A stretch of DNA of 64,000 nucleotides from Clostridia bacterium (GTDB lineage: Bacteria; Bacillota; Clostridia; UMGS1810), in assembly GCA_017397885.1 (NCBI GenBank), contig JAFQHQ010000220.1, positions 1-64,000 of the forward strand. Reading direction: 5' to 3'. The notes beneath the pieces are model-generated. The model had not been told where the DNA came from. It saw nothing but the letters and a program-made list of their open reading frames with translations, and did not search any database. Below, piece after piece: positions 1-64,000 of this stretch. The stretch's first letter is position 1, and every line of letters starts with the position of its first letter. The translations under genes were made by a program, and so were the position numbers.

Positions 1-310
1 AAAACACGACAAACGCACATAAATAATTACCAAAAGATTCTTCGGCTTCGCCTCAGAATGACACGATCGGTTTTCCTCTTACAAATTCCGATTGCTTTTT
101 TAATAATGTGCGTGTTCTCGGTGCCTTTATCGACAGTCTGAGCTCCCTTTACACAAGGGAGCCTATTGATGTTCTGAATTTACATTGATCTTTTATATTT
201 TGCAACGCAGATGCTTCATTGAACAAGAGAAATACCCCACAAGGCATAAACCTTGCGGGGTATAACCACATTTATTTATTCAGTAAACCATTAACCAAAT
301 AAACTTTAAA
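1..310. other. Intergenic region with interspersed-repeat-like sequence
   Basis: No gene is visible here. Positions 35-62 carry a CTTCGGCTTCGCCTCAGAATG-like segment, and about 150-172 hold a short GCTCCCTT...AAGGGAGC hairpin. From memory, both resemble short elements scattered through clostridial genomes, but no second copy lies in this window, so that is inference. The right end (232-263) is the terminator of the surface protein gene. Confidence 0.4.
232..263 (-). terminator. Terminator of the surface protein gene
   Basis: A 13-bp stem ATACCCCGCAAGG / CCTTGTGGGGTAT (one G-T pair) with a 6-nt loop lies just past the stop codon on the minus strand. The following sequence TTCTCTTGTT is only moderately U-rich. 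Confidence 0.65.
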
Positions 311-1813
311 TCAGTCTTCCTTTTTCTTTGCAGAGATGAATGCTGCACCTGCTGCTACGGAAAGAACTGCGAATACTGCAACTACGCTTGCAGAACCTGT
401 CTGGGGATTTACGATACCGTCGGAAGAACCGCCGTTGTTTGAAGAACCACCGTTGTTCTCTGCGGGAACTGTTGTGGACTCGCCACCCTCAGCTGTTGCT
501 TCTTCACCTGCAAGACCTGTTGCAAGAGTGATTCCTTCGGGAGCTACTGTGGGAAGATCCTTACCTGAGGGAGCCTCAAGTGCGAAAATCTTCTGGAAAG
601 TAACTTCGATAGTATGGTTACCTACGACATTTGTGAAAGTATACTCGTAAACTTCCTTATTTGTTGCATTGATAAGATCACGGAGACCGGAATCATCTGT
701 ACCGTTGATGAGATCATCAAGAACTGCGCCGAAATCAATGTTCTTAAGGCTTGCAATATCCTTTTCGTAGTCAGTACCCTTGTCGATGATGACACTTGCT
801 ACCTCATAACCCTCGTCGGGAACGAACATAAATGTAGCATCTCTGCCTTCCATAATGCTGAGCTGACCGTCGCCCTTGAAGATTTCTCTTGTTTCGTTAT
901 AAACGATAGAACCGTGCTCGCCTGCAGAATAGCTGATTTCAAATCTGTTCTTAAGCTCTACAAATGTAGCGAAGATACTGCCAGAACCTGCGATGCTGAC
1001 TGAGTAAGTGGGATTCGTGCTGAGAACTGTACCACTACCGTCTACCCAACAGTAGAATGCATAGTATTCCTTCTCTGCTTCATCCTTAAGAGCAGCTGTA
1101 AGAGAAACTTCATCACCTGTCATAAGATCATCAATCTTATTTGTTGCAGAAATAGTAACTGTAGAAGTAGCACCGTTTTTACGGTTAACAGTTGCTGTAA
1201 CCTTTGCGATTTCAGAAGCAACAAGATTGTTGTATGTAGAACCGAAGAAACGAACACCTGTTGTAAGAGAGTAAAGCTTTGCTACAAGCTCTACAGAATT
1301 CTTTGTGCCTTCCAAATCAATAAGGTCAGCGTCATCATAAAGATTATATTCAACCTTATTATCCTCAAGGTAATCCTTGCAATCTGCATATGCAATCGGA
1401 CTCTCATCATCAAAAGCAGTTGCAACTACATAAGCCTTGCCTGCCGGTTCCTGTGTAATGCTGTTAATGGTAACCACTGTGCCTGCCGCATTAACAGTAG
1501 CATCGATAGTGAGGTACTTATCATGTGTACCCTTATATTCAACATTCTTTGTACCTGCTTTGAAATCGAAAACATCGTCGATATCATCAGCAGAAAGCTT
1601 TGTTGTGCCGATAGAAAGTGTAGCATTGTTCTTTTTAGTAATAGAAACAGCGACATTGTAGTCGGTGCCTTCCTTAGCGATCTTAAGAGCGCTGTCATCA
1701 CCGATAAGGTAATTACCAACCTTATAATTAGTCGTTGCTGCCGAAGCAAACAATACGCAAGTGCTCATAACAAGGCAAACTGCCATAAGCACTGCAAATA
1801 ATCTCTTTTTCAT
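311..1813 (-). CDS. Sortase-anchored surface protein (NPQTG motif)
   Basis: A 500-residue exported protein. Residues 1-25 form a signal peptide (MKKR, hydrophobic core, ASA cleavage site). The end has a Ser/Gly/Asn-rich linker (about 449-466), the sorting motif NPQTG (469-473), a hydrophobic stretch and a KKKED tail, which is the layout of proteins that sortase attaches to peptidoglycan. The middle is beta-rich. Around residues 290-410 there are motifs such as DEGYEV and YTFTNVVGNHTIEVTF, typical of InlB B-repeat-like adhesin modules. A perfect AGGAGG site precedes the ATG and a promoter lies at 1845-1873. It is monocistronic and no sortase gene is in the window. Surface anchoring is well supported; the ligand is unknown. 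Confidence 0.75.
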   Translation of the reverse strand: MKKRLFAVLMAVCLVMSTCVLFASAATTNYKVGNYLIGDDSALKIAKEGTDYNVAVSITKKNNATLSIGTTKLSADDIDDVFDFKAGTKNVEYKGTHDKYLTIDATVNAAGTVVTINSITQEPAGKAYVVATAFDDESPIAYADCKDYLEDNKVEYNLYDDADLIDLEGTKNSVELVAKLYSLTTGVRFFGSTYNNLVASEIAKVTATVNRKNGATSTVTISATNKIDDLMTGDEVSLTAALKDEAEKEYYAFYCWVDGSGTVLSTNPTYSVSIAGSGSIFATFVELKNRFEISYSAGEHGSIVYNETREIFKGDGQLSIMEGRDATFMFVPDEGYEVASVIIDKGTDYEKDIASLKNIDFGAVLDDLINGTDDSGLRDLINATNKEVYEYTFTNVVGNHTIEVTFQKIFALEAPSGKDLPTVAPEGITLATGLAGEEATAEGGESTTVPAENNGGSSNNGGSSDGIVNPQTGSASVVAVFAVLSVAAGAAFISAKKKED

Positions 1814-1844
1814 GAATAATTTCCTCCTAAATAAATGTAGAATT

Positions 1845-1873
1845 ATTATAACAGTATTTCAGAGTAAATGCAA
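1845..1873 (-). promoter_or_regulatory. Promoter of the surface protein gene
   Basis: On the minus strand TTGCAT, a 17-bp spacer and TATAAT lie about 30 bp before the AGGAGG ribosome binding site. Confidence 0.7.
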
Positions 1874-2348
1874 TACTGCAAAGCAAAATAAAGTTTCAAT
1901 TTTGTAACAAAAATAACACAATAATTTGTACAATTGTTACAAAAATGTTACATTGATGTAGTTTTTTGACGAAAGCCGCACATTGCAGCGGAACTGTCCG
2001 AGACCTCCTTAAATATACAGAAATGTATGCATAGACAGGTTGTCCGGCATTTTTGCATCAAAAAAGAGCTGTTTGCCGAACATCAAAAAACGAATACCAC
2101 ATCATCCGAAAAAGCCTGACCGAAAATTTCGGATTTCGTCTCTATCCTGACCTATTATATACTCACGGGGATAAAAAATCAACCCTTTTTTCTGACCACT
2201 ATATTCCAATTTTGAATATTAATTAAATTATTATTCTGTATCCGCATTATTCTTCAACATATAGTTGTCGATTTCTTTTGTTCATCCGACATCTTGATTA
2301 AAATTTTTTTAAAAATTTTTATTTTCTTAACAAAAATTATCTTTTGTC

Positions 2349-2377
2349 TTGACCCCGATCACTATATATGGTATAAT
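2349..2377 (+). promoter_or_regulatory. Promoter of the aminotransferase-aldolase unit
   Basis: TTGACC (2349-2354), a 17-bp spacer and TATAAT (2372-2377) form a near-consensus vegetative promoter. Transcription would start just inside the inverted repeat at 2382-2399. Confidence 0.8.
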
Positions 2378-2381
2378 ATAT

Positions 2382-2399
2382 GGTGAATGATGATTCACC
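2382..2399 (+). promoter_or_regulatory. Inverted repeat at the transcript start, putative operator
   Basis: GGTGAAT-GATG-ATTCACC has perfect 7-bp arms and starts 4 bp after the -10 box. It could bind a repressor or form a small 5' hairpin. The regulator is unknown. Confidence 0.45.
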
Positions 2400-2430
2400 C
2401 GAAAATTATATGTCAAAAGGAGTGTTAAAA

Positions 2431-3912
2431 ATGGATACACGCTTTGCAATTTCCAAATACCCCGATGCAGCTCATGTTACCGCACATCTCGACAAGCTCA
2501 TCAAGTCACCTATCTATACCATTAAACCCGACGTACTGAAAGCTTACGAAGAAGAATATTTTGACAAAAAGTGTGCTAAATCTAAGGAAATGATCGCTGA
2601 GGCACGTAACATCATCCCCGGCGGCGTTCAGCACAACCTTGCATTCAACTATCCGTTCCCCCTCGTTTTCACAAAGGCTGAGGGTGAATACCTTTATGAT
2701 ATTGACGGCAACCGTTATCTCGACTTCCTGCAGGCAGGCGGTCCCACGGTTCTCGGCTCGAATCCTCCCGCCGTACGTGAGCAGGTCAAGGAGCTTCTTG
2801 ACACCTGCGGTCCGTCAACAGGTCTTTTCCACGAGTTTGAATACAAGCTTGCCAAAAAGATCTCCGACAGCATGGAAACAGTAGAAATGTTCCGTATGCT
2901 CGGTTCGGGCACTGAGGCTTGTATGGCAGCCGCACGTGTTGCAAGACTTGCCACAAAGAACAAGAACATCGTCAAGATGGGCGGAGCATATCACGGCTGG
3001 TCTGATCAGCTTGCATACGGCATCCGTGTTCCCGGCTCAAAGTTCACACAGGCTAACGATGTTCCGCTTTACCTTTTCAGCCACACTCAGGAATTCTTCC
3101 CCAATGATATCGACTCGCTTGAAAAAGTTCTTCGCAAGAACCAGCTCAACGGCGGTACAGCCGCAGTTTATATGGAACCCGTAGGTCCCGAAAGCGGCAC
3201 ACGTCCTCTTGACTTTGAATTTAACAAAGAGGTTGAGCGTCTTTGCCGTAAATACGGTGCACTCCTTATCTTTGATGAAGTTGTAACAGGCTTCCGTATC
3301 GGTATGGCAGGTGCACAGGGCTACTTCGGAGTATCTCCCGACCTCACGATCTTCGGCAAGGTTATCGCAGGCGGATATCCGGGAGCAGGCGGTATCGGCG
3401 GCAAGAAGGAATATATGAAGTACCTCGGAGCAGGTCTTGACGGTTCAACAAAGGTCAAGAAGGCTCTTATCGGCGGTACCATGGCTGCAACTCCCCTCAG
3501 CTGTGTTGCAGGTTACTACACTCTTGAAGAGATCGACCGCACAAACGCTTGCCAGAAGGCAGGTCAGATGGGCGACCGTCTTACACTCGGACTTCGCAAG
3601 CTTATCAAAAAATACAATCTTCCCTTTGTTGCATTCAATCAGGGCTCTATCTGTCACCTTGAGACAGTCGGCACAATGCACTTCTCCATCGACTGGAGCA
3701 AGCCGTGGACAATTCCTTCGGTTCTTTCCGCAACAAGCGAAAGAAAGAAAGAGATGGAGCATATGGGTGCTGCATACATGGCAGAAGGTCTCGTAACTCT
3801 TGCAGGAAGCAGACTTTACACTTCCGCAGCATATACTCCCGAGCGTATCGACGAAGCTCTTGCAGCATTCGACAGAGTTTTCGCTAATGTTGCAAGAAAA
3901 CCTAAAAACTAA
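2431..3912 (+). CDS. Class III PLP-dependent aminotransferase (glutamate-1-semialdehyde aminomutase-like)
   Basis: A 493-residue cytoplasmic enzyme of the class III aminotransferase family. It has the cofactor-binding GTEACMAAARVAR and GAYHGW motifs, the DEVVTGFRIG strand with its pyridine-binding Asp (about D282), and the Schiff-base Lys in FGKVIAGG (about K310). The ATG at 2431 is preferred over the upstream ATG because AAAGGAG sits 7-8 bp before it. The family includes glutamate-1-semialdehyde aminomutase and many omega-aminotransferases. No haem genes are near, and the next gene, 14 bp downstream, is an aldolase. A role in amino-sugar or amino-acid side-chain metabolism is therefore as likely as tetrapyrrole synthesis. 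The family is sure; the substrate is not. Confidence 0.85.
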   Translation: MDTRFAISKYPDAAHVTAHLDKLIKSPIYTIKPDVLKAYEEEYFDKKCAKSKEMIAEARNIIPGGVQHNLAFNYPFPLVFTKAEGEYLYDIDGNRYLDFLQAGGPTVLGSNPPAVREQVKELLDTCGPSTGLFHEFEYKLAKKISDSMETVEMFRMLGSGTEACMAAARVARLATKNKNIVKMGGAYHGWSDQLAYGIRVPGSKFTQANDVPLYLFSHTQEFFPNDIDSLEKVLRKNQLNGGTAAVYMEPVGPESGTRPLDFEFNKEVERLCRKYGALLIFDEVVTGFRIGMAGAQGYFGVSPDLTIFGKVIAGGYPGAGGIGGKKEYMKYLGAGLDGSTKVKKALIGGTMAATPLSCVAGYYTLEEIDRTNACQKAGQMGDRLTLGLRKLIKKYNLPFVAFNQGSICHLETVGTMHFSIDWSKPWTIPSVLSATSERKKEMEHMGAAYMAEGLVTLAGSRLYTSAAYTPERIDEALAAFDRVFANVARKPKN

Positions 3913-3926
3913 AAGGAGTGTTTATC

Positions 3927-5123
3927 ATGGAGATTTCTCTTGCTAAACAAACCGTTATCGATGCCGGCAAAAGACTTGTCGAAACAGGTCTCATCGCACG
4001 TACATGGGGCAATGTCAGCTGCAGAGTCAGCGACACTCAGTTTGTCATCACTCCGAGCGGACGTTCGTACGACTCTCTGACTCCCGATGACATCGTTCTT
4101 GTCAATCTTGAAGATCTCTCTTATGACGGAGATGTCAAGCCGTCAAGCGAAAAAGGACTTCACGCTCAGTGTTATCTTCTGAGACCCGACGTTAATTTTG
4201 TAATTCACACTCATCAGTATTTTGCATCGGTTCTCAGCGCAGTCGAGCTGTCGCTGTCTCCCGACTCGCTTTCAGAGGAACATTCCGCCGTTATCGGAAA
4301 AGGAGTTCCGCTTGCTTCCTACGGTCTTCCCGGAACAGGAAAGCTTCGCACAGGTGTTGCAAATGCCGTCAAGAATAATCCCGGATCAAACGCAATTATC
4401 ATGTCACATCACGGTGCAGTTTGTCTCGGTTCTGATTATGACAACGCTTTTCTTTGCGCACAGACGCTCGAAAAAGCCTGTCTTGATTTCATTCTTAAAG
4501 CTTTCAACGCAAAAACGCGCAAAAACGTCACAACATTCGAGGATGTTCTGAACGCATTCGAGATTGTGCCGTGGGAAACCCCTCTTGACTGCTACACAAG
4601 CGTCAGAAACGAAACTACATTCACAATGAAAAACGGTGATTCGGAGATTGAAATTGACCTGACAACAGGCAATACCTTTGACGGATCCGAAGCTCCCTCA
4701 ACATCCGAGCTTCACCGTGCCGTTTATCTTGACAGAGAAGATGTCAACTGCATCATTCACAGCAGAGAATCATCGCTTTTTGCCGCTTCACAGAGTCTTT
4801 CAAAATCTCTTAAGCCCTGCCTTGACGATGCTGCTCAGATTGCGGGAATTGATACTGCAATCGTCAGATACCGTAAGGATGGCGAAAAGGCTGTCACGGA
4901 AGCCGCAAAGAACCGCGATGCCGTTCTGATTGCCGATAACGGAGCTCTTTGCTTCGGCTCTGACGAGGATGAAGCAGGTGCCGTTCTGACCGTTCTCGAA
5001 AAGAACTGCTCGGCAGTTATCGCGGGAAGTCTCATCGGCGGAGCAAAGCATATAGGCAAAGCCGACTGTGCTTTAATGAGACTTGTCTACAAAATGAAGT
5101 ATTCCAAGAAAAAGGATGCGTAA
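3927..5123 (+). CDS. Tandem class II aldolase/adducin-domain protein
   Basis: A 398-residue protein with two class II aldolase (fuculose-phosphate aldolase/adducin) domains. Domain 1 (about 1-210) keeps the zinc ligands, with HTH in VIHTHQ (H94, H96) and SHHG (H161/H162). Domain 2 (about 220-398) aligns in layout, but the histidine pair has become HSR (278-280) and the later histidine is lost in ADNGAL, so it is probably a non-catalytic partner domain. The ATG at 3927 follows AAAAGGAG with good spacing; the in-frame GTG at 3918 overlaps that site. It is co-transcribed with the aminotransferase. Class II aldolases cleave or epimerise phosphorylated sugars, but the actual substrate cannot be read from the sequence. 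Confidence 0.8.
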   Translation: MEISLAKQTVIDAGKRLVETGLIARTWGNVSCRVSDTQFVITPSGRSYDSLTPDDIVLVNLEDLSYDGDVKPSSEKGLHAQCYLLRPDVNFVIHTHQYFASVLSAVELSLSPDSLSEEHSAVIGKGVPLASYGLPGTGKLRTGVANAVKNNPGSNAIIMSHHGAVCLGSDYDNAFLCAQTLEKACLDFILKAFNAKTRKNVTTFEDVLNAFEIVPWETPLDCYTSVRNETTFTMKNGDSEIEIDLTTGNTFDGSEAPSTSELHRAVYLDREDVNCIIHSRESSLFAASQSLSKSLKPCLDDAAQIAGIDTAIVRYRKDGEKAVTEAAKNRDAVLIADNGALCFGSDEDEAGAVLTVLEKNCSAVIAGSLIGGAKHIGKADCALMRLVYKMKYSKKKDA

Positions 5124-5133
5124 ATAAAACAAC

Positions 5134-5165
5134 GCCCACTGTCGTTTGACGGTGGGCATTTTTCT
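5134..5165. terminator. Terminator between convergent genes
   Basis: GCCCACTGTC-GTTT-GACGGTGGGC (one G-T pair) is followed by ATTTTTCTT on the plus strand. It ends the aldolase transcript and may also serve the convergent MurD-like gene. Confidence 0.85.
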
Positions 5166-5168
5166 TGA

Positions 5169-6473
5169 CTATTCTGAAAATTTCTTTATCAGTTCTTTAT
5201 AGTGATTGCCTTTTTCTTCAAAGTTTTTATACACGTTATAGCTTGCTGCCGCAGGTGAGAACAAACACGTTCTGCCCTTTTCCGTCACGGCAAACGCTGT
5301 CTTTACGGCATCCTCCATATCGGCTGCTTTGTAAAGATTTTTAGCTGTTTTTCCGCTCATCTCGTCACAAATCGAATGTCCTGTTTGCGGAAGTCCGATG
5401 AGATTGCGGACATTGGAATTTTCGAGGTCAACAACAAACTCGCTGTAGTCGAGTCCCCTGTCCATACCGCCGAAGATAAGCGTATCAACGTTTTTTAACG
5501 CTTCGACCGCATACATTACAACTTTCGGTGCGGTGGCTATACTGTCATTGACAAATTTTATTCCGTCAAAGACACCGACAGGCTCCATACGGTGATCGAT
5601 ACCGCCGAAATTCATAATGCCTTTCAGCACGGATTCTTCATCTATGCCGAGGCACCTCGCGACCGTAGCCGCAAAGAACGTATTCTGTGCATTGTGTCTG
5701 CCGACAAGTCTTTCGTTACACTCCGACAATCTTTTTAAAAACTCCGATCTGTCACTCTCGTCAAGTGCGATCGGGATTTTTTTTGCTTTTATATCCTTAT
5801 CAAAGAGATATTCCCGAAGTCCGTCAACATCGCCGTAAATGAGAAAATCCTCTTCACCCTGATGTGCGGTTATATTAAGCTTTGCGTTTGCGTAACCCTC
5901 GAAGCCGTTGTAATGATCAAGATGCTCTTCATAAAGATTCGTAAAAACTGCAATATGCGGTGATGTCTTCATAAACTCAAGCTGATGACACGACAGCTCG
6001 ATAACAGCAGTTTTGCCCTCACAGTCATCAAACACGTCAAGCACAGGCACGCCGATGTTGCCGATTAGACAAGAATCAACACCTGCCGCCTGTAAAACAT
6101 TATAAATCAATGTCGATGTAGTTGTTTTACCCTTTGTTCCCGTAATACCGATCTTGCGGCACGGTGCAAAGCGCATAAACAGCTCTGTCTGGCAGGTTAT
6201 CTCCGTGTTGTCGGGAATTGCGACATCGCAGAACGGTATGCCCGGTGATTTCATAACGAGGTCATAATCCTTCATTGCATCAAGATAATTCTCACCGAAA
6301 AACGACTTCACACCGTCAAATTTCGGATCGACTCTGTCGGCAACGGCAAGCTCGGCATCGGGAATGTGAGTTTTCAAAAAATTAAGAGTAGAACGACCCT
6401 CACGACCCATTCCGAGAATAAGGATCCTTTTGTTCTGCAAATACTCAATCAAAGCCTTTGACAAAGCGTACAT
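5169..6473 (-). CDS. murD: MurD-like Mur ligase
   Basis: A 434-residue ATP-dependent ligase of the Mur family, close to the usual MurD length. The N-terminal Rossmann domain starts with RILILGMGREGRSTL, which binds the UDP-MurNAc part. The ATP loop GITGTKGKTTTS lies at 109-120, and GRHNAQN (258-264) and GIDHRMEPV (291-299) mark the central and C-terminal domains. MurD adds glutamate to UDP-MurNAc-L-Ala in the cytoplasm. The signature that reads DSKATN in classical MurD is DSIATA here (310-315), so the conserved Lys is replaced by Ile. The gene sits outside any dcw cluster, last in a minus-strand run 16 bp after the FAD oxidoreductase. It may be the only MurD or a specialised paralog. Confidence 0.75.
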   Translation of the reverse strand: MYALSKALIEYLQNKRILILGMGREGRSTLNFLKTHIPDAELAVADRVDPKFDGVKSFFGENYLDAMKDYDLVMKSPGIPFCDVAIPDNTEITCQTELFMRFAPCRKIGITGTKGKTTTSTLIYNVLQAAGVDSCLIGNIGVPVLDVFDDCEGKTAVIELSCHQLEFMKTSPHIAVFTNLYEEHLDHYNGFEGYANAKLNITAHQGEEDFLIYGDVDGLREYLFDKDIKAKKIPIALDESDRSEFLKRLSECNERLVGRHNAQNTFFAATVARCLGIDEESVLKGIMNFGGIDHRMEPVGVFDGIKFVNDSIATAPKVVMYAVEALKNVDTLIFGGMDRGLDYSEFVVDLENSNVRNLIGLPQTGHSICDEMSGKTAKNLYKAADMEDAVKTAFAVTEKGRTCLFSPAAASYNVYKNFEEKGNHYKELIKKFSE

Positions 6474-6488
6474 CTCCCCGATTGTTTT

Positions 6489-7607
6489 TTAATCATAAAT
6501 GTGAAGCTTTACGCCTCTTCTGACAAGCTCCGATTGAAGCTTATGCACATCGAGTGACGTAAAATCATCACTCATCGAAGCCGCAACGCCTGCCGCTTCG
6601 CCCGTAACGGCACAGACAGGGATAACCCTTGTTATCTCCCACATTTCATCGGTAACGGAAATATTTCTGCCTGCCGTTATAAGGTTCTTTATCTTTGTAC
6701 CGTAAAGGCACGAAAACGGTATTTCAAATCTCGGACCTCTTTTGCGCCAGTCGCCTACAGCACCGATACTGTCTTTATAGTATTCCTCATTCTTATCCGA
6801 AAGAACCGTTTTGCCGCAAATTCTTCTCGTCCTTCTGTAGCACGGAACCATGGAGATCGAAGCGGCTTCTTCACCGTTCTTTTCACGCTCTGACAGCTCC
6901 GAAAGAAGCTCTTTGTGAGAGTCAATAACGTATTCCGAAACAGAACAAGGATTATCTATATAATATGTCTTGTCGCTCTCAGATGACCTGAACGGCAGAC
7001 CGATGCTGCGAAGCTTCATACCGTCCCTTTCCGAAACGGTATAAAACCACGATGATGTTGTATTACCCTCAGCAAAATGCTCTGTTCCCGCACCGCTTTG
7101 CACGCAAAGATCGGCGTCTCCCGTGGCATCGACAAAGCTTTTCGCTTCTATCGAAAGCTCTCCCGCTTTGGTCTGCAGAAAAGCTTTTGTTATTTTTCCG
7201 TCAAGCACCTCTACGTCGCTTACAAGTGCATCGTAAATCAGCGTAACACCCTCATTCAGAAGAAGCTTTTCCGCTTCGAGTGCAAACAACCACGGATTGT
7301 ACTGCACCTCGTAACGGATTTTTGCTTTTTCTTCTTTAGTCCCCGACTTTATCCACGGAGTCGGTTCTCTTGCCTGGATGTTATGCTTCATCGAAAGCTT
7401 CAGAAGCTCCTCGGCAATACCGAAGGACATCTGATTGCCGCAGCCGTCACAAAGAGGGAGATATATTGTCACAAGTCCCATCGTTGCAAGTCCGCCGAGA
7501 ACACAGTTCTTTTCACACAGAACCGTGCGAGCGCCGCTTCTTGCCGAAGCGAGCGCCGCCGCTATACCTGCGATACCTCCGCCTGCAACCAGAACATCAC
7601 ATTGCAT
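6489..7607 (-). CDS. FAD-dependent oxidoreductase
   Basis: A 372-residue flavoprotein of the FAD_oxidored type. The dinucleotide-binding motif VLVAGGGIAGIAAALASAR is at the extreme N-terminus, followed by a conserved acidic strand end (LCEK). Near the C-terminus GRNISVTDEMWEITRVIP and VCAVTGEAAGVAA contact FAD in this family. The ATG at 7607 is chosen because AAGGA lies 7 bp upstream; a GTG at 7631 is the only alternative and lacks a good site. It follows the propeller/six-hairpin gene by 44 bp and is probably in the same transcript, which suggests oxidation of a carbohydrate or related substrate. The substrate is not known. Confidence 0.8.
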   Translation of the reverse strand: MQCDVLVAGGGIAGIAAALASARSGARTVLCEKNCVLGGLATMGLVTIYLPLCDGCGNQMSFGIAEELLKLSMKHNIQAREPTPWIKSGTKEEKAKIRYEVQYNPWLFALEAEKLLLNEGVTLIYDALVSDVEVLDGKITKAFLQTKAGELSIEAKSFVDATGDADLCVQSGAGTEHFAEGNTTSSWFYTVSERDGMKLRSIGLPFRSSESDKTYYIDNPCSVSEYVIDSHKELLSELSEREKNGEEAASISMVPCYRRTRRICGKTVLSDKNEEYYKDSIGAVGDWRKRGPRFEIPFSCLYGTKIKNLITAGRNISVTDEMWEITRVIPVCAVTGEAAGVAASMSDDFTSLDVHKLQSELVRRGVKLHIYD

Positions 7608-7651
7608 CGTTCTGTCCTTAGAGTTCTTCACTGATCATCACATCCGACTGA

Positions 7652-9748
7652 TTATTCTTTTATGATGCCGTAATATCTTCCGTACCAATACGGAACAAGG
7701 AAAATTGTCGGCTCATGAGCCTTCATACCGTTTCCGTCATCCGCCAAAAACGGGTTGTGATCGTTGCCGTTCATAGGCTTTTCGTCATAAGGAAGCGGCT
7801 CGCAAAGCTGCCTTCCGCCGCCGAAACGTTCCTGACCCGAGCTCCACTTGAGTCCCTTGCGTCCGCTGTTTTTGACATTGTAATAAATAAGATCAAGAGG
7901 CAATTCACAAAGACTCTGAACCGCCTTGTCAACTTCACAGGAAATTCCTCCGGACATTGCGGCATAAACCATATTCCAGAAGGGATTACGCTCGATTTTT
8001 TCAATTCCCCAATGGTGCTTCATACCAAGAAGGAAATACTGGCGAAGTTGAGGATCCTCCTCATAGCGGAGAATGGTTGCGTAAGTCAGGAAGCCGAGGC
8101 TGTCGTCAATGTGATTTACATAACAGTCATCTACCTTGATCTGTATACAGTTGAGTGCATAGTGATGATCTTCGACAAGCTCACGGTAAAGCTTGTTGTA
8201 CTTTTCATCGCCGCTTGTGTGATAAACCGTCTTGAGTAAGGAAAGCAGCTCCATGGAGTTGATACCCTTTTCCCAGAACCAGATATCGTCGTGATTCAGC
8301 TCGTGCGGTCCCCAATGCGCCCACGTTGTGGGAAGTGAATCGTAATCGCAAAGCGTATAACCGTTTCTGATGATATGATCAACTATGCTGCAAAGAGCAT
8401 CGGAAACTTCTTTTTTCTCTTTTTCATCTGCACAAATGTCATAATAGAATGACAAACCGAAGAAATGACCGACAATCTCATCGCTGGAGGTTTCACCCTT
8501 CCATTCCAGTTCGCCCTTTTCATCCTTTACAAGATGCCATTCGGGATCACCGTTGCCAAAGCGATCCTCGCCGGGACGACGGTATGCTCTTGCGGGGAAG
8601 CCGGGAATCTCCGTAACGTAAATAAGCTTTATGAGAGCATCCTTTGCGCGTCTTGCACGAAGGAGTGCCTCCTCCTCTCCCGTTGCTCCGTAGTGAAGAG
8701 CTTCGGCAGCCAGATAGAATCCTGTCCAGAGTCCGTCATTGTCCGTAATCTCAGGATAACCCGAATCCATATTATCTTTTTCTGTAAGGATTCTCGGTGT
8801 AATATATCCCTCTCTCAGATGATATTTTTCTGCTGTCTCTTCAAAGTGTCTTGCCTTTTCGCGCAGAGTCATCTTCTTTGTTTCGATTTTGCTGATACCT
8901 TTCGGAGTACCTACATAGATAACACCGTCATCGGTTACATGGATAGCCGTAACCTCACCGTCGGGAAGCCAACGTTCGGCACCGAGGAAGCTCTCTTTCG
9001 TACCGCTCTGAATGATAAGTCCGCAATCTGTTCCGATATACCTTGTACCGTCCTTACCGATAACGATCTTTCTGATATCGCCCTCGGGAAGTGCTTCGAT
9101 CTTTTCATGTGTATACCAGTTGTTCTTTGCATCATACAGAACAACACCGTCCTCTGTCGCGATCCAGATGTGACCCCAGTCATCTGCCGCAAGATCCCTG
9201 ATCTCGCTTTCGGGCATACCGGAATTCTGTGAGTTGATGCCCGACCATCTCGGTCTTTTTCCGTGAAGTCCGTAGAGGAAATCGTAGTTTGCCAGATAAA
9301 CCTGACCGCTTGCAAATGCTGTCATTGCAAAAACGGGACCTTTACCCGATTCGCTGTATACTTCAAATACTCCGTTAACCAATTTATAGAACGTGTCTGC
9401 TGTCAGAAGCCATAAGGTACCGTCAGCATCGCTGTCAGCATCCATAACCGTGCTGTCGAGCTTCTGCTTGCCTGTGACCTTGCCTCCCTTGACCGTATAG
9501 ACGGTATCACCGGATCCGACATAAAGTATGCCGTTCATTTCAAAAAGCATTCTGACAGGGCAATCACTGTCAAGCTTTACGCTTTTGAACTCATCGCCCT
9601 TCTGATACAAAAGTCCGTTTTCACATCCGACATAGATTATGCCCTCTGCTTCGCTGATTGCAAGGATTTTTACATCCTTAAGACCCTGTTTTTCGCCGTA
9701 AAAAGTTCTTGTTCTCTGAGGAAATTCGCCTACATTAATTGAAATCAT
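7652..9748 (-). CDS. Two-domain protein: beta-propeller plus six-hairpin (alpha/alpha) domain
   Basis: A 698-residue protein without a signal peptide. Residues about 20-300 contain repeated blades of the two-component-regulator-propeller kind (for example LAADDWGHIWIATEDGVVL, IHVTDDGVIYVGTPKGIS). Residues about 305-698 are alpha-helical with aromatic-rich motifs (SGYPEITDNDGLWTGFYLAA, THWGPHELNHDDIWFW-like) as in six-hairpin glycosidase folds. Propellers of this type normally sit in membrane sensor kinases, but here there is no transmembrane helix or kinase domain. The gene precedes the FAD oxidoreductase and follows a small unknown gene by 4 bp. An intracellular carbohydrate-active role is inferred; no catalytic residues could be assigned. 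Confidence 0.6.
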   Translation of the reverse strand: MISINVGEFPQRTRTFYGEKQGLKDVKILAISEAEGIIYVGCENGLLYQKGDEFKSVKLDSDCPVRMLFEMNGILYVGSGDTVYTVKGGKVTGKQKLDSTVMDADSDADGTLWLLTADTFYKLVNGVFEVYSESGKGPVFAMTAFASGQVYLANYDFLYGLHGKRPRWSGINSQNSGMPESEIRDLAADDWGHIWIATEDGVVLYDAKNNWYTHEKIEALPEGDIRKIVIGKDGTRYIGTDCGLIIQSGTKESFLGAERWLPDGEVTAIHVTDDGVIYVGTPKGISKIETKKMTLREKARHFEETAEKYHLREGYITPRILTEKDNMDSGYPEITDNDGLWTGFYLAAEALHYGATGEEEALLRARRAKDALIKLIYVTEIPGFPARAYRRPGEDRFGNGDPEWHLVKDEKGELEWKGETSSDEIVGHFFGLSFYYDICADEKEKKEVSDALCSIVDHIIRNGYTLCDYDSLPTTWAHWGPHELNHDDIWFWEKGINSMELLSLLKTVYHTSGDEKYNKLYRELVEDHHYALNCIQIKVDDCYVNHIDDSLGFLTYATILRYEEDPQLRQYFLLGMKHHWGIEKIERNPFWNMVYAAMSGGISCEVDKAVQSLCELPLDLIYYNVKNSGRKGLKWSSGQERFGGGRQLCEPLPYDEKPMNGNDHNPFLADDGNGMKAHEPTIFLVPYWYGRYYGIIKE

Positions 9749-9752
9749 AAGC

Positions 9753-10052
9753 TTATACCGTCCTTAAATATTTATTATATTCGTCCAAGAGCCACTTTGA
9801 TGCGGATTCGATACCCTCATCTGATGACTCGAAGCTTCTTTTTACCACTTTTTCCTTGTCCGTAAGATCATAACATTTATTGTCGATAAAATAAAGTGCA
9901 TCAAGACACTTTTCTTCTTTGTTGTACGAAACACGGTAATTGAATACTTTTGCCAGAAGCTCGCCTACAGCATCCTCGGGTGTACACGACCCCAACATAG
10001 CATTACCCTGTGTGAAATACGACAATGTCGAAAGCTCTATTTTATTCTGCAT
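9753..10052 (-). CDS. Small uncharacterised protein
   Basis: A 99-residue soluble protein without a signal peptide or transmembrane segment and rich in Lys, Glu and Asp. I do not recognise a family. The ATG at 10052 is preceded by AGAGGG. It lies 17 bp after trkA and 4 bp before the propeller gene, so it is part of the same minus-strand run, and its compact spacing argues that it is a real gene. Confidence 0.6.
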   Translation of the reverse strand: MQNKIELSTLSYFTQGNAMLGSCTPEDAVGELLAKVFNYRVSYNKEEKCLDALYFIDNKCYDLTDKEKVVKRSFESSDEGIESASKWLLDEYNKYLRTV

Positions 10053-10069
10053 CAAAAAGCCCTCTTTCC

Positions 10070-10744
10070 TTAATCATCCATATAGCTTTCAAACTTTTTC
10101 ACATCAACATGTTTACCTATAACCGAAATTGTGTCTCCCTTGTGCAGAACCGTTGACGGTGAAATCTCCGTCGTTGCCGCACCACCGCTTGACAGCATAA
10201 TGATATTAAGACCGAAGCGCTTGCGTATATCCAGCTCAAGCACTGTTTTTCCGTCAACCTTTCCCGAAAGCTCAATCTCCATAATATCAATATTGTCGTG
10301 AAGCGAGATATATTCGACAATATTCGGAAACGCCAGTCTGTTTGCAAGTGAGAATGCCATATCTCTTTCTGCAAAAACAACCTCGGCACCTATTGTACGA
10401 AGAACGCATCCCTGTTCTTCGCTGACAGCCTTTGAAATAACTCTTTTCACACCGAGACGCAGAACGGTCAATGTTGTCAAAACGCTTATTTCAAAGCACT
10501 CTCCGATACATACGATAACCGTGTCACAATTCTGTATTCCGACCGATTCCAGATTGTTCTTGTCAAAACTCTGCATACAGTACGCATTACTTGTATACTC
10601 TGCGGCGGCATTGATTTTTTCCTGTGACGAATCTATTACAAGTATCTCTTTACCGTTTGCGGAAAGCGCCTGCATCAGTGCTGTTCCGAAGCGTCCGAGA
10701 CCGATTATACCGAAAACTTCGTCCTTTTGTTTTTTTGATCTCAT
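10070..10744 (-). CDS. Potassium uptake regulatory subunit, TrkA/KtrA family
   Basis: A 224-residue peripheral membrane protein that gates a K+ channel subunit through nucleotide binding. The RCK-N domain starts with GIIGLGRFGTALMQAL, and an acidic strand end (ILVIDSSQEK) is expected to bind NAD(H)/ADP/ATP. The C-terminal half (about 135-220) fits the RCK-C/TrkA-C fold (LDIRKRFGLNIIML, GDTISVIGKHVDV). The single RCK-N/RCK-C layout and length match KtrA/KtrC rather than the double-length proteobacterial TrkA. It lies 19 bp after the TrkH-type gene with AAAGGA before the ATG, so the two form one K+ uptake system. Confidence 0.9.
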   Translation of the reverse strand: MRSKKQKDEVFGIIGLGRFGTALMQALSANGKEILVIDSSQEKINAAAEYTSNAYCMQSFDKNNLESVGIQNCDTVIVCIGECFEISVLTTLTVLRLGVKRVISKAVSEEQGCVLRTIGAEVVFAERDMAFSLANRLAFPNIVEYISLHDNIDIMEIELSGKVDGKTVLELDIRKRFGLNIIMLSSGGAATTEISPSTVLHKGDTISVIGKHVDVKKFESYMDD

Positions 10745-10763
10745 ATGTCAGATTCCTTTCAGC

Positions 10764-12059
10764 TTATCCGATGGGTATTTTTTCTTCGGGACGTGTTATC
10801 CCGTCATTCCTGTGAGTTACCCAGAGAGTTGCAATCGACAGCGAACCGATTCTTCCTATAAACATTGTAATTACAAGAATAATCTTGCCTGCCGCTGAAA
10901 AAGACACGGTAATTCCCGTTGACAGTCCGACCGTCGCAAACGCGGAAACCACCTCAAACAAAACATCCTCAAGCGGCAGTTCCGGATGAATGTACATCAG
11001 CGCGCCTGTCACCGTTATAACAACCGCAAAGCCCATTGCAACAATAACAAACGCCTTGTAAATAATATCGCTTTGTATCTTTTTACCGAAAGCGTTGGTC
11101 TGAGAGTTTGTCGATGATGCTCTGAGTGCCGTAAAAAGAGCAAAAATTGTAGTTGTCTTGACACCGCCTGCAGTACCTCCGGGCGAACCGCCGATAAACA
11201 TCAGGCACATCATCACAAGAAGTCCTGCTCCCGAAAAAGCGGAATACGGCACAGCGGCAAAGCCTGCCGTTCGCGCGGTAATACTGCTGAAAGCCGCATC
11301 AAGCCACGAAATGTTTTCTTTTTCCGCCAGCTTAATCAGCACCGTTCCTCCCGCAAGCAGAACTGCCGTCATAAAGAGAACGATTTTTGTATGCAGGCGA
11401 AACTTTTTCCATGAATGAACCGTAATAATCTCCTGTATCACAAAGAAGCCGAGCGTTCCGAGGATTATCAGCACTCCCGTAACAGCGTAAAGAAGCGCAT
11501 CGGAGTTGAATTTTTCAAGGCTCTGTCCGTCTCCCCATATATCAAAGCCTGCATTGTTAAACGATGAAACTGCGTGAAAAATACTCAGCCTCAACGCCTT
11601 GCCGACAGAATAATACCGTCTGAACGCAAAGAAGCTCAATATCGCTCCCAACCCCTCAACGCAAGCCGTAATAAGAAAAATCTTTTTCAGAAGCGTCAGG
11701 ATACCTTTATTCGTAACCGTGTTGAACGCTTCTCTGACAAGCGCCCTGTCCTGTAAGCCGATTTTCCTGCCCGAAAAGGTAAAAAGACCAACCGCAATCG
11801 TGGCAATACCGAGACCGCCTGTCTGTATCAGCAAAAGAAGAACCGCCTCACCGAAGAGGGACAGCGTATCACCCGGATCAAACACGGAAAGACCTGTAAC
11901 GCAAACCGCACTTGTAGCGGTAAACAGCGCATCAACAGGCGACACCGTGACTTCGCCCTCCCACGAAACGGGAAGCGACAAAAGCAGCGTTCCGACTGCA
12001 ATAACCACAATAAATCCCAGAGCAATTATCCGTCCGGGGCCTAATTTTTTTCTCATCAT
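10764..12059 (-). CDS. Potassium transporter membrane subunit, TrkH/KtrB family
   Basis: A 431-residue integral membrane protein with the fourfold pore-loop pattern of the Trk/Ktr/HKT superfamily. The loops with filter glycines can be read as SAVCVTGL, SSFNNAGF, TARTAGF and SAFATVGLS, each preceded and followed by hydrophobic helices. It takes up K+ driven by the membrane potential or Na+, with the following RCK protein as regulator. Its length matches KtrB/KtrD. The start codon overlaps the stop of the lipase gene (ATGA), so the two are translationally coupled. Confidence 0.9.
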   Translation of the reverse strand: MMRKKLGPGRIIALGFIVVIAVGTLLLSLPVSWEGEVTVSPVDALFTATSAVCVTGLSVFDPGDTLSLFGEAVLLLLIQTGGLGIATIAVGLFTFSGRKIGLQDRALVREAFNTVTNKGILTLLKKIFLITACVEGLGAILSFFAFRRYYSVGKALRLSIFHAVSSFNNAGFDIWGDGQSLEKFNSDALLYAVTGVLIILGTLGFFVIQEIITVHSWKKFRLHTKIVLFMTAVLLAGGTVLIKLAEKENISWLDAAFSSITARTAGFAAVPYSAFSGAGLLVMMCLMFIGGSPGGTAGGVKTTTIFALFTALRASSTNSQTNAFGKKIQSDIIYKAFVIVAMGFAVVITVTGALMYIHPELPLEDVLFEVVSAFATVGLSTGITVSFSAAGKIILVITMFIGRIGSLSIATLWVTHRNDGITRPEEKIPIG

Positions 12060-12997
12060 TTATTTATCAGACCATCTGCCCATTCCAGAAGATCTTTCAT
12101 AACATCCTTGCCGTTTATTTCGTTAAGTATCTCGTGACGGGCACCTTCATAAAGTTTCATTGTTACATTCTTGTGACCTGTTGATTTAAGATCGTTGTAA
12201 ACCTGCTTTACACCCTTGCCGTATGCACCGACAGGATCCGCTTCACCTGCGATAATGTACATCGGCAGATTCTTCGGAACAGCCTTATACCATCTTGCAT
12301 CCGAAACGCTCTTCAAAAGCGTAAACATATCTCTGTAGCCTGCCGCCGTAAATAAAAATCCGCACAGAGGATCTTCGATATATGCTTTGACCTCTTCCTT
12401 GTCTCTTGTCAGCCAGTCAAACTTTGTTTCGGGCGATTCAATCTTATTATTGTATGCACCAAAGGCAATGTGATCTATAAACTCACTGCGATGGTGACTG
12501 CCCTTAAACTTTGAAATAACGTTTGTCAGAGCGATGCCTGCCGATGCTGCGGGATTGGTTCCGCTTGTACCGCAAAAAACAGCACCCGCAAGGTCTTTGC
12601 CGTACTTTTCGACATAACTTCTTGCAACAAACGAACCCATGCTGTGACCGAAAAAGATTATCGGACATCCGGGATATTTTTCGGCAGCTTTCAGCGTAAT
12701 CACTCTTGCATCGCTGATGAAGCCCTTCCAGCCGTCCTTTTCTCCGAAATAGCCGAGCTCCTCTTCGGATGCAACGGAACGACCGTGACCGATGTGATCA
12801 TTGATGAATACCGCATATCCGTGATATGCCATATAATACGCAAATGCCTGATATCTCTCACCGTGCTCTGCCATACCGTGAGCAACCTGGATAATCCCCT
12901 TGACCTGACTTTCATCCGCAGGACTCCAGGAGCGTGCAAAAACATCGCCTACTCCCGTTGCCGATAAATACTTGTATTCTTCACGGATAATTTCCAT
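12056..12997 (-). CDS. Alpha/beta hydrolase, monoacylglycerol lipase-like
   Basis: A 313-residue serine hydrolase. It has the oxyanion strand VAHGMAEHGERY, the HIGHGRS loop, the nucleophile elbow GHSMGS (S119), and a likely acid and base in AGEADPVG and GARHEIL. These are the motifs of the Hydrolase_4 group with lysophospholipases and monoglyceride lipases. It has no signal peptide. The ATG at 12997 has AAAGG 9 bp upstream; the in-frame TTG at 13006 touches that site and is rejected. It starts 15 bp after the SpoIID-like gene and overlaps trkH. Confidence 0.85.
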   Translation of the reverse strand: MEIIREEYKYLSATGVGDVFARSWSPADESQVKGIIQVAHGMAEHGERYQAFAYYMAYHGYAVFINDHIGHGRSVASEEELGYFGEKDGWKGFISDARVITLKAAEKYPGCPIIFFGHSMGSFVARSYVEKYGKDLAGAVFCGTSGTNPAASAGIALTNVISKFKGSHHRSEFIDHIAFGAYNNKIESPETKFDWLTRDKEEVKAYIEDPLCGFLFTAAGYRDMFTLLKSVSDARWYKAVPKNLPMYIIAGEADPVGAYGKGVKQVYNDLKSTGHKNVTMKLYEGARHEILNEINGKDVMKDLLEWADGLINK

Positions 12998-13012
12998 ATG
13001 CCTCAACCTTTC

Positions 13013-14080
13013 TTATTCTTCAGTTACCATTTCGGGATCAAAAACCTCGTCTGTGTACGCTTCCGAAGCATTTCCTGCCACATCTTCTCCGGGAACAAGA
13101 TCGTACGTGAGCGAAAAGCAATGCGAACGAAGCTTCGGCACACCCGACACTCCTGCCAGAATGTTTCTGAATGTATTACCCGAAAAAGTTCTGTTACCGA
13201 TTCTGATTTTGACAACATAACCGATATTTTCGCTGTATGCTCCGTCATGCTCGACAATCTCCAGCCATTGTGCGGGATTTCCTGACAGAACTATCTTCTT
13301 CTCTTCGGATTTGCCTGCGTTGTAGCTGTCGGCTATCGCAATAATATCCTCGGCATCCATGGTAACGGTCGATATACTGACCTTTTCAGGGCTGAAAACG
13401 CCGCCTGACAGTCCCTGAATCGCACCCTCCCAAGTCTCGGCAGAATCCGCCGTATATCCGCAAAAGCTTGCCGAATACATACACGACGCAGGTTTGTTGC
13501 TTCCGTTATATGCCAGATACTGACCGATAACCTCATCAACACAATCATAGATAAGTTTTGACGGTGTTCTTGACGTGTACGCAACGCCTGCCGAAGAAAT
13601 CTTATAATTAAAATGCTTCAGAAAAGTATATGTTGCAACGACCTGAGTCTTGAGCGCCTCCTTGACGGAAGCATCGCAATATCCGCCTATCTCAATAAGT
13701 GTGGAACGTGCCAGAAAGTCCCTCAGATCGTACGTAACGCCGCCTCGTGTGATGGTTGAGGGTCTGTTCTCGTCATATGCCATATGTGTCTGCGGATAAT
13801 AGTGCATCAGAATCTGAACATAATTCCACTTATATCTGCCGTCGGTATCGGCATACGCAACCGCACCGAGCTGGCTCATCCCGACACCGTGACCGTAGCC
13901 GTATACATTAAAAGTATATGTGCAGACAAGCTCGTCCCTTGAGTACTGCTTTCTGACAACAGCCCCCGTTGAGGAAACTTCGGACATATCCGTTGATTCC
14001 TCACCGTAAGAAATAAATGAAAAGCTTACAGAAAGCGCTGTCAGTATTGCAAGAAAAAAAGCAATTGAACGTTTTTTCAT
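13013..14080 (-). CDS. SpoIID/LytB-domain protein with permuted motif order
   Basis: A 355-residue exported protein with a signal peptide or anchor (residues 1-25). SpoIID proteins are lytic transglycosylases that act on denuded glycan strands in engulfment, and related LytB domains modify autolysins. The family hallmark YGHGVGMSQLG normally lies near the C-terminus but is here at 62-72. The segments that normally precede it come after it (EALKTQVVATYTF, a Cys-containing SFCGYTADSAETW, NTFRNILAG). The ATG at 14080 follows GAGG closely, and the GTG at 14086 is within the site. The gene has its own promoter at 14111-14139. The function is probably in cell wall or spore envelope remodelling. Confidence 0.75.
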   Translation of the reverse strand: MKKRSIAFFLAILTALSVSFSFISYGEESTDMSEVSSTGAVVRKQYSRDELVCTYTFNVYGYGHGVGMSQLGAVAYADTDGRYKWNYVQILMHYYPQTHMAYDENRPSTITRGGVTYDLRDFLARSTLIEIGGYCDASVKEALKTQVVATYTFLKHFNYKISSAGVAYTSRTPSKLIYDCVDEVIGQYLAYNGSNKPASCMYSASFCGYTADSAETWEGAIQGLSGGVFSPEKVSISTVTMDAEDIIAIADSYNAGKSEEKKIVLSGNPAQWLEIVEHDGAYSENIGYVVKIRIGNRTFSGNTFRNILAGVSGVPKLRSHCFSLTYDLVPGEDVAGNASEAYTDEVFDPEMVTEE

Positions 14081-14110
14081 ACGCACCTCAAAAAAATTAT
14101 ACTTAATAGA

Positions 14111-14139
14111 AGTATATTATAACACGGTTTATTCGTCAA
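14111..14139 (-). promoter_or_regulatory. Promoter of the SpoIID-like gene
   Basis: Minus-strand TTGACG, a 17-bp spacer and TATACT sit between the 5S terminator and the gene start. Confidence 0.65.
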
Positions 14140-14158
14140 GTACAAATGCATAAAAAAA

Positions 14159-14180
14159 CGGCCACCCGTCTGGGTGGCCG
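14159..14180 (-). terminator. Terminator of the 5S rRNA gene
   Basis: CGGCCACCC-AGAC-GGGTGGCCG followed by TTTTTTTA on the minus strand is a textbook intrinsic terminator, 12 bp beyond the 5S 3' end. Confidence 0.9.
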
Positions 14181-14192
14181 ATTCTTTTGAAG

Positions 14193-14309
14193 TGTCGGCG
14201 TAGACCTATCTTCCCGGGCAGCTTCCCGCCAAGTATTGTCGGCACGAATGAGCTTAACTACCGTGTTCGGGATGGGAACGGGTGGACCCTCATCGTCATA
14301 TACACCGAC
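14193..14309 (-). rRNA. rrf: 5S ribosomal RNA
   Basis: About 117 nt with the conserved 5S core CCCATCCCGAACACGG and GTTAAGCTC, and complementary ends that close helix I. It is complete. No 16S or 23S sequence lies beside it: it has its own promoter 36 bp upstream and its own terminator, so it is a free-standing 5S gene. Exact ends are approximate. Confidence 0.93.
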
Positions 14310-14344
14310 TAAGAAACGCAACAACGTTCCTTAGAACGTTAAAG

Positions 14345-14373
14345 ATTATATCACGCACATATATGTTTGTCAA
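14345..14373 (-). promoter_or_regulatory. Consensus promoter of the 5S gene
   Basis: A perfect TTGACA (plus-strand 14368-14373), a 17-bp spacer and a perfect TATAAT (14345-14350) on the minus strand. An AT-rich stretch with A- and T-tracts just upstream (14376-14410) could act as an UP element. Confidence 0.85.
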
Positions 14374-14420
14374 GTGTTTTTTTAAAATTTTTTAAAAAAT
14401 TTTTTAAACATATCTTTTTG

Positions 14421-14449
14421 TTGAAAAAGCCTTATAAAACATTTATAAT
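14421..14449 (+). promoter_or_regulatory. Promoter of the TetR-kinase-CapA unit
   Basis: TTGAAA (14421-14426), a 17-bp spacer and TATAAT (14444-14449) lie 21 bp before the GGGAGG ribosome binding site. Confidence 0.75.
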
Positions 14450-14482
14450 ATAGCAGATATATCTTTACGGGAGGATGCGCGT

Positions 14483-15148
14483 TTGTACTTTGATTCTTAT
14501 TGCAAGCCGACATTTTTACGTCTGCCCTCAGAAAAACAGAACAGAATTCTTTCTGCAGGACTTTCTGTTTTTTCTCTTAACGGCTACCACGACGCAAAAA
14601 TGACTGAAATCGCCAAAAAAGGAGGCGTCAGCGTAGGCTCACTTTACAAATATTTTGATAACAAGCATATGCTTTTTCTTGCACTTGTAGGAAAAACCGT
14701 CTCCCGTATGGAGGAGCTTCTTCGGGAGCTTCTTAATACCGATATGGATATACTTCTTAAAACAGAACGGATAATACGTTCTGTCCAGCAGTTCTCACGC
14801 GAGGATACAATGCTGATAAAGCTTTATCAGGCAATGACCGCGGAAAGCGATCCGACGCTTGCCGAATCCTTTGCAGTCGAGATGGAATCCGTTACTGCAC
14901 GTATATACCTTGCCGCAGTTTCCGAGGGTCAGCGATTGGGCGAAGTGAGAAAGGACATAGATCCCGGTATTGCGGCTTATCTGATGAGCACGCTTTTTAT
15001 GTCGCTTCAGTTCTCATATGCCTGCGACTATCACAAAAAGCTTTTCAGAATCTATCTCGGAGATTCCCTGCCCGATCATGATGACTTTGTTGTCGAACAG
15101 CTTCTTCGTTTTATAAAATCAGCTTTGAAACAGGAGGAAAAAAGATGA
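14483..15148 (+). CDS. TetR/AcrR family transcriptional regulator
   Basis: A 221-residue regulator. The N-terminal helix-turn-helix is clear (MTEIAKKGGVSVGSLYKYF and following residues, about 43-68), and the C-terminal helical part is the variable ligand-binding domain. The start is TTG: GGGAGG lies 7 bp upstream and the nearby ATG is out of frame. The last 4 bp overlap the start of the FGGY kinase (ATGA), so the two are coupled, and the regulator may control this operon and itself. The ligand is unknown. Confidence 0.85.
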   Translation: MYFDSYCKPTFLRLPSEKQNRILSAGLSVFSLNGYHDAKMTEIAKKGGVSVGSLYKYFDNKHMLFLALVGKTVSRMEELLRELLNTDMDILLKTERIIRSVQQFSREDTMLIKLYQAMTAESDPTLAESFAVEMESVTARIYLAAVSEGQRLGEVRKDIDPGIAAYLMSTLFMSLQFSYACDYHKKLFRIYLGDSLPDHDDFVVEQLLRFIKSALKQEEKR

Positions 15149-16758
15149 AATCACCGTTTTATGCAATATCTTATGACATCGGAACAACAGGAGTCAAGAC
15201 CTGTCTGTTCAGAATATCCGACAGAATCGAGCTTCTTAAAGGCGTCAGCGAGGGATACAACCTTTATGTTTTTCCTGACGGAGGAGCAGAGCAGAATCCC
15301 GACGAGTGGTGGGAGGCTATGTGTTCGTGTACAAAAGCGCTGATGGCGGATGTTGATATCAGACCCGAACAGATATCGGGAATTTCTTTCTGTTCACAGA
15401 TGCAGGGACTCGTTCTCGTTGACAAGGAAGGTATTCCCGTCCGTCCCGCAATGAGCTATATGGATCAGCGTGCCGTAAAGGAGCTGAAAAAAGGCATCGC
15501 CCACGGACCGCAGATAGCAGGTGCAAATATAGTAAAGCTTCTGCGCTCACTTGCCGTTACAGGCGCAGTTGCCGCAAGCGTCAAGGATCCCGTATGGAAA
15601 TACAAGTGGGTCGAAGCAAACGAACCCGATACATTCAAAAAAGTATACAAGTGGCTTGATGTCAAAGAATCCGTTATTGCACGTATGACGGGCGAATGTA
15701 TTATGACCCGTGATTCCGCTTTTGCAACGCTTCTTTATGACATCAGAAAAGGCAAGGAATGCTGGAGCAAATCCATCTGTGATATGCTCGGTGTCAATAT
15801 GGAGCATCTGCCGAAAATCGTGGAATGTCACGAAAAGGTAGGCGAGCTTCGCGAAAAGCAGGCGACAGAGCTTGGTCTGCATCCCGGAACAGCCGTATAC
15901 GGCGGTGGCGGTGACGCATCTCTTATCGGTATAGGAGCAGGCTGTGTCCGCAAAGGCGACACCCACATCTATTGCGGAACATCGGGCTGGGTATCAACCG
16001 TTGTTGATAAAAGCATCGTAGACGCATCCGCCATGATAGCCGCCATTGTCGGTGCACAGAAAGGACTTTTCAACTACTTTGCCGAACAGGAAACTGCAGG
16101 CAAGTGCGTCGAATGGGTAAAGGATCATTTAGCTCTTGACGAGGTTGATCTTTATCTTAATAAAGAATTTGATCTTTCTCTTAAAAAGGCAGATCACGAA
16201 ACAGTTTACACAAGCCTTTACGATTATCTTATGGCAACGATCGATACCGTTCCCGCAGGCTGTAACGGTGTAATCTTTACTCCGTGGCTTCACGGCAACC
16301 GTTGTCCGTTTGAAGATCCCAATTCCCGCGGAATGTTCTTCAACCTCGGACTTGATACAGGCAAAAGTGAGCTTATCCGTGCCGTTGTCGAGGGTGTATG
16401 TTATCATTTGCGCTGGATGCTGGAAACTCAGGACAAAAAGATATCTACGGCAAAGACGATCCGCTTTGTCGGCGGAAGCGCACTTTCGTCCGTTATGTGT
16501 CAGATGATGGCAGACTGTACGGGACGCACAATAGAGACCGTCAGCAGTCCGCAGAACACGGGAGCTGTCGGTGCAGCCGCACTTATCGCCTTCGGTTCGG
16601 GCGCAATTAATTCGTTTGACGATGTCAGAAAGCTCGTTCCCGCAGTCAGCTCCTTCTCTCCCGATCCTTCAAAAAAAGCTGCATATGACCGCAACTTTAA
16701 TGTATATAAAAATCTCTATGCTTCAAACAAAAAGAACTTTTCACTTCTGAACGGGTGA
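15145..16758 (+). CDS. FGGY-family carbohydrate kinase
   Basis: A 537-residue sugar kinase, a usual FGGY length. The N-terminal phosphate-binding motif YDIGTTGVKTCLF, the DxW-containing NPDEWWEAM segment, the central GGGGDASLIGIGAG and the C-terminal ATP-site segment RFVGGSALSSVMCQMMAD are all present. FGGY kinases phosphorylate xylulose, fuculose, rhamnulose, gluconate, glycerol and similar substrates. The GTSGW and HGNRCPFEDPNSRG segments look most like the xylulokinase-like branch, but substrate cannot be fixed. It is coupled to the TetR gene upstream and overlaps or nearly touches the capA-like gene downstream. AGGAGG precedes the ATG. Confidence 0.85.
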   Translation: MKSPFYAISYDIGTTGVKTCLFRISDRIELLKGVSEGYNLYVFPDGGAEQNPDEWWEAMCSCTKALMADVDIRPEQISGISFCSQMQGLVLVDKEGIPVRPAMSYMDQRAVKELKKGIAHGPQIAGANIVKLLRSLAVTGAVAASVKDPVWKYKWVEANEPDTFKKVYKWLDVKESVIARMTGECIMTRDSAFATLLYDIRKGKECWSKSICDMLGVNMEHLPKIVECHEKVGELREKQATELGLHPGTAVYGGGGDASLIGIGAGCVRKGDTHIYCGTSGWVSTVVDKSIVDASAMIAAIVGAQKGLFNYFAEQETAGKCVEWVKDHLALDEVDLYLNKEFDLSLKKADHETVYTSLYDYLMATIDTVPAGCNGVIFTPWLHGNRCPFEDPNSRGMFFNLGLDTGKSELIRAVVEGVCYHLRWMLETQDKKISTAKTIRFVGGSALSSVMCQMMADCTGRTIETVSSPQNTGAVGAAALIAFGSGAINSFDDVRKLVPAVSSFSPDPSKKAAYDRNFNVYKNLYASNKKNFSLLNG

Positions 16759-16763
16759 TCGTA

Positions 16764-17858
16764 ATGAAAAAAAGTCAGCTTCAAAAAATCATCATCGCAG
16801 TTTCTGTTTTTGTTGCGATTGATATTATAGCGATTTTTGTTGTGCTGTTCTTTCCGAAAGACAAAGAAACCATCGCACCTGAAATGACCGTTGCCGAAAC
16901 AGAAATACAGACCGTACCGCCTCAGACAACAGCCGTTCCCGAAACAAAACCGCAGACGGACACTCTGACGCTGTCATTTGTCGGGGATTGTATGTTTGCA
17001 TCAAATCACGGTCATTTCGGTGAAAAAAGCTTTAACCGCTGTGCACAGGTTAACGATCCGTCATACTTTCTGAAAAACTTCAATGATATTTTCTTTAATG
17101 ATGATCTGACCATCGGCAACTGTGAGGGTGTTCTTTCCGACAGTGAGGATTTACAGGAAAAGACCGTCACTACGGAAATAGCATTCTGGTTCAAAGGTCC
17201 GTCGTCGAATGCCGAAATCTTCCGTGCAGGGGGAATCGACTTCGCAAGCGTTGTCAACAATCACTCTCACGATTTCGGACAAACGGGCAGCGACGATACG
17301 GAAAAATCGCTTGAAGCCGTCGGAGTTATTCCCGGCAAGCGTGACACCGTGTCATACGTTACAATTAAGGATCAGAAAATCGGCATTCTGTGCTGTTCTC
17401 TTTATTCGTACGGCTACATAGACGATATTCTTCCGAAGCTTCGTGAAATGAAAAACGAGCAATGCGACCTCAAAATTCTCTATTTCCACGGCGGTATCGA
17501 AAACGAAACCGTTCCAGAGGACTGGAAGATAGAGGCGTGTCACGATCTTGTGGATGCAGGTGCAGATCTTATCATCGGTTCGCATCCGCACGTGTTACAG
17601 CCTGTCGAGCTGTACAAGAACAAGCTTATCGTTTATTCACTCGGCAATTTCTGCTTCGGCGGTAACACTCATCCGCCGAGAAACACGGCAGTTTATCAGG
17701 CAATTTTCACCCTGAGTGACGGCAATATCATCGCAAGGGAGGACTCGTTTATCCCCTGCGCTGTCTATACAGGCAGCAGTAATAACTATCAGCCTGCCAT
17801 CGTCACCGATGAAAACAAAAAACAGGAAATTCTCGACTTCCTTTATTCGATGTATTAA
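16764..17858 (+). CDS. CapA-family metallophosphatase-like protein
   Basis: A 364-residue protein with an N-terminal membrane anchor (about residues 5-28) and a Pro/Thr-rich linker, then a CapA (PGA_cap) domain. Motifs typical of that calcineurin-like fold are LSFVGDCMFASNHG, NNHSHDFGQTG, YFHGGIE and GSHPHVLQP. CapA-like proteins were first linked to poly-gamma-glutamate capsule export, but most members are uncharacterised and no other capsule gene is present here. The ATG at 16764 is taken over the GTG at 16755 that overlaps the kinase stop; neither has a strong ribosome binding site. Confidence 0.8.
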   Translation: MKKSQLQKIIIAVSVFVAIDIIAIFVVLFFPKDKETIAPEMTVAETEIQTVPPQTTAVPETKPQTDTLTLSFVGDCMFASNHGHFGEKSFNRCAQVNDPSYFLKNFNDIFFNDDLTIGNCEGVLSDSEDLQEKTVTTEIAFWFKGPSSNAEIFRAGGIDFASVVNNHSHDFGQTGSDDTEKSLEAVGVIPGKRDTVSYVTIKDQKIGILCCSLYSYGYIDDILPKLREMKNEQCDLKILYFHGGIENETVPEDWKIEACHDLVDAGADLIIGSHPHVLQPVELYKNKLIVYSLGNFCFGGNTHPPRNTAVYQAIFTLSDGNIIAREDSFIPCAVYTGSSNNYQPAIVTDENKKQEILDFLYSMY

Positions 17859-17865
17859 TAAAAAA

Positions 17866-17895
17866 TTTGCCCGTGAGATATGTCTCACGGGCAAA
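17866..17895. terminator. Bidirectional terminator
   Basis: A perfect 13-bp stem TTTGCCCGTGAGA / TCTCACGGGCAAA with a TATG loop, flanked by A-rich and AT-rich sequence, separates the convergent capA-like and phosphoesterase genes. Confidence 0.9.
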
Positions 17896-17897
17896 TA

Positions 17898-19247
17898 TTA
17901 TTTGAAGCTATGATTGCCGTCTGCTTTACCTTTTTTCAGTATCGCTTCGACTAAATTTTTTATATCGCACAGTACTTTTTTATCGGGAGAAATCTTTGAC
18001 GGAAACGATGCTATTGCATACACTCTTTTATAAAGCCCGTCATCCTCCGTCAATGACAAGCCCTCGCCGAATACGGAAAGAAGGACTTTTTTCACAGCAT
18101 CCTGCAGCTTCATATTATAATATCCGTCTCTGTCCTGTTTTGGAATCTGCCACAGCAAAAGCCTTCTGATTTTTTTATACGTTCTGCCTACCGTAGCTTT
18201 TTTAAAAAACTTTGCAAGCGGTTTTGCTATGGGATAAATCTTTGACAGCTTTTCACCGTTTGCTCCGAGTGCCGAAAGTCTCTCTGCAAATTCTTTTTTG
18301 CTGTCCGTTGCCGCATTGATTACATTCATCACAAGATCAAAGGATTTGTCCGAAAGAAAGTCAAAATACTTTGTCTTTTTGTTTTCAATACTAAGCGTTT
18401 CGCCGTCAAAATCCGCATACGTTATGTACCCCGGATATCCGCACAAAGCACCAAGCGCATACTGGTGAATAACATTGCCTTTTTCGCTGACAAACTCCGA
18501 TTCGTCAACCATATGAAGATGTCCCGTAAAGATCACGCTGAGTCCTGCATCCGCAAGGCGTGATGCAACATACTCTCTCTCTGCAACACAGCTGCCGCCC
18601 GTTATCATCGGATGCACCGGCGGAATTATCGGATGATGCTCAACGGCTACAACCTGCTGACCGTCTTCACGTGCTTTTTTAAGCTGTTCTTCAATCCACA
18701 AAAAATGTTCATCGGAAAAGCCTGCACCCGTACCCTTGCCGTTCTGATCATCATTCAGCGCCAGAAGCCGCAGACCGTCACAAAGCTGACATACGTATGA
18801 CGATGTACCAAGGTGAGTCACAAATTCGCTCAACGCTTGAGACGGACCGAAATCCTTGTAAAAATCACGAAGCTCGTCATACTTCAAAAACTCTACATCT
18901 GAGATTACTCTGTCACCGACATAGCGATTGTTCCTGTCATCGCTGCACCAGTCGTGCGTTGCGGTAATGATATAAACAGGAATCTTTTTCTTTATATCAT
19001 ACAGCATCTGTCTGAACTCTTCATGACTTTGCTTTTCACCGTTATTTGTAACGTCACCTGCTATTAACAAAGCATCTGCACCGTCGGATACTATCTGACA
19101 AAACGCTTCCCCGATTACCTCTTTACTTTCTGCAAGGCACTTCTGATCGGAGCCGCTGCGAAGCTCATACGCTCTGCCGCAGTCGCCGATCGTTCTTGAA
19201 TAGTAATGTGTATCCGCTATGACGGCAAGTTTAATTCTGTTCGACAT
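17898..19247 (-). CDS. Metallophosphoesterase
   Basis: A 449-residue calcineurin-like phosphoesterase. The metal-site motifs can be read in order: DTHYYSR, GDVTNNGE, THDW (in place of GNHD), EHHP and GHLH. The last 180 residues are an additional helical region without a recognised domain. There is no signal peptide, so it should act in the cytoplasm. The ATG overlaps the 3' end of the GPH symporter gene by 17 bp, and the terminator at 17866-17895 ends the transcript. Its substrate, perhaps a phosphodiester or a cell-envelope intermediate, is unknown. Confidence 0.8.
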   Translation of the reverse strand: MSNRIKLAVIADTHYYSRTIGDCGRAYELRSGSDQKCLAESKEVIGEAFCQIVSDGADALLIAGDVTNNGEKQSHEEFRQMLYDIKKKIPVYIITATHDWCSDDRNNRYVGDRVISDVEFLKYDELRDFYKDFGPSQALSEFVTHLGTSSYVCQLCDGLRLLALNDDQNGKGTGAGFSDEHFLWIEEQLKKAREDGQQVVAVEHHPIIPPVHPMITGGSCVAEREYVASRLADAGLSVIFTGHLHMVDESEFVSEKGNVIHQYALGALCGYPGYITYADFDGETLSIENKKTKYFDFLSDKSFDLVMNVINAATDSKKEFAERLSALGANGEKLSKIYPIAKPLAKFFKKATVGRTYKKIRRLLLWQIPKQDRDGYYNMKLQDAVKKVLLSVFGEGLSLTEDDGLYKRVYAIASFPSKISPDKKVLCDIKNLVEAILKKGKADGNHSFK

Positions 19248-20721
19248 TCAGCTTTTCGACCGCCTTTTTTCTTGCTGCAATATCAGCCATAATTTTGTTA
19301 TGTTGCTTACGTGAAATGTTAAAGAAAATTATGGGAACGAGCATCAGAAGATATCCGACCATAGGAACTGTTGTCATACACGACAGCAACGCACCCTTTG
19401 CAGAAGCGGTCTGTGCTACGGCAATTGCATCCTCATGCGTGGCATAGCCTGCAAAGCCGAGTATCGCAAGTCCGATAGTTGACGAAACGGAATTTGTCAG
19501 CTTGCCCGTAAAGGACATCAGCGACAGCATAATTCCCTCTGCACGCTCACCCGTTTTCCACTCGACATAGTCAACCGTTTCCGCTTCCATCTCTTTGCAC
19601 AAAAGATTTTTGAACTCAAGGGGAATCGATGTCAGAACGGTAAACAGCATTACGAGAATAACAATCATAACAGACGGCTTCTGACCGACATCAAGATTTA
19701 AAAGCGATCCCGATGTTGTCAGATAAAACAGACCGTGCATCACCGCTGCTGTTACACAGCAGACGATATACATCTTTTTAAAGTCGGCACGCTCTCCGAG
19801 CTTTTCGACAATCCACGGAACGAGCACGCCGGCAATAAACGGAGCAGGCGCCAGCGCAACGGAAAGCGCCGTAACGTATGCCGCATCGCCCATAAGGTCA
19901 ACCGCAAAATACATCTGAACAGCCGTCTTTACCGTTACAAGCAGAAAAGCCATATTGGAAAGGAAAAGCATAAATAACGGTCTGTTCTTTAAAAGAAGCG
20001 AAAAGCACTCTTTTATGGTAGGTTCCTTCTGACTGTGAGAAGCACGCTCGTGACAGTTTTTATATGTAGGACGTGTGAACAGAATAATACCGGCAAAAGC
20101 GATTATCGCTGCCGTCGTATAGGCGTAGCCCGTATTTTCTTTAAAATACGGAATCAGGAGTGCAATCGGCAATACGGCACCCGGAATCGCACCGACAACC
20201 GCACGCACAATTGAGCTGACACCGAAAAGCTTTGTCCTTTCGACACCGCTTGAAGTTATCGAAAACGCAAGCGCTCCCATCGGAATATCAAATGCCGTAT
20301 ACGACATATCCCATCCGACAAGCGCAATCACGGCAAACGCCATTCTGATGCCGATGGGAAGTGTTGAGCTGTTAAGAAAAACAAACAGAGTAAAGAAAGC
20401 ACAGATAAGCGGTGCCCACTTGATATACGGAAGCATCTTGCCGTCTTTTTTATTTGTCTTATCAACAATAATTCCCATCATAGGGTCATTGAAAGCATCC
20501 CAGAGACCTGTCCAGAATCTGACACCGCTGATGAAATTCATATTGATTCCCAGAAGATTTGTCAGAAAATAGTTTACATTGCTTGCACTCATCGTTGTCG
20601 TGCTCATACCCTGAGCACCTCTTCCGAGCGCATAGGAGATCGTCTCTTTCCACGAAAGGACAGTTTCCTCCCCTACATCGGAACGGACGATTTTGGAATT
20701 CAGAAACTCCTTGATTTTCAA
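19231..20721 (-). CDS. GPH-type sugar:cation symporter (MFS)
   Basis: A 496-residue membrane protein with about 12 hydrophobic segments. The early motif FWTGLWDAFNDPMMGIIVDKT is characteristic of the glycoside-pentoside-hexuronide symporter family (MelB, XynP, UidB). Such carriers import small glycosides with Na+ or H+. The start is TTG, supported by GGGAGG 7 bp upstream. It lies 13 bp after the DD-carboxypeptidase and overlaps the phosphoesterase. The sugar is not predictable, and there is no glycosidase directly beside it. Confidence 0.85.
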   Translation of the reverse strand: MKIKEFLNSKIVRSDVGEETVLSWKETISYALGRGAQGMSTTTMSASNVNYFLTNLLGINMNFISGVRFWTGLWDAFNDPMMGIIVDKTNKKDGKMLPYIKWAPLICAFFTLFVFLNSSTLPIGIRMAFAVIALVGWDMSYTAFDIPMGALAFSITSSGVERTKLFGVSSIVRAVVGAIPGAVLPIALLIPYFKENTGYAYTTAAIIAFAGIILFTRPTYKNCHERASHSQKEPTIKECFSLLLKNRPLFMLFLSNMAFLLVTVKTAVQMYFAVDLMGDAAYVTALSVALAPAPFIAGVLVPWIVEKLGERADFKKMYIVCCVTAAVMHGLFYLTTSGSLLNLDVGQKPSVMIVILVMLFTVLTSIPLEFKNLLCKEMEAETVDYVEWKTGERAEGIMLSLMSFTGKLTNSVSSTIGLAILGFAGYATHEDAIAVAQTASAKGALLSCMTTVPMVGYLLMLVPIIFFNISRKQHNKIMADIAARKKAVEKLNVEQN

Positions 20722-20734
20722 GAATATTCCTCCC

Positions 20735-22123
20735 TTAATCCTTAAAGTCCTTGAGATTTACAACCTTCATTCTGTTCTTCTTTTTCATATACTCACGTCT
20801 TTGACGGTTTCTGAATATTATCAGAGCAATATATGCCGCAACAAGAATTGCAATAAGTACCGCAAAAACCTTGAACACTGCATTGGAAGCAACAACCTTT
20901 ATCTTTGCCCATATGAACAGGAACACATTACGGTCAATTGATTCTGCCGCGACAAGATCCGTCCGCGCGATTTCCTGTCCGGCATAATAAACCGCCGCCT
21001 GACCGATAACCTCGCCCTTTTCTATGGGAGCATCAACGCTTTCAGGCATACTTCCCTCGACAACCTCCACCAGAACGCTGTCCTCACCTACTCCCGACGG
21101 CACAAATGCATATAAGTCCTCAATCGGAAGCAATACAAGATGATCCGTCTTTTCCGAATAATTGACAGGCACCTCAACCACAGCCTCGGCAGCAGACATC
21201 ACCGCCTCGTAACGGATATGCTCGAACGTCCATTCAAAAAGCATCTTGCCGTCCGTAAAAGCACCGTTTTCATCATAGCCGTCAAAGTCGATATCATCGT
21301 GCGGAGCCTTCATTATTACCGCAAGATACGAGTAGCCGTTTCTGCTTGCCTTTGCGACAACGCATTTGCCTGCTCTCGATGTAGAACCTGTTTTGCCGTT
21401 GGTGACATATTTACAGTAATACTCTGCATAACCCGAATTCATCAGGAAGTTTGTATTTCTGAGCGTCCTTGATTCATTCATATTCGATTCGGGCAGGGTG
21501 TAGCTTTTGAGAGATGTGATTTCATCAAACAGCTCGCTTTTTGAAAATGTCATTGCATATTTTGCGATCTTTGCCATATCCGATGCCGTTGTATACTGAT
21601 CCTCCTCATCAAGTCCGTGAGGATTGACAAAATGAGTATCATTACATCCGATGCGCTTGACAAAAGTATTCATCATCTCAACAAACTTTTCGATAGATCC
21701 GCCGCCGATATAATCGGCAAGCGTTGCCGCCGCCTCGTTTGCACTCGGAATAAGCATACAATGAAGCAGATCGTTGACAGAAATAATCTCGCCTGCCTTG
21801 AGTCCTGCGTTGGAGCTGTTTGTGTTTTTCAGCATATCAATAACGTATTCAGGTACAACAACCATCGTCTCAACATTTTCGCAGTTTTCCAAGGTCAGTA
21901 TTGCCGTTACGATCTTTGTGAGCGATGCAGGCGGTGTTCTTTCATTTATGTTTTTTTCAAATATGATTGTATCGTCCTCAAGGCTCTGTAACAGAATTAT
22001 ATCTGCCCTCGGTTTTAATGTTTCCAAAAGCGAATTATACGCTGCATCAGCTTCGACAACTGGTATCGCTGTCAACAGCATTATAAAAGAAATTGCAAAA
22101 ATTAATAATTTTTTCATAGACAT
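20735..22123 (-). CDS. D-alanyl-D-alanine carboxypeptidase (DacF/PBP5-like)
   Basis: A 462-residue exported penicillin-binding protein. The signal peptide is at 1-27. The active-site motifs of serine DD-carboxypeptidases are complete: SLTK (S67, K70), SAN (127-129) and KTG (244-246). A C-terminal hydrophobic segment near 415-440 is followed by a basic tail, so the protein is anchored at the membrane. It removes the terminal D-Ala of peptidoglycan stem peptides and limits cross-linking. It is the first gene of the minus-strand dacF-symporter-phosphoesterase run. Confidence 0.9.
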   Translation of the reverse strand: MSMKKLLIFAISFIMLLTAIPVVEADAAYNSLLETLKPRADIILLQSLEDDTIIFEKNINERTPPASLTKIVTAILTLENCENVETMVVVPEYVIDMLKNTNSSNAGLKAGEIISVNDLLHCMLIPSANEAAATLADYIGGGSIEKFVEMMNTFVKRIGCNDTHFVNPHGLDEEDQYTTASDMAKIAKYAMTFSKSELFDEITSLKSYTLPESNMNESRTLRNTNFLMNSGYAEYYCKYVTNGKTGSTSRAGKCVVAKASRNGYSYLAVIMKAPHDDIDFDGYDENGAFTDGKMLFEWTFEHIRYEAVMSAAEAVVEVPVNYSEKTDHLVLLPIEDLYAFVPSGVGEDSVLVEVVEGSMPESVDAPIEKGEVIGQAAVYYAGQEIARTDLVAAESIDRNVFLFIWAKIKVVASNAVFKVFAVLIAILVAAYIALIIFRNRQRREYMKKKNRMKVVNLKDFKD

Positions 22124-22180
22124 TACACCACCGATGTTGTATTATATTGTTGTATACTTAAATCAGAAGAGGCGAAAAAT

Positions 22181-22876
22181 ATGGTATATGTTACCGGCGA
22201 CACCCACGGCGATTTCAAAAGATTTTCCGATCCGAGACTCCGTCAGCTTAAAAAAGGCGACACCCTTATCATCTGCGGAGACTTCGGCTTTATCTGGGAC
22301 GGCAGCCGTGAAGAGGACAGAATACTGAAAAAACTCGGCAAGAAAAAATACAATATCTGCTTTGTTGACGGAACCCACGAGAACTTTGATCTTCTTTCAA
22401 AGTATCCCGTTACCTCGTGGAAGGGCGGAAAGGTCCACAACATCAGCGGTAACGTTTACCATCTCATGCGCGGACAGGTATTTACCGTTGACAAGCTGCA
22501 TATTTTTACATTAGGCGGCGGAGAAAGTCCCGACCTCGACATACGGCTTGAACATAACACTTGGTCAAAAGCGGAAATACCGACAAAAGAGGAGCTTCTC
22601 GATGCCGCAAAGAGAGTCGATATGACCGACGGAAACATCGACATCATTATCACTCACGAGCCTCCGCTCAAGATCAAAGGGTTCCTTCAGCTCAAAGAAA
22701 ACAAGGAGGCCGTCCGTGTTACGGGACTTAACACATTTTTTGAAGAGCTTGCCGCCTTCTGTAAATTCCAAAGGTGGTTCTTCGGCTCACTTCACGAGGA
22801 TAAGTTTGTTTCCTCGTCACACATCGCAGTTTTCACTTCAATAATAAACGCCCATACAGGAAAGCCTATATATTAA
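22181..22876 (+). CDS. Small metallophosphoesterase
   Basis: A 231-residue calcineurin-like phosphoesterase with the order VTGDTHGDF, CGDFGFIWDG, DGTHENF (usually GNHD/E) and ITHEPP. No signal peptide is present. The layout resembles short bacterial phosphoesterases of unknown substrate, and similar proteins often accompany accessory or phage-related loci. It diverges from the dacF gene and is followed by a terminator at 22935. Confidence 0.8.
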   Translation: MVYVTGDTHGDFKRFSDPRLRQLKKGDTLIICGDFGFIWDGSREEDRILKKLGKKKYNICFVDGTHENFDLLSKYPVTSWKGGKVHNISGNVYHLMRGQVFTVDKLHIFTLGGGESPDLDIRLEHNTWSKAEIPTKEELLDAAKRVDMTDGNIDIIITHEPPLKIKGFLQLKENKEAVRVTGLNTFFEELAAFCKFQRWFFGSLHEDKFVSSSHIAVFTSIINAHTGKPIY

Positions 22877-22934
22877 TTATATCATATTTTATCACAGTCT
22901 AAAATTATAATTCAGAATAATACACAAAGAATTT

Positions 22935-22966
22935 CAGGATACAGCTTTTTGTATCCTGATTTTTTC
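22935..22966 (+). terminator. Terminator after the small phosphoesterase
   Basis: CAGGATAC-AGCTTTTT-GTATCCTG followed by ATTTTTTC. Confidence 0.85.
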
Positions 22967-23009
22967 AAAACGCAAGTTTTTTACATCCCCTTTTCCGCTT
23001 CTTTTTATA

Positions 23010-23038
23010 TTGAAAAGAAGCATATATATGTCTATAAT
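23010..23038 (+). promoter_or_regulatory. Promoter of the cytidine deaminase gene
   Basis: TTGAAA, a 17-bp spacer and TATAAT end 24 bp before the start codon, with GGAGG in between. Confidence 0.75.
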
Positions 23039-23062
23039 ATAATTATGATCGGAGGTATCGTT

Positions 23063-23458
23063 ATGACTGATAAAGAGCTTTTTGATATCGCAAAGGAAGC
23101 CGTTGCGCTCTCCCGTGCGCCGTATTCGGGATTTAATGTCGGTGCCGCCCTGCTTTGCAAAAACGGCAAGGTATACAAGGGTGCCAACATTGAAAATGCA
23201 GCCTACTCTGCCACGGTATGTGCTGAAAGAACTGCTGTTTTTCGTGCCGTGCTTGACGGTGAAACGGAATTCGTTTCAATAGCAGTAGCCGCAAAAAACC
23301 AAAACGGAGAATATGTCTCTGCTCCGCCCTGCGGCACTTGCCGTCAGGTGCTCTCAGAGTTTTGCAAGTCCGACTTTAAAGTGATTTTCGGAACCGACGA
23401 TAACCTCAATTGCATAACTCTCAACGACATATTACCTTATTCTTTCTCATTATTATAA
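23063..23458 (+). CDS. cdd: Cytidine deaminase
   Basis: A 131-residue cytoplasmic enzyme, the normal size of homotetrameric bacterial cytidine deaminases. It deaminates cytidine and deoxycytidine in pyrimidine salvage. Zinc ligands and the catalytic Glu are in TVCAERTA (Cys-Ala-Glu) and PPCGTCRQ, and the N-terminal YSGFNVGAAL and NIENAAYS substrate motifs are intact. The ATG at 23063 has a perfect GGAGG site; longer in-frame extensions run back through the promoter and are rejected. Confidence 0.95.
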   Translation: MTDKELFDIAKEAVALSRAPYSGFNVGAALLCKNGKVYKGANIENAAYSATVCAERTAVFRAVLDGETEFVSIAVAAKNQNGEYVSAPPCGTCRQVLSEFCKSDFKVIFGTDDNLNCITLNDILPYSFSLL

Positions 23459-23496
23459 AGAAACTATTAAGTTTTTTCTAAACTTTTCTTAAAGCC

Positions 23497-23525
23497 TTGA
23501 AATACCGATATTTTTGATGTATACT
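23497..23525 (+). promoter_or_regulatory. Promoter of the GT8-TVP38 unit
   Basis: TTGAAA, a 17-bp spacer and TATACT lie 19 bp before the start codon. Confidence 0.65.
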
Positions 23526-23544
23526 CGTTTTTGGTGATGAGAAT

Positions 23545-24372
23545 ATGAAAAAAGAGAATTTCAACATACTTGTAACGCTTGACAGAAACTATATTCTGCC
23601 GTTACAGACAATGATTGTTTCTATACTGACATCCAATAAAGATGCGCAGATCTCACTTTATGTTGCTCATTCCTCGCTGACCGATGAGGATTTTGACAGA
23701 ATCGCTCTTGCCGACATAAACGGCAATCTTGAGATTTTTCCGATAAGTGTCGATCCGTCGCTTCTTTGTGATGCTCCCATCTTAAAGCGTCTTTCAAAGG
23801 AATCGTATTATCGCCTGATAGCCCATGAGTATCTTCCCGAAAGCGTTGACCGCATACTTTATCTTGATCCCGACATCGCAGTTATCAACAGTCTTTCCCC
23901 GCTTTACAACACCGATCTCAAGGGGAATTACATTGCCGCCGCCGGTCACTTTGACGGTTTCCTCAATTGGTATAATAAAATAAGACTCGGCGTAAAGCAT
24001 AACAAAGATTACATAAACTCAGGTGTGTTGCTGATTGACGTTTCCTCTCTCAGAAAGCTCCGGAATACTCATAAAATTTTTGATTACGTCGAAAAGCACG
24101 CTTCAAAGCTGTGGCTCGGCGATCAGGACACCGTCAATGCCTTTTATGACGGAAAAATCCTGATTCTCGACACGGATAAATATAACCTCGACGAAAAGAC
24201 ATTCAAAAAGCACTCAAAACGAAAGGACATCAATGCACAATGGGTCAGGCAGAATACAGTCATCGTCCACTATGACGGCAAGAATAAGCCGTGGAACGAA
24301 CCGTATGAGGGAGAGTTGGGTGAGTACTTTTTCGCCGCACGTCAGTTGCTTGATTCTTGTACAAAAAAATAA
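23545..24372 (+). CDS. Family 8 glycosyltransferase
   Basis: A 275-residue cytoplasmic glycosyltransferase of the GT8 (LgtC-like) family. ILVTLDRNYILPLQTMI opens the nucleotide-sugar domain, the metal-binding DxD motif is in YLDPDIAVIN (about 108-117), and the later NSGVLLIDV and GDQDTVNAF motifs are typical. The enzyme transfers a hexose, usually galactose or glucose, to a glycolipid or glycan. Acceptor and donor cannot be read. It is followed after 2 bp by a TVP38-type membrane protein. Confidence 0.88.
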   Translation: MKKENFNILVTLDRNYILPLQTMIVSILTSNKDAQISLYVAHSSLTDEDFDRIALADINGNLEIFPISVDPSLLCDAPILKRLSKESYYRLIAHEYLPESVDRILYLDPDIAVINSLSPLYNTDLKGNYIAAAGHFDGFLNWYNKIRLGVKHNKDYINSGVLLIDVSSLRKLRNTHKIFDYVEKHASKLWLGDQDTVNAFYDGKILILDTDKYNLDEKTFKKHSKRKDINAQWVRQNTVIVHYDGKNKPWNEPYEGELGEYFFAARQLLDSCTKK

Positions 24373-24374
24373 TT

Positions 24375-25106
24375 ATGATTGAAAAGAACAAATCCCTTCT
24401 GATCAAACGAATACTGTGTATTATTTTTATTTGTATACTCCTCGGCATAACAACATACATTTATATTCGCTACGGTCGAATGCTGTGGACTTTTTTCTCC
24501 GACATAGACAACCTCAAAGCCTGGATAAACCGATTCGGCAGCTACGGCAACATCGCATTCATAGCAATAAGATCCCTGCAGACCGTTGTTAAAATAATTC
24601 CTGCCGAACCGCTTGAGATCGGCTCGGGTCTCGCCTTCGGAATATGGGGCGGAATGTTCTCCTGTCTGCTCGGAAATATCATCGGATCACTCGTCATCCT
24701 TTTTCTCACCCGAAAGTTCGGAACTAAAGTAATCAACCTGTTCTTCAAGGAAAACAAGCTGAACTCGATGGCATTCCTCAGGAACAAACAAAAGCGCAGA
24801 CTTCTGTTGCTTTTAATTTATCTCATTCCCGGCACGCCAAAGGACGGCATCACATATTTTGTCGGACTGACCGACATAAATCTTGTCGAATTTATGATAA
24901 TGACTTCGTTCGCACGGATTCCGTCAATTCTTTCATCAACGATTTGCGGAGCATTGCTCGGAGAAAAAAACTTTGCCCTTGCGATCGGCGTCTTTGCCGC
25001 AACGACGGTTCTGAGCATCGGCGGCGCACTCGTCTATAAGAAAATATCGGAAAAATACGGCAAAAAGCATGGGGCTGTCGCATTTAGCGAAGAACAAAAA
25101 GAATAA
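24375..25106 (+). CDS. TVP38/TMEM64 (VTT/DedA superfamily) membrane protein
   Basis: A 243-residue membrane protein with about five or six hydrophobic segments. The conserved loop region includes EPLEIGSGLAFGIWGG and the second half has LIYLIPGTPKDGITYFVG, both characteristic of the SNARE_assoc/VTT family. Recent work places members of this superfamily in lipid scrambling or undecaprenyl-phosphate recycling, which would fit the preceding glycosyltransferase. The ATG at 24375 lies 2 bp after the GT8 stop; a TTG at 24357 is possible. Neither has a strong ribosome binding site, which suggests coupling. Confidence 0.85.
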   Translation: MIEKNKSLLIKRILCIIFICILLGITTYIYIRYGRMLWTFFSDIDNLKAWINRFGSYGNIAFIAIRSLQTVVKIIPAEPLEIGSGLAFGIWGGMFSCLLGNIIGSLVILFLTRKFGTKVINLFFKENKLNSMAFLRNKQKRRLLLLLIYLIPGTPKDGITYFVGLTDINLVEFMIMTSFARIPSILSSTICGALLGEKNFALAIGVFAATTVLSIGGALVYKKISEKYGKKHGAVAFSEEQKE

Positions 25107-25115
25107 AGTAAGAAA

Positions 25116-25160
25116 AGGCTGTTTCTCCAAAGTAATTCGGAAAAACAGCCTCTTTTTTAT
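25116..25160 (+). terminator. Terminator after the GT8-TVP38 unit
   Basis: AGGCTGTTT ... AAACAGCCT with an 18-nt loop region, followed by CTTTTTTATTTT. It may also end the convergent acyl-CoA synthetase transcript. Confidence 0.8.
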
Positions 25161-25236
25161 TTTATCAGACAATCATCAGTTGCAAAGCATACTTCTTTTC
25201 TCACCGTTTTCGCCCATAATGTTTCTGTAGCGCGGA

Positions 25237-26874
25237 TTAGTATTTGCGGACAATTTTGAGTGTTGTCGTCTTGGGAAATTCATCATCACGGGTAAATGTC
25301 TTTGCAATATGCTTAAAGCCGGGCATCGTCTTGTTAAACTCCTTTACATCGCCCTTAAGCCTGCTCTTGGCATCGGGATAATCCTCTTCGTTAAGGAAAA
25401 ATTCCGCACAGATCATCTTGTCCTTTTCATAAACCAGCACTTCCCTGATATACGGAATAAATGCCATCAGCTTTTCTTCAAGCTCTTCGGGAGAAACATT
25501 CTTGCCGTTTGACAGAACGATCAGATTCTTCTTTCTTCCGACCATGAACAGGAAGCCGTCCTCGTCAATTCTGCCGTAGTCTCCCGTCTTGAACCATTCA
25601 CCGTCAAAAGCTTCTGCAGTAGCCTCGGGCTCGCCGTAATAACCGACCATAACGTTCTGACCCTTGACAAAAATCTCTCCGACTCCGTCCTCATCGGGGT
25701 CATTAATTTTTATCTGACAGCAATCAAGCGGAGTTCCGACACTGCCGAACTTAAATTTTCCGGGATGATTGCACGTAATAACAGGCGAGCACTCGGTCAG
25801 TCCGTAGCCGTTGAAAACATCAATTCCGAGATCGTACAGACCTTTTTCATACTTGGGATCAAGATATGCACCGCCACAGATAATCATATCCAGATTTCCT
25901 CCGAGATTGTCGATAACCATCCTGAACAGCTTTCTGCGCTTGTCGATTCCGAGCTTCATAAGGAAATTGCTGATCTTAAGACCCTTTTTAAGCAGATCTT
26001 CCTTGCCCATCTTTCTGGCTGTTTTCCAGATTTTGTCATAAACTGTTTCAACAACAAGCGGAACACCCGTAAAGTTGTACGGCTTGATATTGACGATATC
26101 CTTCTGTATATCCTTTAAGCTGTCGCACAGATAACCCCACTCTACAACAATGTATGTTGCATAAAGCGCGCTTACCCACGAAAGTGTATGGTGAAGCGGA
26201 AGGAACGCAATGGCGTGTCTTCCCGTCAGTACACGGCAGGAAGATGTGCAGTCGCTCGCAACATTCCTGTGAGTCAGCATAACGCCTTTACTTTTTCCTG
26301 TTGTACCGGATGTGTAGCAGATGCAGGCAAGATCATCGGGCTGTATCTCAACCTTGTCGAACGAATCATCGCCGTTTGCAATCATTTCGGCACCCTTTGC
26401 ATAATACTCTTCAAAATCGTTCATACAGAAATATTCCCTGACGGGATTGTCAGGGTTTTTCTTAAAACCCTCAACCATACCGACAAACTTATCGGAATAA
26501 ACCACGGCATCACATTCACCGCGGATAAGCTGGTCAAGAAGATCACCCGAAGGCAGTTTGCAATCCATCGGCACACAGACATTGCCGCCGACAAGTATTG
26601 CATAATACGCAAAAATCCATTCAATGATATTTTCGGAAATAATCGCAATCTTTTTGCCCTTTTTCAATCCCTTTGAGAAAAAATACGTACCGAGACTGCT
26701 GACAAGCTTCCATGTCTGATTATAGTTTATTTCCTGCATTTCTTTGTTTTTATCAAGGTACATGAACTGCTTTTTGTCACCGCCTGCAGCAGTACCTCTT
26801 ACGATAATTTCGCGTATTGTTTTATACTCGGGTATATCAACCTTTACCTGATTTTTATGTGTTTTATTTTTCAT
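25237..26874 (-). CDS. AMP-binding acyl-CoA synthetase-like enzyme
   Basis: A 545-residue adenylate-forming enzyme. The phosphate loop CYTSGTTGKSKGVMLTHRN, the FNGYGLTECSPV motif, the GEWFKTGDYGRIDEDGFL hinge region and the C-terminal Lys in FPKTTTLKIVRKY are all present. Such enzymes activate carboxylic acids, mostly fatty acids, with ATP and CoA. The length and motifs fit long-chain fatty-acyl-CoA ligases. No other fatty-acid genes are nearby. AAAGGA precedes the ATG. Chain length and physiological acceptor are unknown. Confidence 0.85.
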   Translation of the reverse strand: MKNKTHKNQVKVDIPEYKTIREIIVRGTAAGGDKKQFMYLDKNKEMQEINYNQTWKLVSSLGTYFFSKGLKKGKKIAIISENIIEWIFAYYAILVGGNVCVPMDCKLPSGDLLDQLIRGECDAVVYSDKFVGMVEGFKKNPDNPVREYFCMNDFEEYYAKGAEMIANGDDSFDKVEIQPDDLACICYTSGTTGKSKGVMLTHRNVASDCTSSCRVLTGRHAIAFLPLHHTLSWVSALYATYIVVEWGYLCDSLKDIQKDIVNIKPYNFTGVPLVVETVYDKIWKTARKMGKEDLLKKGLKISNFLMKLGIDKRRKLFRMVIDNLGGNLDMIICGGAYLDPKYEKGLYDLGIDVFNGYGLTECSPVITCNHPGKFKFGSVGTPLDCCQIKINDPDEDGVGEIFVKGQNVMVGYYGEPEATAEAFDGEWFKTGDYGRIDEDGFLFMVGRKKNLIVLSNGKNVSPEELEEKLMAFIPYIREVLVYEKDKMICAEFFLNEEDYPDAKSRLKGDVKEFNKTMPGFKHIAKTFTRDDEFPKTTTLKIVRKY

Positions 26875-26972
26875 ATACGGAACAATCCTTTCGTTTTTTC
26901 AAAAAACAACAAACAGGTTTATGTTACCGTATACTTTTAAACAAGCTGTTAACAAACTGTAAATAACGCAAA

Positions 26973-27005
26973 AAAACAGACAGAAGCAATCGTTCTGTCT
27001 GTTTT
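26973..27005 (-). terminator. Terminator of the membrane-protein pair
   Basis: A perfect 13-bp stem AAAACAGACAGAA / TTCTGTCTGTTTT with a 7-nt loop, followed by TTT on the minus strand, 31 bp beyond the last gene of the pair. Confidence 0.85.
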
Positions 27006-27036
27006 AAGACTACTCAAATTCCGAATATTCGTTTTG

Positions 27037-27702
27037 TTAAATCCAACCCTTTTTATACATAAGGAGCGCACCGAGAACGGATGCTACGATACCTACAAAA
27101 AGAAGTGTGCTGGCGCCCATGGTCGGAGCAAAAACAAGCACGATAATCATAACGATGATCGGGAAGAAAGAGATTCTCCAATGCTTGATAAAGTATCCTG
27201 CACCGAGTGCACCGAAGAGTGCGGGAAGCACCTGAGCGAAAGCAGGCTTCAGAAGAGCGCTTTCCGTAAACGCCTGAAGGAACGGAGCAAAAGCAAGAAC
27301 ACCGATCGCAAGAACCGCTGTCGTGACGATTGCCGATGTAGCGATAGCGATTGTCGAAACAACCTCGCCCTCTTCGGAGTTTGCCTTAACCTTTGCGCCC
27401 TCCATAGCACTGATGGCACAGGGAAGCTTGAGGTTTGCGATATTGCCTGTAACAAATGACAGATATGTACCGCCCGCACCGAGCATGGGAGTGTAAACGA
27501 TAACCTCAACAACGGCAACCGTCCAGTATGTCGGAATAAGCTTCAAAAGACCCTGTAAAACGCCATTTATGGGAGGGAATACATTGTAATAAAGACAAAT
27601 GGAAAGCGGGAACATCAGAAGCACACAAAGTGCCGTTACTGATGAAATTCTGCCCCAGGAATGGACTCGGTCAAAATATGATTTTTCAGTTTTCTTTGAC
27701 AT
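27037..27702 (-). CDS. Uncharacterised membrane protein, partner of the DUF5058-like protein
   Basis: A 221-residue integral membrane protein with about five or six hydrophobic segments and a soluble Lys/Glu loop near 120-130. A conserved-looking stretch LGAGGTYLSFVTGNIANLKL precedes that loop. I do not recognise an established functional family. The ATG at 27702 is used because GGAGGGG lies 6 bp upstream; the in-frame codon at 27717 overlaps the upstream gene. It starts 2 bp after the stop of the DUF5058-like gene, so the two proteins are made together and may form one complex, perhaps a transporter or channel. Confidence 0.7.
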   Translation of the reverse strand: MSKKTEKSYFDRVHSWGRISSVTALCVLLMFPLSICLYYNVFPPINGVLQGLLKLIPTYWTVAVVEVIVYTPMLGAGGTYLSFVTGNIANLKLPCAISAMEGAKVKANSEEGEVVSTIAIATSAIVTTAVLAIGVLAFAPFLQAFTESALLKPAFAQVLPALFGALGAGYFIKHWRISFFPIIVMIIVLVFAPTMGASTLLFVGIVASVLGALLMYKKGWI

Positions 27703-27704
27703 TT

Positions 27705-28523
27705 TTAACCCCTCCATTCAAGCAATGCAATGTCTTCGGGAAGAACATTGAAGAACACGATTGCGGCAATCATGGCAATTATCATACCGATCGGCATAAC
27801 AAACGGTTCAAGCCACGTAAGCTTCAGCTTCTTTGCAAGCAATTCAAAGCCGATCGAAGCAACGATGGCAACAACAAGCGTAATTATTGACAGAACGCCT
27901 GCACCGTCGCCGAAGGTTTCGGCTTTACCTGCACCGATGATCGCACGTGCAATGAATGCGCCGATAAGACCGATAAAGATTGCAGGTGTTGCGTGATCGT
28001 TGATAAATCCGCCGAGACCTCTCTTTTTCTTTGTACCGTCATCAGACTGCGCCTTCTCTTCTTTTTTGCCTGCCGACATAAACTTCTTATTAAGCGGCTT
28101 TGCAACAAAAGGAAGAATGATAAGAGAGAAGCAGATACCGAGAGACATAACCCAGGCAATACCGGCATAGATTACGGGATCGCTGACGGGTACAGCCATA
28201 CCGCCTTGATGTCCCATTGCCTCCATAGCCGCTTCTGCCGCCGTTGTCTCGTACATCAGGTTGCCGATAACGGAAAGGCGCACCCACGGTATCGCAAGAC
28301 CGAGTGCAGGTGCCAGTGCTATGACCGTTGCAAGAACGGAAAGTGCAGACGGAACGGTAAAAAGCGCACTCGAAGAGACAACGTTACGCAGTTTCTTTTT
28401 GTCGATACCAAGCTCTTTGCCTCGTTTCCACGCCTTCATCAGGAAGAAAACGGACTGAGCCAGAACAAACAGAATGACCACTGCCGCAAAGACATACAGC
28501 ATAGGGTCGTTTAAGTTGAACAT
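27705..28523 (-). CDS. DUF5058-like membrane protein
   Basis: A 272-residue membrane protein with about six hydrophobic segments. SSSALFTVPSALSVLATVIA and LGLAIPWVRLSVIGNLMYE match my recollection of the DUF5058 family; this was not checked against a database. A charged cytoplasmic loop (about 165-185, KKEEKAQSDDGTKKKRG) splits the protein into two halves. The ATG at 28523 is preceded by GGTG at a suitable distance; a TTG at 28541 is less likely. It is co-transcribed with the next membrane protein. The family has no assigned function. Confidence 0.7.
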   Translation of the reverse strand: MFNLNDPMLYVFAAVVILFVLAQSVFFLMKAWKRGKELGIDKKKLRNVVSSSALFTVPSALSVLATVIALAPALGLAIPWVRLSVIGNLMYETTAAEAAMEAMGHQGGMAVPVSDPVIYAGIAWVMSLGICFSLIILPFVAKPLNKKFMSAGKKEEKAQSDDGTKKKRGLGGFINDHATPAIFIGLIGAFIARAIIGAGKAETFGDGAGVLSIITLVVAIVASIGFELLAKKLKLTWLEPFVMPIGMIIAMIAAIVFFNVLPEDIALLEWRG

Positions 28524-28553
28524 AAAATCACCAATCCTCAACCAAATACGGAA

Positions 28554-28591
28554 GGCTGTATCAAAAACACATCCGATGTTTTAATACAGCC
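28554..28591 (-). terminator. Possible terminator of fucI
   Basis: GGCTGTAT and ATACAGCC can pair around an inner AAAACAT/ATGTTTT helix 17-54 bp past the fucI stop on the minus strand. There is no run of U after the stem, so it may only be a 3' end structure. Confidence 0.4.
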
Positions 28592-28607
28592 CCATAAAAT
28601 CATTTAA

Positions 28608-30401
28608 TTATTTATAAAGCGGACCGTAAGCTTCGCAGGCACGGTAATCCTGACCTTCTTTATCCATACCGAATGCATTCCAGCAAGCAGGACGGAAGAT
28701 CTTCTCTTCAGAAACGTTGTGAAGAGATACGGGGATACGAAGCATTGAGCAGAGAGTGATGAGATCTGCACCGATGTGACCGTAGGAGATAGCACCGTGG
28801 TTAGCACCCCAGTTGTTCATAAGGTCGTAAGCGGACTTGAATGCGCCTTCGCCTGTGCAACGAGGTGTGAACCAAGTGCAGGGCCATGTGTAGTCTGTTC
28901 TCTTCCAGATTGTATCGGAAACTTCATCGGGAAGTGCAACAGTCCAGCCTTCTGCAATCTGAAGAACGGGGCCGAGACCCTTGACAAGGTTAAGTCTGAT
29001 CATTGTAGCAGGCATTTCTGCTCTTGTAAGGAATCTGGAAGAATATCCGCCGCCACGGAAGTAACCGTTATCGGCTGCATTCCATGTTGTAGCCTCAAGA
29101 ATCTTCTTCTGGTCGTCTTCGGTAACATTGTACCACTCTTTGATGATGCCGTTGCCGTTTTCATCCTTCACTTCGCCGCAAGCGTCAAGACAGCAAGCGC
29201 CCGAATTGATAAGGTGAATAAAACCCTTTGCCTCTGCAGCCTTGCCTTCGATATCATAGCCTGTAACTCTCTTGACTGCATCTGCGCTCCAGTGTGTACG
29301 AACGTCCGCAAACATCTGGGGACGGTTTGTGAGAAGCTTCATGAACAGCATGCTGATACCGTTGAGAACGTCGTTTTCCGTTGCAAGAACGTAAGGCTCT
29401 CTTGTGCCGTTCCAGTCGAAGGATGTGTTAAGAAGTGCCTCTGCAAAGTCTGCATTGGGATAGAAGTCTGTCCACTGACGCTGACCCTGGAAGCCTGCTG
29501 CAATGGCGTTGTGACCGACAGCCTCTTCTTCTCTGCCTTCGGGAAGATTCTTGTTGCCGTTCATAAGATCCTTGATGATGCACATCATCTTGACAACAAA
29601 TTCCCAATCCTTTTCCTTCTGTTCGTCGCTCTTGCGTACGAATTCGGGGTTCTTATCAAAGCCTTCGGGGCAGTTAGCCTTTGTCCATGCAAGAGCTTTT
29701 TCAAATTCGGCTTTGTCATAGATACCCTCTGTCATTCTTCTGATGATTTCTACCTCATCAACCGATTCAACTCTCATGCCGAGATAGTCTTCAAAAAGCT
29801 CGGTGTTGATGATTGAACCGCCGATACCCATACAGATTGAACCAATCTGCAAATAGGATTTTCCTCTCATTGTTGCAACGGCAACAGCTGCTTTTGCAAA
29901 ACGGAGAATTTTTTCCTGAACATCTGCAGGAATAGATTTGTCATCGGCATCCTGAACATCGTGACCGTAGATGCCAAATGCCGGAAGACCTTTTTGAGTG
30001 TGTGATGCAAGAACAGATGCAAGATAAACCGCACCTGGTCTTTCGGTTCCGTTGAAGCCCCAAACACCTTTAATTGTCATGGGATCCATATCCATTGTTT
30101 CGGAGCCGTAGCACCAACAAGGTGTAACGGTAAGTGTAATATCGACACCGTTTTTCTTGAATTTGTCTGCACATGCAGCAGCTTCGGCAACTCTGCCGAT
30201 GGTGGTGTCTGCAATAATAACCTTCACGGGTTCACCGTTTGAATAGCAAAGGTTTTCTTCAATAAGTTTTTTGGCAGCCATAGCCATACCCATAGTCTGA
30301 TCTTCAAGGGATTCTCTAACCTTGAGAGGACCTCTTCTGCCGTCAATTGTGGGGCGGATACCGATTACCGGGTAATCGCCGATAAGTCTTGATTTAGCCA
30401 T
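28608..30401 (-). CDS. fucI: L-fucose isomerase
   Basis: A 597-residue cytoplasmic ketol-isomerase, the size of bacterial FucI. It interconverts L-fucose and L-fuculose (also D-arabinose and ribulose) with Mn2+. Family segments run along the whole protein: [56 protein letters not shown], the [14 protein letters not shown] region, and the C-terminal [18 protein letters not shown]. The ATG at 30401 has GGAGG 8 bp upstream; the ATG at 30407 lies within the site. It is divergent from an AraC-family gene 134 bp away that probably controls it. No fuculose kinase or fuculose-phosphate aldolase is adjacent. Confidence 0.92.
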
Positions 30402-30466
30402 TTTCATTTCCTCCTTGATATTAAAAATATAAAATTATAATTCTACTGAATAATATAATTATATAC

Positions 30467-30496
30467 TTGAAATCGTGTTAATACTTGTGTTATAAT
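30467..30496 (+). promoter_or_regulatory. Promoter of the AraC gene next to fucI
   Basis: TTGAAA, an 18-bp spacer and TATAAT lie 40 bp before the start codon. On the other strand, towards fucI, a TATAAT without a good -35 box is visible, which would fit activator-dependent transcription (inference). Confidence 0.6.
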
Positions 30497-30535
30497 AGAA
30501 AAAAGTATAAATATATTCACATTGCAGGTGATATT

Positions 30536-31369
30536 ATGAGCTATAATGAAGTAAAGGTGCACGGAACACTTGAATTTCCTCTCGAATTCTATCATGTGGA
30601 CTCTTCACATCCCCGTTATGAAATGACATTTCACTGGCACACCAACCTTGAACTCATAAGGGTTTTGGAGGGTGAGCTTTTAATCACACTCAACAAAAAA
30701 GAAATCAAAGCCAAAAAAGGCGATGTGGTTTTTGTGAATTCCGAAGTTGTTCACGGTGCGCTTCCCAACTCTTGCGTGTATGAATGCATTGTCTATAACC
30801 CGTTTTTTATTCCCGGTGTCACAGATAACGGATTTTCTTTTTCCGAAAGCGTTGCCTCGGGGGCGGTTGTTGTGAACGATATTTTTTCGAAAGATGATGA
30901 GCTGTATGCATGTGTAAACAAAATATTTGACACCTTTTCTAAGGCAGGCGATGGCTCGAAATACATAATTCTCGGGCTTTTTTGTCAGATGTACGGTCTG
31001 ATTATTAAAAGCGGAAAATACCGAAGCGGCGAGATAGATTCCGCTTCTGCCGACAGTGTCATAAAACTGAAAAATGTTTTGCGTTATATCCGTGATTCCT
31101 ACGACTCTCCCATAACTCTTGAAGACATGGCGCAGACCGTTGGAATGTCAACAAAATATTTTTGCTCATTCTTCAAATCCATGACACACAAAACCCCCGT
31201 GGAATATCTCATTTCCTACCGAATTGACCGTGCAGTCCAAAAACTCACCAAAACCGACAAATCCATAACAGAAATTGCTTTTGAATGCGGCTTCAATGAC
31301 CTGAGCTATTTCATAAAAACCTTCAAACGCATAAACAACACCACTCCTGCGGCATTCAGAAAACAGTAA
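30536..31369 (+). CDS. AraC-family regulator adjacent to fucI
   Basis: A 277-residue regulator. The N-terminal cupin domain (about 15-100) includes FHWHTNLELIRVLEGEL and KKGDVVFVNSEVVHGA, which form a sugar-sensing beta-barrel. The two C-terminal helix-turn-helix motifs are clear (LEDMAQTVGMSTKYFCSFF and ITEIAFECGFNDLSYFIKTF). The ATG at 30536 is preferred because GCAGGTGAT precedes it; the longer frame to 30485 crosses the promoter. The divergent position suggests control of fucI, with fucose or fuculose as a plausible effector. Confidence 0.88.
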   Translation: MSYNEVKVHGTLEFPLEFYHVDSSHPRYEMTFHWHTNLELIRVLEGELLITLNKKEIKAKKGDVVFVNSEVVHGALPNSCVYECIVYNPFFIPGVTDNGFSFSESVASGAVVVNDIFSKDDELYACVNKIFDTFSKAGDGSKYIILGLFCQMYGLIIKSGKYRSGEIDSASADSVIKLKNVLRYIRDSYDSPITLEDMAQTVGMSTKYFCSFFKSMTHKTPVEYLISYRIDRAVQKLTKTDKSITEIAFECGFNDLSYFIKTFKRINNTTPAAFRKQ

Positions 31370-31380
31370 TAAAGCATGAA

Positions 31381-31421
31381 AACCCCTCATATATTGTATA
31401 AAAAATAATATATGAGGGGTT
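31381..31421 (+). promoter_or_regulatory. 15-bp perfect hairpin overlapping the sipL ribosome binding site
   Basis: AACCCCTCATATATT and AATATATGAGGGGTT pair perfectly around an 11-nt loop, 11 bp after the AraC stop. It lacks a clean U-tract. The 3' arm contains the only Shine-Dalgarno-like sequence (GAGGGG, 31414-31419) of the next gene, 10 bp before its ATG. It may act as a terminator for the AraC gene, as a translation switch for sipL, or both. Confidence 0.6.
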
Positions 31422-31429
31422 GATATTTT

Positions 31430-32968
31430 ATGGATATCAGTTTTAATGAAATATCTGTGTGTGACATCACAAAACAACATAGCACCAAAGCTGAAGTTGA
31501 AGCAGACATCATAGTTCCCGACACCAAGCCCGACATCTACCGAGTGCTGGCGGTAAATGCACTGGCTGATGTTTCAGAGCAAAGCATCAAAAAGGACAAG
31601 ATGACTTTTTCGGGTAATGTAAAATTCAACATTCTTTTCTCGGGCGAAGATGATTTGTCAAAGGTTCATTCTATAGATTTCACCGTTCCGTTTAACCATC
31701 AGAGCGATTTTGCCGGTATTGATGAGTCATGCAGCTTTGTTTGCACTTCAAAGGTAAGAGAAACAAGTTTCGATATTAAAAATTCCCGAAAAATTTCAGC
31801 CAAGGCAAGTGTTGGTTTTGAGGTTCATGCAAATAAGAGTGTGAGTGAAAATATCATAAATAAATCGAAAGAACTCGAAAGTTATCCCTTTAAAAGTGCA
31901 GAATATGAATGTGATTGCCCGATAGCATTTAAAAATGTATTTTTTGAAACTTCGGAAACATTCACCATTCCCTGCAAGGATGAAGATGCCAAAATACTTG
32001 CCACTTCTTTAAAACTTGATATGTCAGACATAAAAGCCGTTAATGGCAAAGCGGTGCTTAAAGGCCAAGCAAACATAAAAATGCTTTGTGATTATGATGA
32101 TGAAATTTCAGACTACAGCACCGAAATCTCATTCACCGAGGTTTGTGACATCGAAAATCTTGCTCCCGAAAATAAAATGCTTTCACATTTTGAAGTGTGC
32201 AAAACCGACTTCGACACAAGCTTTTCGGATATGGGAATGACTGTTGAGTTGACATTTGGTGTGAGAGGCTACATAATTGCATGCAATCACGTGAGCTTTG
32301 AAGCCGTAACAGATATATATAGTCCGGACTATGTCTACGAAAAAGAATCAATTGAGATTTGCACAACATCCATGTCTGAAATCAGACACAATCAGGATAC
32401 AATAAAAGACAGTGTTGAAATACCCTCGCTTACCGACGGCATTTCAAAAATTTATCACATGGAAAGTCAAATAAGCGAAAACGCTCCCGAGGTAAATGAG
32501 GCATCAATAAAACTGACCGGAAACATTCATTCTGTGATAATTTATTCCGATGAAAATGACAGCCTTTGCCGTGTTTTCAAAACAACGCCCTATGAATTTC
32601 AAATTCCGCACACCTTTGGTTCAGGTGAGCATTTTGTCATTTCCAATGTTTCGTGTGTCAATTCGGGTTATCTTATGGGAAGTGCCAATGACATTCAGAT
32701 AAGAGTTGTATTAAATGCGGAAACAGCAGTGCTTTCAAGTGAAAAACAAAGTGTGGTAAAATCATTTAATCCGGATACCAAAAGCCCTCTGCAAAAGGAT
32801 AATCAACCAAGTATAATTGTTATTTATCCGGATTCTTCATCCGACATTTGGGAAATTGCAAAAAAACACAACACAACATGTGAGGAAATTGCCTCTGTTA
32901 ATTCGCTGGACCTTTCAAAACCTTTGCCTCTTGGTAAAGCCATTTTAATACCCAAAAGACAAATCTGA
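31430..32968 (+). CDS. sipL: SipL-like spore coat morphogenesis protein (SPOCS + LysM)
   Basis: A 512-residue protein made of repeated SPOCS/DUF3794 domains (about 10-450, with repeated VPDTKPDIYRVL and VPFNHQSDF-like motifs) and a C-terminal LysM domain (about 460-512, ending GKAILIPKRQI). This is the layout and length of SipL of Clostridioides difficile. In that organism SipL binds SpoIVA through its LysM domain and is needed for coat attachment to the forespore; it is transcribed by sigma-E. The following gene is sigG, which supports a sporulation role. No signal peptide is present, as expected for a mother-cell protein. The identification is by domain order, not by alignment. Confidence 0.78.
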   Translation: MDISFNEISVCDITKQHSTKAEVEADIIVPDTKPDIYRVLAVNALADVSEQSIKKDKMTFSGNVKFNILFSGEDDLSKVHSIDFTVPFNHQSDFAGIDESCSFVCTSKVRETSFDIKNSRKISAKASVGFEVHANKSVSENIINKSKELESYPFKSAEYECDCPIAFKNVFFETSETFTIPCKDEDAKILATSLKLDMSDIKAVNGKAVLKGQANIKMLCDYDDEISDYSTEISFTEVCDIENLAPENKMLSHFEVCKTDFDTSFSDMGMTVELTFGVRGYIIACNHVSFEAVTDIYSPDYVYEKESIEICTTSMSEIRHNQDTIKDSVEIPSLTDGISKIYHMESQISENAPEVNEASIKLTGNIHSVIIYSDENDSLCRVFKTTPYEFQIPHTFGSGEHFVISNVSCVNSGYLMGSANDIQIRVVLNAETAVLSSEKQSVVKSFNPDTKSPLQKDNQPSIIVIYPDSSSDIWEIAKKHNTTCEEIASVNSLDLSKPLPLGKAILIPKRQI

Positions 32969-33068
32969 CAAACTGTCGACATTTTAAGACAATTTCACAC
33001 AGTATATAAAAACAAACCTTCGGGAATGATTTTAATGTTACTTATAAATCAATTCCGGAGGTTTTTTT

Positions 33069-33839
33069 ATGATAAACAAGGTTGAAATTTGCGGAGTAAA
33101 TACATCTAAACTTCCGATTCTTTCGAACGAAGAAAAGCTTGCGCTTTTTGACAAAATAAAAAAAGGGGACAAGTTTGCAAGAGAAGAATTCATCAGAGGC
33201 AATCTCCGACTTGTGCTTTCGGTCATTCAAAAGTTTTCGGGCAGGGGAGAGAATGCCGACGACCTTTTTCAAGTTGGTTGCATAGGACTCATGAAATCTG
33301 TGGATAATTTTGACCTTTCTCAAAATGTTAAATTTTCAACCTATGCCGTTCCAATGATAATTGGCGAAATACGTCGCTACCTTCGTGACAATAACTCCAT
33401 CAGGGTGAGCCGTTCGCTTCGTGACACAGCCTACAAGGCACTCGGTGCAAGAGAAAGACTTATGGCAAAAAATGAAAATGAACCAACCGTTGAAGAAATT
33501 GCAAAAGAGCTTGGCATGGAAAAGGAAGATGTGGTTTTTGCACTTGATGCAATCCAGGAACCGGTTTCGCTTTTTGAACCTGTCTACAACGACGGCACAG
33601 ATGCAATTTTTGTTATGGATCAGCTCAGTGACGAAAAAAGTCACGACGAAAACTGGCTTGAAGAAATTTCACTTAAAGAAGCCATGAAAAAATTGGGTGA
33701 GCGTGAAAAACACATAATAAACCTCAGGTTTTACAAAGGCAGAACCCAAATGGAGGTTGCAAAGGAGCTTGGCATAAGTCAGGCGCAGGTGTCAAGGCTT
33801 GAAAAAAACGCTCTCAATCACATGAAAAAACATATGTGA
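33069..33839 (+). CDS. sigG: RNA polymerase sigma-G, late forespore sigma factor
   Basis: A 256-residue sigma-70 family protein. The N-terminal KVEICGVNTSKLP segment is specific to sigma-G. Region 2 (DLFQVGCIGLMKSVDNFD, NVKFSTYAVPMIIGEIRRYLRD), region 3 (PTVEEIAKELGMEKEDVV) and region 4 with its helix-turn-helix (TQMEVAKELGISQAQVSRLEK) are complete. Sigma-G directs late gene expression in the forespore. Length equals the usual 257-260 residues. GGAGG precedes the ATG. In most clostridia sigG lies next to sigE and spoIIGA; here it follows sipL instead. Confidence 0.93.
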   Translation: MINKVEICGVNTSKLPILSNEEKLALFDKIKKGDKFAREEFIRGNLRLVLSVIQKFSGRGENADDLFQVGCIGLMKSVDNFDLSQNVKFSTYAVPMIIGEIRRYLRDNNSIRVSRSLRDTAYKALGARERLMAKNENEPTVEEIAKELGMEKEDVVFALDAIQEPVSLFEPVYNDGTDAIFVMDQLSDEKSHDENWLEEISLKEAMKKLGEREKHIINLRFYKGRTQMEVAKELGISQAQVSRLEKNALNHMKKHM

Positions 33840-33887
33840 TTTTTCAAAATATATTGTGTAATGAAAAATTTTTGTATATAATAAATT

Positions 33888-33921
33888 AAAGCTGTGTCTC
33901 CTAATCCGGATACACAGCTTT
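33888..33921. terminator. Bidirectional terminator between sigG and nagA
   Basis: A perfect 10-bp stem AAAGCTGTGT / ACACAGCTTT with flanking AT-rich sequence lies between the convergent genes. Confidence 0.8.
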
Positions 33922-33924
33922 GAT

Positions 33925-34983
33925 TTACTTAAACTCTACACCTTTTTTAATCACAGACACAATATTCATGTCATCATCCGTAACAATGAAATCGGCACTG
34001 TAGCCTTCGGCAATTTTGCCTCTGTTCTTAATTCCCATCATGTTATATGGCGTTTCGGAAGCCATCTTAAAAGCGTCATATTCGCAAATGCCGAATTCCA
34101 TTGCCTTTTTAACCATGTCAAAAAGGAATGTTGTTGAACCTGCAAGATTGCCTTCTTTGAGCCTTGCTTCTCCGTTTTTAACATATGTCATAAGACCGCC
34201 AAGCTCATATTCTCCGTCTGCAAGACCTGCCGGGCGAACAGAGTCACTTATGAGAATCATTCTGTCTGCGCCAAAAAGTTTATAAAGCATCAGCACACAT
34301 GCTTTGTGAATGTGAACACCGTCGCAAATGACCTGCGCATAAATTCCTTTTTCAGCCGCCGCACCAATGGGACCGGGGTTGCGGTGATGAATAGGGGGCA
34401 TGGCATTAAAGGTGTGGGTCAGGCATGCTGCACCGTTTTTGATTGCTTCAATGGCAGTGTCATAGTCGCAGTCGGTGTGACCGAGACAAACGGGAACTCC
34501 GCAGTTTTTAATAAATTCCATTGCACCGTCGATTTCGGGGGCGACAGTAATTGTGGCAACATTTTTAATTGCTGAAAATTCTTCGAGATTTGGCTTTTTA
34601 ATGTATTCGGGGTTTTGCGCACCCTTATATTTTTCATTAATATACGGACCTTCAAGATGATATCCTATAATTTCGCATCCGTCGGGCACTTCGGGCTTTG
34701 TGTCGGTTATTTTCTTTACCTGTTCAAGGTCAATTGTCATGGTTGTGGGGCACCAGCTCACAACACCGTGAGAAAGCATGATTTTGCTCATTTTTTCCAC
34801 GCTTCCCACGTCACAGGTGTCCATTCCCATCATACCGTGGGAGTGGATGTCAAAAAGACCGGGGTAAACTCTTAATCCGCTTGGGGTGCCGTCTTTATTT
34901 TCCTTAACCGAAACAATAACACCGTTTTCATAGCAAACATCGCAATTCACGCCATAGAGACGGACATTTTTTAATATATCCAT
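33925..34983 (-). CDS. nagA: N-acetylglucosamine-6-phosphate deacetylase
   Basis: A 352-residue TIM-barrel metal hydrolase. It removes the acetyl group of GlcNAc-6-P to give GlcN-6-P. Motifs in order are DIHSHGMMG (metal-loop histidines), HLEGPYINEKYKGAQN with the metal-binding Glu, LGHTDCDY, THTFNAMPPIHHRNPG and the catalytic Asp in ISDSVRPAG. It is slightly shorter than the common 380-390 residues because of a short N-terminal beta-sandwich. It is the last gene of an operon with a hexosamine-kinase-like and a nucleotidyltransferase gene, 12 bp after the kinase, pointing to catabolism of N-acetylhexosamines. Confidence 0.9.
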   Translation of the reverse strand: MDILKNVRLYGVNCDVCYENGVIVSVKENKDGTPSGLRVYPGLFDIHSHGMMGMDTCDVGSVEKMSKIMLSHGVVSWCPTTMTIDLEQVKKITDTKPEVPDGCEIIGYHLEGPYINEKYKGAQNPEYIKKPNLEEFSAIKNVATITVAPEIDGAMEFIKNCGVPVCLGHTDCDYDTAIEAIKNGAACLTHTFNAMPPIHHRNPGPIGAAAEKGIYAQVICDGVHIHKACVLMLYKLFGADRMILISDSVRPAGLADGEYELGGLMTYVKNGEARLKEGNLAGSTTFLFDMVKKAMEFGICEYDAFKMASETPYNMMGIKNRGKIAEGYSADFIVTDDDMNIVSVIKKGVEFK

Positions 34984-34995
34984 TTTATACTCTCC

Positions 34996-36078
34996 TTATT
35001 TTGCGTATTTTGCAACAATTTTTTTCATTTCGTCAAACTTTGCGGTAATATCCTGACAAAGTTTAAGTTGATTCTTTGCTCTCACAAGATTCTGGTCGGG
35101 ATAGTGGATTCTGAAATATGTATCACCGTTCAAATAGTCTGTGAGAAAACGTATACCGCATTCATATGTGAGAGTGAGCGCACTGAGGGGCAAAAGTTCA
35201 ACCTCTCTTTTTGTGATTTTGTCGCCAAGCTCCGAAAGGAAGCCTTTGGTGTAGCTTTCAAAATAATCAAGATCAAACCACACTTTTTCCAAATCTGCCT
35301 CATCTTCAACAGCGGTGGAAGCACCAAAACGAAGTGAATCGCCGTAGTCAAAAAGAAGTGATCCGGGCATAACAGTGTCAAGATCAATAACACAAAGACC
35401 TTTGCCTGTGTCTTTGTCAAACAAAACATTGTTAAGCTTTGTGTCGTTGTGGGTAACCCTTGTTGGGATGGCGCCGCTTTGAAGATCCTTGGTAATGATG
35501 TGACAGTCACTTTCAAATACTGCATAGCCTTCAAAAACATCTGTTACTTCGTCTTTTCTTCCTGCAATATTCTCATTCATTGCGTTTTTAAGATTTTCGG
35601 TTCTCTTGATTGTGTTATGAAAATCCGGAATTGTTTCATAAAGAGTAGATGCATCAAACTCTGCGAGCTGATTCTGAAAATGCCCGAAAGCCTTTGCGGA
35701 AGATTCAAACTGTTCGGGGTTTTCGGGGAGATTGAGAGAAATTGTGTTTTCAATAAATTTATACACTCTGTAGCATCCGCCGTCTGAAGCCTCATAGAAA
35801 AGCCTACCGTCTTTTGTTTTTATAACAGTGAGGGTTTCTCTGTCGGGATCGCCGCCGTTTTTGGTTATGATATCTCTGAGATAAGTGGTAACCGCATCAA
35901 TATTTTCCATGAGTTTTTGAGGATTTGTGAATATTGATGTGTTAATCTTTTGAAGAATATATTTTGGTGATGAGTCTGCAAAATACGTCTCATTAATATG
36001 ACCGTCACCGTAGGGTGAAATGTTGATATTAATGTCGAATGCATCCATAATTTCATTGAGAGTTTTATTATATGCCAT
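34996..36078 (-). CDS. N-acetylhexosamine 1-kinase-like phosphotransferase
   Basis: A 360-residue kinase of the aminoglycoside/choline phosphotransferase fold, close in length to NahK (LnpB) of bifidobacteria. It shows YILQKINTSIFTNPQKLMEN at the nucleotide region, the catalytic loop THNDTKLNNVLF and the metal-binding DLDTVMPGSLLFDYGD. NahK phosphorylates C1 of GlcNAc/GalNAc to feed a uridylyltransferase. Its neighbours are a sugar nucleotidyltransferase (upstream, overlapping) and nagA (downstream), which fits that role. AAGGA serves either ATG 36078 or ATG 36081; the former has better spacing. Substrate preference is inferred from resemblance and context. Confidence 0.75.
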   Translation of the reverse strand: MAYNKTLNEIMDAFDININISPYGDGHINETYFADSSPKYILQKINTSIFTNPQKLMENIDAVTTYLRDIITKNGGDPDRETLTVIKTKDGRLFYEASDGGCYRVYKFIENTISLNLPENPEQFESSAKAFGHFQNQLAEFDASTLYETIPDFHNTIKRTENLKNAMNENIAGRKDEVTDVFEGYAVFESDCHIITKDLQSGAIPTRVTHNDTKLNNVLFDKDTGKGLCVIDLDTVMPGSLLFDYGDSLRFGASTAVEDEADLEKVWFDLDYFESYTKGFLSELGDKITKREVELLPLSALTLTYECGIRFLTDYLNGDTYFRIHYPDQNLVRAKNQLKLCQDITAKFDEMKKIVAKYAK

Positions 36079-36913
36079 CATAGTGTCCTTCTTTCATGAG
36101 ATTTTGAAGTGCCGACTGCACAGCGGGGGTGTCGTCTTTGTAGGTCACGCCATACCATTTGTCGTTCGATATGTATGCATCAACCTTTGTTCCGTTGTTT
36201 TTGATGAGCTCATCAACAACAAAGGGGAGGAAGAATTCATCCTTACAAGGATTTGTCATGTTTTTCAAAAATTCAGCAAATCTTGTTTCAAGTTCTGCAA
36301 AAATATCTGTCTTAAATCCCCACATATTCATTGATACCGGTGTATCCATGGGGATGGGTGAATTTTTGTCAAGGGCAGTGTGTTCAACAACCGATTTTAA
36401 AAGTCCGTCTTTAATATCACACACTCCGCGGCTGACAGTGCCGTTTTCGGTCAGAGTATTTCCCAAACGAAATGCCGCAAGGCAAATTTCAGAACCGCTT
36501 GTAAGAGCGTCGTGAACAAGCTTGAATGCACTTTTGCCGTAATAGTCATCGGCATTTATTGCGGCAAAAGGTGTTGTAACCGCATTTTTTGCGCAAAGTA
36601 TTGCATGACCTGTTCCCCATGGCTTTGCTCGGTCAGCAGGAACCGAAAAACCTTCGGGGAGCATGGTGTCTGTGTGCTGAAAAACATATTCTGTGTCAAT
36701 CATTTTTTCAATACGTTTTCCGGCAACCTCTCTGAAATCATGTTCGATTTCTTTTTTTATTATAAAAACTGCTTTGTTAAAACCTGCTTTTACAGCATCA
36801 TAAACCGAAAAATCAAGAATGATTTCTCCGTTTGTACCCATTGGTGCAATCTGTTTTAATCCGCCAAATCTTGACCCCATTCCGGCAGCCATAACTACGA
36901 GTGTAGTATCCAT
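36068..36913 (-). CDS. Sugar-1-phosphate nucleotidyltransferase
   Basis: A 281-residue NTP-transferase. The nucleotide-binding signature VMAAGMGSRFGGLKQIAPMG opens the protein, GTGHAILCAK and INADDYYGKSAF match the activated-sugar site, and NMWGF lies in the second half. Such enzymes join a sugar-1-phosphate to UTP, dTTP or GTP. It overlaps the NahK-like kinase gene by 11 bp, so the two probably act in sequence: hexosamine to hexosamine-1-P to UDP-hexosamine. There is no GlmU-type hexapeptide acetyltransferase domain. AGGAGATG precedes the ATG and a promoter is at 36969-36997. Confidence 0.82.
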   Translation of the reverse strand: MDTTLVVMAAGMGSRFGGLKQIAPMGTNGEIILDFSVYDAVKAGFNKAVFIIKKEIEHDFREVAGKRIEKMIDTEYVFQHTDTMLPEGFSVPADRAKPWGTGHAILCAKNAVTTPFAAINADDYYGKSAFKLVHDALTSGSEICLAAFRLGNTLTENGTVSRGVCDIKDGLLKSVVEHTALDKNSPIPMDTPVSMNMWGFKTDIFAELETRFAEFLKNMTNPCKDEFFLPFVVDELIKNNGTKVDAYISNDKWYGVTYKDDTPAVQSALQNLMKEGHYDGI

Positions 36914-36968
36914 TTTTCAACATCTCCTGTTATTTTATAGTTAATAATATTGACATGTATACTAAAAT

Positions 36969-36997
36969 ATATTATCATTATAATATAATAAAGTCAA
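36969..36997 (-). promoter_or_regulatory. Promoter of the nucleotidyltransferase-kinase-nagA operon
   Basis: Minus-strand TTGACT, a 17-bp spacer and TAATAT. On the plus strand, a TTGACA about 30 bp to the left points the other way towards the AraC gene, so the divergent promoters overlap and could be co-regulated. Confidence 0.6.
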
Positions 36998-37052
36998 GAG
37001 TGTAAATATAAAATCAGATACAAAATCTTTTAATTCGGATATAGGTGATAAA

Positions 37053-37874
37053 ATGCTGAAAGGATATAAAATTCAAACAGTAATCGGTATTGATGCAATT
37101 CACACATTTTTCAGACAGAAGTTTTGCAAAGGCTATGTTTTCAACGGTGAGTCTCACAATTTTTGGGAAATGGTCTTTGTTTTAGACGGCAGTGTGGGTA
37201 TCACAGCCGACAGTGATGTGTATGTCCTGGAAAAAGGACAGGGGGTGATACACCGTCCAAATGAGTTTCATAAAATCTGGTCGGAGTTCGACACAGATCC
37301 TACAGTTATCATAGTCTCATTCTCCGCCAATGCATTTCCTGATTTTGACGGCAGAATTGTCAGCCTCGACACCTCTCAAATAAAAAAGATAGAACATCTA
37401 TACACTTATTCGGATATTTGCTTTGAAAGAGACGGTTCATCAATAATAAACATAAAACCCGACACTGCCTATGAAATGAATCTTTTGAAGCTCGAACTTG
37501 AGCTTTTGATTCTTTCTGTTCTCAAGAAAAAAACCGACACGGTTTCAAGCGGTCTTAAAAGCGCCGAAATTTATTCTGCCGCCGTAAAAATAATGGAAGA
37601 AAACATCGGCTCCGGACTTGGAATTGACGAAATAGCCAAACGTTGTTCCATAAGTCCGGCATATTTAAAAAAGATATTTGCAAAATATTCGGGCTCCGGT
37701 GTTATTCAATATTATAACCGTCTAAAAGCGCGTATTGCCTGTGTTCATCTCGATAACGGCAAAAGTGTCAAAGAAACGGCGCTCCTGCTCGGCTTTGCCG
37801 ACCAAAATTATTTCAGTACATTCTTCAAGCGTGTTATGGGTGTCAGTCCCACCAGCTTCAGGAATAAAAAATAA
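37053..37874 (+). CDS. AraC-family regulator divergent from the hexosamine operon
   Basis: A 273-residue regulator with an N-terminal cupin (NFWEMVFVLDGSVGITADS, EKGQGVIHRPNEFHKIW) and two C-terminal helix-turn-helix motifs (GIDEIAKRCSISPAYLKKIF; VKETALLLGFADQNYFSTFF). Ribosome binding site AGGTGAT lies before the ATG. Its divergent position with overlapping promoters suggests that it controls the nucleotidyltransferase-kinase-nagA operon, the glycosidase gene downstream, or both. The effector is unknown. Confidence 0.87.
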   Translation: MLKGYKIQTVIGIDAIHTFFRQKFCKGYVFNGESHNFWEMVFVLDGSVGITADSDVYVLEKGQGVIHRPNEFHKIWSEFDTDPTVIIVSFSANAFPDFDGRIVSLDTSQIKKIEHLYTYSDICFERDGSSIINIKPDTAYEMNLLKLELELLILSVLKKKTDTVSSGLKSAEIYSAAVKIMEENIGSGLGIDEIAKRCSISPAYLKKIFAKYSGSGVIQYYNRLKARIACVHLDNGKSVKETALLLGFADQNYFSTFFKRVMGVSPTSFRNKK

Positions 37875-37884
37875 TCATTTTACC

Positions 37885-37914
37885 AAGGGACACTGCTTTT
37901 TGGTTGTGTCCCTT
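37885..37914 (+). terminator. Terminator after the second AraC gene
   Basis: AAGGGACAC ... GTGTCCCTT with a 12-nt loop, followed by TTATT. Confidence 0.75.
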
Positions 37915-37921
37915 TTATTCA

Positions 37922-37950
37922 TTGACTGCAAATATTAAATTTGGTAATAT
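37922..37950 (+). promoter_or_regulatory. Promoter of the propeller glycosidase-like gene
   Basis: TTGACT, a 17-bp spacer and TAATAT lie 37 bp before the ATG. Confidence 0.6.
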
Positions 37951-37986
37951 TCAAGTATAATTAATAATAACAGTGGAGGTAATAAA

Positions 37987-39453
37987 ATGATTAACATAGG
38001 TTCAAGAAGAGAATGTTTTTTCGATACATTCATTGTTGATAAAGACAAAACAAGTGCAAATATTTTGCTTCACAAACCCGAAATAAAAAATATAACCATG
38101 ACTTGTGATGAGCCATGGGAAGGAGACTGCAGTGATTTCTTCAACTTTTTCTTCGATGATGAAGCAGGAATCTACCGTATGTACTATCTTGGCTGGGCAT
38201 ACCAAAGAGAAAATCCCGAAGAGATGGCAATCAGGGTTTGCTATGCCGAAAGCAAAGATGGCATAACATACACCAAACCAAATCTTGGGATTTGCGAATT
38301 CAGAGGTTCAAAAGAGAATAACATCATTTTCGACGAAAAGACAATGCAGTTTGATAACTTCTATGTTTTTAAAGACAAAAATCCTGAATGCAAAAGCGGT
38401 CAGAAATACAAGGCAATTGCTCTTGATCTTTCACAAAATGCTCTTGTTGCATTTTACAGTGATGATGGAATTCATTTTGAAAAAGGGAATATTCTCACCG
38501 ATAAAGGTGCATTTGACACTTTAAATGTTGCATTCTGGGATGAGGATGCAAAAATGTACCGATGCTACATAAGAGGCTTTCACGTTCCCGGTGACCTTGA
38601 ATATAAAGACCCCGAGGACGAAAGACCGCTCTATCTTTCTCCTTCCGACCGTAATGTGAGGGTGCGTGACATAAGATATATGGAGTCCGAAGATTTCGAA
38701 AGTTGGACAAGACCCGTACATATTGATTTTGGAGACAAGCCGGATGTTCCGCTCTACACCAATGTGGTTTCAAAATATTACAGAGCACCTCACATCTTTG
38801 TCGGCTTCCCCACAAGATATATGGAAAGAGAACAATGGACACCTTGCTATGACGTTCTTTGCGGACTTGAAGGAAGAAAGAAACGCTTTGAAAAGGGCAG
38901 ACGCCAAGGACTTACCGTCACCGACTGTGTGTTTATGACATCACGTGACGGTGTTAAATTTACCCGCTATGACGAATCATTCATCCGCCCGGGTGCAGAA
39001 CACGAAACCAACTGGGTTTACGGAAGCTGTTATCCGTCGGTTGGTTTTGTTGAAACTCCGTCTCACATCAATCCCGACTGCGATAATGAGCTTTCAATGT
39101 TTAGCTATGAAAATCATATGTCGGGGAAACCTGCCGCACTCAGACGCTACACACTCCGTCTCGACGGTTTCGCCTCCATGCACGCAGGCGAAAATGAAGA
39201 AATTCTTACCACAAAGCCCTTTGTTTTTGAAGGCTCAAAGCTTTTTGCCAACATTTCAACCTCTGCATGGGGATATATGTATTTTGAACTCACCTGTGGC
39301 GGAAAAACCGTTAAAAGCTGCGAAATGTTTGGAGACTCGGTTAACAAACAAATATGTTTTGAAGATGATATTTCTCAGTTTGCAGGTAAGGAAACCATTC
39401 TTAAAATCCGCATGAGAGATGCAGATATATATAGTTTTAAGTTTGAGAATTGA
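37987..39453 (+). CDS. Five-bladed-propeller glycosidase-like protein
   Basis: A 488-residue protein without signal peptide. Repeated blade motifs such as FFDDEAGIYRMYYLG, VCYAESKDGITYTKP, LVAFYSDDGIHFEKG and DCVFMTSRDGVKFTRYDE are typical of the five-bladed propeller of GH32/GH43/GH68-type and related phosphorylase families. The C-terminal 80 residues form a beta-sandwich. I cannot assign it to a numbered family or name the catalytic acids. It has a promoter and a GGAGG site, and it precedes the GH78-RpiB gene by about 100 bp, so a role in breakdown of the same oligosaccharide inside the cell is likely. Confidence 0.65.
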   Translation: MINIGSRRECFFDTFIVDKDKTSANILLHKPEIKNITMTCDEPWEGDCSDFFNFFFDDEAGIYRMYYLGWAYQRENPEEMAIRVCYAESKDGITYTKPNLGICEFRGSKENNIIFDEKTMQFDNFYVFKDKNPECKSGQKYKAIALDLSQNALVAFYSDDGIHFEKGNILTDKGAFDTLNVAFWDEDAKMYRCYIRGFHVPGDLEYKDPEDERPLYLSPSDRNVRVRDIRYMESEDFESWTRPVHIDFGDKPDVPLYTNVVSKYYRAPHIFVGFPTRYMEREQWTPCYDVLCGLEGRKKRFEKGRRQGLTVTDCVFMTSRDGVKFTRYDESFIRPGAEHETNWVYGSCYPSVGFVETPSHINPDCDNELSMFSYENHMSGKPAALRRYTLRLDGFASMHAGENEEILTTKPFVFEGSKLFANISTSAWGYMYFELTCGGKTVKSCEMFGDSVNKQICFEDDISQFAGKETILKIRMRDADIYSFKFEN

Positions 39454-39486
39454 TTTTAATATACAATTTTATGCTTGCTTTATACA

Positions 39487-39515
39487 TTGACATGAAACGT
39501 TTTAAATTGTATAAT
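39487..39515 (+). promoter_or_regulatory. Consensus promoter of the GH78-RpiB gene
   Basis: A perfect TTGACA (39487-39492), a 17-bp spacer and a perfect TATAAT (39510-39515). Confidence 0.85.
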
Positions 39516-39535
39516 TTATATACATTATACAATTT
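39504..39535 (+). promoter_or_regulatory. 12-bp inverted repeat over the -10 box, putative operator
   Basis: AAATTGTATAAT and ATTATACAATTT are perfect inverted repeats around TTATATAC. The left arm contains the -10 box, and the right arm ends directly before the AAGGAG ribosome binding site. A repressor bound here would block a consensus promoter, fitting induction by a sugar. Confidence 0.6.
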
Positions 39536-39550
39536 AAGGAGTATTTTGAT

Positions 39551-42325
39551 ATGCCATTTGATTACGGTGTTTTCATAAAGCCGGACATAGAGTTCAATAG
39601 GGAGTTTTCTTTTGAAAATTATGCACCTATGTTTCGCAAAAAGTTTGCTCTCGACTCTTTTTCCGATGCCAAGCTTCGCATATGCGGTCTTGGAATTGCA
39701 TATTGTTGGATAAACGGCAAAAAAATTACCGAAGACCTTTTCACAGCTCCCGTGAGCGATTACGGCAAAACCCTCTGGTACAATGAATATGATGTCACTT
39801 CGCTTCTTTGTGAAGGTGAAAACACAATTGCAGTTATCTGCGGTAACGGTTGGTACAATGAAACAATCCGTACCGGATGGAACTTTGACCGAGCACCGTG
39901 GAGGGATTTGCCCAAATTTATTGCACGACTTGAAACCGACGGCAAAACAACTCTTGTCACCGATTCAAGCTGGAAATGTAAGCCCGACAGTGCTATTGTT
40001 TTCAACCAGATACGAAGCGGTGAATATTTTGATGCAAATCTTTGGGATGAAACTTGGGTTAATCCGGATTTTGACGATTCATCTTGGGAAAATACCGTAA
40101 GAGATGTTATTCCGCCAACGGGCACATTCAGACTTTGCGAATGTGAACCCATAAGAGAGCACGAAATATATTCTCCTGTCAACTCGTGGCAGGTAGGGGA
40201 GAAAAAATTCGTTTTTGACTTCGGTCACAATGTTTCGGGATACATTCGTCTTACCGCAAAAGGCAAAAAGGGCGATGTGATTACGGTTCGTTACTGCGAA
40301 AACGTGTCGGATTCAGGTCAGCTTGAATACTACGGAATGGACGAATATTGCACCAAGCTCGGCAAGCATCTTTTTGCCACTGACAAATTCATATGCTCCG
40401 GAAAAGAATTTACTCATTCCCCGATTTTTGCATACCACGGATTCAGATATGTTGAATTAGACGGCATAGAAAGTGCTGATGAAGTCGATGTAGAACAAGT
40501 TTTCGTACATCAGGCGGTTGAGCGCAGAACAAGCTTCAAATGCTCTGACGACTTTTTGAACAAAATCTTTGAATTTGGAATTGGCTCATCATGGTCAAAT
40601 ATGTTCTATGCATTAACAGACTGCCCCACAAGAGAAAAACTTGGCTGGTGCAACGATGCTCAAAGCTCAGCAGAACAGCTTATAACCAATTTTAAAATAG
40701 AAAAACTTTATGAAAAATGGCACCGCGACATAAAGGATGCCATGCTCTCCGATGGTTCACTCCCCGGAATTGTTCCGACCTCGGGATGGGGTTATCACTG
40801 GGGCAACGGACCTGTGTCGGACGGAATTCTCTTTGAGCTCCCCTACAGAGTGTATCTTCATACGGGAGATTCGTCTCTTCTTGTGTCATCACTTGGCTAC
40901 TTTGACAAATATTTCGGCAATCTTGACAGAAACAAAAACAGTGAAGGCTTTGTAAGCTTCGGTCTCGACGACTGGGCGGCACCGGGTAACATCCACATTG
41001 TAGAGCCAGAATTTATCAACGCAGTTCTGGAATATAACTTTGCAAACATCGCCCTCCTTGCCTCGGAATGTGCAAATAACGGAGATGGCGAAAAATATAA
41101 GACCAGAGCCAAGACGCTTGAAAAGCTCATAAAAGAAAAATACATTGCCCCCGACGGCAGATGCACCATAAACGAACAATGCTCTGTTGCAATGCTTGTG
41201 TACTACGGACTTTATGACGACATTGAACCCCTTGCAAAACAGCTTGCAGAGACCGTTGAAAGCACCGACTACCACATTAAATGCGGCATGGTTGGAATAA
41301 GAAGACTTCTTCACGCCCTTTCCATGGTGGATAAAAGCGAGCTTGCCTATAAGCTCCTTACACAAAGCGGTTATCCCGGATACAAACACTGGTATGACCT
41401 TGGTGCTGTCAGCCTTTGGGAAAAATGGGATGCGAATGTGAACTCCGATTCGAAAAATCACCATATGTATTCGGACTATATGTCATGGCTAATTAAAACT
41501 TTGGCAGGAATCAAAATTAATGAAAACAAATGCGGTGAGATTGAATTTTTGCTTGAACCTCATTTCATTCCGCAGATTGATTGGGTTGATTTTGATTATG
41601 ACACCGTTTGCGGAAAAATCGGTGTTAACTGGAAACGTGAAAACGGAATAATAACCCTTAATGTATATCATGACAGCGATGTAAAGCTCATTTACAATGG
41701 TGAGCTTCTTAAGGAAAAAGAAAACAAATTTATAATACAAGGAATGAAGAAAATGAAAACGGTAAAAGACAAACAAATTTTGGTTGGAGCAGACTTTGCG
41801 GGCTATCCTCTTAAGGAAGCAGTTGTTGCTCACCTCAAGGCTAAAGGCTGGACAGTTACCGATGTTGGCGTTAAAGCAGATTCCGACCCCGATGACACAG
41901 ACCTCATGTTTCATCGTGTAGGCCTCAGAGCAGGTTCTCTCATTTCCGAAGGCGAATTTGAAAGAGCACTTCTCTTCTGTGGCACAGGTATGGGTATCCA
42001 CATTGCCGCTTCAAAATGCCCCCACGTTCATGCAGGTGTTGTTGAAAGCGTTCCTGCAGCTCTTCGTGCAATCACAGGTAACGGTGTAAACGTTCTTGCA
42101 ATGGGTGCGTTTTATGTTGCTCCCGCAATGGGCTGTGACATTGCTGATGCATATCTTAATGCAGAGCTTGGCTCGGGATATGAATGGTGGAAAAATTTTT
42201 ACGAATTCCACAAGCTTGCCATTGATGAGCTTGAAGCCTTTGACTATGAAGAATACAAGGCAAACGGCTTTAAGGTAAATAAGCTTGGTGATTTCCCCCT
42301 TAAGCTTGAAACAAAACCCGAATAA
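39551..42325 (+). CDS. GH78 alpha-L-rhamnosidase-like protein fused to an RpiB/LacAB isomerase
   Basis: A 924-residue protein in two parts. Residues 1 to about 728 are a GH78-type enzyme: N-terminal beta-sandwich, then an (alpha/alpha)6 barrel with TDCPTREKLGWCNDAQSSAE and FGLDDWAAPGN, and a C-terminal beta-domain. Such enzymes release terminal L-rhamnose from glycans. There is no signal peptide, so it works in the cytoplasm. Residues about 735-924 are an RpiB/LacA/LacB-type sugar-phosphate isomerase (ILVGADFAGYPLKEAVVAHL, FCGTGMGIHIAASK). The frame is open throughout, but AAGGA at 41739-41743 sits 9 bp before an internal ATG at 41753, so the isomerase may also be made alone. The last 141 bp are duplicated at 43938-44078. 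Confidence 0.85.
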   Translation: MPFDYGVFIKPDIEFNREFSFENYAPMFRKKFALDSFSDAKLRICGLGIAYCWINGKKITEDLFTAPVSDYGKTLWYNEYDVTSLLCEGENTIAVICGNGWYNETIRTGWNFDRAPWRDLPKFIARLETDGKTTLVTDSSWKCKPDSAIVFNQIRSGEYFDANLWDETWVNPDFDDSSWENTVRDVIPPTGTFRLCECEPIREHEIYSPVNSWQVGEKKFVFDFGHNVSGYIRLTAKGKKGDVITVRYCENVSDSGQLEYYGMDEYCTKLGKHLFATDKFICSGKEFTHSPIFAYHGFRYVELDGIESADEVDVEQVFVHQAVERRTSFKCSDDFLNKIFEFGIGSSWSNMFYALTDCPTREKLGWCNDAQSSAEQLITNFKIEKLYEKWHRDIKDAMLSDGSLPGIVPTSGWGYHWGNGPVSDGILFELPYRVYLHTGDSSLLVSSLGYFDKYFGNLDRNKNSEGFVSFGLDDWAAPGNIHIVEPEFINAVLEYNFANIALLASECANNGDGEKYKTRAKTLEKLIKEKYIAPDGRCTINEQCSVAMLVYYGLYDDIEPLAKQLAETVESTDYHIKCGMVGIRRLLHALSMVDKSELAYKLLTQSGYPGYKHWYDLGAVSLWEKWDANVNSDSKNHHMYSDYMSWLIKTLAGIKINENKCGEIEFLLEPHFIPQIDWVDFDYDTVCGKIGVNWKRENGIITLNVYHDSDVKLIYNGELLKEKENKFIIQGMKKMKTVKDKQILVGADFAGYPLKEAVVAHLKAKGWTVTDVGVKADSDPDDTDLMFHRVGLRAGSLISEGEFERALLFCGTGMGIHIAASKCPHVHAGVVESVPAALRAITGNGVNVLAMGAFYVAPAMGCDIADAYLNAELGSGYEWWKNFYEFHKLAIDELEAFDYEEYKANGFKVNKLGDFPLKLETKPE
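41753..42325 (+). CDS. Possible separately translated RpiB/LacAB-type isomerase
   Basis: The same frame as the GH78 fusion, read from an internal ATG with AAGGA upstream and a TATAAT-like sequence at 41731-41736. The product would be 190 residues, a little longer than the usual 150-residue RpiB, with a C-terminal extension ending KLGDFPLKLETKPE. RpiB-family enzymes interconvert aldose and ketose phosphates; similar longer proteins accompany sugar catabolism genes. Internal initiation is inference; the sequence shows only that the signals are there. Confidence 0.45.
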   Translation: MKTVKDKQILVGADFAGYPLKEAVVAHLKAKGWTVTDVGVKADSDPDDTDLMFHRVGLRAGSLISEGEFERALLFCGTGMGIHIAASKCPHVHAGVVESVPAALRAITGNGVNVLAMGAFYVAPAMGCDIADAYLNAELGSGYEWWKNFYEFHKLAIDELEAFDYEEYKANGFKVNKLGDFPLKLETKPE

Positions 42326-42328
42326 TTA
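42188..42328 (+). repeat. Direct repeat copy 1 (3' end of the GH78-RpiB gene)
   Basis: 141 bp that recur 1,750 bp downstream at 43938-44078 with 9 differences counted by eye. The match ends just after the stop codon (AATAATTA). Confidence 0.9.
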
Positions 42329-42355
42329 AATTAAAAGGGAAAAAAAGTCTCACTT

Positions 42356-42386
42356 AAAAATCGAGGATGAAAGTCCTCGATTTTTT
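42356..42386 (+). terminator. Terminator after the GH78-RpiB gene
   Basis: AAAAATCGAGGA and TCCTCGATTTTTT pair around a 6-nt loop. Confidence 0.85.
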
Positions 42387-42412
42387 GTGCACAAAAATAG
42401 CTGAAACATTTT

Positions 42413-42453
42413 ATTTAGTCAAGTGTAAATTACTCATTTATACTTGACTAAAT
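42413..42453. promoter_or_regulatory. 17-bp inverted repeat in the ATPase promoter
   Basis: ATTTAGTCAAGTGTAAA and TTTATACTTGACTAAAT are inverted repeats (one mismatch) around TTACTCA. The right arm contains the -35 box of the ATPase promoter. It may be an operator, and it also marks the left edge of the region that interrupts the rpiB repeats. Confidence 0.65.
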
Positions 42454-42472
42454 ATTTTTTACGTGTTATAAT
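42444..42472 (+). promoter_or_regulatory. Promoter of the ATPase gene
   Basis: TTGACT (42444-42449), a 17-bp spacer and TATAAT (42467-42472). Confidence 0.75.
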
Positions 42473-42501
42473 GTATATAACCTGAAATGGAGGTCGTATA
42501 T

Positions 42502-43908
42502 ATGTTTATAGGCAGAGAACGTGAACTTGATGCTCTTAATAAACTTTATAAATCAAATAAATTTGAATTTGCGGTTATCTATGGCAGACGCCGTGTTGGT
42601 AAAACTGCCCTCATAAATGAGTTTATCGGCGATAAAAAAGCCATTTACTTTATGGGGGTTGAAAGTAACGCAAAGCAGAATCTCGAAAACTTCTCAAAAA
42701 GCATTATGGAGTTTGCAAGCGGTATTGAAACGGAGTCCTCTTTCCTTTCATTCCAGGCTGCACTTGAGTATGTATTCAAGCTTGCAGAAAACGAAAGAAT
42801 TATTCTCGCTATCGACGAATATCCATACGTGGCTCGTTCGTCAAAAAGCCTTGCATCTACTTTTCAGCTTTTGATTGATAAATATAAAGATACATCAAAT
42901 TTGATGCTTATTCTCTGCGGTTCTTCTATGTCATATATGGAAGACCATGTACTTGCATATAAAGCACCTTTATATGGGCGTAGAACGGCTCAAATAAAGC
43001 TTTTGCCGTTTGACTTTGAAGAAACCTGCAGATATTTTAAAAATCTGTCTGATGAGGATAAAGCACTTATATATGGTGTCGCAGGCGGTACGCCACAGTA
43101 CCTTTTGCAAATGGACGATAAGTTAAGTGTTGAGGATAATATCAAAAACACATACTTAAATCCGATTTCGTTCCTTTATGAAGAACCGACTAACCTTTTG
43201 AAACAAGAAGTGCGTGAGCCTGCCATTTACACGGCTATTATTACTGCGATTGCAACGGGGTCTTCAAGAATGTCGGAGATTTCAAGCAAGGTTGGCGAAG
43301 ATACCAATGTTTGCACGAACTACATCAAGAACCTTATGAATCTTGGAATCGTGCAAAAAGAAACACCATACGGTGAAAAAGCTTCTCGTAAGTCGGTTTA
43401 CTCTATCGAGGATAATATGTTCCGTTTCTGGTATCGTTTTGTGCTTGATAATAACTCAATCATCGCCCGTGGCGCTGCAGATTTGGTTTATAAAAGAATT
43501 GAACCTCAGCTTTCAGACTATATGGGTAAGGTGTTTGAAGAAATCTGTAAACAGTACCTTTGGAAACAGCTCCTTTCTGGTAACTGCCCGGTAGAGTTTA
43601 ACTCACTTGGTCGTTGGTGGGGCAGTGATTCGAAAGAAAAATGTCAGACTGAAATTGATATTATGGGCGAACAAGATAAAAACACAGCGCTTTTTGCGGA
43701 ATGCAAATGGACAAACGAAAAGGTTGACCTTAGCGTTTTAGAAACACTTATAAAACGCAGTAATTTGTTCTCATATAAAACAAAGCATTACTACCTCTTC
43801 TCTAAATCGGGCTTTACAAAAGGTTGTATTGATAAGGCTAATGAGATGGGGAATGTGAGTTTGGTTGAGTTTGAGGATATTATGGAGGAAGTACAACAAA
43901 ATGGCTGA
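42502..43908 (+). CDS. ATPase_2/DUF234 protein (AAA-like ATPase with nuclease-like C-terminus)
   Basis: A 468-residue protein. Residues 1 to about 230 are an archaeal-type ATPase (ATPase_2) with Walker A GRRRVGKT and Walker B ILAIDEYPYV. A winged-helix region follows (about 240-310, SEISSKVGEDTNVCTNYI). The C-terminal DUF234 part (about 340-468) contains TEIDIMG and LFAECKW, which fit the acidic residue and ExK of PD-(D/E)xK nucleases. The ATG at 42502 is preferred over 42487 because GGAGG lies between them. The family is widespread but without a settled function; links to defence or toxin-like systems have been suggested. It overlaps a truncated ORF, and the whole unit interrupts a pair of rpiB repeats. 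Confidence 0.85.
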   Translation: MFIGRERELDALNKLYKSNKFEFAVIYGRRRVGKTALINEFIGDKKAIYFMGVESNAKQNLENFSKSIMEFASGIETESSFLSFQAALEYVFKLAENERIILAIDEYPYVARSSKSLASTFQLLIDKYKDTSNLMLILCGSSMSYMEDHVLAYKAPLYGRRTAQIKLLPFDFEETCRYFKNLSDEDKALIYGVAGGTPQYLLQMDDKLSVEDNIKNTYLNPISFLYEEPTNLLKQEVREPAIYTAIITAIATGSSRMSEISSKVGEDTNVCTNYIKNLMNLGIVQKETPYGEKASRKSVYSIEDNMFRFWYRFVLDNNSIIARGAADLVYKRIEPQLSDYMGKVFEEICKQYLWKQLLSGNCPVEFNSLGRWWGSDSKEKCQTEIDIMGEQDKNTALFAECKWTNEKVDLSVLETLIKRSNLFSYKTKHYYLFSKSGFTKGCIDKANEMGNVSLVEFEDIMEEVQQNG

Positions 43909-43954
43909 CATAAAATTATTTAATATAAAAGGTAAGATGGAAAAATTTCTATGA
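43901..43954 (+). pseudogene. Truncated ORF overlapping the ATPase gene
   Basis: An ATG inside the last codons of the ATPase gene (ATGGCTGA overlap), preceded by GGAGGAA, opens a frame beginning MADIKLFNIKGK. After about 12 codons it runs into the rpiB-derived repeat and stops after MEKFL. The N-terminus resembles, from memory, a family of small nuclease-like proteins (DUF5655 or related) that begin MADIKLF; this is not verified. I read it as the cut-off 5' end of a former second gene of the ATPase operon. Confidence 0.6.
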
Positions 43955-44078
43955 ATTCCACAAGCTTGCCATCGATGAGCTTGAGGCCGTTGATTATGAA
44001 GAATACAAGGCAAACGGCTTTAAAGTAAACAAGCTTGGCGATTTCCCCCTTAAGCTTGAAACAAAACCCGAATAATTA
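43938..44078 (+). pseudogene. Remnant of a second RpiB/LacAB gene (direct repeat copy 2)
   Basis: 141 bp that match 42188-42328. Translated in the frame of the isomerase, it gives KNFYEFHKLAIDELEA and onward to LETKPE plus stop, with one amino-acid change (Phe to Val). The other differences are synonymous. The rest of the gene is missing. This pattern points to a diverged, once functional paralog and not to a fresh duplication. Confidence 0.8.
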
Positions 44079-44080
44079 CA

Positions 44081-44113
44081 AAACCCCATCAGCCATATCG
44101 GTTTGGTGGGGTT
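44081..44113. terminator. Terminator after the rpiB remnant
   Basis: AACCCCA ... TGGGGTT with further inner pairing, followed by GTATTTTTA. It also lies at the end of the convergent AraC gene. Confidence 0.65.
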
Positions 44114-44119
44114 GTATTT

Positions 44120-44986
44120 TTATTCATCCTTTTTCCGGATTGTTCCCGGATTTTCACCAAAATATTTTGTGAATGCACTATAGAATCCACGGGTGGAATC
44201 ATATCCCACATATTCGGAAATTTCTTCAATGGTCATATCCGAATTTTCAAGAAGATTCCGTGCAAGAGTCATTCTTTTTTGCATAAGAAGCTCACTCCAG
44301 GTGCAGTTGAAATGTGTTTTTATAATTCGGTTCACCTGTTTGGTGCTGAGTGACAACATTTTTGCAATGTCATCAACACTTATTTCGTTGTCGCAGTATG
44401 CATTGGCAAGAGTGTTGATGCGGTGAAGTCTGCCCATAAGAGAATCAGATACAGTCTGGTTGTATTTTTCGTTTGTTTCAACGGATTTGTTGCTCATAAT
44501 CAGATCTACAAGGTATTTATGAAACGAAAGACTCACGTTATATTTGTTTTTTTCAGTATATGCATCAAAAATTTGCTTTATGGATTGATGAAGCTTGTCT
44601 TTTTTTTGAAAACGGTATCCGGCAGAGGGAATTATTCCGCAAATTCTTTTGTAAAGGTTGTTGCCGTCAGTTAATACGTTTTTTGAAAAAGTAAATCCGA
44701 TGCAAAACACCTTGGTTTCTGAGTTCTGAAATCGTATTATGTGATTTACATTTGGCGCAACCGTCAGCGAGTCTCCCGCCTCCATAACAAAACTGTCATC
44801 TTCAACCTTTGCCTCAAGGCTTCCTCTTTCAACAAAAATCAAAACATGAAACGAATGAGAATAAGGCATAACATATCTGCCTGTCAGCACGACATCGTTT
44901 GCAAAAAGTGAAAATTTACAATTGTCAATGTTGAAAACAAAAACTTCCTGAGGACTTTTCTTTATTTTTTCAAAATAATTATCCAA
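44120..44986 (-). CDS. AraC-family regulator next to the SGNH hydrolase
   Basis: A 288-residue regulator with an N-terminal cupin (MPYSHSFHVLIFVERGSLEA, MEAGDSLTVAPNVNHIIRF) and a C-terminal double helix-turn-helix (SVDDIAKMLSLSTKQVNRII; TIEEISEYVGYDSTRGFYSAF). It is 29 bp downstream of the SGNH hydrolase gene and in the same direction. It may control the large exported lyase cluster that starts 0.9 kb away on the other strand. The effector is unknown. Confidence 0.87.
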   Translation of the reverse strand: MDNYFEKIKKSPQEVFVFNIDNCKFSLFANDVVLTGRYVMPYSHSFHVLIFVERGSLEAKVEDDSFVMEAGDSLTVAPNVNHIIRFQNSETKVFCIGFTFSKNVLTDGNNLYKRICGIIPSAGYRFQKKDKLHQSIKQIFDAYTEKNKYNVSLSFHKYLVDLIMSNKSVETNEKYNQTVSDSLMGRLHRINTLANAYCDNEISVDDIAKMLSLSTKQVNRIIKTHFNCTWSELLMQKRMTLARNLLENSDMTIEEISEYVGYDSTRGFYSAFTKYFGENPGTIRKKDE

Positions 44987-45015
44987 AACAAAATTTCCTC
45001 CTTTTCGGGCGACAT

Positions 45016-45744
45016 TTAGTTGTTAAACACGGATTCTGCAAGAGAAATTGCAAATAGCGAATGCATTTCTCTGTCGGGATGGTTTATATTGTTTGAAAGC
45101 AAATTATCAATGTCAACTCCCGATTCGTAAAGTTTTTCCCATTTACTGTAACAATCACAAAAAACCACTTCTGCATCTGTTGCGGCTTTTTCCATTATTT
45201 TTACAAAATTTTTCAGTGTACCGCTGTTTTGCATTTCTCTTACACTGTGAGCTATTTTCAGAAATCCTTCATCTTTTATTTCAGGGCTTATTTTTGTGCA
45301 GTTCATTGCTGTTGACATAAAAATGACTTCAATATTATTATCCTTCAGCCTTTTTGCAATATCCATAAGCGAATTGTAAAAATCTTCGCCTCTTGATCCA
45401 CCGTCACGGTGAGCATCATTTGCAGCGAAAGATACCACACAAAGGTCGGGGTTATGTACGATTACATCTTTTTCAAGACGCTCTGATGCTTCCCAGCTTG
45501 TTGTACCGCTGATTCCTGCGTTGATTATGCTTATCGGTGCATCAGGATAGAGTTTGTCAAAAATCTTTTTGAATTTTGCATGGTAGACATTTTCATAATC
45601 ATTTACGGTTTTAAGATTCCCTGAAGCATCTCTTCCTATTTCAAAACACCCCTGTGTAATGCTGTCACCAAGAAAGGCAACGGTAACACCGGGTGCGTTT
45701 TTTGGATTTTGCTGTTTTTCTCTGAGTTTATTTATAATGTTCAT
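45016..45744 (-). CDS. SGNH/GDSL hydrolase
   Basis: A 242-residue esterase-like protein without signal peptide. Block I is FLGDSITQG with the nucleophile S28, block II is the Gly in NAGISGTTS, block III is the Asn in SFAANDAH, and the catalytic Asp/His pair is in PDREMHSLFA. Such enzymes often remove acetyl groups from sugars. Beside polysaccharide lyase and glycosidase genes, a carbohydrate esterase acting on imported oligosaccharides is a reasonable inference. It forms a unit with the AraC gene. Confidence 0.82.
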   Translation of the reverse strand: MNIINKLREKQQNPKNAPGVTVAFLGDSITQGCFEIGRDASGNLKTVNDYENVYHAKFKKIFDKLYPDAPISIINAGISGTTSWEASERLEKDVIVHNPDLCVVSFAANDAHRDGGSRGEDFYNSLMDIAKRLKDNNIEVIFMSTAMNCTKISPEIKDEGFLKIAHSVREMQNSGTLKNFVKIMEKAATDAEVVFCDCYSKWEKLYESGVDIDNLLSNNINHPDREMHSLFAISLAESVFNN

Positions 45745-45811
45745 AAAACCCTCCGATAATACATTATTTATCTGAATTATAGCATCATATTTCCTGTTTG
45801 TCTATGTTTGG

Positions 45812-45841
45812 CAGAGACACAAAACCCAAATGATGTCTCTG
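45812..45841. promoter_or_regulatory. 8-bp inverted repeat upstream of the exported cluster
   Basis: CAGAGACA and TGTCTCTG are perfect inverted repeats spaced by 14 bp. They end 8 bp before the -35 box of the cluster promoter, a suitable place for a regulator such as the nearby AraC protein. Confidence 0.4.
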
Positions 45842-45848
45842 TGTATCA

Positions 45849-45876
45849 TTGAAACCCAATTTAATTATGTTAAAAT
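45849..45876 (+). promoter_or_regulatory. Promoter of the exported protein cluster
   Basis: TTGAAA, a 16-bp spacer and TAAAAT lie about 40 bp before the first ATG. Confidence 0.5.
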
Positions 45877-45915
45877 TTATTTAGAATTTGCAAAAAAGCT
45901 GAAAGGATGATTTTT

Positions 45916-47682
45916 ATGAAAAAAATTACAGCACTACTTTTGGTATGTTTTATGACACTCTCCTTTGTCGTAGCATCACCTATATCCCTCAAAACGGTTT
46001 ATGCTTTGTCTGATGCAGACCTTGACATTGCTGCAACCGAAACCATTACCGTAAATTCGGCAAATTTCACAACTTCAATGTATAACAGTAAGACGGGTGA
46101 TATTGTCCGTGAAATGCGCTATAATTATATGCGTTGGCTTGGTGGTGAAAACAATGCAGAGCTTGTTAACCACTGGTATATGACTATTGACCTTTCCTCT
46201 CTTGCCGACAAATATATCACCAAGTCAAGCCTCTATATCTGGTTTAGCGGAAGAGCCTTGGTTAATATCTACAAAGCACCCGGTGACTTTGTTCCGGGCA
46301 CAACTCCCTATGAAGACCTTCCCAAAATCACCGAAGGCAGCATGCCCGAAGAACAGCTTGTAGCTGCCTGCGATGCATCAAGTCAGAGCAACTACATTGA
46401 ACTTGATGTAACCTCCTACGCAAGAGAGCTTATTCTTGCAGGCGAAACAAAGATGGGACTTATGATGTATTCCCTTTCTTCATCAACCGCCGGTGTTTCT
46501 CCCGAATACGGTGACAGCTCAAGAGTTCCTTATCTTGTTGCAGATTGTGCTCCCATTCCCGATCCGGAGGTTATTGCAACATCTCCCGAAGCGGATGCAA
46601 CAGAAGTTGACCCTGAATCTAACATAACATTCACCCTTTCTGAGGCTCCTGCTTCAATAAGTAAAGATAACATCACTCTTGTGAATTTTGAAAACGACGA
46701 GGAATATATTCTCAAAGACAGTGAAGTTAGCTTCAATGCAGCAAATCTTGTTGTTACCGTAAATCCCGAAAGCTCTCTCAGAGGCAACAGCCGCTACTTT
46801 ATTAAACTTTCGGGACTCAAAAATTCTGCCGGCAAAGATTTTGCCGAATCGTCACTCTATTTTACAACAGCAGCTTCTAAACCCGTTACTATTGACTACA
46901 CAAAAATAACAAGTGCAATGTATGACTATGTTGACGGAACCTTTGGCAAAGAATATGACAACTACAATCTTTTGAGATTCTACAAAGTTATTGATGGCAA
47001 AGTTGTTTTGCGTAACGATTATTATGTTTCGATAGATATCTCCTCACTTAAAGGCAAAAAGATCGATAATGCAACCTTTTCCCTCTGGTGCAACGGAAGA
47101 GCGATTATGACCTTCTACAAAGCAGAAGGAGATTTCGTCCCCGGTGAAACCCTTTGGGAAGATATGCCCAAAATCACCGACTTCATGCCCGAATCATCAA
47201 TAATAGGAGCATATTCTCAGGCAAGCGGAAAAACCTACGGCACTGTAGACATGACATGGTATCTCAGAGAATGTCTTGCAAAGGGTATGACAAAACTTAG
47301 CTTTATGGTGCGTCAGGGCAGTACATCAACCTTTGGTATCTCCGGTGAAAACGGTGATTCATCATATCGTCCTTCATTAAATGTGACACTGAGCGATTCC
47401 TATGATGAACCTCAGAATCTTGAAATCGGCGATATTTCATTTGCCGACAACACTGCAACCGTAACCATCACCCAAAACACAATCGAAGATATGGGAAGTG
47501 CTGCTCTTATTGTTGCAGGTTACTGTGATAATGAGTTGAAAGCAGTTAAATACCTCGAAAAAGACCTTTACTATGGTGTAAATAATTTTGCCGTAACTCT
47601 TGATGATCCCAACGGTGCAACAAGCTTCAAAACATTCTTGTGGAACGATCTTGAAACTCTTACACCCATAAAAAATAATTAA
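45916..47682 (+). CDS. Exported protein with two DNRLRE/CBM96-like modules
   Basis: A 588-residue secreted protein. A signal peptide (about 1-30) is followed by a DNRLRE/CBM96-like module (about 46-211), a Big_5-type Ig-like domain (215-318), a second DNRLRE-like module (332-492) and a C-terminal beta-domain (495-588, ending in a KTFLWNDLETLTPI-type motif common in clostridial surface proteins). Both modules carry the signature GDFVPGxT..DxPKIT. No catalytic domain is visible, so it is probably a carbohydrate-binding or scaffold protein. The ATG at 45916 has AAAGG 9 bp upstream; the ATG at 45907 touches that site. It is the first gene of the cluster. Confidence 0.75.
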   Translation: MKKITALLLVCFMTLSFVVASPISLKTVYALSDADLDIAATETITVNSANFTTSMYNSKTGDIVREMRYNYMRWLGGENNAELVNHWYMTIDLSSLADKYITKSSLYIWFSGRALVNIYKAPGDFVPGTTPYEDLPKITEGSMPEEQLVAACDASSQSNYIELDVTSYARELILAGETKMGLMMYSLSSSTAGVSPEYGDSSRVPYLVADCAPIPDPEVIATSPEADATEVDPESNITFTLSEAPASISKDNITLVNFENDEEYILKDSEVSFNAANLVVTVNPESSLRGNSRYFIKLSGLKNSAGKDFAESSLYFTTAASKPVTIDYTKITSAMYDYVDGTFGKEYDNYNLLRFYKVIDGKVVLRNDYYVSIDISSLKGKKIDNATFSLWCNGRAIMTFYKAEGDFVPGETLWEDMPKITDFMPESSIIGAYSQASGKTYGTVDMTWYLRECLAKGMTKLSFMVRQGSTSTFGISGENGDSSYRPSLNVTLSDSYDEPQNLEIGDISFADNTATVTITQNTIEDMGSAALIVAGYCDNELKAVKYLEKDLYYGVNNFAVTLDDPNGATSFKTFLWNDLETLTPIKNN

Positions 47683-47701
47683 ATTATAGGAGGAAAGTGT
47701 C

Positions 47702-50700
47702 TTGAACAAAAGAATTATTTCACTGATTGTGTTAATAGTGCTGTTTAAAGGCACTTTCCATTCTTTGCTTTCGGGCAGATGCAGTGAAGCATTGCTTTCA
47801 TCAGAAAACTTTGCAACTTCGCGTTTTGCGTCTGTCACCAGTGCAATGTATAATTTTGAAACAGGTTCTTCATCGCAAGCACTCGATTCATATGGATATC
47901 TGCGTTTCTATGAAGTGCAAAACGGTACGGTGAACCTCTGCAATCATCTGTATGTTTCCGCAGATATTTCTGCCATTAAAAGCAGTTTTGTGACAAAAGT
48001 CACATTTGATATCTACATTTCGGGAAGGTCGCTGATGTATGTCTATAAAGCAGACGGTAATTTTGTGCCGGGCGAAACACCCTATGATGATATGCCCAAA
48101 ATAACAGATGTATCGGATGACTCGCTTATAACCATTGTTGACCATTCCAATTTAAGAGGCTACATATCAATTGATGTGACAGAATATGTCGAAGAACTTA
48201 TTCTGGCAGGAAAAGACAAGTTGAACCTTATGATTTCTCAAGGCTCAACATCCACATTCGGCATTCGCACCGAGCTTGGTGACAGTTCGACAAGACCTTA
48301 CATTTCCGTAATCTTTAATGAAATGGCATCAGAGCTCAGCAAGCTTTCTCATCCATACATCCACGCATCGTCGCAAAAGCTCGAACAAATCAAAAATTCG
48401 CTTGAAACAGGTGATGAATACACAAAAATTCTTTATGCAAAAACAAAATCCGATGCAGACGGATTTCTTTCATCATCCGTGGTTTCTCACGGTGGCACAG
48501 CCACCCAAAGCTATAACAAGGTTGATGAAAAAATTTTATCTTTAATGACGGTTTATTATATTGAAAATAACGAAATTTATCTCGATAGAGCACTTATGGA
48601 ATTTGAAAATTTCAAATCCATTACAAATTGGAACAGCGGTGCACAGCTCGATAACACTCAAACCGCATCTGTTCTTGCAATTTGTTACGATTGGTTGTAC
48701 AATTATCTCTCTGTCGCTGATCGTAAATGGGCGGAGGAAACTATCAAAGAAAAATCGCTGGACATTGCATATAAATATTATCAGAATCCCGAAGATTATG
48801 ACAATTTGCGTGTAGAATACGGCAACATGAATATTCAGTGCGGCAATTCCACTTACAACCACTCAACTTATAACAATTCAAACCTTTTGACGGCGGCACT
48901 TGCCATATCACCCATGTATCCCGAATATTCATCATTTATAATTTCAAACATCGTTCAGAATGTAGTTCCCTATCTTGAACTTGTTGGAGAAAAGGGCGGT
49001 CATGAAGAACCCATAGGCTACTACGGATACACAAGCGAAAAAATTATTACAATGCTTTCGGCTCTTGATTCGTCACTGGGCACTATGTACGGATTAAACG
49101 ATTATCCCGGTTTTAAAACAACTGCCTACTATCCACTCTATATGTACGGTGCAGGTCCTTTTGCCTTTGGCGACACATCTCCGTCAAAGGGGAGCTATGA
49201 CACCAACGCCTTGTATTTTGCAGCCAAACATTCGGGCGATGTTGATTTGATGAAGGTAATATCACAAAATTTCAAAAAAGGGAATACAATCATGCCGCTT
49301 TTGTGGTATGACTGTGGTGAATTGGATAACCCGGAAAGTGATTCAACTTTGGCGTTGGACCGTTTGATTTTTCCGTCGAACAAAGCACAGAATATTGCTT
49401 CTTTCAGAAATTCGTGGAACACCTCTTCGCTTATCTATACAGCCATGTACACGGGCTGTGCCACATCAAACGGTCATGCCGATGCAGTGTCGGGTTCGTT
49501 TTGCCTCGATGCTTTTGGTGAAAGGTTTGTCACACCCATGGGACTGGGAAACTATAGCTATTCAAACTATTGGGACAACTCACAAAACGGCGGCAGATGG
49601 AAGTGGTATGAAAAACGCCCCGAGGGTAACTGTTGTCTGGTTATAAATCCATCAGAGTCGGTGGGACAGGATGTATATGAAAATGCAGAATTCGAAACCT
49701 TTGAAACAGCCGATGGCGGAGGATATGCAATTGCCGATCTTTCAAAGGTATATAAGGAATATGTTTCATCCTACAAGCGGGGCATAAAGCTTTTTGACAA
49801 TCGTAGCAGGGTTATTTTGCAAGACGAAGTAAAAATGCTCCAAAATTCAGATGTGTATTGGTCGTTCAACACTCCTGCAGACATTGAAATTCTGTCGGAC
49901 AATACTGCGTTGCTTATCCAAAACGGAAAATCGGTGTATGTCAGATTTACATCAAATCAGGATTTCACCCTGGCGAAATCCGATGCGTCAAAGCTTTCCA
50001 CATCACCCCAAGCAGAACAGCAAAAAATATATCCTGCATATTCCAAGCTTTGCATCTGGTCATACAATGTAGCTGACTTTGAACTATCGGCAGAGTTTGT
50101 TCCTGTTTTGAATGACTATACAATTCCTGAAAGCTACGGTGATTATCAGCATCTTTCACAATGGAGTGCAGATGATGTTTATGCCCCCGTGCCCGTGCTT
50201 GACGATATATCAGTAAACGGAAAGACCATAGCAGGTTTTGTGCCGGATGTGTTTAGCTATTCTTATGAATATAACTGTCTGACCGATGACAGACCAAGTG
50301 TTGAATACAAAAAATCCCATGATGTTTCCGTGTCTGTTATCGAAGATAATACCGAAAGATGCGTTCTTAAGGTTTCGGCAAATGGGAGAGATTCATTTTA
50401 TATCATAAATTTTGACATTGCCGCCGGTGTATTTGACAATGATCTGAGCTATGTTTTGCACGAAAATTTTACAGATGCTGTTTATGAGTCATTCGCCTCG
50501 GCATCAGGTGGAATAACAGAGTGCTTCCCCGGAAGTGGATGGATGTATCATCTTTACGCCTCAGGGGTATATCGGTATTATTATTGCTCGGTAGATATTG
50601 CGGATCTTAAGGACAAAAACATACTTTCGGCAAAATACTCCTTTGTGGCAAATGGTGATCTTGCTTTGTCTGTTCATGTAACTGATTGCGGATTTGTTCC

Positions 50701-51226
50701 CGGCAAAACTCCTTTTGGTGAACTGCCTAAATCGGGAACAACGGTGTGTGAAATTATCAAAAGAGCTTCAACGGAGAGGTTTGAAATAGATTTGACCGAA
50801 GCAGTAAACAAATCTTTAGCTGAAGGTAAAGATACGATTAATTTGATAATAGTCCAAAACAAAGCAAGCACAGCAGTCATTGCAGGCAAAAACGGCTATT
50901 CAAGTCAAAAACCGTATCTTGAAATTATTGCGGAAGAAAAAAAACTACTTTTGTCGGATGTTTTTTTAAAAGACTCCGATTCGTGCACATCGGCACGACT
51001 TGCCGTGAAAAACAATAGCGAAAAATGTGAAAATGTGACACTTGTCACTGCATCATATGACGATAACAAGCTCATCTCGCTTGATTTTGACTCTGCAGAG
51101 CTAAAGGAAGGCGTTTTGGTTCTTGACTGCACTGTTGAACACAGTGACGGTATAAATACGAAAATTTTTGTGTGGGATGCTTTTGATTCTCTTTTTCCCC
51201 ACTCAAATTATATATCCGTCGGATAA
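47702..51226 (+). CDS. Exported heparinase II/III-like polysaccharide lyase
   Basis: A 1174-residue secreted protein. The start is TTG, with AGGAGG 7 bp upstream; a signal peptide covers about 1-26. Order of domains: DNRLRE/CBM96-like module (about 40-210), heparinase II/III-like region (about 213-820), cadherin-like beta-sandwich (830-905), second DNRLRE-like module (918-1075) and a C-terminal beta-domain (1080-1174). In the lyase part, an alpha-toroid with QCGNSTYNHSTYNNSNL is followed by a beta-sandwich with NGHADAVSGSF and YEKRPEGNCCL. Such lyases cleave uronic-acid polysaccharides by beta-elimination. The substrate could be a glycosaminoglycan, alginate or a rhamnose-containing uronan; sequence alone does not decide. 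It starts 19 bp after the previous gene. Confidence 0.8.
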   Translation: MNKRIISLIVLIVLFKGTFHSLLSGRCSEALLSSENFATSRFASVTSAMYNFETGSSSQALDSYGYLRFYEVQNGTVNLCNHLYVSADISAIKSSFVTKVTFDIYISGRSLMYVYKADGNFVPGETPYDDMPKITDVSDDSLITIVDHSNLRGYISIDVTEYVEELILAGKDKLNLMISQGSTSTFGIRTELGDSSTRPYISVIFNEMASELSKLSHPYIHASSQKLEQIKNSLETGDEYTKILYAKTKSDADGFLSSSVVSHGGTATQSYNKVDEKILSLMTVYYIENNEIYLDRALMEFENFKSITNWNSGAQLDNTQTASVLAICYDWLYNYLSVADRKWAEETIKEKSLDIAYKYYQNPEDYDNLRVEYGNMNIQCGNSTYNHSTYNNSNLLTAALAISPMYPEYSSFIISNIVQNVVPYLELVGEKGGHEEPIGYYGYTSEKIITMLSALDSSLGTMYGLNDYPGFKTTAYYPLYMYGAGPFAFGDTSPSKGSYDTNALYFAAKHSGDVDLMKVISQNFKKGNTIMPLLWYDCGELDNPESDSTLALDRLIFPSNKAQNIASFRNSWNTSSLIYTAMYTGCATSNGHADAVSGSFCLDAFGERFVTPMGLGNYSYSNYWDNSQNGGRWKWYEKRPEGNCCLVINPSESVGQDVYENAEFETFETADGGGYAIADLSKVYKEYVSSYKRGIKLFDNRSRVILQDEVKMLQNSDVYWSFNTPADIEILSDNTALLIQNGKSVYVRFTSNQDFTLAKSDASKLSTSPQAEQQKIYPAYSKLCIWSYNVADFELSAEFVPVLNDYTIPESYGDYQHLSQWSADDVYAPVPVLDDISVNGKTIAGFVPDVFSYSYEYNCLTDDRPSVEYKKSHDVSVSVIEDNTERCVLKVSANGRDSFYIINFDIAAGVFDNDLSYVLHENFTDAVYESFASASGGITECFPGSGWMYHLYASGVYRYYYCSVDIADLKDKNILSAKYSFVANGDLALSVHVTDCGFVPGKTPFGELPKSGTTVCEIIKRASTERFEIDLTEAVNKSLAEGKDTINLIIVQNKASTAVIAGKNGYSSQKPYLEIIAEEKKLLLSDVFLKDSDSCTSARLAVKNNSEKCENVTLVTASYDDNKLISLDFDSAELKEGVLVLDCTVEHSDGINTKIFVWDAFDSLFPHSNYISVG

Positions 51227-51270
51227 TCTTTCGACGGCAGAACAATCGATAATACGAAGGGAAGAATTAT

Positions 51271-54200
51271 ATGAAGAGAATTATATCATTGGTTTTGTGT
51301 GTGATTCTTGTGTTTGCATCAATGCCTGCATTTACGATATTTGCAGACGCAGAGAGTGCATTTACTCTTGTTACACCAAAGGAAAACAGTATTTCCTACA
51401 CATCCGACATTTCAGTGAAGTTTTCGGCTGTTGTTGATCCGTCCACGGTTTCTCCTCAAACGGTAAAATTATTTGCTGACGGATTTGAACAGAAAATTAA
51501 CGCAGATGACATTTATGTTTCTTCGGATAAAATTTCAATCAAAACCGTGAAACAGCCCTACACCACCTACAGGCTTGAGCTTCTCTCGTCAATATCCGAC
51601 CAAAGCGGCAACAAGCTCCCGGAGGATATGTACCTTGACTTTATAACAACGGTTCCGAGTGCAACATCAACTGTTTCATCTTCGTCAGTCATATCAGCCA
51701 TGTATGACTATGTTGACGGTAGCATAACAACACAGCCGGACAATTATCAGCTTCTCCGTTTTTACAAGGTTATAGATGGAAAGGTTGTTCTTAGAAATGA
51801 CTATTATGTTTCTGTAGATATTTCATCACTTTATGGCAAAAATGTGACAAATGCAGTTTACAACCTCTGGGCAAACGGCAGAGCTCTCATGACTATATAC
51901 AAAGCCGACGGTGATTTTGTCCCCGGCGAAACAGCATATGAAGATATGCCAAAAATCACAGACTCCATGCCTGAATCTTCAATCATCGGAACATATGATC
52001 AAAGTTCAGGTAAGAGATTTGCATCTATTGATGTGACTGATTATCTCAATGAATGTCTTGAAGCCGGAAGGACTCATATGAGCTTTATGATAAGACAGGG
52101 CTCTTCTTCCACCTTTGGTGTCGCATCGGAAACGGGGGATACATCCTACCGTCCAACCATGACCGTGTCATATTCCGAATCGGTCTCTCCGGTTATAGCC
52201 TCTGTTTCTCCCGACGGCTTTGATACAGCGGTATCTGCGGATACGGAAATTTCCTTCACACTTTCCGAGAAGGCAAGTGCGGTTTTGGCAGATAATATTG
52301 TTATTACCAACACCGAAACAGAAGAAACAATTCCACTTTTAGATGGTGATATAAGCTACGATTCCGACACTCTCAAAACCACCGTTACACTCAGTGAGCC
52401 TCTAAATCCGCTGACTGTCTATGACTTAAAAATATCAGGTCTTAAAACAACGGACGGCAAAGCTTTTGCACAAAAGTGTGTCAAATTCAAAACAGGCGGC
52501 GAAAGAGAAGATATTCCTTATGGAAAAGCAGAGCAAACCTCTTTTGTAAAGGTCAATGTTTCCGATGATTATTCCGGTGCAGTCACTGTTTCGGGAAAAC
52601 TTTTTGCATGCGGAAATGAGACAATAGACATTAAGGTAGTAATGAGCGACGAGGAGGTTGTTTTTTTCGATTCGGTGACTGCCAACGAAAACGGTTATTT
52701 TTCATTTAATGTTGAAACAGAATCCGCAGGAAAATGCAAGGCATACATTTCCTCTGATGCCAACCTTTACAACAACATTGTAACCGAAGAATTTGAAATT
52801 TTGCCTCTTTCGGTTTACATGTCTCTCTGGGATGTTCTCTCCGGTGGCGATGCCCAAATGATTGCATCGGCACTTGATGATATTTTTGCAACCTTCGAGA
52901 TTACCGATTCAGAGGATTTATTCGATATCCATGCTTCTGTTGCAGATTTTGCAGTTTCAAAAGGAGAGTTTGGCGAGTATAGTCCGGACAATATCAATGC
53001 CATGAAAGCCTATATGTACGATGCATATATTCTGTGCGGTTTTTCATCGGACAATGATGTTGAAACACTCAAAAAAGCTGTTTCTCTCTATGGCGAACAC
53101 ATGGAGCTCACCACGCTTGAAAGCTTTGAAAACTACAGTGCCATGACAGATGTATACAAAACTCTCACCATGGAGAAATTTGCAAGCTCTGCAGACAGAG
53201 ATATTGACAGCAAGCAAAAGCTCTCTGCACTATTTGCCGAATGTATTGACGAGGCTGAACTTGAAATGGTTTTTGAAAAAATCAAAAATGCATCCAATCA
53301 CAGCGAAGTGACAGAAATTATTCTCGATGAGCATTATGCAGAGCTTCTCGGACTTTCAAAAAGCGACATTTCCGACTACAAGGATAACAAGAAAAACGCA
53401 GGAAAAGCTCTTGTCGGAAAATCCTTTGATTCAAAGGAAGATTTTAAAAATGCATTCAATAAAGCCGTGAAAGCAGAAAGTTCAAGAGATAACGGTGGAG
53501 GTGGCTCATCAAATGGCGGAAGCTCTGTTGTAATTAAAGTCGATTCTAAAAATGAATCTCAGCCGGAACAAAATCCGATTGTTACAACAGGTGACAATGA
53601 CGAAAAGGTTCAACCCTCATCCTATTCATTCACCGACATTGCCCACTATCCCTGGGCGGTATATGAAATAGAGTTTCTTGCACGAATGAATGTTATAAAC
53701 GGTGTCGGCGAGGGCATTTATGCTCCTTCGGGCAACGTAACAAGAGAACAGAGTGCAAAGCTTCTGGTTCAGGCCATGGAATTTGAAACAATAAATCACA
53801 ATCCCGGATTTTCCGATGCAGACACGGATGCATGGTATTACCCCTACATTTCCACGGCATCAAGCCATGGCATTATCAAAGGAAAAGGCACAGTTTTCGG
53901 CATAGGTGAAAACGTAACCCGTGAAGACCTTTGCACAATGGCGGCAAGAACCCTTGAGGTGGCAGGCTATAAAATTGATGAATGCCACCTTTCTTTCACC
54001 GATTCATCCGAAGTTTCGGACTATGCCAAAAACGCAGTTGCATTTCTTGCCAATGCAGGCATAATCAAAGGCATGCCAGACGGTTCGTTTATGCCTAAAA
54101 ACAACACCACAAGAGCAGAAGCGGCAGTTTTCATCTACCGATTCTGCGAATATGTCAAAACCTATAGCGCTACCATCTGGGAAAAGCCCCTTGAAGCTGT

Positions 54201-56769
54201 TAAAAAAATTGAAGCTCCAAGCGAAGAGCAAATACTTTCAGATATAAAATCAAAGTTTAACAAAAAAGAAGTTAATCATCCCTTTATTTTCGGGAATGAC
54301 CAAAAAATCGAAGAAATAAAAACCAATCTTTCATCAGGCGATTCCTACACCAAGATTATGTACGGTCAGGTAAAGAAATATGCAGACAATTTCCTTAACG
54401 TACCTCCGGTTGTACACAACGGCAGTGTGACTCAGGTTTACAACTATGTTGACGACCGTATTATGAATCTTATGATTGCCTATCATATTGAAGGCGACGA
54501 AAAATATTTAAACAGAGCCAAGGAAGAATTTGAAAACTTCAAAAAAATCACCCGTTGGGACGGCGGTGCTCAGCTCGAAAACTCACAGACAGGCTATGCC
54601 TTAGCGGTATGCTATGACTGGCTCTACGACTATCTCACAGCCGAAGACAGAGCGTGGGCTGAGGAAACAATCAAGGTAAAAATGCTTGAAATAGCATACA
54701 AATACTATCAAAATCCCGATTCATATAATGAGCTTCGCTCGCAGTATGCAAGTATGAATATTCAGTGCGGAAATTCAACCTACAATCACTCAACATACAA
54801 TAATTCAAATTTGTTTGTTGCGGCTCTCGCTCTTGCCCCGATATATCCGGAATATTCGGCATATATAATGGCAAATAATATGAAAAACGTTCAGCCATAC
54901 ATAGAACTCATCGGACCTGACGGCGGTTTTGATGAACCTGTCGGATATTATTCTTACAAGTCTCCAAAGATAATGCAAATGCTTCAGGCTTGCCAGAGTG
55001 TACTTGGAACGTCCTATGGTTACGACCGCTACGAAGGCTTCCGTTCAACCTCATACTATCCGCTCTTTATGTACGGCGCAGGTGCCTTTGCCTTTGGCGA
55101 TTCAGGTCCCGGAATTGCAAGCTTTGATTCAAACTATATGTACTACACGGCAAAATACTCCAAGGATTCCAAGCTTATGAGCCTTGTTGCCGAAAAGTTG
55201 TCGGAGGGTGACTGCGCAAAAGCTCTGCTTTGCTATGAAAGCGGTGATATGAACAATGTGGACAAGGACGCTTCGCTTCCTCTTGACAATGTAATTTATC
55301 CTTTAACCAAAGACCAGAACGTCATCTCAATGAGAAACAACTGGGACATTCAAAAGGGACTTTTCACTGCAATGTATGCAGGCTGTGCAACTGCAAACGG
55401 TCACTCCGATGCTGTTTCGGGTGCATTTGGAATTGATGCCTTTGGTGAAATCTTTGTAACGGCAATAGGCAGAGGCGACTACGACTATCCCGATTATTGG
55501 GACAATACGCAGGATGGCGGCAGATGGGACTGGTATGAAAAACGTCCCGAAGGGAGTAACTGTCTTGTTATCAATCCTTCCGAAAAGGTTGGTCAGGATG
55601 TTTCCGAAACTGCAACCATTGATGTTTATGAGTCGGGCGAAGGTGCGGCATTTGGCATCACAGATCTTTCCGGAGTTTACAAAGAGTATGTAACTTCCTA
55701 CAAACGAGGTCTCAAGCTTCACGACTCACGAACAAAGATTGTTGTTCAGGATGAAGCCACAATGAAAACTCCCTCGGAGATTTTCTGGTCCTTCAACACT
55801 CCGGCTGATATCGAACTTATAAACGAAAACACAGCCCTTCTTTCAATCGGTGCAAAAAGACTTGCAGTAAAATTCTATGCAAATGTTGACTTTGAACTCT
55901 TTGAAATGGCGGCAGAAAAGCTTCCCACGTCACCTCAGAAAAAGGAACAGCTTCGCTACCGTGAATTTCGCAAGGTAGCTCTCAGAGCCAACGATGTGAC
56001 AGAGCTTAAACTAATGGCAGAATTTATGCCAATCGGTGCATACTCCGAAGCACTTCTTCCCATTTCGGATTTTGTTCTCATGGAAAACTGGACGGCTTCA
56101 GAGCCCATGAGAGAATTCCCGAAACTTAGTGCAATTACGGTTGACGGTGAAGCTATCGACGGTTTTGACAAAGACATTCATTCATACCTTGTTGAATTTG
56201 ATACCTTGCCCGAAAAACTGCCTGAAATCAAAGCAACAGCTGAAAACGAAGCCGATGTAACCGTTACATATTCCGATGCTGAGAGAAAATCTGCCGAAAT
56301 CAAGGTAGAAAAAGGTGATGAGGTTTCATGGTATGAAGTAATCTTCATCGAAGAAGAAAAGCCCTTTGATGTGAGCGCCATGAAAAAACTTACCATCAAA
56401 TCTGTCAATGCAACAAGCAATGACGGTAACCTGCCCGAATACGCTCTCGACGGCAACTTAAACACCCGCTGGTCAGCAGAAGGTGCAGGAGAGTACATTG
56501 TCTTCGACCTTGGAGAAGTGAAGGAAATTTCTGCAATGGGAATTGCATATTATCAGGGTTCAAGACGTTCATCCTATTTTGACATTCTTGTGTCCGAAGA
56601 CGGTGACGAATGGACAAAGCTTGTATCAGATGCCGAATCTTCAGGAGAATCTGATGATCTCGAAAACTTTGAGCTTATCGCAAAAGCAAGATATATAAAA
56701 TATTACGGCTACGGCAACTCCCAGGGTAAATGGAACAGCCTTTCGGAAGTAGCAATTTATTCAAAATAA
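51271..56769 (+). CDS. SLH-anchored heparinase II/III-like lyase with discoidin domain
   Basis: An 1832-residue secreted protein and paralog of the preceding lyase. Order: signal peptide (1-26), Ig-like domain (32-125), DNRLRE/CBM96-like module (138-303), second Ig-like domain (305-405), beta-sandwich and helical linker (410-735), Gly/Ser linker, three SLH domains (about 787-962), heparinase II/III-like lyase (about 1000-1600, with the same QCGNSTYNHSTYNNSNL motif), a cadherin-like domain and an F5/8 type C (discoidin) domain (about 1700-1832). SLH domains bind wall polysaccharide and hold the enzyme on the cell surface. It starts 44 bp after its paralog, with GAAGGGAAG as ribosome binding site. 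Confidence 0.85.
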   Translation: MKRIISLVLCVILVFASMPAFTIFADAESAFTLVTPKENSISYTSDISVKFSAVVDPSTVSPQTVKLFADGFEQKINADDIYVSSDKISIKTVKQPYTTYRLELLSSISDQSGNKLPEDMYLDFITTVPSATSTVSSSSVISAMYDYVDGSITTQPDNYQLLRFYKVIDGKVVLRNDYYVSVDISSLYGKNVTNAVYNLWANGRALMTIYKADGDFVPGETAYEDMPKITDSMPESSIIGTYDQSSGKRFASIDVTDYLNECLEAGRTHMSFMIRQGSSSTFGVASETGDTSYRPTMTVSYSESVSPVIASVSPDGFDTAVSADTEISFTLSEKASAVLADNIVITNTETEETIPLLDGDISYDSDTLKTTVTLSEPLNPLTVYDLKISGLKTTDGKAFAQKCVKFKTGGEREDIPYGKAEQTSFVKVNVSDDYSGAVTVSGKLFACGNETIDIKVVMSDEEVVFFDSVTANENGYFSFNVETESAGKCKAYISSDANLYNNIVTEEFEILPLSVYMSLWDVLSGGDAQMIASALDDIFATFEITDSEDLFDIHASVADFAVSKGEFGEYSPDNINAMKAYMYDAYILCGFSSDNDVETLKKAVSLYGEHMELTTLESFENYSAMTDVYKTLTMEKFASSADRDIDSKQKLSALFAECIDEAELEMVFEKIKNASNHSEVTEIILDEHYAELLGLSKSDISDYKDNKKNAGKALVGKSFDSKEDFKNAFNKAVKAESSRDNGGGGSSNGGSSVVIKVDSKNESQPEQNPIVTTGDNDEKVQPSSYSFTDIAHYPWAVYEIEFLARMNVINGVGEGIYAPSGNVTREQSAKLLVQAMEFETINHNPGFSDADTDAWYYPYISTASSHGIIKGKGTVFGIGENVTREDLCTMAARTLEVAGYKIDECHLSFTDSSEVSDYAKNAVAFLANAGIIKGMPDGSFMPKNNTTRAEAAVFIYRFCEYVKTYSATIWEKPLEAVKKIEAPSEEQILSDIKSKFNKKEVNHPFIFGNDQKIEEIKTNLSSGDSYTKIMYGQVKKYADNFLNVPPVVHNGSVTQVYNYVDDRIMNLMIAYHIEGDEKYLNRAKEEFENFKKITRWDGGAQLENSQTGYALAVCYDWLYDYLTAEDRAWAEETIKVKMLEIAYKYYQNPDSYNELRSQYASMNIQCGNSTYNHSTYNNSNLFVAALALAPIYPEYSAYIMANNMKNVQPYIELIGPDGGFDEPVGYYSYKSPKIMQMLQACQSVLGTSYGYDRYEGFRSTSYYPLFMYGAGAFAFGDSGPGIASFDSNYMYYTAKYSKDSKLMSLVAEKLSEGDCAKALLCYESGDMNNVDKDASLPLDNVIYPLTKDQNVISMRNNWDIQKGLFTAMYAGCATANGHSDAVSGAFGIDAFGEIFVTAIGRGDYDYPDYWDNTQDGGRWDWYEKRPEGSNCLVINPSEKVGQDVSETATIDVYESGEGAAFGITDLSGVYKEYVTSYKRGLKLHDSRTKIVVQDEATMKTPSEIFWSFNTPADIELINENTALLSIGAKRLAVKFYANVDFELFEMAAEKLPTSPQKKEQLRYREFRKVALRANDVTELKLMAEFMPIGAYSEALLPISDFVLMENWTASEPMREFPKLSAITVDGEAIDGFDKDIHSYLVEFDTLPEKLPEIKATAENEADVTVTYSDAERKSAEIKVEKGDEVSWYEVIFIEEEKPFDVSAMKKLTIKSVNATSNDGNLPEYALDGNLNTRWSAEGAGEYIVFDLGEVKEISAMGIAYYQGSRRSSYFDILVSEDGDEWTKLVSDAESSGESDDLENFELIAKARYIKYYGYGNSQGKWNSLSEVAIYSK

Positions 56770-56779
56770 GGAGGATAAC

Positions 56780-59302
56780 ATGAAAAACAAAATATTATCA
56801 ATAGTTTTAGCTTTCATATTTGTATTTGCCTGTTATCCCACAGTAAATGCAAAAACCGACAATCTGTATTTTGACGAAGCAAACACTCTTTTGGTGGGGC
56901 TCGGATTTGAAGATGTCTCATCAAAGGCAAATGAGATTATTTCACGGGAAGCTTTAATAGAGCTTCTCGTGGATAACTCCTTTTACGAAGGTATTGAGCT
57001 TGGCGACCTTGCAATGATGGGTATATATGCCGATGCAAACTTCTATTTTCTTCCCGAAAATCAGATTTGCCTGAAAGATGCTCTCATAATTTGTGTTAAG
57101 CTTCTGACACTCGGCGACACCACAATAACAGACCATGACCGACTTACCATTGCTTGGGATCTTGACCTTAAAAAAGGAATTTTCACAGAGCTTAACGCTC
57201 CTCTCACATATGCAGATGCCTACATTCTATTGTATAACTATTTAAACGCTGACATCTCAGTATATAACGGGAGATTTGCCATCGGGAATACAACCATCCT
57301 TTCCGACAAGCATCACATAGACATTGTTGAAGGCTTTGTCGACAAGGCAGGAAGATATGCAATAGATAATGAACCACTTATAAAAGGTAAAGTTTCAATA
57401 AACGGAAAGGTATATGTGAGTGAAAAATACGGTGAAGAGATTTTTGGGAAAAATGTTGTTGCATACATCCGTGATTCAAAAACACTTATTGCAGCAAACA
57501 TAAGCACCGATACAGATGTTAAGGAGATTTATTCATACAATTCGCCCACATTCACAAATAACAGATATGTATACTTTGATGATGTTCTTAAAGAAAAAAC
57601 AATAAAAATTTCTCAAAGTGCAGATATGTTCTACAACGGATATGAATTCAATTTTGATTCAAATCTTATTTGTCCCGAAAGCGGAAAGATTACCGTTATA
57701 GACAATTCTCTGTATTCGGACGGTGCCGACATTGTTATCATAGATTCTGCCGAAACTGTAAAAGCCGAGTATGTTGACCGCAATAGTCAAATCATTTATT
57801 CGGCAGGAAAATCCTTTAAATTGGATGATGACACCATTATTACAGACGACAATGGAAAGACAAGAGCCATTTCAAAGATTAATGCGGGCGACATTTTAAG
57901 TCTCTATATCGGTCAGAATAACATTGCATCAAAATGTGTAAAGATAACCAAAACAGTTTCGGGAACTCTTGATTCAACAGGTGATGATTTTATCACAATA
58001 AACGGAAAAAAGTATTCCGTTACAGAAAGTCTTAATTTAAAATCAAAGGAAAATCTCGGAAAAACTATCTCTGCCTACATTGATAAATACGGAACGCTTG
58101 TTCATCTCACAACTGAGAATACAGTTTCACTGAATGTCGGCATTTCAAGAGTCGTAAAGCTTTTTGAAAAAGGTCTTTCCTCAAGCCTCCGCATAAAAAT
58201 ATACACCGAAGCAGGCATTGATGAAGAGTTTTATTTTGCCGAAAATGCGAGAGTAAACGGAACGCTTTGTAAAACCTATGCCGAAACAGAAAGAGCCATT
58301 CCAAAGGTGGGGTCAAATGTTAAGCAATCGCTTGTTGCATATGAGCTTAACGGCAAAAACGAAATAACTGCAATTGATTTCCCAAGCGATAAGATTATGG
58401 ACATTGATTCACCCTCACGCATATACAAAACAGCAAAAGATAATTTGTCTGCCTTTTCTCATGTAACCTACAATAAATGGCGTGAAGATTTTGGAGAGAG
58501 TGTGTTTATCACTCCCGAAACAAAAGTTTTCAGAGTTCCCCGCCAGCAGGCTGACGGAACAATTTGTGAAGATACCGTTTTTTACTCTGCAACCGTGTGT
58601 AGCAGCATGGTTACAGGAACCGCATATCATAATCACACATCCACAGGATATGGCTTTGACAAAGAAAGCAAAATTTCAGATGTGGTTTTACTTGAATATG
58701 ATGCCTCAACCGGTTCCTCCGCAATCATGCCCGAGCTTACTCCGCTTTCCATTGTCGGTAGCGTTTCGCATATTTTAACACCTGACGGTGATGAGGCAGA
58801 GGCTGTTATGCTTTATGATTATATCAATCCCGACGGCAGACTCATCTACGGCGATTCTCTAAGCTATTTCAGCTCTCAGAATATAGAACCGGGTGACCTT
58901 GTGAGAATTGATTATACAGATGAAACCGGCAAAGCAAACATGACAGAACTTGTCTATAAAAACGGAGCCGAAACCTTGGAAGATGGCGGCTATCTTTACA
59001 CAGGCTCCGGTGGCGGAAAAGGTCAGGAAGCTGATATCAGACTTTGTAATGTGTATAAGAGATGGGATATTGTTCTTGATCTGGTATATACAAATGTTGA
59101 TATGGAAAATATTCAAAGCGAGGATATCAAAAGTGTGAAAGGTAGCGGATATACAATTTATAAATATAACAAACAGAAGGGAAAAATCGAAGTGCTTACC
59201 CTCGATGATATTCTGACTTATGATATAAGCGGCGAAAATTGTTCGAAAGTTGTTATGTTTGATGTTTCGTTTTCTCCTGCATCGCTTTTTGTTCTTGAAT
59301 AA
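56780..59302 (+). CDS. Large exported protein with degenerate SLH-like N-terminus
   Basis: An 840-residue secreted protein with a signal peptide (about 1-24). Residues about 28-165 show three weak SLH-like repeats (ISREALIELLVDN, LKDALIICVKLL, TYADAYILLYNYL). The remaining 670 residues are beta-rich with repeated hairpin-like segments (for example SGTLDSTGDDFITINGKKYS) and no domain that I recognise. It begins 10 bp after the SLH lyase with GGAGG upstream and is followed by a terminator, so it is the last gene of the operon. A surface-layer or glycan-handling role is inferred from context only. Confidence 0.65.
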   Translation: MKNKILSIVLAFIFVFACYPTVNAKTDNLYFDEANTLLVGLGFEDVSSKANEIISREALIELLVDNSFYEGIELGDLAMMGIYADANFYFLPENQICLKDALIICVKLLTLGDTTITDHDRLTIAWDLDLKKGIFTELNAPLTYADAYILLYNYLNADISVYNGRFAIGNTTILSDKHHIDIVEGFVDKAGRYAIDNEPLIKGKVSINGKVYVSEKYGEEIFGKNVVAYIRDSKTLIAANISTDTDVKEIYSYNSPTFTNNRYVYFDDVLKEKTIKISQSADMFYNGYEFNFDSNLICPESGKITVIDNSLYSDGADIVIIDSAETVKAEYVDRNSQIIYSAGKSFKLDDDTIITDDNGKTRAISKINAGDILSLYIGQNNIASKCVKITKTVSGTLDSTGDDFITINGKKYSVTESLNLKSKENLGKTISAYIDKYGTLVHLTTENTVSLNVGISRVVKLFEKGLSSSLRIKIYTEAGIDEEFYFAENARVNGTLCKTYAETERAIPKVGSNVKQSLVAYELNGKNEITAIDFPSDKIMDIDSPSRIYKTAKDNLSAFSHVTYNKWREDFGESVFITPETKVFRVPRQQADGTICEDTVFYSATVCSSMVTGTAYHNHTSTGYGFDKESKISDVVLLEYDASTGSSAIMPELTPLSIVGSVSHILTPDGDEAEAVMLYDYINPDGRLIYGDSLSYFSSQNIEPGDLVRIDYTDETGKANMTELVYKNGAETLEDGGYLYTGSGGGKGQEADIRLCNVYKRWDIVLDLVYTNVDMENIQSEDIKSVKGSGYTIYKYNKQKGKIEVLTLDDILTYDISGENCSKVVMFDVSFSPASLFVLE

Positions 59303-59331
59303 AAGCGAAAGCTTTAACAACCTAAATCAAC

Positions 59332-59364
59332 AAGACCGCTCCTTTGGATTTGGGGAGCGGTCTT
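59332..59364 (+). terminator. Terminator of the exported cluster
   Basis: AAGACCGCTCC and GGAGCGGTCTT pair perfectly around an 11-nt loop, followed by TAAAATTTTA. Confidence 0.85.
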
Positions 59365-59392
59365 TAAAATTTTATGAAAGGTGTTTGCTGTA

Positions 59393-60190
59393 ATGAAATA
59401 TATGTTTAAATCTTATTATCTTGATTCACCACTGGTAAAGGGGAGAATTTTCGACGTTTTTGAACCTGATGAAATTACAAAAGATGTTGCGATTTTCTGG
59501 GTACATGGCGGCGGATGGAGAGGAGGAAGCCGTGAGTTTCACACAATAATGGAAGCTCTCAGTAACCGCGGCTATATTGTTGCATCAACCGACTACCGTC
59601 TTGATGCAAAAGATGCCTTTGAACAGCTTAAAGACATCAGAGAATCATATGACCGCTTTGTCAGTATTTTAAAAGAAATGCAAAGACCGCTTCGCATTGC
59701 AGTTTACGGAGTCTCGGCAGGTGCACACCTTGCTTCACTTCTGCTTTGTGCAAATCCCGGCGAATGCGGCGAAGAACTTTCACTTCAAAATCAATGGGTT
59801 AAACCCGAAATGGGAATTCTGCAGGCAACTCCATATGATTTTCTCCCCTGGGATAACATGATGCCCTCAATGTGGAGCATAATGCAGTCAATAGCCGGAG
59901 CACCCTATGACAAAGAACCCGAAAGATATGAAAGACTTTCTCTCAAAAACTATATCAGAGAGGATAATCCGCCCATATTTTTCATGGAAGCAGAGCTTGA
60001 AAATGCATTTTTGCCCGAGCATACTTTGAAAATAGCAAAAAAACATCGTGAGTATGGTATAAACACACAGTGGAAAATGTATTCAAAGGTTGAACACGGA
60101 TTTTTTTCACAGCTTACCCGTCCGGCTCAGCTTGAAGCGTTTGAGGATTTTTGTGATTATGTTGATGGTTTATTAAACACCCAGTTTTGA
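59393..60190 (+). CDS. Alpha/beta hydrolase (esterase)
   Basis: A 265-residue hydrolase without signal peptide. The oxyanion motif HGGGWRGGSREF, the nucleophile elbow GVSAGAH and the histidine in KVEHGFFSQ give a complete esterase set of the BD-FAE/acetyl-esterase type. Such enzymes often remove acetyl or feruloyl groups from plant oligosaccharides. The ATG at 59393 has AAAGG 12 bp upstream; the GTG at 59381 is inside that site. No promoter of its own was seen behind the terminator, so it may depend on read-through. Confidence 0.82.
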   Translation: MKYMFKSYYLDSPLVKGRIFDVFEPDEITKDVAIFWVHGGGWRGGSREFHTIMEALSNRGYIVASTDYRLDAKDAFEQLKDIRESYDRFVSILKEMQRPLRIAVYGVSAGAHLASLLLCANPGECGEELSLQNQWVKPEMGILQATPYDFLPWDNMMPSMWSIMQSIAGAPYDKEPERYERLSLKNYIREDNPPIFFMEAELENAFLPEHTLKIAKKHREYGINTQWKMYSKVEHGFFSQLTRPAQLEAFEDFCDYVDGLLNTQF

Positions 60191-60240
60191 AGTGGTGTTT
60201 GCTAAGGATGAATTCTCCGTATTCTAAATATTATATAAGC

Positions 60241-61230
60241 TTAAAATCCCCACAAATTTGCGGCAGTTCCCCAAAAGAGTTTTTCAATCTGAGTTTTGGA
60301 GAAATCGAGCATCATGCAAGTCTGACGAACAGCCAAAAGATTTTCGCATACCACAATCCACTGATTTGGAATGTTTTCTTTTTCGCCTTCACCAAGCCAA
60401 TAAAACCCGTCAGCAACAGAAATTGGTCTGCCTCTCATGAGTGACACGGGGAAATCCGACCCCCACATGCATCTGTCCACGCCGACCTTTTTTAAAATCT
60501 GAAACATTGCCGGAGTTTCGCAAATAGCCGAAAAATCATACATAATGTTTTCTGTGTGACAAATCTTTTCCACGGTTTCAAAGGCTGTCCACGATGCAAA
60601 AGATCTTGCCGCATGGGCAAGAATAAGCACCACATCGGGATAACGCTTTGTCATTTCTTTTATGTATGAAAGATTTTCTTCGTCTGCAAGTGCTTTGCTT
60701 TTCACAAGGTGGAGAGTGATGCAAAGCTTGTGTTTTTTTGCAACCTCCCATGCACTTTCGGGAAGATAGTCGCCAATGGGGAGTTGGGCAGAGTTTGGTT
60801 TGTCCGAAAGAAAATAGTAGCATTTAAGTCCTCTTATTCTCGGCGAGGTCAGCCTTTTTTCAATTTGCTCTGCCGTTTCATTGGGAAGAACTATTATTTC
60901 ATACACATTTTCGGGATTTTTCTCTATTAGTGATGCAACAAATTCGTCACTTTTTTTAAGATTGCCCGAACTTGTATCTCTCATTGTGGCTTCGGGAAAC
61001 GGAATGACATTCAGCCTCAATTCCTTCGGAGTGCAAAGAATAGGCATCATGCATTTTTGGTATGTGCTAAAGTCTGCCGCAACATCTTTCGGGTGATTGT
61101 GTGATGTGGGCAAAAAACGTGTGTCAAAAAGGTGTGCGTGAGCATCTGCCACCTTGTCGGGCACAAAATCTTCAAGTCTTTTTATGGCTTCAAAATCAAA
61201 ATCGGAATATTCAACGGTATTTAAAAGCAT
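60241..61230 (-). CDS. Amidohydrolase-family (TIM-barrel) protein
   Basis: A 329-residue amidohydrolase_2-type protein. The HxH metal motif is in VADAHAHLFD, a histidine ends strand 5 (LCITLHLVKS), VLILAHAARS supplies another, and the catalytic Asp is in CMWGSDFPVS. The family includes decarboxylases and lactonases that act on aromatic acids and sugar lactones. Next to rhamnosidase-like and lyase genes, a sugar lactonase or uronate-processing role is possible but unproven. It is convergent with the esterase gene and divergent from the second GH78-like gene. Confidence 0.78.
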   Translation of the reverse strand: MLLNTVEYSDFDFEAIKRLEDFVPDKVADAHAHLFDTRFLPTSHNHPKDVAADFSTYQKCMMPILCTPKELRLNVIPFPEATMRDTSSGNLKKSDEFVASLIEKNPENVYEIIVLPNETAEQIEKRLTSPRIRGLKCYYFLSDKPNSAQLPIGDYLPESAWEVAKKHKLCITLHLVKSKALADEENLSYIKEMTKRYPDVVLILAHAARSFASWTAFETVEKICHTENIMYDFSAICETPAMFQILKKVGVDRCMWGSDFPVSLMRGRPISVADGFYWLGEGEKENIPNQWIVVCENLLAVRQTCMMLDFSKTQIEKLFWGTAANLWGF

Positions 61231-61333
61231 AACGAACTCCTTTATATTAAAACTATATACACAAATTATATAACATTTTATTATTATTGTCTATGACTAT
61301 TTGAGACATAATAATAATTTTGGGTCTTTTTTA

Positions 61334-61362
61334 TTGCATATGCCAACGAAATAATATATAAT
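61334..61362 (+). promoter_or_regulatory. Promoter of the second GH78-like gene
   Basis: TTGCAT, a 17-bp spacer and TATAAT lie 36 bp before the ATG. Confidence 0.65.
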
Positions 61363-61398
61363 AAAAACATTAAGAGTTTAGGGGTGTGATTTTACACA

Positions 61399-63417
61399 AT
61401 GAAATGGATATGGTGTGACAGGGCAGAGGGCATCAATCAGTATGCCGATTTTGTCCGTGAATTTAATATTGACGAAATATTCCCCAATGCAACAATCACA
61501 ATTTGCACCGAGGGAGAATATGTTCTGTATATAAATGATTCCTTTGTGGAATGCGGTCAGTTTGACGATATGGGAAGCACAAGAACCTATGACGAAATAA
61601 GCATTTCTGATTATCTCAAAAAAGGTAAAAATAAACTTTTTATCGGTGCCTATCATCAGGGTGAATCTTCCTATCAATATTCCGTGGGTGAAGCAGGTCT
61701 TTGCTATGAAATAAAATGCGGTGAATTTTCTCTTTGCAGTGACAAAGATACCCTTTCGTCGCCCTCGTTCGGATTTGAAATGGGCTCAGGTGTGCAAAAA
61801 ACCACTTCGCAATATGGCTACGGATATATCTACAACGCAAAAAATGCCGAAAAAGCAGAATTTTTACCATCCTGTGAAAAGGAAATGCCGCCTCTGCAAA
61901 AACGTCCCATAAGAAAATGCGAATTTTTCCCCTCCGACGGCGAGCTTGTTTCTCAGGGTACGTTTATCCGAAGCGGTGACAAAGAAAACCCCGGCATTAC
62001 CATGGATGAGGATAAGCTCAGCTTTTGTGATGTAGGTGCTGTTTTTGAAGATGATAAAAAGAGCCTTAAAATAAACGAAAATGTCTTTGCCATATACGAC
62101 TTCGGCGAAGAAAAAAGCGGTTATCTCACCTTTGAAATTGAGGCAGAGGAAGGAACCATAGTTGACATTGGCTACTGCGAGCATTTAAACGACGGCAAAA
62201 CCCGCACCAAAATAGGGGAAAGATGCTTCGCAAACCGCTACATATGCAAAAATGGCGTGCAAAGCTTCACCTACTACTATCGCCGCATAGCCGGAAGATT
62301 TGTTCAGCTTAATATCTTCGGAAAGGTCAGCAAAATAAATCATGTGGGAATAATCAATTCATTGTATCCCACAACAGATGATTTGGAATATGACACGGGA
62401 AACGAGCTTTTTAACAAAATAATTGATATCAGCAAATACACCCTCAAAATGTGTATGCACGAGCATTATGAGGACTGCCCCTGGAGAGAACAAGCTCTCT
62501 ACGGCAGTGATTCAAGAAATCAGATGCTCTTTGGCTACTATGCATTCGGTGAATGTCAGTTTGTGAGAGCATCTCTTGAGCTTATTGCAAAATCAGCAGG
62601 GGATGACGGCTTTATCACCATCACATCACCAAGTGATGCTGCCACAAGAATTCCGTCTTTCACCTACACATGGTTTCTTGCAATGAAGGAATATATCGAA
62701 TATTCAGCCGACATAACCCTTGCTCAAAAATATTCCGATTTGCTTAAAAGAATCACCGACAAAAGACTTTCCGAAATTGAAAACGGAATTGCAAAACATC
62801 CAATCGGCGAAAACTATTGGAATTTTTATGAATGGTCTGATTTCAATGACGGTCTCAATACACGGGCAGGTCTTTACTATGATGCAGATGGGCTATACAA
62901 CTTCTTTTTCGTTATGGGCATGAATGCCCTTTCCGATGTTTTTGAATATATTGGTGAAAATGAATACTGTGAAAAAATAAGAAATATTCTTCCAAAAGTT
63001 AAAGACAGAATCAATGAGCTGTTTTTTGACGAAGAAAAGGGTGTTTATGCCTCCTTTTTGAAAGACGGCAAAAAAATTGGTTACTCAGAGCTTACTCAGT
63101 CAATTGCAGTGTTTTCCGGTGTCAGCGACGATAAGAAGGATGGAATTTTAAAAATTCTCTCATCCCAAAACGACCTTGTGCCAATCACCCTTGGTTATCT
63201 TGTGTATAAATACGACGCACTCCTTGACGGCGATGACACATACAAGGATTATGTATATGACGAAATCCTCAAAAAGTGGGGTAGAATGATTGAAAAAGGT
63301 GCCACAACATTCTGGGAAACAGAGAAAGGCGAATCAGATTTTGACAACGCAGGCAGTCTTTGTCATGCATGGTCATCTGCACCGGTGTATGTGTACGGAA
63401 GATACTTGCTGGATTGA
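61399..63417 (+). CDS. GH78-like alpha-L-rhamnosidase family protein
   Basis: A 672-residue protein without signal peptide. An N-terminal beta-sandwich (about 1-130) is followed by a second sandwich and an (alpha/alpha)6 barrel with the family motif HEHYEDCPWREQALYGSDSR and the C-terminal TTFWETEKGESDFDNAGSLC-like segment near the active site. It is shorter than the 924-residue fusion protein because it lacks the isomerase part and some N-terminal sequence. It should act on oligosaccharides in the cytoplasm. AGGGG 15 bp before the ATG is a poorly placed ribosome binding site. Confidence 0.8.
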   Translation: MKWIWCDRAEGINQYADFVREFNIDEIFPNATITICTEGEYVLYINDSFVECGQFDDMGSTRTYDEISISDYLKKGKNKLFIGAYHQGESSYQYSVGEAGLCYEIKCGEFSLCSDKDTLSSPSFGFEMGSGVQKTTSQYGYGYIYNAKNAEKAEFLPSCEKEMPPLQKRPIRKCEFFPSDGELVSQGTFIRSGDKENPGITMDEDKLSFCDVGAVFEDDKKSLKINENVFAIYDFGEEKSGYLTFEIEAEEGTIVDIGYCEHLNDGKTRTKIGERCFANRYICKNGVQSFTYYYRRIAGRFVQLNIFGKVSKINHVGIINSLYPTTDDLEYDTGNELFNKIIDISKYTLKMCMHEHYEDCPWREQALYGSDSRNQMLFGYYAFGECQFVRASLELIAKSAGDDGFITITSPSDAATRIPSFTYTWFLAMKEYIEYSADITLAQKYSDLLKRITDKRLSEIENGIAKHPIGENYWNFYEWSDFNDGLNTRAGLYYDADGLYNFFFVMGMNALSDVFEYIGENEYCEKIRNILPKVKDRINELFFDEEKGVYASFLKDGKKIGYSELTQSIAVFSGVSDDKKDGILKILSSQNDLVPITLGYLVYKYDALLDGDDTYKDYVYDEILKKWGRMIEKGATTFWETEKGESDFDNAGSLCHAWSSAPVYVYGRYLLD

Positions 63418-63524
63418 AAATCGGATTATATCTTAATAATTAAACGCAACGCAACAACAATTATATAAAATGGGAATTTATTCTTTTCGATTTAAATCGG
63501 ATGAAGTTGTGCTTTTGCGGATAT

Positions 63525-63570
63525 ACAAAGAAAGAACGACCATTCCGATGAATAGTCGTTCTTTCTTTGT
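63525..63570 (-). terminator. Terminator of the tRNA-Leu gene
   Basis: A perfect 16-bp stem ACAAAGAAAGAACGAC / GTCGTTCTTTCTTTGT with a 14-nt loop lies 3 bp beyond the tRNA 3' end on the minus strand. Confidence 0.75.
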
Positions 63571-63572
63571 AA

Positions 63573-63656
63573 TGCCGGCGGTCGGGGTCGAACCGACACG
63601 GTATTGCTACCACGAGATTTTGAGTCTCGCACGTCTGCCAATTCCATCACGCCGGC
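63573..63656 (-). tRNA. tRNA-Leu (anticodon CAA)
   Basis: An 84-nt tRNA with acceptor stem GCCGGCG/CGCCGGC and discriminator A, D-arm, anticodon stem CGAGA/TCTCG with loop CTCAAAA, a long class II variable arm and the GGTTCGACCCC T-arm. The CCA end is not encoded. The type is leucine by anticodon CAA and the long arm. Confidence 0.95.
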
Positions 63657-63754
63657 ACATAATCTGTGCGACTTAAATATAATAGCACAAATTGAGAAAT
63701 AATGCAAGTGTTTTTTTGAAAAAAATAAAAATTTCATATTTGTTTTAATCTAAA

Positions 63755-63786
63755 TTGACACAGAGCAAAAATTATGTTATTATAAT
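63755..63786 (+). promoter_or_regulatory. Promoter of the RNase P RNA gene
   Basis: TTGACA (63755-63760) is followed after 17 bp by TATTAT (63778-63783), which overlaps a TATAAT at 20 bp. Confidence 0.7.
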
Positions 63787-63789
63787 ACA

Positions 63790-64000
63790 GAGCAAATCAG
63801 ACAACTGCGGGCAGAAGCCGTAAGGCTCTGCATGAGGAAAGTCCGGGCATCACAGAGCAGGGTGCCGGGTAACTCCCGGTGGAGGTAACTCTAAGGAAAG
63901 TGCAACAGAAAAAAACCGCCACTTTTTTGTGGTAAGGATGAAAAGGCGAGGTAAGAGCTCACCGCGATTCGGGAGATCGAATTGGCGTGTAAACCCCATC
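63790..64000 (+). ncRNA. rnpB: RNase P RNA, 5' part (runs off the window)
   Basis: The conserved GAGGAAAGTCCGGGC core (63835-63849), CACAGAGCAGGGTGCCGGGTAAC and the GGCGAGGTAAGAGCTCACCG region identify the catalytic RNA that matures tRNA 5' ends. The order fits the A-type structure more than the Bacillus B-type. The 5' end is estimated from the promoter. The 3' part lies beyond position 64000. Confidence 0.93.

Follow-up and report, generated by a model that had tools for sequence, protein, structure and literature searches.

The window, by which we mean the whole 64,000-nucleotide stretch of a Clostridia bacterium genome analyzed here, raises the question of whether a single reading frame that joins a glycosidase to an isomerase encodes a genuine bifunctional enzyme, records a recent mutation or results from an assembly error. 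Its forward-strand positions 39551–42325 comprise 924 codons in one frame, running from ATG to TAA, with Pfam matches to four rhamnosidase domains and to LacAB_rpiB, every one above its gathering cut-off. This bears out the original prediction of a GH78 and RpiB/LacAB combination in frame, and the AAGGA and two ATG codons that it placed at the junction are likewise there, both ATGs being in frame. A single frame spanning two complete conserved domains is far beyond chance. The features are listed below, with reference to L009, the closest locus found.

39551–42325, + strand: fused ORF, GH78 plus RpiB-like, 924 aa (ORF list; Pfam domains)
39551–41743, + strand: GH78 (alpha-L-rhamnosidase-like) part (Pfam, motif alignment)
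Residues 38–205 of the fused ORF: Bac_rhamnosid_N (Pfam)
Residues 215–320 of the fused ORF: Bac_rhamnosid (Pfam)
Residues 326–650 of the fused ORF: Bac_rhamnosid6H (Pfam)
Residues 665–705 of the fused ORF: Bac_rhamnosid_C (Pfam)
Residues 743–874 of the fused ORF: LacAB_rpiB (Pfam)
41739–41743, + strand: Shine–Dalgarno-like AAGGA ahead of the isomerase (AAGGAGA in L009); site of the putative 2-bp (GA) deletion
41744–41746, + strand: first internal ATG, in frame; its L009 counterpart overlaps the GH78 stop as ATGA
41753–41755, + strand: second internal ATG, in frame; equivalent to the conserved start (MK..K.K) of the RpiB-like family members
41753–42325, + strand: RpiB-like isomerase coding region, 190 aa if the start is the ATG at 41753 (Pfam, family alignment)

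The GH78 part has the (alpha/alpha)6-barrel catalytic domain and the flanking domains of its family (PF17389 with E 6e-61; PF08531, PF05592 and PF17390 above cut-off), sharing all four Pfam rhamnosidase domains with the alpha-L-rhamnosidases of PDB entries 6i60, 3w5m and 6gsz (E-values 1e-89 to 1e-61). The Glu residues of the GH78 DER.GW and WERWD motifs are catalytic, and both are kept in the window protein: its REKLGW (ORF residues 361–366) and LWEKWD (622–627) align opposite DERLGW and MWERWD, and more broadly with the DERMGW/DERLGW and LWERWE/MWERWD motifs of those structures. In contrast to known members, it falls below the NCBIfam rhamnosidase equivalog cut-offs and continues in frame into an RpiB-like domain. 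We predict from these features that this part is alpha-L-rhamnosidase-like. As read from the sequence, it is devoid of an obvious signal peptide, so a cytoplasmic fusion is possible.

Comparison with relatives indicates how the two genes are usually arranged. GH78 lies directly upstream of the isomerase as a gene of its own at L009, L010, L011, L014, L041 and L055; the gap measures 18 nt at L010 (whose GH78 is 65% identical to the window copy), 34 nt at L011, 1 nt at L014 and 58 nt at L041, while at L055 the genes overlap by ATGA just as at L009. At L018 the gene order is reversed, with separate genes 11 nt apart. No other fused copy was found among 79 related loci, where no upstream open frame of the other isomerases exceeds 117 codons, or among 391 genomes of the class, where strong RpiB matches (40, in 37 genomes) were recovered and the RpiB frames measure 137–262 codons versus 936 in the window. 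Scans at the levels of genus, family and order, the latter two covering an identical 16 genomes, did not find the same fusion, and a search of the literature for rhamnosidase together with RpiB returned no relevant paper. Since two genes are present at every adjacent locus of the relatives, the separate state is ancestral and that of the window derived; on the sequences compared, the fusion is private to the window. A conserved bifunctional enzyme is ruled out, as none of the relatives compared has the same fusion. The original prediction had named separate genes in all close homologs as evidence that would refute it, and every relative is indeed split; this tells against a conserved bifunctional enzyme, whereas a private fusion is unaffected. 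Nor is the pairing unusual, given that GH78 and isomerase genes adjoin directly in several lineages.

The junction itself points to how the frame arose. L009 (from the goat caecum MAG RGIG1656; same coordinates as G003:C80) has a GH78 gene about 95% (95.5%) identical to that of the window and an isomerase that is 100% identical, in different frames. Its GH78 ends in GGA GAA TGA (protein ..KFIIQGE*), with the TGA sharing bases with an ATG, and the two genes thereby overlap by ATGA at AAGGAGAATGAAGAAAATG (junction ATAATACAAGGAGAATGAAGAAAATG). The window junction reads ATAATACAAGGAATGAAGAAAATGAAAACG, a 30-mer, and the counterpart of the L009 junction, AAGGAATGAAGAAAATG, is shorter by two bases (GA) around 41741–41743; the two-gene form is AAGGAGAATGA / AAGGAGAATGAAG and the fused form AAGGAATGAAG. 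The missing GA unit sits within a GAGA micro-repeat. With it missing, the GH78 frame enters that of the isomerase, passes its now out-of-frame TGA and continues into rpiB; the two-gene version in L009 makes plain that it is the 2-bp difference at 41741–41743 to which the window owes its single frame. In a simulation on the L009 sequence, covering all single substitutions (n = 180) and small indels across the last 60 nt of GH78, none of the 180 substitutions yielded a fusion, and loss of the stop by substitution was accordingly rejected. Fusions were produced by 2-bp deletions at 40/60 positions and by 1-bp duplications at 38/60, i.e., −2 or +1 shifts join the L009 genes across about 40 nt at the GH78 end. 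Hence, the earlier suggestion that stop-codon loss joined two genes appears right as to a recent joining, but its mechanism needs revision: a 2-bp deletion would bypass the overlapping TGA with no substitution of it.

We consider it fairly probable that the window records a recent, roughly neutral fusion of two operon genes by loss of GA rather than a selected bifunctional enzyme. In the ancestor, the GH78 alpha-L-rhamnosidase and the RpiB-like isomerase would have been encoded by two neighboring genes, probably coupled in translation, that served the use of rhamnosides in the cytoplasm. Of 14 gene pairs with ATGA-type overlaps tested by others, 13 showed strict coupling (PMC6728339), and the presumed ancestral arrangement, present in L009 and L055, resembles such pairs, whereas in the window the overlap has been turned into an in-frame fusion. 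In the L009-type arrangement the isomerase is probably produced by coupled reinitiation at ATGA together with its own Shine–Dalgarno site. Loss of one GA unit at this stop/start overlap would then have fused the genes in the window lineage; without the stop, ribosomes translating GH78 should read on in frame to give a fusion of about 924 aa with a linker of few residues, while others could begin at the ATG at 41753 (or 41744), from a weaker Shine–Dalgarno site, to give a free isomerase of about 190 aa. The predicted anti-Shine–Dalgarno pairing is −5.4 kcal/mol in the window versus −8.5 in L009, so the separate isomerase may be reduced. At the 79 related loci the conserved RpiB starts all correspond to the ATG at 41753, nearly all with a purine-rich Shine–Dalgarno-like sequence before them, and separate synthesis of the isomerase therefore probably persists. 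The proposal of independent isomerase translation accordingly keeps its plausibility with respect to initiation, given the conserved ATG and the retained AAGGA, but at a weakened pairing. That both products are made, that both are active and that the deletion is real is what we infer from the sequence.

The main competing account is an assembly or consensus error, whereby the absence of GA would be an artefact and the organism would still have two genes overlapping by ATGA. We regard this as possible though doubtful. The fusion comes from one assembly only, of a fragmented genome (77% complete, 221 contigs), all relatives are split, and the GAGA micro-repeat at the site also speaks for it. Against it, within-gene indels in the stretches syntenic with the L009 contig either have lengths divisible by three or are for the most part compensated, the clear uncompensated ones being that of the junction and one 2-bp indel at 60168, near the end of the gene 59381–60190; such scarcity of frame-breaking differences suggests a low error rate and makes the base-level quality of the contig look good. 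Further, the indel lies at a gene junction, the least harmful place, as would fit a genuine mutation that was tolerated. By our judgement, and not by any measurement, the odds of a real mutation against an error are roughly two to one. The cautious options of the original prediction, a recent mutation or an assembly error, thus come close to the mark.

A selected enzyme, in which the fusion channels or co-localizes the released sugar and its isomerization, would fit with both domains being intact, with genes that adjoin in several lineages as expected of functional partners, and with a GH78 whose apparent lack of a signal peptide lets both parts be cytoplasmic. We deem it very improbable, however, as the 79 loci and 391 genomes contain no second fused copy, the frameshift leaves a linker of just a few residues, and isomerase synthesis may drop. 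It is scarcely credible that two separate proteins are still made with little fusion accumulating, whether because internal initiation is strong, ribosomes drop off or the linker is cleaved: the AAGGA and both ATGs are kept, but no stop codon is left, whereby elongating ribosomes should read through, and the Shine–Dalgarno site is weakened.

Turning from the fusion by GA loss to its isomerase partner, the RpiB-like gene recurs in gut Clostridia next to genes for GDSL esterases and rhamnosidases, with relatives in L009–L087. Among the genes scanned beside it (n = 115), the most frequent were GDSL esterases (25) and GH78 (12), with GH106 (3) and RhaA (1) also present; this recurrence ties the isomerase to rhamnoside use. 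The window neighborhood includes:

37987–39453, + strand: 488-aa gene upstream of GH78, with no Pfam match
44120–44986, − strand: AraC-family regulator
45016–45744, − strand: GDSL/SGNH esterase, of the family recurrent beside the RpiB-like gene

The 488-aa protein resembles a beta-1,2-mannobiose phosphorylase model only marginally, at E 8e-4 and well short of the cut-off. L009 has an extra tandem relative of this gene (72% DNA identity) between it and GH78, which is missing in the window. A second locus of the same genome (L002, G000:C62:1-3472) encodes each protein by a gene of its own: an isomerase copy truncated where the contig ends (93%), a second GH78 (50%) and a GDSL-like esterase. On the minus strand, 33925–36913 is a probable N-acetylhexosamine cluster with a NagA-type deacetylase above cut-off, an APH-family kinase and a nucleotidyltransferase.

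The isomerase belongs to the LacAB_rpiB superfamily (92.1 bits versus a gathering cut-off of 24.7; E 4e-26) but misses all NCBIfam RpiB/LacA/LacB cut-offs (TIGR00689, 70.8 versus 88.3; PRK05571, 91.1 versus 135; others far below). The other 39 aligned sequences are 83–100% identical to the 190-aa window copy. Like the RpiB/LacAB isomerases of PDB entries 3he8, 2vvr and 4lfk, it retains the Cys-Gly-Thr-Gly loop, and alignment with 3he8 indicates that the Asp, catalytic Cys, Thr and Asn are kept; C76, invariant in the 40 sequences, lies opposite this Cys, whose role in RpiB/LacAB is documented (PMC3755991, PMC4783025). It differs from them in an extra C-terminal tail of about 50 aa and in F15 and the invariant G109, which stand opposite the two active-site His of 3he8, the usual histidines being absent. 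By eye, GSGYEWWKNF occurs where RpiB has phosphate-binding RHxxR-type residues. Activity is lost in LacB H9A and LdRpiB H102N, while LdRpiB H11N has altered kinetics only (PMC3755991, PMC4783025). As the usual His are missing from the subfamily, it is doubtful that its members isomerize sugar phosphates in the usual way, and the substrate may be something other than a sugar phosphate; the earlier assignment to the sugar's phosphate, in a subfamily without the residues used by sugar-phosphate members, is thereby called into question. A precedent within the superfamily for a non-phosphorylated substrate comes from DhuI (PDB 4u8e), an RpiB-family enzyme that isomerizes an unsaturated uronate carrying no phosphate (PMC12838403). 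Identity of the window isomerase with DhuI was rejected, since its match to the DhuI profile lacks significance (E 0.38). For the isomerase, AlphaFold gave a model with a mean pLDDT of 61, too poor for a fold search. It is very improbable that an uncharacterized subfamily acting on an unphosphorylated sugar in rhamnoside/GDSL-esterase loci goes together with a window fusion that is a working bifunctional rhamnosidase–isomerase.

Repeats also occur at the 3' end of the isomerase gene. Its last 45 codons (42188–42325) are repeated 1.6 kb downstream at 43938–44075 (129/138 bases identical), with an ATPase_2/DUF234 gene (42487–43908) between both copies, and L009 has the same arrangement (7638–7779 and 9393–9534); this looks like insertion or recombination at the isomerase 3' end. 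At L030, a 255-bp repeat (5407–5660 and 7095–7349; 96%) of the isomerase 3' end and downstream sequence surrounds the gene for a 399-aa protein. Given this different cargo, such repeats would have arisen at least twice.

In conclusion, the fusion would represent a snapshot of a tightly packed operon pair turning into one gene: where the pair overlaps by ATGA, a short indel that shifts the frame close to the junction can join them, whereas single substitutions do not. Annotators should be cautious, as no bifunctional enzyme is to be inferred from this single record. The more useful lead is the strongly conserved RpiB-like subfamily with its changed active site, whose substrate is open to experimental test.
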